A stretch of 35,664 nt of DNA from an uncultured bacterium (GTDB taxonomy: Bacteria; Bacteroidota; Bacteroidia; Bacteroidales; CAIWKO01): the NCBI GenBank assembly GCA_903858655.1, contig CAIOJS010000254.1, positions 1-35,664 on the forward strand, written 5' to 3'. The stretch's first letter is position 1. The number at the start of each line of letters is the position of its first letter. Of this stretch, positions 1-35,664 are shown in pieces. The notes beneath the pieces are model-generated. The model searched no databases. It was not told the origin of the DNA and worked only from the letters and a program-made list of their open reading frames with translations. The position numbers and the translations under genes were made by a program.

Positions 1-774
1 GGCGAACTATATACTTTCCTTACCAATAAGAATGGAAGAGGGAAAAAAGGTACCCTTATTGCCTCAATCAAAGGAACATTATCAAAAGACATTATTGCTG
101 TTTTAGAAAAACTGCTATTATAAGCGTGCGAGCAAGTCAAGGAAGTAACATTAGATATAGCTAAAAACATGGAAGCGGCGGTAAGAACTGTATTCCCAAA
201 TAGTAGTTTGGTTACCGATCGTTTTCATGTTGTAAGATTAGCTATGGAAGCTTTGCAGCATAAGCGAATGGAATGAGCTTGATAAAGAAACCGCAGCTAT
301 AAAAGAAGCAAAAAAACAAGGTAAAATACGAGCCTGTTGTATTGCAGAATGAAGATACTCCCAAACAACTATTAGCTCGATGCAGATACATTTTAGCCAA
401 GAAACCTTTAGACTGGACAGAAAGTCAAAAGCAAAGATCTTCTATTCTTTTCAGAGAATATCCGCAGTTGAAAAAAAGATTATGAGCACACTCTCGAATT
501 CAGAAATATTTATGAACAAATATCCAAGAGTATTGCCCAAGAGATGTTTATCCGTTGGATTAAAAAAACTCATACAATAGAAATAAAAGAGTTCTATACC
601 GTTGCCAATATTGTAAATAATAACATTGACAATATTTTAAATTTCTTTGACAACAGAAATACCAATGCAAATGCCGAATCAATCAATTCTAAAATAAAAC
701 TTTTCAGAGCCAATCAAAGAGGAGTAGTTGATACCAAATTCTTCCTCTTTAGATTTCACAAACTCTTTGCCTAG
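1..774 (+). pseudogene. Decayed ISL3-type transposase (C-terminal part)
   Basis: Stitching the frames gives a continuous stretch that I recognise as the DDE catalytic and C-terminal part of an ISL3-family transposase. Landmarks are VTDRFHVVRLAMEALQ (about 214-258), the segment QLLARCRYILAKKPLDWTE in the middle, and NILNFFDNRNTNANAESIN followed by KLFRANQRGVVDTKFFLFRF near the end. The reading frame is broken at least four times. There is a TAA at 121-123, a shift near 271, a shift near 340-350 (TGA at 350-352 in the abandoned frame) and a shift at the A7 run at 471-477. It cannot make transposase. The N-terminal half lies left of the window. The pieces at 380-580 and 544-774 are fragments of this one gene, not separate genes. 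Confidence 0.85.
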
Positions 775-797
775 TCCCCAAAAAAAACTTGTGAGCC
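1..797 (+). mobile_element. Remnant of an ISL3-type insertion sequence, right end
   Basis: The transposase remnant is followed by a short AT-rich tail ending in TTGTGAGCC at 789-797. ISL3-family ends usually begin with GGCTC, so GAGCC at 793-797 is a plausible outer end. The left end is outside the window, so the inverted repeat and any target duplication cannot be verified. Confidence 0.5.
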
Positions 798-890
798 ATA
801 ATAATTCGTAGTTTCAAATTAAATACCTTAGTATAAAGATATGATTTAGGGGAAAGAAAACCCAAAGTGTTTCTTGTTATACGTAAACAA

Positions 891-931
891 AAAAATCGGG
901 GTTCTAATGTTAAATCAGAACCCCGATTTTT
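891..931. terminator. Bidirectional intrinsic terminator
   Basis: A perfect 15-bp inverted repeat (arms 891-905 and 917-931, core CGGGGTTCT / AGAACCCCG) has an 11-nt loop. It is flanked by A-runs on the left and T-runs on the right, so it can terminate on either strand. It sits 45 bp past the stop of the minus-strand PpiD-like gene, which it most likely serves. Confidence 0.85.
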
Positions 932-975
932 TTAAATACAATCTTTGTAAAAGATCTATTAGAAAAATGGCTAGA

Positions 976-2385
976 TTAATAATAATTAATTCTATTGTCG
1001 GTAATATCTGTTATATCTTTAATAGCTTTAAACACTTCGCTTTCTTGTCTATAATTCGGATTGCCATACACTCTGGAACGGAAAGTGCCAAGTAATTGCA
1101 TTTTTACTATATCAACACTTGTTGAGGTTGCTGGAGCCGTAATACCATTTAATAATACTTGATAAATAGCCATTTTTCCTTTAATCGGATCGGAAAGAAC
1201 ATTGTTTTTCAAAGTAAATATGGCTCCGATGAGTTCGGGTTCGGGTCCGTATTTTGGATAATTACTGGTTGCAAATGTCAATTGGTCAACTGTGTCAACG
1301 GTTGTGTTAAGCTTTTGTGCTAACAGATATATATCCTTTGTTGTGCTTGAAGCCACTTTAACCTTTTGAATAAGTTGTTCCGCTTTCTTATCACGCTTAA
1401 CAAGTGGTTCGATGTACGACTTTACTTGTTCTAAAGTTGCAACACCTTTTTCACGTTTTTCGACTAAAGAGGCAACAACATACTTTCCGTTCTCATCGAA
1501 GACTTGTTCAGAAATCATACCTTTCTCAGTTTTTTCATCAAAAGCCCAACGGATAATATCTCTGGCAGATTCAAGCCCGGGGATAGTATAGTCCATTTCT
1601 TTGACGAATTGAGCAGACCGTTTATTAAGTCCTTTATCTTTTATAGTTTTATTAAATTGTTCGGTTGTTCTATTTGTTCCTGCGAATTCGCTTGCTTTTG
1701 CAAGATATTGGTTGAAAGTCTCACTACTTGCTTTTATATCATGTTTTATGATGGCAACTTTCAATTTCTTTTGCAATTCTTTTTTGTCTGAAACAAAAAG
1801 AATGTGATAACCCATACTGGATTGAACTATCTTAACATCACCAACTTTTGCGTTGAAGGTTGAATCGAAAAAGAATTTATTATTTGCATCCCCATCTCCA
1901 ATCCATCCTAAGAGTCCACCATCTTTTTTAGCTGATGGAAAATCAGATTTTAATTGAGCGATGGTTGCAAAATTCTTTGTATCTGCTTTTACTAAGGCAA
2001 ACAAGCTATCAATTGTTTTCTTTGCTTGTTCTTTGGTGCGTGTGATATTCTGCAAGGGGTTTGGTGCGTCTTTATAGGCAACAAGCAGTTGACTGATTTT
2101 TATGGAATCGGGACGGTCTTGAATTTGAACCAGACGTGCTATCGAATAGGAATTGTCTTCAACAAACGGAGGAATAATGGCACCGACAGGAGATGCAAAA
2201 AGTAGGGAATCGAGTTTACCAGGTAAGTTGCCTTTTTTATAGAAATTACTATCGTAGGGTGCATCACTGTTTAGTTTCATAAAATTATCCACATCTTTGG
2301 TTTCAACTTTTTGGAAATCACCATAGATTCTTTGAACATCTTGTGCAATTTTCGTAAGATCATCTTTTTGATGGAAGTACTTCAA
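976..2385 (-). CDS. ppiD: PpiD-like peptidyl-prolyl isomerase, C-terminal part (downstream of frameshift)
   Basis: This is the parvulin (rotamase) part of a PpiD/SurA-type periplasmic folding factor, which isomerises X-Pro bonds in exported proteins. A parvulin domain lies at about residues 95-210 of this piece, with the typical ISQLLVAY start, DGGLLGWIGDG in the middle and SSMGYHILFVSDKK at the end. A helical SurA/PpiD-like chain follows. The only initiator in the open frame is a TTG at 2385, with no start context of its own. The preceding ORF overlaps by 26 bp in another frame. The junction is a run of five A's (coding strand) near 2365-2372: reading through it with one A fewer joins ...FEVLPSK to DDLTKIAQ without a gap. 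The joined product would be about 705 residues, the size I expect for Bacteroidota PpiD-like proteins. Either the gene is recently broken or the base is a sequencing error. Confidence 0.8.
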   Translation of the reverse strand: MKYFHQKDDLTKIAQDVQRIYGDFQKVETKDVDNFMKLNSDAPYDSNFYKKGNLPGKLDSLLFASPVGAIIPPFVEDNSYSIARLVQIQDRPDSIKISQLLVAYKDAPNPLQNITRTKEQAKKTIDSLFALVKADTKNFATIAQLKSDFPSAKKDGGLLGWIGDGDANNKFFFDSTFNAKVGDVKIVQSSMGYHILFVSDKKELQKKLKVAIIKHDIKASSETFNQYLAKASEFAGTNRTTEQFNKTIKDKGLNKRSAQFVKEMDYTIPGLESARDIIRWAFDEKTEKGMISEQVFDENGKYVVASLVEKREKGVATLEQVKSYIEPLVKRDKKAEQLIQKVKVASSTTKDIYLLAQKLNTTVDTVDQLTFATSNYPKYGPEPELIGAIFTLKNNVLSDPIKGKMAIYQVLLNGITAPATSTSVDIVKMQLLGTFRSRVYGNPNYRQESEVFKAIKDITDITDNRINYY

Positions 2386-3175
2386 AGATTACATAATCCA
2401 AATCACGAGCATTTTCTTGCTTGTATTCGTTTTTATGTTCATCATAAAACTTTTTAAAATCGTCATCACTAACTTTTATAATACTGTCTGAAATGGTTTG
2501 ATATTTCACTCCAATTGAAAGAAGTTTTGCAACTTTGCTCGATTCGTCGGAAGCGCGTTGCAGAAATACTTTGGGCATATAATACCCATGTGTAATAAGT
2601 GAATTATATTTTGTATTAATTCTATCATCTTTAATACCTTGTTCTAAACGTTTCCACTGTTGTTTTTCTTCGTCTTTCATATTGTCGAAGTTCTGAACTA
2701 TTGATTGAATTTTCTGAACGTCAACAGCTCCAGTGTTAGGATCCGCGAAGTTCTGTATAATGAAAGGATGAAGATGTTCACGTTTCCCCATCATCAGGTC
2801 ATACAATTCTTCGGGGCTGATAGAAGCTTTGGTTGCTTTTTCATGGTCAATAGCCAAGCCCAACTCTTCGTATTCTTTTTGCATGATTTGATCTTTAAGC
2901 ATCTGATCCCACGTGGAAGTCATGATTTGAAAGTTTTCGGCAGATGTAAGATTTTCTTTTTTTGCCTGTTGCTTATATGCTGCCACTTGATCTTCTACCT
3001 TTTTATCGAAATCAATTTTGCTAATTTTTTCGCCAGCAATTTTTGCGAAAAGCTGAGTTTTACGACCACCGCCGCTTTTTCTGAATAAATCTTGTAGCAC
3101 AAATCCTCCCAATGCTACGCCAATTAAAATTACAAGTAATGCTGAATGTTTGCGAATTCTACCAATAATAGCCAT
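2360..3175 (-). CDS. ppiD: PpiD-like peptidyl-prolyl isomerase, N-terminal part (upstream of frameshift)
   Basis: This is the N-terminal half of the gene continued in 976-2385. Residues 12-28 (ALLVILIGVALGGFVLQ) form one uncleaved membrane anchor, as in PpiD, leaving the rest in the periplasm. A SurA_N_3-like helical domain follows, with the start LFAKIAGEKISKIDFDKKVE and repeated acidic/lysine helices. The frame ends ...VLPSKR-stop just after the A-run. Without the frameshift it would enter the parvulin domain. The ATG at 3175 is preceded by a good -7 box (3203-3211), so the promoter and start look intact. Translation of this piece alone would give a membrane-anchored chaperone domain lacking the isomerase. 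The symbol rests on architecture (single anchor, SurA-type N-domain, central parvulin), not on orthology. Confidence 0.8.
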   Translation of the reverse strand: MAIIGRIRKHSALLVILIGVALGGFVLQDLFRKSGGGRKTQLFAKIAGEKISKIDFDKKVEDQVAAYKQQAKKENLTSAENFQIMTSTWDQMLKDQIMQKEYEELGLAIDHEKATKASISPEELYDLMMGKREHLHPFIIQNFADPNTGAVDVQKIQSIVQNFDNMKDEEKQQWKRLEQGIKDDRINTKYNSLITHGYYMPKVFLQRASDESSKVAKLLSIGVKYQTISDSIIKVSDDDFKKFYDEHKNEYKQENARDLDYVIFEVLPSKR

Positions 3176-3202
3176 AATTTTGTTGAATTAAAAAATAAGG
3201 GT

Positions 3203-3211
3203 GCAAAAGTA
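3203..3211 (-). promoter_or_regulatory. Bacteroidota-type -7 box for the PpiD-like gene
   Basis: On the minus strand this reads TACTTTTGC, matching the TAnnTTTGY -7 element. It lies 28 bp upstream of the ATG at 3175. No clear -33 TTG box was identified. Confidence 0.5.
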
Positions 3212-3729
3212 AGATAAATATTTGGATCCAGAAAATGTTTTTTTGATTTTTTTAGAAATTAGGTAGTATTTGCCCAAAATAAAAGTGCCATTTTTTGTGT
3301 ATATGAAACAAACCATCATAGGTGTTTTCATAGAAGCATCGCATAAATTTAGAGTATTGAATTAGGTGCTTTTATAATGTTAATCAAGGTATTGTATCAA
3401 GTACGAAGTTGGGGTAAAAAAATTTGGCGATACATAAAAAATTTTCTAATTAAGAAAATAATAAATTTTTATCAGCCCCGTTTCGATACTTGTAATAAAA
3501 ACCCTTTGCGGCGAGGAAAATTACCTATTAGTAATCTGGTGATCATAATGCGCAAAAATGAGATTTAGGAATCAGAAGAAATAATAAGAATAAAACAAGC
3601 AAAAAATAGGAGAAAAATAAAAGGCTAAATCATAACTCAAAAGCCTTATTAACACTCAAAAAGCACAATAAAAAATTTAGCAGCTAAAAAAAGGTTTATG
3701 ATTTTTATCATTATTAGATAAATTTTTTG
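3212..3729. other. Long AT-rich divergent intergenic region
   Basis: About 520 bases separate the divergent promoters of the PpiD-like gene and the glycogen-synthase-like gene. The stretch is strongly AT-rich. It holds only weak structure: a 6-bp stem with a 15-nt loop (AAGGCT 3621-3626, AGCCTT 3642-3647) and a small ATGAT/ATCAT palindrome near 3697-3711. A 63-codon open frame at 3377-3568 has no recognisable features and I do not call it a gene. Confidence 0.5.
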
Positions 3730-3738
3730 TACTTTTGC
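3730..3738 (+). promoter_or_regulatory. Bacteroidota-type -7 box for the 3768-9985 gene run
   Basis: TACTTTTGC matches TAnnTTTGY, 30 bp upstream of the ATG at 3768. It makes an upstream in-frame TTG at 3735, which lies inside the box, untenable as a start codon. Confidence 0.55.
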
Positions 3739-3767
3739 ATAATTCGAATTCAAAACACTTAAAAGAT

Positions 3768-4601
3768 ATGTCAAAATACAAGGTTTTATTTGTTGCTCAG
3801 GAAATGGTTCCCTATATGAGCGACAGTCCTATGGGGAAAATATGCCGCGAACTTCCACAAGGTATTCAAGAAAAATGTCGCGAAATCCGAACTTTCATGC
3901 CACGTTTTGGATGCGTAAACGAAAGGCGCAACCAACTTCATGAAGTCATTCGCTTATCGGGTATGAATTTAGTTATTGATGATAGCGACCATCCATTGAT
4001 AATAAAGGTTGCCTCTATTCAAGCAGCACGTTTGCAAATTTATTTTATTGATAACGAAGATTATTTTTTACGGAAGGCTGTTTTTGCCGACAAAGAAGGC
4101 GAATTTTTTGCCGACAACGATGAACGCGCTATTTTCTATGCTCGAGGCGTTATCGAAACCATAAAAAAACTCGGATGGTCTCCTGATGTGATACATATTC
4201 ATGGTTGGTTTTCGAGTTTGGTACCATTTTTTATCCGTACGATTTTTAAAGACAACCCATTGTTTACCGATACAAAAATCGTATGCTCACTCTATGACGA
4301 TGATTTCAATCATGTTTTTAGCAGTAGTTTCCTAAAAAAACTCAGACATGAAGGCGTGGACGAAAAAGATTTAAAACAATATAAAGCCTCAGATTACGTT
4401 GGTATAATGAAAGGTGCCATTGATTTTTCTGATGCAATAATTATTGGTGCTGAAAACGTAAATCCAGAACTACTTTCTTATGCAAAAAAATCGAATAAGC
4501 GCATTCTTGAAATGCAACCAATGGAAAACTTCATTGATGCTTATAGCGTATTCTATGATGAGTTGGTAGATGAACTGGTTAACGAAGATGCTATACAATA
4601 A
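3768..4601 (+). CDS. Half-length glycogen/starch-synthase-like protein (GT5 N-terminal domain only)
   Basis: The protein is 277 residues with the start at MSKYKVLFVAQE. It resembles only the N-terminal Rossmann half of GT5 glycogen synthases: a first strand KVLFVAQEMVPY, then EIRTFMPRFG (the VRVVMPRYG position), then DVIHIHGWFSSLVPFFI (the position of the acceptor-binding DVVHAHDW motif). The C-terminal GT-B domain that binds most of the nucleotide sugar is absent. The N-terminal KxGGL loop, which contacts ADP-glucose, is replaced by SDSPMGKICREL. I recognise this short form as a Bacteroidota-specific family commonly annotated 'glycogen synthase' and found near DUF4270 genes. Glycogen synthesis by this protein alone is unlikely. 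A regulatory or sugar-sensing role is possible but not shown. It starts a co-directional run: 15 bp to the DUF4270 gene and then glmS. Confidence 0.75.
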   Translation: MSKYKVLFVAQEMVPYMSDSPMGKICRELPQGIQEKCREIRTFMPRFGCVNERRNQLHEVIRLSGMNLVIDDSDHPLIIKVASIQAARLQIYFIDNEDYFLRKAVFADKEGEFFADNDERAIFYARGVIETIKKLGWSPDVIHIHGWFSSLVPFFIRTIFKDNPLFTDTKIVCSLYDDDFNHVFSSSFLKKLRHEGVDEKDLKQYKASDYVGIMKGAIDFSDAIIIGAENVNPELLSYAKKSNKRILEMQPMENFIDAYSVFYDELVDELVNEDAIQ

Positions 4602-4616
4602 TTAAAAATTATTCTT

Positions 4617-5933
4617 TTGAAAAAAATCAGATCGAAATTTCATTTTCATTTTCTTTGGGTATTAACAATTTCAGTTCTTTGGCTATCCTGTAATAAAAAT
4701 GAAGAGCTGGGCATGAATGTTCAACCTCAAGAGAACATGCTCAATGTTACTTTTAATAACAGCATGCCTATTACTGCTCATACATACAAAGATGATTCTG
4801 TAAAAACAGATGAAACCAATATTAACTTGATTGGAAGTATTGTTGACCCTATTTTTGGACTGACTACTGGTGGCATGTACACACAATTTCGGTTAACAAC
4901 TGATAATGTTGATTTTGGAGCCAATCCCGTTTGTGATTCTATCTTTCTTTCCTTGGCTTACAGTAGTTTGTATGGTGACACGAATACAAATCTCATGCTG
5001 AATGTTTTTGAAATTACAGATGATTTCTATCTGAGCAATAGCTACTATTCAAATGATGTGTTGGGGACCTACAAAACCAATCTTGCAAATATCAATTTTA
5101 TTCCTAATTTTCGCGATAGCGTTAAAATTGACGGAGTAAACTCAGCCCCACAGCTAAGAGTGCGGTTGAAGAACTCATTGGGACAGAAATTTATTAATGC
5201 TTCAGGCACATCCGATTTAGCGGACAACACGGCATTTGTCAAATATTTTAAAGGACTTTACATAGCAACAAATCCAGTGACATCAAATGGAGTGATGTTA
5301 TATATCAACTCACTTTCAGCGCTATCAAAACTTACGATGTACTATCATAATGCAACAGACACATTAAAATATGTGTTTGTTCTTAATGAAAACTGTGCAC
5401 GATTCAATACCTATGACCACCACAAATTCACGACAGCAAATTCGACTTTTAAACTTCAAGTTGCCGGTGACACTACACTTGGGGATAGTTTATTGTATCT
5501 TCAAGCCATGTCAGGAACTCGTGTGAAACTTAAATTCCCAGAAGTTACAAGCCTAGACAATTTTGGAAGTATTGCTATAAATAAAGCCGAACTTGTTATT
5601 AAAGTTGACCCAACAACGGTAGATGACATTACTGTTCCACCTAGCAGGCTTTCGCTTGCCGTGAAAAATTATGATGGAACGTTAAGTTTTTTGCCCGATG
5701 TTGTTTATGGTGAAGCGTATTACGGTGGAGCTTACAACTCTTCAACAAATGAATATAGGTTTAATATTTCTAAATACATTCAAAATGCTTTAATAAAAGG
5801 GTATTTTGATGATGACGGACTAATTTTAATTGTTTCCGGGTCAGCCGTACTTGCAAATAGAACGGTATTTTTCGGACCAAAACATTCCAATGGCGGTATG
5901 CATTTAGATATCATTTATACAAAAATCAAATAG
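4617..5933 (+). CDS. DUF4270 family lipoprotein
   Basis: The protein is 438 residues. A signal peptide (residues 4-24) ends in the lipobox LWLSC, with Cys25 as the acylation site, so it is an envelope lipoprotein. The mature part follows the DUF4270 pattern: a start like NINLIGSIVDPIFGLTTGGMYTQ, a central CDSIFLSLAYSSLYGD segment, and a C-terminal beta-rich half with FNISKYIQNALIKGY and VFFGPKHSNGG near the end. The function of the family is unknown. The start is TTG at 4617; the next in-frame Met lies after the lipobox, so no ATG can give the signal peptide. It sits between the GT5-like gene (15 bp) and glmS (2 bp), an arrangement that I recall from other Bacteroidota and that ties it to sugar or envelope metabolism only by position. 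Confidence 0.85.
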   Translation: MKKIRSKFHFHFLWVLTISVLWLSCNKNEELGMNVQPQENMLNVTFNNSMPITAHTYKDDSVKTDETNINLIGSIVDPIFGLTTGGMYTQFRLTTDNVDFGANPVCDSIFLSLAYSSLYGDTNTNLMLNVFEITDDFYLSNSYYSNDVLGTYKTNLANINFIPNFRDSVKIDGVNSAPQLRVRLKNSLGQKFINASGTSDLADNTAFVKYFKGLYIATNPVTSNGVMLYINSLSALSKLTMYYHNATDTLKYVFVLNENCARFNTYDHHKFTTANSTFKLQVAGDTTLGDSLLYLQAMSGTRVKLKFPEVTSLDNFGSIAINKAELVIKVDPTTVDDITVPPSRLSLAVKNYDGTLSFLPDVVYGEAYYGGAYNSSTNEYRFNISKYIQNALIKGYFDDDGLILIVSGSAVLANRTVFFGPKHSNGGMHLDIIYTKIK

Positions 5934-5935
5934 CT

Positions 5936-7774
5936 ATGTGTGGCATTGTTGCTTACGTGGGTCCCAAACAGGCATATCCCATATTAATAAAAGGTCTTTA
6001 CCGTTTGGAATATCGTGGATATGATAGTGCGGGAATTGCAATTTTAAATGGAGACATAAAATTATATAAAACTAAAGGTAAAGTTTTAGAACTCGAAAAC
6101 TTTGTTAAAGATAAAGATGTTGAAGGTACCATTGGAATTGCGCATACTCGTTGGGCTACACATGGCGAGCCTAACGATGCCAATGCTCATCCACACTTTT
6201 CGAACTCAAAGAAACTTGCCATCATTCATAATGGAATTATTGAAAATTATGCAACGCTCAGAGAAGAGCTACTAACGCGAGGTTATGTTTTCAGAAGTAA
6301 TACCGATACCGAAGTTTTGGTACATCTGATTGAAGATATTCGTATCAACGAAAAGGTTGACTTGGTCAAAGCTGTGCAGTTGGCGCTCAATCAGGTTATA
6401 GGTGCTTATGCCATTGTGATAATTTCCAAAGAAGATCCTGATTTGCTCATAGCCGCTCGCAAAGGAAGTCCTTTGGTGATTGGCATTGGCGAAAACGAAA
6501 CTTTCGTGGCTTCGGATGCCACTCCTATTGTTGAATATACAAAAAATGTTGTTTATCTCAATGATGAGGAAATAGCTATCATTCGCAGAGGTGAGAAACT
6601 GAAGATAAAAACTATAAAAGATATTAATAAAACCCCATACATTCATAAGCTCGAAGTAAACTTAAGTGCGATTGAAAAAGGCGGTTTTGATCATTTCATG
6701 TTGAAAGAAATCTACGAACAACCTCGCTCTATTGGCGATTGTATGCGTGGACGATTGAATACGGAGCAGGGCATTGTGTCTTTGGGCGGTATTTTAGATT
6801 ATGTTGAAAGAATAAAAAATGCCGAACGCATCATAATTATTGCTTGTGGAACTTCATGGCATGCTGGTTTGGTGGGAGAATATTTGTTTGAAGAGCTTGC
6901 CAGGATTCCTGTCGAGGTGGAATATGCTTCTGAATTTCGCTATAGAAACCCCGTGATACGCGAAAACGATGTTGTCATTGCCATTTCGCAATCGGGCGAA
7001 ACTGCGGATACTTTGGCAGCAATTGAATTGGCAAAATCGAAAGGTGCTACTATCATCGGCATTTGTAATGTTGTGGGATCGTCTATACCTCGTACCACTC
7101 ATGCAGGCTCTTATACCCATGCCGGTCCTGAGATTGGTGTAGCATCCACAAAAGCATTTACAGCTCAGGTCACGATTTTAACTTTGATGGCATTGATGAT
7201 AGCCGATAAAAAAGGCAGTATCTCGAAATCTCGCTATCATCAAATCATCAACGAACTCGAAATGATTCCCTCAAAAGTGGAAAAGACATTGAAAGTGAAT
7301 GATGAAATCATACGCATTGCAAAACTTTTCAAGGACTCGCGTAATTTTCTCTATCTCGGACGTGGTCTCAATTTTCCTGTTGCCTTAGAAGGAGCTCTAA
7401 AGCTTAAAGAAATATCTTACATACATGCTGAAGGATATCCTGCAGCCGAAATGAAACATGGTCCTATCGCTCTCATTGACGAAGAAATGCCTGTGGTGGT
7501 TATTGCTACCAATCAGGGTGTCTATGAGAAGATAATTTCCAATATTGAAGAAGTGAAAGCCCGCAAGGGGAAGATTATAGCCATCGTAACTGAAGGAGAT
7601 AAATCCGTGCGCAATATCGCTGATTATGTCATTGAAATCCCCGATACGGATGAGTTGCTCGTTCCTTTGTTGGCGACCATTCCGTTGCAATTGCTTTCCT
7701 ATCATATCGCAGTGTTGCGCGGATGTAATATTGATCAACCACGAAATTTAGCAAAATCTGTTACGGTTGAATAG
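5936..7774 (+). CDS. glmS: Glutamine-fructose-6-phosphate aminotransferase (isomerizing)
   Basis: This enzyme makes glucosamine-6-phosphate from fructose-6-phosphate and glutamine, the entry to UDP-GlcNAc, peptidoglycan and LPS. The protein is 612 residues, the normal length. It starts MCGIVAYVG, so Cys2 becomes the N-terminal nucleophile. The glutaminase domain covers about residues 2-220, with RLEYRGYDSAGIA, HTRWATHGEPND and HNGIIENY. Two SIS sugar-isomerase domains follow, with ACGTSWHAG, AISQSGETADTL and GVASTKAFTAQ in the first and LGRGLNFPVALEGALKLKE plus AEMKHGPIALID in the second. The C-terminus DQPRNLAKSVTVE is canonical. It begins 2 bp after the DUF4270 stop, so the two are very likely co-translated. 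No ribozyme is expected or seen upstream. Confidence 0.98.
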   Translation: MCGIVAYVGPKQAYPILIKGLYRLEYRGYDSAGIAILNGDIKLYKTKGKVLELENFVKDKDVEGTIGIAHTRWATHGEPNDANAHPHFSNSKKLAIIHNGIIENYATLREELLTRGYVFRSNTDTEVLVHLIEDIRINEKVDLVKAVQLALNQVIGAYAIVIISKEDPDLLIAARKGSPLVIGIGENETFVASDATPIVEYTKNVVYLNDEEIAIIRRGEKLKIKTIKDINKTPYIHKLEVNLSAIEKGGFDHFMLKEIYEQPRSIGDCMRGRLNTEQGIVSLGGILDYVERIKNAERIIIIACGTSWHAGLVGEYLFEELARIPVEVEYASEFRYRNPVIRENDVVIAISQSGETADTLAAIELAKSKGATIIGICNVVGSSIPRTTHAGSYTHAGPEIGVASTKAFTAQVTILTLMALMIADKKGSISKSRYHQIINELEMIPSKVEKTLKVNDEIIRIAKLFKDSRNFLYLGRGLNFPVALEGALKLKEISYIHAEGYPAAEMKHGPIALIDEEMPVVVIATNQGVYEKIISNIEEVKARKGKIIAIVTEGDKSVRNIADYVIEIPDTDELLVPLLATIPLQLLSYHIAVLRGCNIDQPRNLAKSVTVE

Positions 7775-7786
7775 CACCTTTTTTGC

Positions 7787-8878
7787 ATGAAAATTATTGA
7801 ACTTATTAAAGGCTTTGAAGAAGTTATTCCTCTTGATTTTCAAGAAAGCTACGATAATTGTGGCTTGCAAATTGGGAATGCTCAGCATGAATTGAGCCAA
7901 GCGTTGATATGTTTTGATATTACCGAAGAAGTGGTGGACGAAGCTATCGAAAAAAAATGCAATCTTATCATCTCCCATCATCCTCTCATATTTAAAGGTA
8001 TAAAAAAGATTACGGGGTCGAATTATATCGAGCGGATTGTGCAGAAAGCTATCAAATTTGACATCTGTATTTATTGCGCTCACACGAATCTTGATAATAA
8101 CTTCGATGGATTAAATCTTTTTATTGCAGATAAATTAGGTTTGAAGAACTGCAAAATTCTTGCTCCCGTTGAAAAAACCTTGAAGAAATTGGTGGTGTTT
8201 TGTCCTAGCAATCACGCTGAAGGCTTACGTAGCGCTCTTTTCCAAGCGGGCGGAGGGCATATCGGGAATTACGATAGTTGTAGTTTTAATTTGGAAGGAA
8301 CAGGCACTTTTCGGGCAAACGAATATGCCAATCCTTTTGTGGGTGAAATCAACGAGCTACATTCGGAGGCTGAAACACGCATCGAAATGATTTTTCCGCA
8401 ACACATAGAACGTCGCATTGTTGACACTTTATTGAAAAATCATCCTTACGAGGAAGTTGCTTTCGACATTTATCCGCTCGATAATGCTTTCGCAAAGGTT
8501 GGAGCTGGTGTGCTGGGCGAATTGGCAGCGCCGATGGCAACTCTTGATTTTTTTCAATATCTAAAAGATACATTTCAAACAAAAAGCATACGTCATAGCA
8601 AAATCCTTAAACCCACTTTATGCAAAATTGCCTACTGTGGCGGTTCGGGAAGTTTTCTGATTCATCAGGCTATGGCGCAGGGCGCAGATGTTTTTATTAC
8701 AGGCGATATTAAGTATCATGATTTTTTTTCAGAACGCATACTTTTGGCTGATATCGGGCATTTCGAGTCGGAACAATATTCTTGCGAATTAATAACTACC
8801 ATTTTAATGAAAAAATTTCCTACTTTTGCATTTTTATTCTCTGAGAATAGAATTAACCCTGTTTATTATTTTAATTAA
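7787..8878 (+). CDS. Nif3-like dinuclear metal-centre protein (DUF34/YbgI family)
   Basis: The protein is 363 residues. The N-terminal half carries SYDNCGLQIGN, the metal-ligand pair HHPLIF (about residues 64-69) and CAHTNLDNNFDGLN. The C-terminal half has CGGSGSFL, TGDIKYHDF (about 306) and DIGHFESE with the last ligands. Between them, roughly residues 125-235, is an inserted PII/CutA-like domain (KLVVFCPSNHAEGLRSALF ... HPYEEVAFDIYPL), as in the longer YqfO-type members. The biochemical role of the family is not settled; GTP cyclohydrolase and general hydrolase activities have been proposed, and it forms toroidal hexamers. The ATG at 7787 lies 12 bp after glmS. The following zinc-ribbon gene starts 12 bp downstream, a pairing I recall from other Bacteroidota. 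Confidence 0.92.
   Translation: MKIIELIKGFEEVIPLDFQESYDNCGLQIGNAQHELSQALICFDITEEVVDEAIEKKCNLIISHHPLIFKGIKKITGSNYIERIVQKAIKFDICIYCAHTNLDNNFDGLNLFIADKLGLKNCKILAPVEKTLKKLVVFCPSNHAEGLRSALFQAGGGHIGNYDSCSFNLEGTGTFRANEYANPFVGEINELHSEAETRIEMIFPQHIERRIVDTLLKNHPYEEVAFDIYPLDNAFAKVGAGVLGELAAPMATLDFFQYLKDTFQTKSIRHSKILKPTLCKIAYCGGSGSFLIHQAMAQGADVFITGDIKYHDFFSERILLADIGHFESEQYSCELITTILMKKFPTFAFLFSENRINPVYYFN
8821..8829 (+). promoter_or_regulatory. Possible internal -7 box ahead of the zinc-ribbon gene
   Basis: TACTTTTGC occurs inside the last codons of the Nif3-like gene, 62 bp before the next ATG. It is an exact match to TAnnTTTGY, but it also encodes the ordinary residues TFA, so it may be coincidence. 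Confidence 0.25.
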
Positions 8879-8890
8879 AAATAGATTTAT

Positions 8891-9985
8891 ATGGCAAAAA
8901 CAACTTCAAAAGGCAAAGAGACTTCTGAAAAAAAATCCAAAGCAACTGAAAAGCCTGTGAAAGAAAAAGCTGTGAAAGTGAAGACCGTCAAGGAAAAAGC
9001 GGTGAAAGAAAAAGCAGTTAAAGAAAAAGCTGTGATAGAAAAGGTTGTGAAAGAAAAACCTGTGAAAGTTAAAACTGAAAAGTTACCAAAGGAAAAATCG
9101 GAGAAAAAGAAAACGAAAGACTATCCTTTGATTGTTGAAACTATAGTTCCTGAAGTGCCTGCAGCTCCAAAAGTGAAACAACCAGCCGAAGCCATTAAGG
9201 TGGTGAGAACCGGCAAAACCATTTCCCCTGAAGAATTGGCTGAGATTTCGATAGAGAAAAAGCTGGTGGCGCTTTACAGTTTGCAACAAGTGGATACGGA
9301 AATCAACAAGATTCGCATCGTTCGCGGAGAACTTCCGTTAGAAGTGCAAGATTTGGAAGATGAAATCGAAGGCTTGGAAACACGTCTGGAAAATTTTAAT
9401 GCTGAAGCCAAAGCAGTGGAAACTGAAATCAAGGCTAAAACGGCTGCAATTAAAGACCATAATGCGCAAATAAAAAAATATGAGGCGCAACACATGAACG
9501 TGCGCAACAACCGCGAATATGATTCTATCACCAAAGAAATTGAGTTTCAAACACTCGAAATTCAATTGTGTGAAAAGAAAATTAGAGAGTTCAATGCTAT
9601 CAAAGAAAGCAAAAACGACATCTTGGATCGTACGAAAACCGCTTTGAAAGAACGCAAAGAGGATTTGAAACAGAAAAAGATGGAGTTGGACGAAATTGTT
9701 GCCGAAACCGAAAAGGAAGAAATCAAATTGGTGGGCAAATTGGAAGACAGTCAACGCTACATCGAAGACCGTTTGATTATTGCCTATCAGCGCATCAAAA
9801 AAAATGCACGCAATGGCTTGGCAGTGGTGTTGGTGGAACGTGATGCTTGCGGCGGATGTTTCAATAAAATACCACCCCAACGTCAGCTCGATATCAAAAT
9901 GCACAAAAAGATTATCGTTTGCGAATATTGTGGACGTATTTTGGTGGATGCTTCTATCGAAGAAATGATGATGGCGAAGAAGTAA
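8891..9985 (+). CDS. Coiled-coil protein with C4 zinc ribbon and Lys-rich repeat N-terminus
   Basis: The protein is 364 residues in three parts. Residues 1-80 are a low-complexity lysine-rich tail built from a degenerate 5-residue repeat of the form VKEKA/VKVKT. Residues 110-300 are a long alternating-charge coiled coil that includes NVRNNREYDSITKEIEFQ, a hallmark of this family. Residues 317-350 form a zinc ribbon (zf-RING_7, PF02591) with CGGC and CEYCG as the four ligands. The family is widespread in Bacteroidota and proposed to bind nucleic acid; the function is unproven. The basic tail is unusual compared with the roughly 250-residue relatives I know and could bind nucleic acid. It closes the gene run starting at 3768, 12 bp after the Nif3-like gene. 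Confidence 0.88.
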   Translation: MAKTTSKGKETSEKKSKATEKPVKEKAVKVKTVKEKAVKEKAVKEKAVIEKVVKEKPVKVKTEKLPKEKSEKKKTKDYPLIVETIVPEVPAAPKVKQPAEAIKVVRTGKTISPEELAEISIEKKLVALYSLQQVDTEINKIRIVRGELPLEVQDLEDEIEGLETRLENFNAEAKAVETEIKAKTAAIKDHNAQIKKYEAQHMNVRNNREYDSITKEIEFQTLEIQLCEKKIREFNAIKESKNDILDRTKTALKERKEDLKQKKMELDEIVAETEKEEIKLVGKLEDSQRYIEDRLIIAYQRIKKNARNGLAVVLVERDACGGCFNKIPPQRQLDIKMHKKIIVCEYCGRILVDASIEEMMMAKK

Positions 9986-9986
9986 G

Positions 9987-10031
9987 AAGTACTTAAAGTG
10001 CCTAAAGTACTTGGAGTATTTAAAGTACTTA
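9987..10031. repeat. 9-bp tandem repeat, five copies
   Basis: Starting one base after the zinc-ribbon stop codon, the 9-mer AAGTACTTA recurs as AAGTACTTA, AAGTGCCTA, AAGTACTTG, GAGTATTTA, AAGTACTTA. The core AAGTACTT is itself a palindrome, repeated exactly every 18 bp at 9987, 10005 and 10023. Similar simple intergenic repeats are frequent in Bacteroidota genomes. Confidence 0.8.
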
Positions 10032-10056
10032 GTTAGGAAGTTTAAAGTTTAAAATG

Positions 10057-10088
10057 AAAAAGGCTTGCCCGATTGGGTGAGCTTTTTT
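10057..10088 (+). terminator. Intrinsic terminator for the 3768-9985 run
   Basis: A 14-bp stem (arms 10057-10070 and 10075-10088, three G-U pairs) closes a GATT loop and ends in six T's. It is followed directly by the tandem array. Confidence 0.7.
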
Positions 10089-10129
10089 GCTTTAAGGAGA
10101 TAGCAGGTGCAAACTTTGCAGAAAGTGGA

Positions 10130-10430
10130 TAGGCATAGCCGTTTGCTATATGGTATCTGCCAAATGGGAGGGTAGGCAACCGAGAGTCGGTTACTATATC
10201 TGCCAAATGTCAACATAGGCAACCGAGAGTCGGTTGGCATACCTGCCAAATGTCAACATAGGCAACCGAGAGTCGGTTGGCATATCTGCCAAATGTCAAC
10301 ATAGGCAACCGAGTGTCGGTTGGCATATCTGCCAAATGTCAACATAGGCAACCGAGTGTCGGTTACTATATCTGCCAAATGACAACATAGGCAACCGACT
10401 GTCGGTAACTATATCTGCCAGATGACAGAT
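10130..10430. repeat. Seven 43-bp tandem units with internal hairpins
   Basis: Seven head-to-tail units begin with TAGGCA at 10130, 10173, 10216, 10259, 10302, 10345 and 10388, an exact 43-bp period throughout. The first unit is diverged and the last decays at its 3' end. Most units carry stem AACCGA-NNN-TCGGTT, whose loop changes (GAG, GTG, CTG) while the stem is kept. Units 3-5 also hold TTGGCA-NNNN-TGCCAA, overlapping the first stem by two bases. In units 2, 6 and 7 the left arm of the second stem is replaced by TTACTA or a similar sequence. There are no unique spacers, so this is not a CRISPR array. No open frame runs through it. Confidence 0.95.
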
Positions 10431-10584
10431 ATATAAAACGCATATATATAATTAGTTACGAATTACAGCAATAACTCCGCCTTTCAAGGTGGAGCCTCAC
10501 ATGGATAGCAGCGGGGGGCTTTAGCCCTGAAATGTAAGTTTATTATTTAGGTGTGAAGCATAAAATCTTCAACCATTTTATTAC
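10431..10584. other. Short gene-free spacer
   Basis: It contains an AT-rich ATATATA run, a small stem CCGCCTTTCAAGGTGGAG-like element near 10480-10495, and GGGGGGCTTTAGCCC near 10514-10528. The last resembles GC-rich palindromes dispersed between genes. Nothing here is a convincing terminator for the FISUMP gene. Confidence 0.4.
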
Positions 10585-11559
10585 TTAATCTTTTATACAT
10601 CTTACAGACAAACCAACATTATTACCATATTTTTTAAAACTAATACCATCACTAATTGAAAACAAGGAAATACAGGAGCTATGTGCTACATTGGTACCTG
10701 AATTCACCCACCAATAACCATAATAACCACTATAAATAAATTGGTCTCCATAACTCCTCAAACCAAAAGCTCTTGCAGTGAAACCGCTGCGATTATCTCC
10801 GGGAAGAGGTCCCGGGGGATAATAATAAGACCAATATGATGTAGATTTTAGTTTTTTACCCGAAACCAAGTTGCCACCTAAAAAATCACTTAATTTCTTC
10901 CATTCGATACTATCAGGCACATGCCAGCCTACAGGTGTAATTTTTCTAGCGTCTATGACGGCATAATAGTTATAGTACTTTATATAATCGTAAATAGGAT
11001 CATTGAGCAATATACAATAAGCTCCCGAAGTAGTGCTTTCCCATGCCAGGCTATCCATCAAGTTAGGGATTTCGCTATTATCTCTATACTTAGTAGTTTT
11101 AAGATTTTCGAGCATCCAAACCTGCTCGCCTATATGAAGCATGTGATACACATTGCCCACAATATCCGAAACGGTATCGGTTTCATCAGGAGGTGTAGAA
11201 AAGAAAAAAGTCTTTCCATAAAAAACACCTTCCGTGGTGGAATAATACGCCCGAATCAAATAGGTTGTTCCCGAGTTCAATCCGCTTATTTGACTTGTAA
11301 ACTCCCCAATAGTGGAACCATCAGACGTTTTATCGTCCGAAATACTTGGTACATGGAGGTTATTCCAACATACACCACGTTCCAAAATGTCCACAGTTCC
11401 ATCTGCCAAAATTTCACCACCACAGGTAGCAGCGTGTGTTGTGATATTTGAAATATCTGATGAAAATATGAACACACACTTTGCTTTCTTTTCGCATGAT
11501 GTTGTTATTATGAAAAGAATAGCGAGTAACGAACCTATTCTTATACGCTTGATTCTCAT
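10585..11559 (-). CDS. FISUMP-domain lipoprotein with Fn3-like N-terminal domain
   Basis: The protein is 324 residues. A signal peptide ends in the lipobox ITTSC, with Cys22 as the lipid anchor. Residues 35-128 are an Fn3/Ig-like domain of the Bacteroidota type (THAATCGGEI, ERGVCW, GLNSGTTYLIRAY, YGKTFFFST). Residues 133-324 are a FISUMP (Fibrobacter succinogenes major paralogous) domain: GNVYHMLHIGEQVWMLENLK, GWHVPDSIEWKKLSDFLGG, DNRSGFTARAFGLR, YYGYWWVNSGT and the closing VGLSVRCIKD. FISUMP domains adopt a C-lectin-like fold in related families, but ligands are unknown. Its ATG overlaps the stop of the outer-membrane-type gene by 4 bp (ATGA), so the two are translationally coupled and may form a surface pair. 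Confidence 0.88.
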   Translation of the reverse strand: MRIKRIRIGSLLAILFIITTSCEKKAKCVFIFSSDISNITTHAATCGGEILADGTVDILERGVCWNNLHVPSISDDKTSDGSTIGEFTSQISGLNSGTTYLIRAYYSTTEGVFYGKTFFFSTPPDETDTVSDIVGNVYHMLHIGEQVWMLENLKTTKYRDNSEIPNLMDSLAWESTTSGAYCILLNDPIYDYIKYYNYYAVIDARKITPVGWHVPDSIEWKKLSDFLGGNLVSGKKLKSTSYWSYYYPPGPLPGDNRSGFTARAFGLRSYGDQFIYSGYYGYWWVNSGTNVAHSSCISLFSISDGISFKKYGNNVGLSVRCIKD

Positions 11560-12308
11560 TTCCGTTTTTTTTGTTGTAAGACATAACCAAAACTTGCCCC
11601 GAAATTCAAATTGGTATATTTAAACCTTGGAGCTAATGCGTTGTCAGCATGATTAAAGGCTTTATAGTGCCAATCGCATTCTATGCTAAATTTGTATCGT
11701 TTTTTTACATAAAAGTCGCACCCGACCGCAAGTTGGGGTTTCAAAAAATAGTAGCGAATTTTATTTGACATGAGCGGAAAGATTTCTTTATAAGTATGAG
11801 TATAAACATACGCCTTTTCATGCAACAAAAACCCACAAATCATATCAATACTTATAAAAGGCTTCATGAAAAATTTATTTATAAACGAAAGCTTTATGCC
11901 GATAGGGATAGTAAAATATGATGTATAATAATCATAGTGTTCAAATGTCGAATCTCTATAAATTATAGGATTTGAGCCTAAGCTAAATGACTGTTTTGAA
12001 AAGTAGATACCGGTAGTAAATCCAAGATTTTTGATTAGATTATACGTGTATTTCATTCCAAGCGAATAATTGCACTCACCCCTAATTCTATTCATGGGAA
12101 AACCTTCTCTTAAATACCCAAAATAATAATGGTAATATTTTGTTCCCATACTTGAATAGCCGTAGATTGAGAGTGCATTATCTTCCGAAAAACACAAGTC
12201 CAATGTATGCTTTGCATATGTCAAACTGTCTCTCTTGACATGCTTTTGGCAATAAGAGTTTCCTATGCAAAACAAAATCAACAATAACGAAATCGTTTTC
12301 TTCATCAT
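11556..12308 (-). CDS. Predicted outer-membrane beta-barrel protein
   Basis: The protein is 250 residues with a signal peptide (residues 3-20, cleavage near NSYCQ). The mature chain consists of alternating aromatic/polar beta strands separated by short turns (YSLGMKYTYNLIKNLGFTTG, YTSYFTIPIGIKLSFINKFF, KPQLAVGCDFYVKKRYKFSI) and ends in NLNFGASFGYVLQQ. This is the pattern of small porin-like barrels (OmpA/PorT-type, 8-10 strands) common in Bacteroidota. I cannot assign a specific family. Two adjacent Met codons (12308 and 12305) are both possible starts. It is the first gene of a two-gene unit with the FISUMP lipoprotein. No clear TAnnTTTG box was seen upstream. Confidence 0.7.
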   Translation of the reverse strand: MMKKTISLLLILFCIGNSYCQKHVKRDSLTYAKHTLDLCFSEDNALSIYGYSSMGTKYYHYYFGYLREGFPMNRIRGECNYSLGMKYTYNLIKNLGFTTGIYFSKQSFSLGSNPIIYRDSTFEHYDYYTSYFTIPIGIKLSFINKFFMKPFISIDMICGFLLHEKAYVYTHTYKEIFPLMSNKIRYYFLKPQLAVGCDFYVKKRYKFSIECDWHYKAFNHADNALAPRFKYTNLNFGASFGYVLQQKKRK

Positions 12309-12430
12309 ATTTGAGATATTACTACAAATTTGGCAATATATATTAGTATCAATTGAGACATCAAAGATAATAAAATTAAATGAATTATAGAAAAGAATTT
12401 GTTTCTATGAAATAATTGCGCACTATTATC

Positions 12431-12476
12431 AATGCCACCAATGACTATCAATGACCACCTAATGACCCCAAATGAC
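12431..12476. repeat. Degenerate 10-bp AATGAC repeat
   Basis: AATGCC/AATGAC occurs at 12431, 12440, 12450, 12461 and 12471, spaced 9-11 bp apart, ending exactly at the aspS stop codon. This is low-complexity intergenic DNA of unknown role. Confidence 0.6.
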
Positions 12477-14224
12477 TAAGAACTAACCACCTGAATAGCC
12501 AATTCCCCCAATTGTTGTTGCGATATTTCGGAAGGCGAATCAATCATCACGTCGCGTCCCGAATTGTTTTTTGGGAAGGCGATATAGTCGCGGATGGAGT
12601 CGGAACCGCCAAACACGGCGCAAAAGCGGTCGAAACCGAAGGCGATGCCGCCATGAGGGGGCGCGCCATATTCGAAGGCATTCATCAAAAATCCAAATTG
12701 GTTTTGGGCATCTTCGTCGGTGAAGCCTAATATTTCGAACATTTTCTTCTGCAATTCTTTGTTGTGGATGCGGATGGAACCCCCGCCAATTTCAACGCCG
12801 TTGATGACCAAATCGTAGGCATTGGCTTTAATGGCTATCGGATTGGTGTCCAACAAAGGGATGTCTTCAGGTTTGGGTGCGGTGAAGGGATGATGTTTGG
12901 CATAAAAACGCTGACTGTCTTCATCCCATTCTAAGAGCGGAAAATCAATCACCCACAAAGGTTTGTAGTCGTCGTTTAGGCGCAAACCTAAACGGTTGCC
13001 CATCTCCAAGCGCAGTTCGCACAAAGCTTTGCGCGTTTTTTCGGCATTGCCTGCCAACAGCAACATCAAATCATTTTCGTGAGCGCCCATAGCGTGTGCG
13101 ATAGCAACGAAATCATGGTCGGTGTAGAATTTACTCACCGAAGAGGTGAAAGTGCCATCTTCGTTATATTTCACATAGACCATGACGTTGGCGCCCACTT
13201 GCGGCTTGCGGACAAAGTCGGTCAACTCATCCAATTGTTTGCGGGTGTAAGTGGCGCAATCTTTCACGCAAATGCCCACCACAAGTTCGGCATCGTCAAA
13301 CACTTTGAAATCTTTGCCTTTCACCAAGGCGTTCAACTCCACAAACTCCATCCCGAAGCGTATATCGGGTTTGTCCGAACCATAGCGCGTCATGGCTTCG
13401 TCGTAAGACATGCGCGGAAAATCATGGATGTCTATGTTTTTTATTTTTTTAAACAAATGTTTGGCAAGCCCTTCGAAGGTGTCGAGGATGTCATCGCGTG
13501 TTACGAACGACATTTCGCAATCAATCTGCGTGAATTCGGGCTGACGGTCGGCACGCAAATCTTCATCGCGAAAGCAACGCACTATTTGAAAATAGCGGTC
13601 ATAACCTGCCACCATCAACAGTTGTTTGAAGGTTTGTGGCGATTGCGGCAAGGCATAAAATTGCCCGGGATTCATGCGCGAAGGCACCACAAAGTCGCGA
13701 GCACCTTCGGGCGTTGATTTGATGAGATAAGGCGTTTCAACTTCCAAAAACTGTTGATCGCTCAAATAGTTTCGTGTTTCGACCGACATTTTGTGGCGCA
13801 ACTCGAGGTTGGTTTTGTTGATATTCCGACGCAAATCCAAGTAACGATATTTCATGCGCAATTCGTCGCCGCCGTCGGTGTTGTCTTCTATGGTGAAAGG
13901 AGGCGTTTTCGAAACGTTGAGCACGGTGAATTTCTCCACAGTGATTTCTATTTCGCCTGTAGGCATCTTGAGGTTTTTGTTGCTTCTTTCCGTAACGTGT
14001 CCTTCGATGCTCACCACATATTCCCGCCCCAATTGACGTGCTTCTTGGCACAAATTGGGGTTCACTTCCATATTAAATACCAATTGGGTGATGCCATAAC
14101 GGTCGCGCAAATCAATAAAGGTCATACCGCCCAAATCCCGCGAACGCTGAACCCAACCGCTTAAAGTAACTTTTTTTCCTGCATCAGCGATTTTCAATTC
14201 GCCACAAGTGTGTGTTCGTAACAT
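12476..14224 (-). CDS. aspS: Aspartyl-tRNA synthetase
   Basis: This class II synthetase charges tRNA-Asp in the cytoplasm. The protein is 582 residues, typical of the bacterial type. An N-terminal OB-fold anticodon-binding domain (about 1-105) has [20 protein letters not shown]. The catalytic domain carries motif 1 around residues 140-160 ([16 protein letters not shown] just after it), motif 2 [18 protein letters not shown] near 217-234, and motif 3 [10 protein letters not shown] near 521-530. The bacterial GAD insertion lies at about 290-410 ([16 protein letters not shown] ...). Bacterial-type enzymes are either discriminating or also charge tRNA-Asn; no gatCAB gene is in the window to decide. 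The leader is very short: a -7 box ends only 17 bp before the ATG. Confidence 0.97.
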
Positions 14225-14240
14225 AAGAATATTTTTGCTG

Positions 14241-14248
14241 CAAAATTA
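14241..14248 (-). promoter_or_regulatory. -7 box for aspS
   Basis: The minus strand reads TAATTTTG followed by C, matching TAnnTTTGY, 17-24 bp upstream of the aspS ATG. It implies a leader of roughly ten nucleotides. Confidence 0.5.
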
Positions 14249-14379
14249 ATCATAATTCGCGAAAAATGGGGAAATAGTTGTATTGTGTGATTGTTATAGG
14301 GTTAAATTGTTGAGGGGCTTGTTTTGAATGATATTATTGTATGTTTATAATTATATGTGTCATGCTTTTGAAAAATGTT

Positions 14380-14387
14380 TAATTTTG
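14380..14387 (+). promoter_or_regulatory. -7 box for tadA
   Basis: TAATTTTG matches TAnnTTTG. It overlaps the region of an upstream in-frame ATG at 14375, which argues that the downstream ATG at 14411 is the real start. Confidence 0.45.
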
Positions 14388-14410
14388 TGTTCATTATAAA
14401 TCTAAGCATT

Positions 14411-14857
14411 ATGGAAATACTACTTTATTCCGACACCAATTATATGAAGGAAGCTTTAAAAGAGGCTCAAAAAGCTTTTGATGCCGATGAAGTGCCGATA
14501 GGAGCCATCATCGTGGGCGGCAACAAAGTGATTGCGCGAGCACACAACCTCACCGAACGCCTGACGGATGTTACGGCGCATGCCGAAATGCAAGCCATCA
14601 CGGCTGCCGCAAACTATTTAGGCAGCAAATATTTGATTGATTGCACACTTTATGTAACGATAGAACCTTGTGTGATGTGTGCCGGTGCTTTGTTTTGGTC
14701 GCAGATTAGCCGCGTGGTGTATGCCGCTAAAGATCCAAAAAGAGGTTATTCTTTATTGGGCAAAAGTATCTTACATCCGAAAACGATTATTGAAGATGGT
14801 CTGCTGAAAGAGGAAGCCGCCCAATTGATGGAGGATTTCTTTAAACAGAAACGTTAG
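14411..14857 (+). CDS. tadA: tRNA-specific adenosine deaminase
   Basis: TadA deaminates A34 to inosine in the anticodon of tRNA-Arg(ACG), allowing decoding of CGN codons. The protein is 148 residues from the chosen start MEILLYSDTNYM. It has the zinc-dependent cytidine/deoxycytidylate deaminase fold: His57 and catalytic Glu59 in AHAEMQAI, and Cys87 and Cys90 in IEPCVMCAGA. PIGAIIV is present at 29-35. The C-terminal helix ends EDFFKQKR, as expected. An in-frame ATG 12 codons upstream would sit within the likely promoter, so I reject it. The gene is transcribed divergently from aspS. Confidence 0.93.
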   Translation: MEILLYSDTNYMKEALKEAQKAFDADEVPIGAIIVGGNKVIARAHNLTERLTDVTAHAEMQAITAAANYLGSKYLIDCTLYVTIEPCVMCAGALFWSQISRVVYAAKDPKRGYSLLGKSILHPKTIIEDGLLKEEAAQLMEDFFKQKR

Positions 14858-15269
14858 CAGCTTTGGAGCAAGAAGGAGAGGATGCTTCTTTTTGTATAAT
14901 CTTACTGCTATCAATTTACATTGTTCTCCCCCCTATCTTTATATCGTTCCTAAAGGGACTTAAATTAACCCCCCTTTCTCTTTACTACCGATATTTAATC
15001 AGGTCTGGCTTTTCGCTACAATCCCTGGCGCGTGCATCCAAGATATCTTATGGTACATAAATCATTGGAAAAGTCCCATCTTCCTCTTTATGGTTTAGAT
15101 TAAAGCAATTTTAGTAAAATAGTGATTCATAGGCACAATAATTTTATTTGATGTCGCTGGAATACCTCTTGCTAAAGCAAGAACTTTTTTAGGTAAAGCC
15201 GGTATGGTTTTAATTACCTTCGTTGTATTTTACCATTTTCTAAATTATTAGGTTCTAAATTTCAAGACT
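14858..15269. other. Gene-free spacer with repeat-like remnants
   Basis: No supportable gene is present. From about 14936 to 15056 the sequence (ATATCGTTCCTAAAGGGACT, then TACTACCGATATTTAATC, then CGCTACAATCCCTGGCGCG) resembles a family of intergenic elements I recall from Bacteroidota genomes, with paired ATATCG..CGATAT and TCC..GGGA motifs. It is degenerate here. The rest is AT-rich. An open frame at 14863-15060 runs through this element and is not credible as a gene. Confidence 0.4.
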
Positions 15270-15317
15270 CAAATCTCAATTTATAAACTATCTTTTTCTT
15301 CGTGCTCTCCGTGTTTA
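15270..15317 (+). repeat. Dispersed repeat, copy 1 (degenerate)
   Basis: This stretch contains AAATCTCAATTT, a pyrimidine run, then TTCTTCGTGCTCTCCGTG. It corresponds to the copy at 16561-16620 in the same orientation but is shorter. The reverse complement belongs to the CCACGGAGACACAGAG type of dispersed bacterial repeat. Confidence 0.5.
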
Positions 15318-15356
15318 AGCAGCAATAAATTTTCCCCTTTATAAAGAAATAATTTG

Positions 15357-15364
15357 TATCTTTG
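15357..15364 (+). promoter_or_regulatory. -7 box for the amidohydrolase gene
   Basis: TATCTTTG matches TAnnTTTG, about 80 bp upstream of the ATG at 15446. Confidence 0.45.
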
Positions 15365-15445
15365 TCAAGCGATTTCCACACATGTGATAATGGATAGGCT
15401 AATACGTAATATAATTTAATATAAACCATTAAAAACAAACGACCT

Positions 15446-16516
15446 ATGGCAGCATTTTACAACACCCACATTCACACTTTTCGCGGAGACAAAGACGTGC
15501 CCGAAAACTATCTTCCTATCGGATTGGTAAAACTATTATCCACCAAAGTGGGATTCTTTATCGTTGCCAACCTGATGTCTTGGTTGAACTCCTTTTCCAA
15601 AAACGGCATGTTCGAACGCTATCGTTTGTTTGCGGCTCTTGGCAAATTGGGCAGTCAACAAGCTATTTTCGAGAAATGTTATAACGAATATCCCAAAGAC
15701 ACCAAGTTTATTGTCTTGACGATGGATATGGCGTATATGGGAGCAGGCGCCGTGCCCCGCAAATACGAAGACCAACTCATCGAGCTAAGTAATCTGCAAA
15801 AGACCTATCCTGACAATGTGCTGCCCTTTATCCATATTGACTGCCGCCGCGACAATTGTTTCGATTTGTTCAAAACCGCCATCGAACAGTGGAACTTCAA
15901 AGGACTGAAACTCTATCCAACCTTAGGGTCTTTTCCCTTTGATAAACGCTATTATCCCATTTATGAATATTGCCAAGCCCACAACCTGCCTGTGGTGGCG
16001 CATTGTTCCGATGGCAACCCTGTGTTTTATAAAGGCAAGAAAGATGATTTGTTGCAACTCTTGCAAGGCAGCACCATCCCTCTTCTCATAGGCAAAAAGG
16101 ACAACAAAGCTTTGTGCGCCTATTTCACGCATCCCTTGAATTACAAAAAAGTGATGGACGATTTTCCCAATCTGAAGATATGCCTAGCACACTATGGAAA
16201 AGGCAACGACGAACCCAACGATGTGGGCGGCATGAATTGGGACGAAACCATTAAGGAGATGATGATGACTTATCCCAATCTGTATGTGGATTGTGCGTAT
16301 TCCTTATACAATGAAAAATGGTGGTCCTCCCTAAAGGTTCAATTGGCTTCTAACGCTCTTTTACGCGAGCATTTTCTGTTTGGCAGCGATTTCTATATGC
16401 TCGAAGTGGACGGAACCGAAAAACAATGTGACATAGATTTCCGTGCCTACATCGGCGAAGAATTGTTTCAACAGATAGCGGTTACAAATCCGAAGAAGTT
16501 TATGAATGTGGTCTAA
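15446..16516 (+). CDS. Amidohydrolase-family metal-dependent hydrolase
   Basis: The protein is 356 residues with no signal peptide, so it is cytoplasmic. It has the TIM-barrel amidohydrolase_2 (PF04909) layout: NTHIHTF with His8 and His10, FKGLKLYPT with a Lys near 154, VVAHCSDG with His near 186, CLAHYGKG with His near 249, and LFGSDFYM with the catalytic Asp near 315. All expected metal and catalytic positions therefore look present. Family members hydrolyse or decarboxylate small cyclic or amide substrates; nothing here fixes the substrate. It stands alone, between two degenerate copies of a dispersed repeat, with its own -7 box and a convergent comM gene downstream. It could be mistaken for a TatD-type nuclease, but the spacing of the ligands fits amidohydrolase_2 better. 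Confidence 0.8.
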   Translation: MAAFYNTHIHTFRGDKDVPENYLPIGLVKLLSTKVGFFIVANLMSWLNSFSKNGMFERYRLFAALGKLGSQQAIFEKCYNEYPKDTKFIVLTMDMAYMGAGAVPRKYEDQLIELSNLQKTYPDNVLPFIHIDCRRDNCFDLFKTAIEQWNFKGLKLYPTLGSFPFDKRYYPIYEYCQAHNLPVVAHCSDGNPVFYKGKKDDLLQLLQGSTIPLLIGKKDNKALCAYFTHPLNYKKVMDDFPNLKICLAHYGKGNDEPNDVGGMNWDETIKEMMMTYPNLYVDCAYSLYNEKWWSSLKVQLASNALLREHFLFGSDFYMLEVDGTEKQCDIDFRAYIGEELFQQIAVTNPKKFMNVV

Positions 16517-16560
16517 GCGCGCGTTTGACAAGACCCAAATACCAAATACCAAGGGCGAGA

Positions 16561-16620
16561 TCTCAAATTAATCTTTCTTCTTAGTGATTCTAAGTGCTCT
16601 CTGTGTCTCCGTGGTTTATT
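16561..16620 (+). repeat. Dispersed repeat, copy 2
   Basis: The reverse complement contains CCACGGAGACACAGAGAGCAC followed by a degenerate tail, a short repeat type I recall between genes in many bacteria. It shares ATCTCAAATT and the pyrimidine run with copy 1 at 15270-15317. It lies between the convergent amidohydrolase and comM genes. Confidence 0.55.
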
Positions 16621-16640
16621 CTTTTACTCAATCTTCCAAC

Positions 16641-18203
16641 TCACCCTCTTTTCCCCGTCCAACCTCCTTCTGCCCAATTTTCTCTGTCCAAACTTCTGTA
16701 TTGTATAGCTTCCGCGAGATGATGATTTTGTATCTCGGTAGAGCCATCAATATCGGCAATGGTGCGGGCAACTTTCAAAATGCGGTCGTAAGCGCGTGCG
16801 GATAAGCTGAGTTTTTCCATTGCAGTTTTCAACAAGGTGGAGCCCGATTCGCTGATCTTGCAATAAGTCTGCAACAATTTTGTATTCATTTGCGCATTGC
16901 AATACACGCCCGGAACTTCCTGAAAGCGATCTTCCTGAACTTTGCGTGCAGCAATAACACGTTCGCGCACCAGTTCACTTTTCTCCGAAGATTGCACGCG
17001 ACTCAACTCCCGAAAGGGAACGGGTGTTACTTCCACATGGATGTCAATTCTGTCCAACAAAGGACCCGAAACTTTGTTCAAATACTTTTGAACCACACCC
17101 GGACCACATACACATTGTTTGTCAGGATGATTATAATAGCCACAAGGGCAGGGGTTCATCGCTGCAATCAGCATAAAGCTGGCAGGATATTCCACTGTGA
17201 ACTTCGCCCTCGAAATCGTCACCACCCTATCTTCCACAGGTTGGCGCAACACCTCCAAAACGGTACGTTTGAATTCAGGCAATTCGTCTAGAAACAACAC
17301 CCCATTGTGTGCCAACGAAATCTCACCGGGCTGCGGAAAACTACCCCCACCAACCAAAGCCACATCGCTAATAGTATGATGCGGTGCCCGAAAGGGACGC
17401 ACGGTGATCAAAGAAGAATTCTTTGCCAACTTGCCCGACACCGAATGGATTTTGGTAGTCTCCAGTGCTTCATGCAAATTCAGTGGTGGCAGAATGGAAG
17501 GCAAACGCTTTGCCAACATGGTTTTTCCGGCACCCGGAGGACCAATAAAGATAACATTATGCCCACCCGAAGCGGCAATTTCCAAAGCACGTTTGATGTT
17601 TTCTTGTCCTTTCACATCCGAGAAGTCGAACTCATACTCGTTCAAGCTAGCAAAAAACTCCTCCCGTGTATTCACCTCCATAGGCTCAATGACCAAGTTG
17701 CCATTCAAAAAATCAACCACTTGCTTGAGCGAATTCACCCCAATCACTTCCAAATTATTCACTATGGCGGCTTCCCGAGCATTTTGTTCGGGCAATATAA
17801 ACCCTTTGAAACCTTGATTGCGGGCTTCTATCGCTATGGGCAAAGCTCCCTTGATGGGCTGCAACGACCCATCCAACGATAGCTCGCCCATGATGATATA
17901 CTTCCCTAACATATCTGCCTTCAATTGATCGGAGGCTGCCAAGATGCCCAAAGCAATAGGCAAATCATAAGCCGAGCCTTCTTTTTTGATATCCGCTGGA
18001 GCCATATTCACCACAATACGCCTCCCGGGATAGGAAAAGCCGTTGTTTTTGAAGGATGCCACAATGCGTTGTTGGCTTTCTTTCACTGCGCTGTCGGGCA
18101 ATCCTACCATAAAAAAGTTCAAGCCGACATCAATGTTGACTTCTATTGTGATGGTGATAGCATCAATGCCATAAATGGCGCTACCGTATGTTTTTATTAG
18201 CAT
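16641..18203 (-). CDS. comM: YifB/ComM-family Mg-chelatase-like AAA+ ATPase
   Basis: The protein is 520 residues from the ATG at 18203 (MLIKTYGSAIYGIDA, the family's usual start); an upstream TTG extension to 18263 is rejected. The N-terminal ChlI-like domain (GLNFFMVGLPDSAVKES, PADIKKEGSAYDLPIALGIL, GELSLDGSLQPIKGALPIA) covers about 1-170. The AAA+ core carries Walker A GPPGAGKTMLAKRLP near 217-231 and Walker B-type VLFLDELPEF. The zinc-like CPCGYYNHPDKQCVC segment follows, and RDIDIHVEV-type sensor residues appear as LLDRIDIHVEV. ComM is a hexameric helicase that promotes branch migration during natural transformation in Gram-negative bacteria; whether that holds in Bacteroidota is inferred. 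No other competence genes are adjacent. Confidence 0.93.
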   Translation of the reverse strand: MLIKTYGSAIYGIDAITITIEVNIDVGLNFFMVGLPDSAVKESQQRIVASFKNNGFSYPGRRIVVNMAPADIKKEGSAYDLPIALGILAASDQLKADMLGKYIIMGELSLDGSLQPIKGALPIAIEARNQGFKGFILPEQNAREAAIVNNLEVIGVNSLKQVVDFLNGNLVIEPMEVNTREEFFASLNEYEFDFSDVKGQENIKRALEIAASGGHNVIFIGPPGAGKTMLAKRLPSILPPLNLHEALETTKIHSVSGKLAKNSSLITVRPFRAPHHTISDVALVGGGSFPQPGEISLAHNGVLFLDELPEFKRTVLEVLRQPVEDRVVTISRAKFTVEYPASFMLIAAMNPCPCGYYNHPDKQCVCGPGVVQKYLNKVSGPLLDRIDIHVEVTPVPFRELSRVQSSEKSELVRERVIAARKVQEDRFQEVPGVYCNAQMNTKLLQTYCKISESGSTLLKTAMEKLSLSARAYDRILKVARTIADIDGSTEIQNHHLAEAIQYRSLDRENWAEGGWTGKRG

Positions 18204-18230
18204 GAGAGTGATTTTTACAAAATTCGAAAA

Positions 18231-18238
18231 CAAATTTA
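18231..18238 (-). promoter_or_regulatory. -7 box for comM
   Basis: The minus strand reads TAAATTTG, matching TAnnTTTG, 28-35 bp upstream of the ATG at 18203. Confidence 0.4.
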
Positions 18239-18405
18239 TTTTATTTATTTGACATAGAAGCAAGTTTTTTTAGAAATCTTAAAGTTTGTTAAAACCAAAA
18301 CGGAATTGTTTTAGTAATAGATTAGAATTTAGCAATATATAGAACAGTATAAAAAAGAGAAATTAACAAGGGCTTAAATACTCGATGAGCATTTTAATTA
18401 TTTAC

Positions 18406-18413
18406 TAATTTTG
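18406..18413 (+). promoter_or_regulatory. -7 box for the first PCMD-like gene
   Basis: TAATTTTG followed by C matches TAnnTTTGY, 34 bp upstream of the ATG at 18448. It starts the 18.4-24.8 kb surface-protein cluster. Confidence 0.5.
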
Positions 18414-18447
18414 CCGCCAACCATAAACTTAAATTTAAAACATAAAA

Positions 18448-20274
18448 ATGAAAAAACTCACTCTTTCAATCATTTGTTTGTTGGTTTTTGCTGCAGGAGC
18501 GGCGAAAGCGCAACAAGTTCTTAATTCAAACTTCGAAGCTTGGGACAACTTAGGTTCCGCTACCGAGGAACCCACTAATTGGAATTCTTTTAAAACTGGT
18601 ACAGGAACTTTGATTTCTTTTACTTCGCAACAATTAAAACGTTCGACACTAAAAAGACCGGGGTCTTCAGGAACATATAGTGCTGTTATTTGGGCAAAGT
18701 CAGTGCTTACTACTCTTGCCAATGGCAATTTTACAACAGGGCAAGTTAACGCCAATAGTGGTACACCTACCGATCCCTCTAATTTTAATGCAACCGTAAT
18801 TACTGATCCATTATTTAGAGCCCCATTAACTGTACGTCCGGACTCATTAATCGTATGGATAAAATTTAAGCCTGCAGGAACAGGTGCTGATTCTGCACGT
18901 GTCAGTGCCATCATTCATGATAATTATGCGATGCATGATCCGGCAGATGCTGGCTCTGCATCCCATCTGGTTGGGAAAGCAATAAAAAACTTTGCAAAAA
19001 CCAATGGTGCATGGATACGCAAAAGTATTCCATTTACATATCCTGGACCTGCGACTAATCAACAGTATATTTTAATAACTTTTACAACGAATAAAACCCC
19101 GGGCTCAGGCACAGCAGGTGATAGTTTGTATGTGGATGATTTGGAATTATTCTATAACCCAGTATTGACAACAGGCACCATGAGCACCACTACCTATTAT
19201 GTTTCTTCCACACAAGGAACAGCTATAAGTGTTCCGTTCACCTTGACGGGAAATATGGTAACAGGCAATCATGTTACAGCACAATTATCGGACCCTACAG
19301 GTTCATTTGCCACTTATACTAATATTGGTAATTTAACCACAACCACTTCGGGAACCATTCCAGGAACTATTCCAGCAGGCATACCAACGGGCAGTGGTTA
19401 TCGTGTTAGAGTCATTACTGACAACTATCCATTGACGGCAGCCGACAATGGCACCAACCTTCAAATTTATTTGGCATCAAACGCTGTTACTTCAGCAGCA
19501 ACACAAACTATAGAAGCCGGCACCAATGGAACTGTTTTGACAAACTCAGAAGTAGGTGTTGCCACCTCACGCGAGTGGAAGTATGCTACGGCTATTGCCG
19601 GTCCTTACGTTTCCTTTTCTCCTGTAGAAACAGGCGCTACTTTGACACCTACGTTTGGAACGTATGGAACCTGGTATATTAACTGCACATCAAACTTCCC
19701 CAACAGTATCACCACCACTTCAAATCAAGTGCAGATAGATGTTGTGGACAATCAAATTGCCCCTTCATCAATGCAGAATATTGACATGAATGTCAACGGA
19801 ACAGATGTGTTGGTGACCGAATATCCTGTAGGAACTTCACGCGAATGGTTGTATGCAACAGCTTCGGGCGGTCCTTATAATTCTTTTTCACCGATGGAAA
19901 CGGCAACAAATTATACGCCTTTGTTTACTACAGCCGGAACCTATTATGTGATTTGTCATAGTCAAATCAGCGGCATCCCCGTGACTTCCTCAGAAGTGAT
20001 GATTGTTGTTACGGATGTTACCGGAATTCGAACGTATCAAAATGAAAACTATTCGGTATATTTTTTCGACAACCAACTTAATGTTGATTTGAAATCATCA
20101 AGCTTGAATAATCCTACAATACAAGTTTACAATATCAACGGACAATTGGTAGGTAATTTTACCTTGAAGAACCATACTCTTAATAGTATCGCAATCCATA
20201 TCTCTGCAGGTTTGTATATGTTCCGCATTTCGGATGTTGATACAATAGAAACGGGTAAGATTATCAAACCGTAA
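18448..20274 (+). CDS. Exported PCMD-like protein with Ig-like repeats and T9SS sorting domain
   Basis: The protein is 608 residues. A signal peptide ends at AKA/QQ (cleavage near 21). Residues 22-235 form a beta-sandwich that looks like the PCMD (putative carbohydrate metabolism domain) family, with NSNFEAWDNLG at the start, RPDSLIVWIKFKPAG, DSARVSAIIHD, and GDSLYVDDLELFY at the end. A second all-beta stretch covers about 240-350. Two repeats of about 85 residues follow (about 350-520), each with a SREWKYA/SREWLYA core, GPYxSFSP and GTWYINC/GTYYVIC. The last 80 residues (YSVYFFDNQLNVDL, QVYNINGQLVG, GLYMFRI) are a type A T9SS sorting domain, so the protein is secreted across the outer membrane. 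Its N-terminal domain is about 70% identical by eye to the next gene. Ligand unknown. Confidence 0.78.
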   Translation: MKKLTLSIICLLVFAAGAAKAQQVLNSNFEAWDNLGSATEEPTNWNSFKTGTGTLISFTSQQLKRSTLKRPGSSGTYSAVIWAKSVLTTLANGNFTTGQVNANSGTPTDPSNFNATVITDPLFRAPLTVRPDSLIVWIKFKPAGTGADSARVSAIIHDNYAMHDPADAGSASHLVGKAIKNFAKTNGAWIRKSIPFTYPGPATNQQYILITFTTNKTPGSGTAGDSLYVDDLELFYNPVLTTGTMSTTTYYVSSTQGTAISVPFTLTGNMVTGNHVTAQLSDPTGSFATYTNIGNLTTTTSGTIPGTIPAGIPTGSGYRVRVITDNYPLTAADNGTNLQIYLASNAVTSAATQTIEAGTNGTVLTNSEVGVATSREWKYATAIAGPYVSFSPVETGATLTPTFGTYGTWYINCTSNFPNSITTTSNQVQIDVVDNQIAPSSMQNIDMNVNGTDVLVTEYPVGTSREWLYATASGGPYNSFSPMETATNYTPLFTTAGTYYVICHSQISGIPVTSSEVMIVVTDVTGIRTYQNENYSVYFFDNQLNVDLKSSSLNNPTIQVYNINGQLVGNFTLKNHTLNSIAIHISAGLYMFRISDVDTIETGKIIKP

Positions 20275-20282
20275 ATCTGTTG

Positions 20283-20310
20283 ATTGGGAACATTGAAATA
20301 TGTTTCCAAT
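20283..20310 (+). terminator. Hairpin after the first PCMD-like gene
   Basis: An 11-bp stem (20283-20293 with 20300-20310, one G-U pair) with a 6-nt loop lies 9 bp after the stop codon. There is no strong T-run after it, so it may be a weak terminator or an mRNA 3' stabiliser. The remaining 300 bp to the next gene show only a promoter box. Confidence 0.4.
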
Positions 20311-20518
20311 AATAAATTAGTTGGGAATTACTTCCGGAAGGAGTTTCCAAATATATGTTTTGAAGGAAGTAACGAGAAACATTTTTTTGTTTGGATGAAC
20401 AATGGCAAGGTAATATTTTATTGTCACTATTGAGTAATAAACGGTATTATCAGCCCTGTTTGAAATCATGGCATAATTATTGAAACAAAAAATAATCCTC
20501 AATATCTAAGTTTTTATG

Positions 20519-20526
20519 TACCTTTG
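20519..20526 (+). promoter_or_regulatory. -7 box for the second PCMD-like gene
   Basis: TACCTTTG matches TAnnTTTG. It ends at the GTG that would open an upstream-extended frame, so the downstream ATG at 20607 is the likely start, leaving a leader of roughly 75 nucleotides. Confidence 0.5.
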
Positions 20527-20606
20527 TGAAAATCTATATACCCACAAAGCTTAAGTTCAAATATGGATTAAGATACGAACATTATTATTTACTTAAAACT
20601 AATTCA

Positions 20607-21596
20607 ATGAAAAAACTATTTACGTTAGCTATTATTTTTATATTTGTTGCTGCCACAGGGGTTATTAAGGCGCAACAAGTCAACAATTCAGGATTTGAAA
20701 CCTGGGACAACTTAGGTGCAGCCACCGAAGAGCCTACCGATTGGAATTCGTTTAAAACAGGCACAGGAAGCTTAATTTCATTCACCTCGCAACAAATAAA
20801 ACGTTCAACTGTTGTTAGACCCGGTTCAGCAGGAACCTACAGTTGTGTTATATGGTCAAAGATGGCACCTATTGGCGGTATTCTTGCCAATGGTAATTTT
20901 ACTACCGGACAAGTTAATGCCAACAGTGTTACACCTACTGACCCTACCAATTTTAATGCAACGGTTATAACCGACCCTGCTTTCAGCGAAGCATTGACCG
21001 GACATCCCGATTCATTAGTGGTTTGGGTGAAATTTAAACCTGCCGGCGCAGGTGCCGATTCTGCTCGTGTAAATGCATTTATCCATGATTCATATAATAT
21101 GAAAGACCCGGCTGATGTTGCTGCTGCTGCACATCTTGTGGGCGTAGCTGTTGAAAATTTTCCTTCAACCAATGGACAATGGTCACGTTTGAGCATACCT
21201 TTTGCTTATCCCGGACCTGCAGTGACTCCTGCCTTTATATTAATTTCATTTACCACCAATAAAACTCCAGGCAATGGAACAGCAGCTGATAGTCTTTATG
21301 TGGACGATTTATCCTTAATTTATAATTCCGGAGGTATTCCAACGGTGAATAAACCTCAGAAGTATAATGTTTATACCGATGCCAACGATTTAATCATACA
21401 AGCATCTTTCCAGAAGCCGGTGAAATCTGAGATATGCATTTATAACATCAACGGACAATTGATATATAAAAATCAGGTTAATTCCGCTTTGGTGAGCGAA
21501 CATGTCACATTGAATTCAATGAATAAAGGCATGTACATAGTAACTATTACTAACGAAGCCGGAGATATGTTTAGCCAGAAAATTACCATCAATTAA
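20607..21596 (+). CDS. Exported PCMD-like protein with T9SS sorting domain
   Basis: The protein is 329 residues from the ATG at 20607, where a signal peptide begins (MKKLFTLAIIFIF, cleavage near VIKA/QQ at 22). Residues 23-245 match the N-terminal domain of the preceding gene across their whole length (NSGFETWDNLGAATEEPTDW, HPDSLVVWVKFKPAGAGADS, FTTNKTPGNGTAADSLYVDD). The Ig-like repeats are missing. The C-terminal 75 residues (KYNVYTDANDLIIQASF, EICIYNINGQLIYKN, GMYIVTITNEAGDMFSQKI) are a T9SS type A sorting domain. This is evidently a tandem duplicate, one copy having gained or lost internal domains. The role is probably extracellular ligand binding; no catalytic motif is visible. Confidence 0.78.
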   Translation: MKKLFTLAIIFIFVAATGVIKAQQVNNSGFETWDNLGAATEEPTDWNSFKTGTGSLISFTSQQIKRSTVVRPGSAGTYSCVIWSKMAPIGGILANGNFTTGQVNANSVTPTDPTNFNATVITDPAFSEALTGHPDSLVVWVKFKPAGAGADSARVNAFIHDSYNMKDPADVAAAAHLVGVAVENFPSTNGQWSRLSIPFAYPGPAVTPAFILISFTTNKTPGNGTAADSLYVDDLSLIYNSGGIPTVNKPQKYNVYTDANDLIIQASFQKPVKSEICIYNINGQLIYKNQVNSALVSEHVTLNSMNKGMYIVTITNEAGDMFSQKITIN

Positions 21597-21605
21597 TATT
21601 TTTGT

Positions 21606-21613
21606 TAGTTTTG
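21606..21613 (+). promoter_or_regulatory. -7 box for the TonB-dependent receptor gene
   Basis: TAGTTTTG followed by C matches TAnnTTTGY, 31-38 bp upstream of the ATG at 21644. It suggests the receptor has its own promoter even though it lies only 47 bp behind the second PCMD-like gene. Confidence 0.5.
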
Positions 21614-21643
21614 CAGATTATTGTTGAATTTAATAAACCGAAA

Positions 21644-24040
21644 ATGACAAATTGTTATAAGACGCTTTGCATTACAACCCTTTTTATTGTGGCAGGATTC
21701 TTTGCTCCTGCTACACTTCTTTCCCAAAATGTTGTGGTGAAAGGTAAAGTAACAGAATTTGAATCGGGCAATGCTGTTCCATTCGTTAATATTGGAATTA
21801 AAGATCAGCACAAAGGAACCACCTGCGACCTGTATGGGATGTACGACCTATTATTAGAACCTGGCGAATATACTATATTGTATTCCTCTATTGGATATGA
21901 GAAATTGTCGAAAACAATCACTGTTAAAGCTGGCAAACCTGTGACGCTTGATGTAGTGATGAAACTTTTGGTTACGGAATTAAACATGACGGTTGTTTCC
22001 GGTTCCAAATACGAACAAAAACTGGAAGATGCTACCAATTCAGTGGATATCTTACGCCCTTCGATGTTAGAAACAAAGAATGTGCTGACCTTGGACAAAG
22101 CTATTGAATCTGTTCCCGGAGTTGCTATTGTTGATAACGAACCACAAATTAGAGGCGGTAGTGGTTTTAGTTCCGGTTTGGGAAGTCGGGTGATGATATT
22201 GATAGATGAAATTCCTATTATGAGCCCTGATGCTGGTCGTCCGGTTTGGAACTTTTTGCCTGTGGAAGATGTGGAACAAATTGAAGTCGTGAAAGGGGCT
22301 TCATCGGTCATGTATGGTTCGGCAGCTTTGAATGGCGCTATCAATATACGCACAGCCTATCCAAAGGAAAAAACCATGACGAAAGTCACGATGACAAGTG
22401 GTATTTACAGCACACCACCGAAACGCTACACCAAATCATGGGATGGTTTTAATCCGATTATACTCGGAGCTAGTTTTATACATTCGCAACGAGTCAATAA
22501 CTTTGATTTTGTGTTGGGTGGCAACTTTTTATCCGACCCGGGATATATTGGTGCACCACCTGATAGTGCAGGTAAGGGTGCATTTGATAAGAATTTCCGC
22601 GTCAATTTTGGCACACGTGTTCGTTCAATTAAAGTGGATGGACTGACTTATGGGTTGAACGGCAATTTCATGTACTCAAAAAACACACAAGCATATTTTT
22701 GGAAAGATGCCGATTCAAATATTTATAGAGCTTATCCCGGTGCTATCACAAATTTCAACGAGTTTCAAATGTATGTTGACCCTTATGTGAAATATTTTGG
22801 ACCCAAAGGCGCTTCACATTCGTTGAAAAACAGATTTTATTATGCCAACAATGGTGCCAGCAACGATCAGCAAACCATGTCCTATTCAGTTTACGATGAA
22901 TATCAATTTTCAAAAGTATTTAAGAAACTTGGAAACTTGGTTATCAATGCAGGCATCATGAATAATTACTCCTATTCGTTTGGAAAAGTATTTTCAGGGG
23001 TTTCCGGTCATAATGGTTCCAAATCATCAGATAATTTGGCGGTGTATGTGCAATCGGAAAAGAAATTCTTCAATTGGCTTACGGTTTCGGCTGGAGCACG
23101 TTGGGAATATTATCACTTGGGCGATTACACCGATAGCAAACCTATTTTCAGAGCTGGTTTGAACATGCGTGCCTCGAAAGGAACTTATGTGCGCGCTTCC
23201 TTTGGTCAAGGATTTAGGTTTCCTTCTATTGGTGAACGCTATATTTCGACTTATTCCGGAAATTTTGGAATTTATCCTAACCCTGATTTGAAATCTGAAA
23301 CCAGTTGGAACACTGAATTAGGCATTAAGCAATTGTTTAAAATCAAGAACTTTGTTGGCTTTGTGGATGTATGCGGATTTTTACAGCAATACAAAAACTT
23401 TATTGAATTCACTGCCGCTTTGTGGGGCAGAAATTTGTTGCCCGATAGTTCAGGATATGATTTCAAAAAGAACCTAGGCTATAAATTCTTGAATACTTCT
23501 GATGCCCGCGTTTGGGGAATAGATTGTGCTTTGATGGGCGAAGGCAAGTTTACCAAAAACTTCTCGATGACCATCATGGCAGGCTATACGTTCTCCAGAC
23601 CTACATGTTTAGACCCCAACAATGTGTATTATACCGACACCGTTCTGAATAAAGATTTCACCTACGCCAGTACTTCATCGGATACACGAAAAAACATCTT
23701 GAAATATCGCTTTGAGCAACTTGGAAAACTTGATGTGGATTTCAAATACAAGAGCGTTTCGCTTGGGTTTAGCGGTAAATATTATGGCTTCATGTATAAT
23801 ATCGACAAATTCTTTTTGGAGAACGACCGCCCGGGCTTTTTTGCTACCGGCATAAAAGAATATCGAAAAGATCATCATAATGGAGATTATGTGCTTGACA
23901 CACGAGTGAGTTATGAATTGAAAAAACATTTCAAATTCTCGGTTCTGATTAATAATTTATTAAATAACGAATATTCTTTGCGTCCCATTTATGTTCAACC
24001 ACCTCGGGTTACTTCGATTCAAATTGTTTATAAAGTTTAG
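21644..24040 (+). CDS. TonB-dependent outer-membrane receptor
   Basis: The protein is 798 residues from the ATG at 21644 (MTNCYKTLCITT), giving a signal peptide ending near LLSQ. Residues 30-115 form a carboxypeptidase-regulatory-like (CarboxypepD_reg-like) domain: VVVKGKVTEFESGNAVPFVN, GMYDLLLEPGEYTILYSSIGY. The plug domain follows (about 125-240), with ESVPGVAIVDNEPQIRGGSG, VMILIDEIP and VEQIEVVKGASSVMYGSAAL, and then a 22-strand-type barrel. FGQGFRFPSIGERYIST and NPDLKSETSWNTELGIK are typical barrel motifs, and the C-terminus is PPRVTSIQIVYKV. It drives energy-dependent uptake using TonB/ExbBD. It has the size of a siderophore/cobalamin-type receptor, smaller than SusC (about 1000 residues), and no SusD gene is nearby. 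The PCMD-like lipoprotein follows 5 bp after its stop. Confidence 0.93.
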   Translation: MTNCYKTLCITTLFIVAGFFAPATLLSQNVVVKGKVTEFESGNAVPFVNIGIKDQHKGTTCDLYGMYDLLLEPGEYTILYSSIGYEKLSKTITVKAGKPVTLDVVMKLLVTELNMTVVSGSKYEQKLEDATNSVDILRPSMLETKNVLTLDKAIESVPGVAIVDNEPQIRGGSGFSSGLGSRVMILIDEIPIMSPDAGRPVWNFLPVEDVEQIEVVKGASSVMYGSAALNGAINIRTAYPKEKTMTKVTMTSGIYSTPPKRYTKSWDGFNPIILGASFIHSQRVNNFDFVLGGNFLSDPGYIGAPPDSAGKGAFDKNFRVNFGTRVRSIKVDGLTYGLNGNFMYSKNTQAYFWKDADSNIYRAYPGAITNFNEFQMYVDPYVKYFGPKGASHSLKNRFYYANNGASNDQQTMSYSVYDEYQFSKVFKKLGNLVINAGIMNNYSYSFGKVFSGVSGHNGSKSSDNLAVYVQSEKKFFNWLTVSAGARWEYYHLGDYTDSKPIFRAGLNMRASKGTYVRASFGQGFRFPSIGERYISTYSGNFGIYPNPDLKSETSWNTELGIKQLFKIKNFVGFVDVCGFLQQYKNFIEFTAALWGRNLLPDSSGYDFKKNLGYKFLNTSDARVWGIDCALMGEGKFTKNFSMTIMAGYTFSRPTCLDPNNVYYTDTVLNKDFTYASTSSDTRKNILKYRFEQLGKLDVDFKYKSVSLGFSGKYYGFMYNIDKFFLENDRPGFFATGIKEYRKDHHNGDYVLDTRVSYELKKHFKFSVLINNLLNNEYSLRPIYVQPPRVTSIQIVYKV

Positions 24041-24045
24041 TTACC

Positions 24046-24810
24046 ATGAAAAAAAAATATTATTTTTCTTTCCTTTTCTTATTGGTTTCAAGCATTAGTT
24101 TGACCTTCTTTGCTTCTTGCAGAAAATATATTGACGACACCCCTGTGGTGAAAACTCCCGATGAGTTACTCTGTCAATCCAATATCACCGGCGGTTGTTT
24201 CGACCAGTGGGTTTCTATTGATGACGGATATGGTTTGATTTGCATGGAACCTGCCGGGGGGTATTTAAGAACACTCAACTATTTAACCACCTTACCTAGT
24301 TCCATCGGTGGTCCCGGACCATTAACAACTGACAGTTCGCGCGATTCTCATTCAGGAACGTATGCTGCGTTGCTGATTACAGGTACGTTTAGCCCTCAAG
24401 GCTCTCCGCTTATCATACCGGGATTGGTTGGGACAGATTCGCTTGATATTCCAAATGCTACCATCCACTTAGGAAAACGATTTACAGCCCGTCCGGATAG
24501 TTTGCAAGGATGGTACAAATATGTTCCCGTGGGCGGCGATTCGGCTATGGTTTCGGTGTTGCTTTCCAAATATAATGTAGCTGCTCAAAAAAGAGATACG
24601 ATAGGTTTGTTGCGCCAAATATATCATAACACGGTCTATAACTATACCTTTATTGATTTGCCCATCACCTATTATTCAGGCGAAACCCCAGATAGTCTTA
24701 CTTTACTGTTTTGCGCAAGTGCAGGAGTCAATTTTGTGGATTTGTTGTCATGCAAAGGACAAGTGGGAAGCCGTATGTGGATAGACGAAATTTCGTTTGT
24801 GATGCCTTAA
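24046..24810 (+). CDS. PCMD-like lipoprotein
   Basis: The protein is 254 residues with a lipoprotein signal (lipobox FFASC, Cys25). The mature part resembles the two upstream exported proteins: KRFTARPDSLQGWYKYVPVG corresponds to their RPDSLIVWIKFKPAG, GDSAMVSVLLSKYN to GADSARVSAIIHD, PDSLTLLFCAS to their YILITFTT, and SRMWIDEISFVMP to their SLYVDDLELFY. It is therefore a third PCMD-like domain, here held to the membrane. It starts 5 bp after the receptor stop, so it is co-transcribed and probably works with it. By position it could take the place of a SusD-like surface partner of the receptor. That is an inference; whether it faces outward is not shown. Confidence 0.78.
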   Translation: MKKKYYFSFLFLLVSSISLTFFASCRKYIDDTPVVKTPDELLCQSNITGGCFDQWVSIDDGYGLICMEPAGGYLRTLNYLTTLPSSIGGPGPLTTDSSRDSHSGTYAALLITGTFSPQGSPLIIPGLVGTDSLDIPNATIHLGKRFTARPDSLQGWYKYVPVGGDSAMVSVLLSKYNVAAQKRDTIGLLRQIYHNTVYNYTFIDLPITYYSGETPDSLTLLFCASAGVNFVDLLSCKGQVGSRMWIDEISFVMP

Positions 24811-25634
24811 TTTCTGTGATATTTTGCTAACGGACGGATATCGATTGGGTTTCTCCCATCAAAATACTGCGACTTCGCATAGCCGTTTTCAGTGTTTTGA
24901 CATTATGAAATTCTCATGTATTCTATCTGCTTCTTATCCATATTAAGCCTCAGAATAACGTTTAATATCTTTCTGTAATACATTTTTGAATATAATACTT
25001 CAGATTTACATGTCAATAGGCACTGATCTGAAAAATCTAAGGCAGGTTGTCATGGAAACAATTGCCGAAGCCAACATGATTTTAGCAACCATTGATATGT
25101 TTTTCATCTTACCAATACTAATTTTCGTTCATCTAAATTTATTCAAATGAAACCCGACACTTTGGATCGGTAATTGTATGCGATGCACAGTTTGGCAGAG
25201 GTTCGCAACTTGGAGAGGCTCCAAACATGTTGATTATTATTTTCTTAGGATTTTCTCAGAAATCATCTGAACTCGACAGATTTCGGAAATCTGGAAGATT
25301 TCATGACAGAAAAAAGAGACTGCTGGGGTTTATTTTCCCCTGTTGATATTCGTTTTTTGCCTGTCACTCTATGTTTGGGGTTTTTCAAAATTAATCCTAA
25401 AGCTTCTATATTAAGCATATTCACTAAATTACAGCGATATTTTCAAAATCAATCTCTTTTCATATCATTAACTTTTTTATTCCTCCAATTCACCCCGCCA
25501 ACTCAACCTGTCCCGTACACGCAGTGTCGGGATCAACTCAATAAACTAAATCAACTAAATTAACTCAGTACCACTCCCAAATAAAATGGTTTATAATAAT
25601 TTCAAAAAACATATCTCCATCAAAAAAAAAAAAA
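24811..25634. other. 824-bp gene-free stretch with several palindromes
   Basis: No gene is convincing. Structures seen: TTGGAG-AGG-CTCCAA at 25210-25224, next to TTTGGCAGAGGTTCGCAAC; CAGATTTC-G-GAAATCTG at 25277-25293; a bulged stem at 25511-25532 (TCCCG, ACAC / GTGT, CGGGA); and a run of CAACTAAA-like words at 25533-25565. These look like degraded dispersed intergenic repeats. On the minus strand at 25006-25107 a 33-codon frame starts MKNISMVAKIMLASAIV and could be the stump of an exported protein, but it is too short to call. An 86-codon plus frame at 25303-25563 runs through the repeats and is rejected. Confidence 0.5.
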
Positions 25635-25642
25635 TACCTTTG
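25635..25642 (+). promoter_or_regulatory. -7 box for pfkA-priA
   Basis: TACCTTTG matches TAnnTTTG, 30-37 bp upstream of the pfkA ATG. A run of 13 A's (25622-25634) directly abuts it and occupies the spacer; such runs may bend DNA or vary in length. Confidence 0.5.
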
Positions 25643-25672
25643 TCTTAAATATTATTTATAAAGAAATACAAC

Positions 25673-26653
25673 ATGGAAACGATTAAAAGAATTGGAGTGC
25701 TGACTTCGGGAGGGGATGCACCGGGTATGAATGCGGCGATACGCGCGGTGGTGCGTACAGGATTATATAGAAAACTGGAAGTAGTGGGCGTGATGCGCGG
25801 CTACCAAGGACTAATTGAAGGTGAGTTTCAGGTGATGCACAATAGTTCGGTAGCAAACATCATTCAACGCGGGGGAACCATCTTGAAAACCGCCCGCAGC
25901 GAAGAGTTTCGCACGGACGAAGGTATGGCAAAGGCATATCAAAATCTCATGAGTCATGAGATTGATGCTTTGGTGGCGATAGGGGGCGACGGGACGTTTC
26001 GTGGAGCGATGGCATTTGGCGGGAAGTACGATTTTCCTATTGTTGGTGTGCCAGGAACAATAGATAATGACTTGTATGGTACGGATTTCACGATAGGCTA
26101 CGACACGGCGATTAATACGGTGATAGAGGTGGTGGACAAACTGCGGGACACGGCGGCATCGCACAATCGTTTGTTTTTTGTGGAGGTGATGGGACGCGAT
26201 GCGGGATTTATTGCGCTGCGAAGTGGCATAGCCGGCGGCGCAGAAGACATCTTAGTGCCTGAAGACCCTACTGACATCGACAAACTGATAGCGAAACTGC
26301 AAAACGATAGGAGGGAAAACAAAACTTCGGGCATTATCATTGTGGCAGAAGGCGACGATCAGGGCGGTGCGTTGGAAGTGGCGCGGAAGGTGAAAGAGAA
26401 ATGCGACTCGTACGAGACGCGGGTGTCTATCATCGGACACATGCAACGCGGGGGCTCGCCCACGTGCATGGACAGGGTGCTGGCAAGCACGCTGGGTTAT
26501 GATGCCGTGAACGCTTTGCTGGACGGACAACGCGGGGTGATGATAGGACAAATAAACAAAAAGACAGCGTTTATTCCTTTTGAGAAAGCCACCAAGCATC
26601 ATCAGGAAATGAACAAAAGTATGTTGGCGATGGCGCATGTGTTATCCTTATAA
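25673..26653 (+). CDS. pfkA: ATP-dependent 6-phosphofructokinase
   Basis: It phosphorylates fructose-6-phosphate to the 1,6-bisphosphate, the committed step of glycolysis. The protein is 326 residues, standard for group A bacterial enzymes. It has GVLTSGGDAPGMNAAIRAVV for the start of the nucleotide-binding domain, AIGGDGTFRGA, and PGTIDNDLYGTDFTIGYDTA with the catalytic TIDND. EVMGRDAGFIAL and GHMQRGGSPTCMDRVLAS complete the active site. The Gly in GGDG and the Gly in PGTIDND are the residues typical of ATP users; pyrophosphate-dependent enzymes have Asp and Lys there. So ATP specificity is predicted. priA begins 3 bp after its stop, indicating co-transcription. Confidence 0.97.
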   Translation: METIKRIGVLTSGGDAPGMNAAIRAVVRTGLYRKLEVVGVMRGYQGLIEGEFQVMHNSSVANIIQRGGTILKTARSEEFRTDEGMAKAYQNLMSHEIDALVAIGGDGTFRGAMAFGGKYDFPIVGVPGTIDNDLYGTDFTIGYDTAINTVIEVVDKLRDTAASHNRLFFVEVMGRDAGFIALRSGIAGGAEDILVPEDPTDIDKLIAKLQNDRRENKTSGIIIVAEGDDQGGALEVARKVKEKCDSYETRVSIIGHMQRGGSPTCMDRVLASTLGYDAVNALLDGQRGVMIGQINKKTAFIPFEKATKHHQEMNKSMLAMAHVLSL

Positions 26654-26656
26654 ACA

Positions 26657-29143
26657 ATGGAACGGGTTACGCTGTTTGCTGATGTGATATTGCCCTTGCC
26701 GATACCCGGCTTGTTTACCTATAGGGTTCCGTTTGAGATGAACGATGTGTTGAAGCGGGGCGTGAGGGTGGTGGTTCAATTTGGCAAAAAGAAGATTTAT
26801 ACAGCTTTGGTGTATAGGATACATGAGAATGTGCCGGAGGGATATGTGCCGAAATATATTTTAAATATTTTGGATGATGCGCCGATAGTGAATGATATAC
26901 AGTATCGGTATTGGAATTGGATAGCGGACTATTATATGTGTAGAATAGGCGAGGTGATGAATGTTGCGTTGCCGTCGTCGTTGAAGTTGGCGTCGGAAAG
27001 TTGCGTGGTGATGAATCCTGAATTCGATAGGAATTTTCAGTTGTTGTCGGATAAGGAGTTTTTGATTGCCGAGGCGTTGGATATACGGCAGAAGCTTACG
27101 TTGACGGAAATCTCCGATATCATTGAACAACAGAAAATCATTCCGTTGATAAAAACAATGATAGAAAAGAAGATACTCTTGCCCGAAGAAGAGCTTCACG
27201 ATAAGTTTAAGCCGAAGAAAGAGGTGTGTGTGAGGCTGAGTGAGGTGTATGAAGATGAAAAGGTGTTGGGCGAATTGCTGAATACCTTGGATAGGAAAGC
27301 GAAGATGCAGATGCAATTGATGATGGCGTATCTGCATTTCACGCGCAACGTGCATCCTGCGCCGAAAAATCTGAGCAGAGCCGATTTGTTGGCAAAAGCG
27401 GAAGCTACGGTGGCGCAATTGAGTGCGTTGGTGAAGAAAGGGGTGTTGGAAACCTACGAAATTACGCAATCGCGTTTGAAAGAATATGACAGCGTAGCAG
27501 ATGTGGATTCCATAGAGCTGAATGATGAGCAAGGGAAGGCACTTGAAGCGATACATCAGCATTTTGAAGAGCGGGATGTGGTGCTGTTGCATGGCATCAC
27601 CTCGAGCGGGAAGACGGAAATCTATATTAAACTGATACAAGAGACGATTGACAAGGGGAAACAGGTGTTGTTTTTGTTGCCTGAGATAGCGTTGACCACT
27701 CAAATCATCAACAGGTTGCGGAAGTATTTCGGGAAGCAGGTGGGGGTGTATCATTCTAAATATAATAACAACGAACGGGTGGAGGTGTGGAACAAAGTGC
27801 TGCCGCCCGATACGGATTCGGTGGGTGAGCCGTATAAGATAGTGTTGGGAGCGCGTTCGTCGTTGTTTTTGCCGTATTATAATCTTGGGTTGGTGATAGT
27901 GGACGAGGAACATGACACTTCGTATAAGCAAAACGAGCCTGCGCCGCGCTATAATGCCCGCGATGCAGCCATCTATCTGGCGCATTTGCATGGAGCCAAA
28001 ACGGTGTTGGGCTCGGCGACGCCTTCGGTGGAAACGTACTTCAGTGCGTTGAGTGCCAAGTTTGGTTTGGTAGAGTTGAATAAGCGTTATGGGGATATGG
28101 AGCTGCCCGAAATTGTGGTGGCGAACCTCAAAGAGCAAACGCGGCATAAAAAGATGAAAGCATTCTTTTCGGAAACGCTATTTAGTTTGACTACGGATGC
28201 GTTGAAGAACAAGGAGCAGGTGATATTATTTCAGAATCGGCGTGGGTTTTCGACGCGGGTGGAATGTGGGGACTGTTGTTGGGTGCCGAGTTGTAAGTAT
28301 TGCGATGTTACCTTGATATATCATAAGCAGATTAATGCCTTGAAGTGTCATTATTGTGGTTATACGACTAAGGTACCTGAAGAATGTCCTGCCTGCAAAA
28401 GTACTAAAGTGTTGACGAAAGGTTTTGGCACAGAGCGGATAGAAGAAGAAACGGCTTTGTTGTTTTCGGATGCGAATATTGTGCGTATGGATTTAGATTC
28501 CACGCGAACGAAGAATGCGTATCAGCAAATTATCAATGATTTTGAAGATAGAAAGACACAAATCTTAATCGGCACGCAAATGGTGACAAAAGGCTTGGAC
28601 TTTGAGAATGTTAGTCTGGTGGGGATATTGAATGCGGACAATATGTTAAGCTTTCCTGACTTCAGAGCGCACGAGCGGGGTTATCAAATGATAGCGCAAG
28701 TGAGCGGACGGGCAGGCAGAAAGAATAAGCGGGGCAAAGTGGTGATACAAACGTATAATCCTGAGCATCCAATCATCCGTCAGGCGCTACGAAATGATTA
28801 TCATGCTATGTGTAACGAGCAATTGCATCAGCGGAAACGTTTCGGGTATCCGCCCTTTAGCAGGTTGATACAGATAACGGTGAAACACCAGGATACGGGG
28901 GTGTTGAACGAGGCGGCAAACTATTTGGCGCATAATTTGAAGTTGACTTTTGGGAAGAAAGTGTTCGGTCCGGAGTATCCTGTGGTGGGACGCATCAAGA
29001 ACTTGTATTTAAAGAATATTCTCATCAAGTTGGAGCGCGATGCGCATCTGCAACAGCATAAAGAGGAGATACTGAAAGTGATTCAGGAGTTCTCCAAGAG
29101 ACATACAACCGTGAGGGTTAGTCTGGACGTTGATCCTGTGTAG
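26657..29143 (+). CDS. priA: Primosomal protein N', replication-restart helicase
   Basis: PriA is a 3'-to-5' superfamily 2 helicase that recognises stalled or D-loop forks and reloads the replisome. The protein is 828 residues; Bacteroidota PriA is usually slightly longer than the 732-residue E. coli form. The N-terminal DNA-binding domain begins FADVILPLPIPGLFTYRVP. Walker A HGITSSGKTEIY is near 311-322, Walker B DEEHD near 416, and helicase motif GSATPS follows. The paired zinc sites span about 535-580 (CGDCCWVPSCKYC, then CHYCGYTTKVPEECPACKS). GTQMVTKGLDFENVSLVGIL and QVSGRAGRKNKRG are the C-terminal helicase motifs. Its 3' end overlaps the convergent DUF1456 gene by 26 bp. Confidence 0.97.
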   Translation: MERVTLFADVILPLPIPGLFTYRVPFEMNDVLKRGVRVVVQFGKKKIYTALVYRIHENVPEGYVPKYILNILDDAPIVNDIQYRYWNWIADYYMCRIGEVMNVALPSSLKLASESCVVMNPEFDRNFQLLSDKEFLIAEALDIRQKLTLTEISDIIEQQKIIPLIKTMIEKKILLPEEELHDKFKPKKEVCVRLSEVYEDEKVLGELLNTLDRKAKMQMQLMMAYLHFTRNVHPAPKNLSRADLLAKAEATVAQLSALVKKGVLETYEITQSRLKEYDSVADVDSIELNDEQGKALEAIHQHFEERDVVLLHGITSSGKTEIYIKLIQETIDKGKQVLFLLPEIALTTQIINRLRKYFGKQVGVYHSKYNNNERVEVWNKVLPPDTDSVGEPYKIVLGARSSLFLPYYNLGLVIVDEEHDTSYKQNEPAPRYNARDAAIYLAHLHGAKTVLGSATPSVETYFSALSAKFGLVELNKRYGDMELPEIVVANLKEQTRHKKMKAFFSETLFSLTTDALKNKEQVILFQNRRGFSTRVECGDCCWVPSCKYCDVTLIYHKQINALKCHYCGYTTKVPEECPACKSTKVLTKGFGTERIEEETALLFSDANIVRMDLDSTRTKNAYQQIINDFEDRKTQILIGTQMVTKGLDFENVSLVGILNADNMLSFPDFRAHERGYQMIAQVSGRAGRKNKRGKVVIQTYNPEHPIIRQALRNDYHAMCNEQLHQRKRFGYPPFSRLIQITVKHQDTGVLNEAANYLAHNLKLTFGKKVFGPEYPVVGRIKNLYLKNILIKLERDAHLQQHKEEILKVIQEFSKRHTTVRVSLDVDPV

Positions 29144-29384
29144 GGGGCTTTTTGCTACGGTCGTCCACGCGATATCCGCGTTTATAAATAATCAATCCGT
29201 TTAGGAAATTGCGCAGCACCTGGTCGCCACATTCTTCATAGTTGTCGTGGTCGGGATTGCGAAAGAGGGCGTTGAGGCGGGGTTTGCTCATGGTGAAGCC
29301 TGCTAATTTCAAGATATGAATGATATCGTCATCGCGCAAGCTGAGGGCGATGCGGAGTTTTTTCAGGATATCGTTGTTGGACAT
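29118..29384 (-). CDS. DUF1456 (YehS-like) small protein, single domain
   Basis: The protein is 88 residues starting MSNNDILKKLRIALSLRDD, close to the family's usual MTNNDILR start. The upstream ATG at 29390 would add only two residues. Further family features are HILKLAGF, LNALFRNPDHDNYEECGD and FLNGLIIYKRG. E. coli YehS has two copies of this domain in about 156 residues; here only one is present, followed by a charged tail DDRSKKPPTQDQRPD that overlaps priA on the other strand. Function unknown. The convergent 26-bp overlap with priA means the last eight or so codons are shared antisense. A promoter-like TACTTTTAC lies just upstream at 29416-29424. Confidence 0.85.
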   Translation of the reverse strand: MSNNDILKKLRIALSLRDDDIIHILKLAGFTMSKPRLNALFRNPDHDNYEECGDQVLRNFLNGLIIYKRGYRVDDRSKKPPTQDQRPD

Positions 29385-29415
29385 TTGCATATAAAAATGG
29401 TTTTTGAATTGGGGT

Positions 29416-29424
29416 GTAAAAGTA
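29416..29424 (-). promoter_or_regulatory. -7-like box for the DUF1456 gene
   Basis: The minus strand reads TACTTTTAC, one base off TAnnTTTGY. The identical 9-mer precedes the T9SS protein gene (31425-31433), which supports it as a functional variant. Confidence 0.35.
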
Positions 29425-29577
29425 AGGAATTTTTTTTAGTTGTAGATTAGGTAGTTTGTTCAAATTAAAATACAACTACCCAAAATTGAGCACTATGAAT
29501 TATGAATAAGCGAATTACGATTGGAGGGGCGGAATGTTTTTGTATATAAGCTCTTGTCAATATAATGCATAAACAAA

Positions 29578-29604
29578 AAAAGCTACCCGAAATGGGTAGC
29601 TTTT
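29578..29604. terminator. Bidirectional intrinsic terminator
   Basis: A perfect 11-bp stem (29578-29588 and 29594-29604; core AGCTACCC / GGGTAGCT) has a GAAAT loop. On the minus strand it ends in a run of T's, terminating the T9SS protein gene whose stop is 22 bp away. The remaining bases 29425-29577 are featureless and AT-rich. Confidence 0.85.
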
Positions 29605-29626
29605 GTAGAATGCTTAGAATGATTTT

Positions 29627-31396
29627 TTATTTGATGATTTGAATCTTGCGGGTGAAGTTTTGTTTTTCAGTGGTCACAACAACAAAATAAATGCCTTTGG
29701 TGTAGTCAGAGGTGTTTAATTGTAGGCTGTTTGTGAATATGTCTTGCTCGAAAACTACACTTCCCAATAGGTTGATAACTTTGATGTGTTTTATTTTTTC
29801 GGGAGAGTTGATAGTAAGCATATTGCTGGCAGGATTTGGGAAGAGGCTAATATCGGATGAAGGATTATCAGCGACGTCGGCAACGATGTCAATGGAAACA
29901 TCGTCAAGAATCAAATAATCCTCATCAGCAGCACTTTTGGCATGGAATCCCACATAATAGGTACCCGATGAAGGAACAGTGAATACGGTGCTGGATACAG
30001 GATATGTAGTATCGGTGATGGAGGGAAGATTCACCAATTGGGTAGTCATGCCAGCAACGGATGCAGCAGAACCGATGTTTACGTTCATAGCTTCGGGAAA
30101 GGTACTGGCAAAAGGTCTATAGTAAAATCGTAGGCGATAATTGGTTCCGGCAAACATGCTGATACATTTGGTGAACAACCAATCGTCAGCAGCAGTGGTT
30201 CCATTGGTGTTGTAAGGATAAGCTGCAAAGCCGGTTCCAGTGTGTGCATATTGTGCTCCGGTGTAGATTCCCCATGTGAAAGCATCTGCATTGTTGTTGA
30301 GTACTGTCCATCCTGCTAAGTTGTCGGTGGCTTCGAAGCCCATAGCATAAGGAATGGTTGCTGTTCCGATAGACAAATTGACGGTGGTGGTGTCGTTTGT
30401 AGCAACGCCGTCTCCGGAAAGAGAAGTGTAAGCTTTAATTTTATACAGACCTGCAACGGATAGGTTAGCAGCTTGGGCACCGGTGAAGGTGTAGGTTGCC
30501 GTACCTGCAAAAGCGATTGAGCCGGTGTAAGTAGCAGTGACAGGAGTGTTATTGTTTATTTTATAAGAAACCGGGAAATTGGAAATGGCAGTAGCGCCGT
30601 TATTTTTTATGGTAACAACGATATTTTCTGCGGATGATAAGTTGTTGCAAGTGGTGACAGGTGAGGTTATGGCGGTGACGCCGGCATCAATAGCAGCAGG
30701 TTCAGCAACAGAGATATTGTCAAGGGCAAACAAATCACCGTCGGCACCTGTAACATTCCATGCAATCATGAATGGTGCTGCTTTATAAGCCGTGATGTCG
30801 CATGAGACTTCACGCCAGCCCCAACCTGTGAAGGAAGTAACGGTGTTGGCATCCCAAAGGGTAGTCCATGATGTGCCTCCATTGGTTGAAATCTTGCATT
30901 GCAATGTTGCACCAGGGACTCCTTGGCCACCAGCAGGCAGGTAATCGTAGCTAAATCCGAGCCAAAACTTCAGGAATAATGATGTTGCGCTGGAGGTTCC
31001 TGTGATGGAAGGAGTCTTCAACCATTCGTTTTGAGTTTCTGTAGGCAAGCAATAAGGGCAAATGGCTGAATAGACATTGGTCGGATCAATCGTGGTGAAT
31101 GGGGTGGCAGTGGGATTGGCTTGTTGCCATGATTTTGCTGTGAGTAATATTGTGGTTGTCCAAGAGGTGGGCAACCAAGTGCCATCAAAGTTTTGCGTCA
31201 TATAACTTACTTTTGATGGGTGAGACGGTGCTGCATAATATACTGTTCCTTGCGAATTGTTGTAGGTTTGGAGCATCCCATTGAGTTGGGTTTTGGATAA
31301 TAATGCTGCATTTACGGTTGTTTTGCCAATTTTAGTTTGGCTAAAACTTACCATAGCAAAACTAATTGCTAAAAAGAAAAGCGTAAATTTTTTCAT
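29627..31396 (-). CDS. Large T9SS-exported adhesin-like protein
   Basis: The protein is 589 residues with a signal peptide (cleavage near VSFSQ, 20). Residues about 65-230 form a jelly-roll domain of the choice-of-anchor J/cleaved-adhesin type (SYMTQNFDGTWLPTSWTT, WLKTPSITG, LQCKISTNGGTSWTTLW, LFALDNISVAEP). Residues 235-345 are a CARDB-like adhesion domain (DAGVTAITSPVTTC, VVTIKNNGATAISNFPVSY). Residues 350-505 repeat the jelly roll (PYAMGFEATDNLAGWTVLN, DDWLFTKCISM, YLILDDVSIDI). The tail (ISLFPNPASNMLTINSPEKI ... GIYFVVVTTEKQNFTRKI) is a type A T9SS sorting domain. It is secreted or surface-attached and probably binds glycans or surfaces. The N-terminal 60 residues look like a linker or propeptide. 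It has its own -7-like box and a terminator. Confidence 0.85.
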   Translation of the reverse strand: MKKFTLFFLAISFAMVSFSQTKIGKTTVNAALLSKTQLNGMLQTYNNSQGTVYYAAPSHPSKVSYMTQNFDGTWLPTSWTTTILLTAKSWQQANPTATPFTTIDPTNVYSAICPYCLPTETQNEWLKTPSITGTSSATSLFLKFWLGFSYDYLPAGGQGVPGATLQCKISTNGGTSWTTLWDANTVTSFTGWGWREVSCDITAYKAAPFMIAWNVTGADGDLFALDNISVAEPAAIDAGVTAITSPVTTCNNLSSAENIVVTIKNNGATAISNFPVSYKINNNTPVTATYTGSIAFAGTATYTFTGAQAANLSVAGLYKIKAYTSLSGDGVATNDTTTVNLSIGTATIPYAMGFEATDNLAGWTVLNNNADAFTWGIYTGAQYAHTGTGFAAYPYNTNGTTAADDWLFTKCISMFAGTNYRLRFYYRPFASTFPEAMNVNIGSAASVAGMTTQLVNLPSITDTTYPVSSTVFTVPSSGTYYVGFHAKSAADEDYLILDDVSIDIVADVADNPSSDISLFPNPASNMLTINSPEKIKHIKVINLLGSVVFEQDIFTNSLQLNTSDYTKGIYFVVVTTEKQNFTRKIQIIK

Positions 31397-31424
31397 TGTG
31401 AAATTGTTTAAAATGAAATTAAAT

Positions 31425-31433
31425 GTAAAAGTA
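31425..31433 (-). promoter_or_regulatory. -7-like box for the T9SS protein gene
   Basis: The minus strand reads TACTTTTAC, 28 bp upstream of the ATG at 31396 and identical to the box before the DUF1456 gene. Confidence 0.35.
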
Positions 31434-31489
31434 CTAAAATGAATTGATTTTTAATAAATGATTAAAAAGAACGAGAACTGATTTATTGT

Positions 31490-31942
31490 TTATTTTGGTG
31501 GAACTGTTTTGGGTTCAGCTTTGATAAATTCGTTTAGAAGATTATAATAGAGCGTTTGTATATCTTTTTTCTTTTTTATTTCGAATATATAATAGTTGCC
31601 ATCGCTGCGATATTGTATGGTTGTGGAAAGCACTTTGTAATCGGGAAAGGTTTTTAGGATATGGTCTTTGATTTTGTTGGGAACCGCTGAAAAAGGGATA
31701 GTCCAAATGGTTTCTATCCATTCGCCGGTTTCTTTTATATGGATGGCGCCTTTGAGTTCGCCTTTGACGAGGGTGGCTGTATAGAAGCCTTTTCCTTTTT
31801 CCCAAAGGGGATTCACCGTGTCGTTCACTTTGACTAATAGGGTGTTTTTCACAGTCATCGGGACAAATTTTGTTTCAATTTTCTGAGCGAAACTTGGGAG
31901 AAATATGACGCTACAGAGGCAAAGAAGAAGGAACTTTTTCAT
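31490..31942 (-). CDS. PepSY-like periplasmic protein
   Basis: The protein is 150 residues with a signal peptide ending near PSFA/QK (19). The mature chain has the pattern of PepSY-like (PF11396, formerly DUF2874) domains: VNPLWEKGKGFYTATLVKGE, AIHIKETGEWIETIWTIPFS, then AVPNKIKDHILKTFPDYKVL and DGNYYIFEIKKKKD. Such proteins are small periplasmic or exported proteins of unknown role; PepSY domains are linked to peptidase inhibition in other contexts. It lies 68 bp after the DUF3108 gene and 93 bp before the T9SS protein gene, all on the minus strand. It ends in EPKTVPPK with no sorting domain. Confidence 0.72.
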   Translation of the reverse strand: MKKFLLLCLCSVIFLPSFAQKIETKFVPMTVKNTLLVKVNDTVNPLWEKGKGFYTATLVKGELKGAIHIKETGEWIETIWTIPFSAVPNKIKDHILKTFPDYKVLSTTIQYRSDGNYYIFEIKKKKDIQTLYYNLLNEFIKAEPKTVPPK

Positions 31943-32010
31943 AAGATAAAATTTTTACGAAATTAGATAATATTTCATTTCAAAAACAAAAAAAGAAATA
32001 TTTATTTGAA

Positions 32011-32820
32011 CTATTTTATTAAGGCTGCAAAAGTATTCTTCAACCCGCTGTAATTGGTGAGTTCGAGTTTCACTTTTCCAACGATAATAGCAGATTCGGC
32101 AAGGATAGGAATTTTGTTTTTGTCGTCGGTTACCCAAAGAGTTACAGGATATGGATCTTTGAAAATGGTACCTGTTAGCACTTGTGGTTTCAGTTTCAAA
32201 CAACGTACTTTTCCAAAGCTGGTGCTGATGGTTTCTTTGCCTACATATACGATTTTGGTTGAATAAACGGTGTCGTCGAGTAAAAACTTTACATAAAACT
32301 CGTCGTTGTTGCCCAATTTGGTGACGTCATAGGTGCGGCAATAATAGATAGCTGATAATAAATCTTGCACATACGGTGGTGTGGTGATGGTGGCTTGTTT
32401 ATTCTTTTTGTTGTCAACAAAATAAGCAACATTTTTGTTTTGATTGAAGGTAACATCCTGATTGATGATATATCCGCCTTCGTCTATTCGGCGCAAGAAA
32501 AGCCAAGGAGCCAATGTTTCTTCATCAAGATAGGATTCGTAATGGTCCTCCACTTTATAGAACCAATTGAACGCACCTTTTGTTTTCCCGATGGCTTCTA
32601 TGTGCAAAGTGCTGCGGTTGTTGATGAGTTTGTTTTCGTTTTTAATGCCAAAAACGACATTGCCTGCATTGACTTGCCCGGTGAGCAAAGCATCGTAATA
32701 GACTTTGTAGGTCAATATCTCGCCACGCTGAAAGGCGGTGTTAGGTTCGACTCTCAATTGGGCTTTGGTTTGTGCTGCAATGAACACTATGAACATTGCA
32801 AGGATTATTCGCGTTTTCAT
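32011..32820 (-). CDS. DUF3108 family exported protein
   Basis: The protein is 269 residues with a signal peptide (MKTRIILAMFIVFIAAQTKA, cleavage at 20). It follows the DUF3108 layout: FQRGEILTYKVYYDALLTGQVNAG at the start, the central KVEDHYESYLDEETLAPWLF and RRIDEGGYIINQDVTFNQ, PPYVQDLLSAIYYCRTYD, and the C-terminal VTLWVTDDKNKIPILAES with VGKVKLELTNYSGL. The fold is an all-beta, lipocalin-like sheet and the protein is periplasmic or outer-membrane facing; function unknown. It is probably transcribed with the PepSY-like gene 68 bp downstream. The gap to leuS is only 78 bp, so read-through from leuS is possible. Confidence 0.88.
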   Translation of the reverse strand: MKTRIILAMFIVFIAAQTKAQLRVEPNTAFQRGEILTYKVYYDALLTGQVNAGNVVFGIKNENKLINNRSTLHIEAIGKTKGAFNWFYKVEDHYESYLDEETLAPWLFLRRIDEGGYIINQDVTFNQNKNVAYFVDNKKNKQATITTPPYVQDLLSAIYYCRTYDVTKLGNNDEFYVKFLLDDTVYSTKIVYVGKETISTSFGKVRCLKLKPQVLTGTIFKDPYPVTLWVTDDKNKIPILAESAIIVGKVKLELTNYSGLKNTFAALIK

Positions 32821-32898
32821 GGTCTAATGATTTTAATTTCGATAGGGTAAAGCAAATACCATTCCAAAAATAAAATAGTAAGTATCACTGTCATTTTA

Positions 32899-35664
32899 TC
32901 AGACAACAATGTTGATAATTTTTCCTTGAATGATGATGACTTTCTTTGGTGGATTGGAAGTTAACCATTTCTCTGATTCGGGTGCGCTGAGGACTGCTTT
33001 TTCAATTTCAGGGATGGATAAACTAAGCGGCAACTCAAGTTTGAAGCGCATCTTGCCATTGAAAGAAACCGGATATTGATGGGAACTTAGCGTGAGATAC
33101 TTTTCATCATACCCAGGAAACTCTACTTGGGTGATGCTGCCTGTGTTGCCCAACATGCTCCAAAATTCTTCAGCAATGTGAGGTGCAAAAGGCGAAATTA
33201 TAATAGCCAAATCATGCAAAACTGCGCGTTTGTTGCATTTTAGTTCGGTGAGTTCGTTCACACATATCATGAAGGTGCTCACCGCCGTGTTGAAGGAAAA
33301 ACGTTCGATATCTTCCTTCACCTTTTTGATGGTTTTGTGAATCACACGCAATTCGTCGGGTGTCGGTTCTTCATTGCTCACACAGAAATTGTTATCAGCA
33401 TCGTGAAACAAACGCCACAATTTGCGGATGAAACGAAACACGCCTTCGATGCCGTTGGTGTCCCATGGTTTGTGCATCTCCAAAGGACCGAGAAACATTT
33501 CGTAAAGACGGAGGGTGTCGGCACCGTATTTCTCCACCAAATCATCAGGAGTAACAACATTATATTTTGATTTAGACATCTTTTCAACTTCTCGCTCACA
33601 ATAAAATACACTCTTAACTTTGTATTGCCTTATGAATTTTGCATCTATAAAATCTTTATCCCACTCTCTTAATTTATCAATATCTACTTCCCCTGAAACA
33701 TTTACAAATTCAATTGGAATTCTTATTTTTGAAAATCTTCCTTCCAACTCGTCTTTATCTAAAATTGATAAATCCTCGCCAACATCCTTTGACAAATCAG
33801 TAATAAAATCTGAATCATCAGCTCCGACCAACCTATGTTGTAATTGAGTAAAGGAAACAAAAATATTATGTCCTGAATATCTGTAAATAATTGCAGACCA
33901 TCCCTGTATCATTCCCTGATTTATCATCTTTTGGAAAGGTTCATCTTTCACGGTCAATCCTATATCAAATAGAAACTTATTCCAAAAACGGGCATAAATC
34001 AAATGTCCTGTGGCATGTTCTGCTCCGCCTATGTATAAGTCCACATTTTGCCAATACTCATTCGCTTTGCGAGAAAAATATTCTGTATCGTTGTGTGGGT
34101 CCATATAGCGCAGATAATAGGCACTAGAACCTGCAAAGCCCGGCATGGTATTGGTTTCTAAAGGATATCCTTCTTTGGTTTTCCAATTTTGGGCACGTGC
34201 CAAAGGAGGTTCGCCATGCTCGGTGGGTAAATATGCATCCACCGCAGGTAATTCTAAAGGAAGTTCCGATTCATCGAGGGTGTAAGGAATACCTTCTTTA
34301 TAATAGACCGGAAAAGGTTCGCCCCAATAGCGTTGACGACTAAAAATAGCATCGCGCAAGCGAAAATTCACCTTTCCTTCGCCTATCTCCATACCTTCCA
34401 TGCAACCAATAGCAAAGACAATTGCTTCTTTCACTTCCATGCCGTTCAGGAAATCGGAATTGATAATCGTACCTTCTTTGGCATCATAAGCTTCCTTGGA
34501 AATATCGCCTCCGCTCACCACTTCCAGAATATCCAAATTAAAATGTTTGGCAAAAGCATAATCGCGACTGTCGTGCGCGGGCACTGCCATGACGGCACCG
34601 GTTCCATAGCCTGCCAACACATAATCGCCTATCCAAATGGGCAATTCTTTTCCGCTGAAGGGATGTATGGCATAAGCCCCCGTGAAGGTGCCGCTGATTT
34701 TTTTCACATCAGCCATGCGTTCACGTTCGCTACGGTTTTTGGTATCGGTGATATATTGCATCACGGCGTCGCGACATTCGGGCGTTACGATTTGCGACAC
34801 ATAGTCGTGTTCGGGTGCCAAGGTCATATAACTCACGCCAAAGATGGTGTCGGGGCGGGTGGTGAACACTTGCAGTTTGTGGTCGAAGTTTTTAATCTCG
34901 AAATTGAGCATGACGCCTTCCGAGCGCCCTATCCAATTGCGCTGCACTTCTTTGATGGCTTCGCTCCAATCGAGGGTGTCCAAGCCGTTGAGTAAGCGTT
35001 CGGCATAAGCAGTGATGCGCAGCAACCATTGTTTCATAGATTTGCGCACCACGGGATGACCGCCGCGTACGGAAAAGCCTTCGCTCACCTCATCATTTGC
35101 CAACACAGTTCCCAAAGCGGGACACCAATTGACAATGGTATCTGCCAAATATACCAAACGGAAATGCATCAAAAGTTCTTGCTGTTGGGCTTCGGTGAGT
35201 TGGTTCCAATAGTCAGCCGTGAAAGGCTCCTCAAGCGACGTGGCTGCTTCCACCTCAAAGCTTCCGCTCTCCTGAAACTTGGCTATCATTTGCTCAATAG
35301 GCTCAGCTTTGTTTGTTTTTTTATTATACCACGAATGAAAAAGTTTGATGAAAGTCCATTGTGTCCATTTATAATATTGGGGGTCGCAGGTGCGCACTTC
35401 GCGGCTCCAATCGAAAGAAAATCCCAACAAATCCAATTGCTGACGATAGCGAGCAAGGTTCTTTTCGGTGGTGATGGCAGGATGTTGTCCGGTTTGTATG
35501 GCATACTGTTCGGCGGGAAGCCCGTAAGCATCGTAGCCCATAGGATGCAACACATTGAAGCCTTTCAACCGCTTATAACGTGCAAAAATATCCGAAGCAA
35601 TATATCCTAAAGGATGCCCCACATGCAAGCCTGCTCCAGAAGGATAGGGAAACATATCCAACAC
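32899..35664 (-). CDS. leuS: Leucyl-tRNA synthetase (5' end beyond window)
   Basis: It charges tRNA-Leu. The 921 residues visible begin at [10 protein letters not shown], so about 35 N-terminal residues lie past the right edge; the GTG at 35664 is an internal Val, not a start. The class I signature HVGHPLGY is near residues 15-22, the CP1 editing domain around 220-430 ([39 protein letters not shown]), and KMSKSK near 692-697. [20 protein letters not shown] and a C-terminal tRNA-binding region follow. The segment between MINQGMIQG and KMSKSK (about residues 580-690) is about 114 residues, longer than I expect for this phylum. Its DNA (33600-33900) is about 30% GC by hand count against 40-53% in neighbouring parts of the gene. 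Confidence 0.96.

Follow-up and report, generated by a model that had tools for sequence, protein, structure and literature searches.

The question raised by the cluster described here is how, and by what, a TonB-dependent receptor encoded without a SusD might be assisted in capturing its ligand; the partners known so far for TonB receptors in Bacteroidota are lipoproteins of the SusD type or with a beta-propeller fold. The cluster consists of four consecutive plus-strand genes, S1, S2, TBDR and LIPO, which fill positions 18448-24810 of the window (the whole 35,664-nucleotide stretch of DNA that was analysed; Table 1), just as the first-pass annotation, made from the sequence alone, had delimited them, with LIPO starting 5 bases past the TBDR stop codon, a housekeeping comM/chlI-like ATPase gene flanking the cluster on one side and pfkA on the other. 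Around the cluster the full Bacteroidota promoter consensus does not occur, and -7 boxes by themselves are too common to be informative (57 found versus 43 expected), those at 18406, 20519 and 21606 being suggestive only.

Table 1. Predicted features of the receptor cluster, and one gene elsewhere in the window.
Feature	Window positions	Strand	Length	Description
S1	18448..20274	+	608 aa	Signal peptide, PCMD-like domain (~residues 20-238), repeat spacer, T9SS type A sorting tail
S1 repeats	19483-20022			S1 residues 346-525; pair of ~90-residue repeats in the spacer that separates the PCMD domain from the sorting tail
S2	20607..21596	+	329 aa (counted from ATG)	Signal peptide, PCMD-like domain, T9SS type A sorting tail
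TBDR	21644..24040	+	798 aa	TonB-dependent receptor; CarbopepD_reg_2, Plug and beta-barrel
LIPO	24046..24810	+	254 aa	PCMD lipoprotein; lipobox FAS-C25
FISUMP	10585-11559	-		FISUMP domain protein (TIGR02145)

At its C-terminus, each of S1 and S2 scores above the cut-off of 23 bits for the T9SS type A sorting domain (TIGR04183; 34.7 bits for S1, 35.5 for S2), and the genome from which the window comes encodes SprA, so that the T9SS machinery is present; sorting domain and machinery together identify both proteins as predicted type A cargos, in agreement with the two T9SS-exported products that had been proposed. As T9SS cargos are known to be either surface-anchored or released (PMC5445135), both states are possible for S1 and S2, which share 72% identity across 240 residues in their PCMD part; the repeats of S1 have no Pfam match. 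From its lipobox cysteine onwards, LIPO reads CRKYIDD, with a lysine at +3 and an acidic pair at +6/+7, which fits the published Bacteroidota lipoprotein export signal, C-X-K-(D/E)2 (PMC5080379), only if shifted, and because the match is only partial LIPO is best described as putatively surface-exposed.

TBDR is recognizable as a TonB-dependent receptor by its plug and beta-barrel domains (PF07715, 71 bits, and PF00593, TonB_dep_Rec, 104 bits), to which a CarbopepD_reg_2 domain is added. With 28.5 bits against the SusC signature TIGR04057 (cut-off 46.2), it falls, by that signature, outside the SusC/RagA subfamily, and no SusD family member (PF14322, PF07980) was found at the locus or in the 81%-complete genome, which bears out the claimed absence of SusD. 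Conserved metal-ligand residues were considered as well and dismissed, as no cysteine/histidine set stands out in the receptor.

The other three proteins had been said to belong to one domain family, and so they do, with a correction to the motifs cited: DSA and the closing W/Y-x-D-D/E are as described, whereas S2 reads HPDSL instead of RPDSL. LIPO scores 29.9 bits against PCMD (PF13201), just above the curated cut-off of 28, and S1 and S2, taken singly, give no PF13201 match in Pfam; they are joined to the domain through profiles and through the predicted fold of S2. The S1/S2-family and LIPO-family profiles align to one another with 98.5% probability (hhalign, E 3.8e-15), both match the solved PCMD proteins 3hbz, 3s30 and 4het, and the AlphaFold2 models of LIPO and S2 (pLDDT 86.0 and 85.6) share the domain fold of the solved Bacteroides PCMD proteins (3hbz, which is BT_2081, 3s30, 4jrl and 4het), at Z 19-20 for LIPO and 18-19 for S2. 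No published function of PF13201 proteins, or link of theirs to a receptor, was found in the literature searched, which took in subscription journals to a small extent only.

Whether this domain goes with the receptor in general was the test set beforehand by the first-pass annotation, and the linkage turned out to be conserved in many lineages. The sample comprised 80 public loci plus the window (81), the contigs having been searched with a receptor alignment only and the sample thus being free of selection for PCMD genes, which were identified afterwards by gene calling and iterated PCMD profiles. In 62 of the 81 loci the receptor gene has a PCMD gene directly beside it on the same strand, and PCMD genes occupy 68 of the 152 adjacent slots versus 4 of the 594 slots two or more genes away (Fisher p 2.5e-48, a value that overstates independence, as the loci are related), these four including duplicates of S and LIPO as well as a single split receptor. 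In the receptor phylogeny, the clade of TBDR itself has a linked PCMD gene in 42/42 cases, downstream in all, and its sister clade in 22/24, upstream, while the outlying clades (33-43% identical) have no PCMD neighbour at all. Linkage for all related receptors is thereby ruled out, as a paralog of TBDR in the same genome (G000:C292:6274-8658, locus L175), a 35% identical, distant member of the wider family, also has no PCMD neighbour; PCMD is, by the same token, not required by receptors of the wider family. When lineages are defined as receptors less than 60% identical to each other (n=20), the linkage is kept through about 20 of them amid unrelated housekeeping surroundings, which makes the receptor and PCMD pair a conserved unit, and a conserved third gene that might betray the ligand can be rejected, since none recurs near the receptor in more than 3 of the 20 lineages. 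In a phylum survey at a strict threshold, the receptor was present in 4 of 198 genomes and is, consequently, uncommon among the mostly complete genomes drawn.

The PCMD tree splits as the receptor tree does: downstream PCMDs, LIPO included, form one group (support 99), upstream ones, S1 and S2 included, group mostly together, and pairwise distances correlate (r 0.89 and 0.88), as they would through vertical descent alone too. Since the PCMD clade of LIPO follows the receptor clade, LIPO is, judging by the trees, the co-inherited partner of its receptor, and to that extent the proposal that the lipoprotein acts as the receptor's partner stands; a lipoprotein is, however, not what most relatives have in this position. 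Among 45 relatives, the partner in the LIPO position carries a T9SS tail in 34 and a lipobox in 11, with at least four changes on the tree, so that the usual partner is a T9SS cargo, lipid anchoring being a derived, repeatedly acquired state. The alternation of T9SS tail and lipobox fits a need for surface placement. Replacement of the T9SS tail by a lipid anchor following T9SS loss was also considered and is rejected, SprA being encoded in 12 of the 12 genomes tested, lipoprotein-bearing ones included. In the closest relative (L035:1-1616, G001), two LIPO copies stand in tandem.

S1 and S2, in turn, fall within the PCMD lineage whose members are the only partners of the receptors in the sister clade, which makes the locus a composite one and means that they may just as well be second receptor partners as free collectors of the ligand. 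The fixed division of roles that had been suggested, with a lipoprotein by the receptor and secreted copies collecting outside, is not sustained, given the switching of anchors. The S1/S2 duplication is recent and common to the window and one close relative, and the upstream PCMDs of two other loci (L073 and L076) are placed elsewhere in the PCMD tree, whose deep branches are weakly supported, suggesting repeated gains of an additional PCMD gene upstream.

Taken together, the shared domain and fold, the dedicated and conserved pairing, the matching trees and the anchor switch form the basis of a model that we hold to be probable, though by no means assured: a PCMD jelly-roll protein assists the TonB receptor at the cell surface in SusD-free nutrient capture. 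The PCMD surface protein, dedicated to its receptor, would bind a scarce ligand outside the cell, make contact with the receptor and hand the ligand over as BtuG does to BtuB or XusB to XusA, upon which the receptor would import it using energy presumably supplied through TonB. LIPO, as the ancestral partner, would sit lipid-anchored beside the receptor, probably exposed at the surface, and S1 and S2, exported by T9SS and derived from the PCMD lineage that partners the sister clade, would supply a second layer of binding, at the surface or secreted.

Non-SusD lipoprotein lids have solved precedents in BtuBG and XusAB (PMC10404256, PMC13142918). The Bacteroides cobamide system BtuB-BtuG(-BtuH/BtuJ) (PMC10404256, PMC12751083) likewise encodes a TonB receptor with a non-SusD surface lipoprotein and has, in some loci, extra jelly-roll proteins (B12-binding ones in that case), but BtuG is a beta-propeller and BtuH/BtuJ belong to other families, whereas the protein found here is a PCMD one and often a T9SS cargo. 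The xenosiderophore system XusA-XusB (PMC13142918) resembles the present one in receptor size, in the CarbopepD-type N-terminal part, in lacking SusD and in having a lipoprotein partner (the lid in Xus); XusB, however, is a seven-bladed beta-propeller (DUF4374), and the Xus locus includes the PepSY protein XusC, of which the cluster has no membrane counterpart. With the SusC-SusD glycan transporters it shares a (putatively surface) lipoprotein gene adjoining the TonB receptor gene, but neither the SusC signature nor SusD.

What the ligand might be is where the competing explanations diverge. The nearest folds to the LIPO and S2 models after PCMD itself are CBM16, a porphyran-binding CBM and other carbohydrate-binding modules (Z 12-13), which, along with the Pfam name of PCMD referring to carbohydrate metabolism, would agree with CBM-like surface glycan-binding proteins feeding oligosaccharides to the receptor, Sus-like but without SusD. 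We regard such glycan uptake as unlikely: the receptor is not a SusC, the lack of any conserved third gene over the 20 lineages extends to glycosidases and lyases, and a jelly-roll fold alone is no proof of sugar binding, the DUF4465 jelly-roll being one that binds vitamin B12 (PMC13398666). Iron or heme uptake, by a siderophore or heme receptor that a PCMD binder would serve after the fashion of XusAB or HmuRY, is a shade less doubtful, if still rather unlikely. XusA (9gbc) is the best solved match to TBDR, over residues 30-258, and the heme, hemoglobin and catecholate receptor models are the ones scoring highest below threshold; all these matches, however, involve mostly the plug, common to all such receptors. 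Heme receptors have a histidine between the FRFP and NPDL barrel motifs, which the barrel of TBDR lacks, and iron genes, PepSY reductases among them, do not recur alongside the receptor.

Cobamide uptake is a further candidate, with PCMD functionally akin to the BtuH/BtuJ jelly-rolls and the receptor an analogue of BtuB, and here the positive signs are a TonB-B12 match of TBDR (105 bits, far under the cut-off of 599.7), the DUF4465 structure 4jqr among the weak Foldseek matches (rank 38) and the location of about 40% of the larger-cluster DUF4465 genes near TonB barrels (PMC13398666). Against these stand the lack of a DUF4465 Pfam match at the locus, which still leaves room for kinship in fold, the failure of BtuG-type and ABC genes to recur near the receptor and the absence of the riboswitch control seen in the Btu system, as Rfam detected no cobalamin riboswitch or other regulatory RNA in the window and, in nine related loci, only an SRP RNA and a tRNA; cobamide uptake is, in our view, very improbable. 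Nearly as improbable is a role of the PCMD proteins as adhesins or in a surface layer, their genes adjoining the receptor only through shared regulation or descent: repeat spacers such as those of S1 are typical of surface proteins, and orphan PCMD proteins with T9SS tails and no receptor alongside are common in the relatives, yet such a reading does not sit well with a linkage that, with no third gene, is retained in about 20 lineages whose housekeeping surroundings are unrelated, nor with PCMD being found on either side of the receptor in different clades with matching trees.

On the model of PCMD-assisted capture, then, the CBM-like fold points towards a sugar-bearing ligand, and the non-SusC receptor and the lack of conserved degradative genes towards a small micronutrient. 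A soluble micronutrient type is weakly favoured over a polysaccharide, since the surroundings of the pair hold no conserved third gene of any sort, degradative enzymes among them.

If a PCMD jelly-roll, often T9SS-exported, fills the partner role, T9SS would feed nutrient receptors directly, and the PCMD family, with four solved structures and no function known so far, would acquire a testable one. The broader notion that these pairs represent a widespread, hitherto undescribed class of TonB uptake, its dedicated partner being a CBM-like PCMD jelly-roll whose T9SS and lipid anchors interchange in evolution, is a tentative one, to which we would give somewhat less than an even chance; if borne out, it would supply the first case of a TonB receptor family normally served, for lid or hand-over, by a T9SS cargo. 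The receptor-PCMD pairs themselves, carried by some environmental Bacteroidota, amount to a clean natural experiment, the same position being filled by a T9SS-anchored or a lipid-anchored protein depending on the lineage.

Two further arrangements were seen in the course of the comparison. At L039:8963-10474 and L040:8490-9900, lipoprotein PCMDs of the LIPO clade are followed by a protein of about 250 residues that resembles an outer-membrane beta-barrel, with no receptor, and L060 (G015:C358, positions 78-4120) has, in this order, a TonB receptor other than the present one (28% identity across 227 aa), a T9SS PCMD protein and a lipoprotein that, by eye, resembles the MbnP family.
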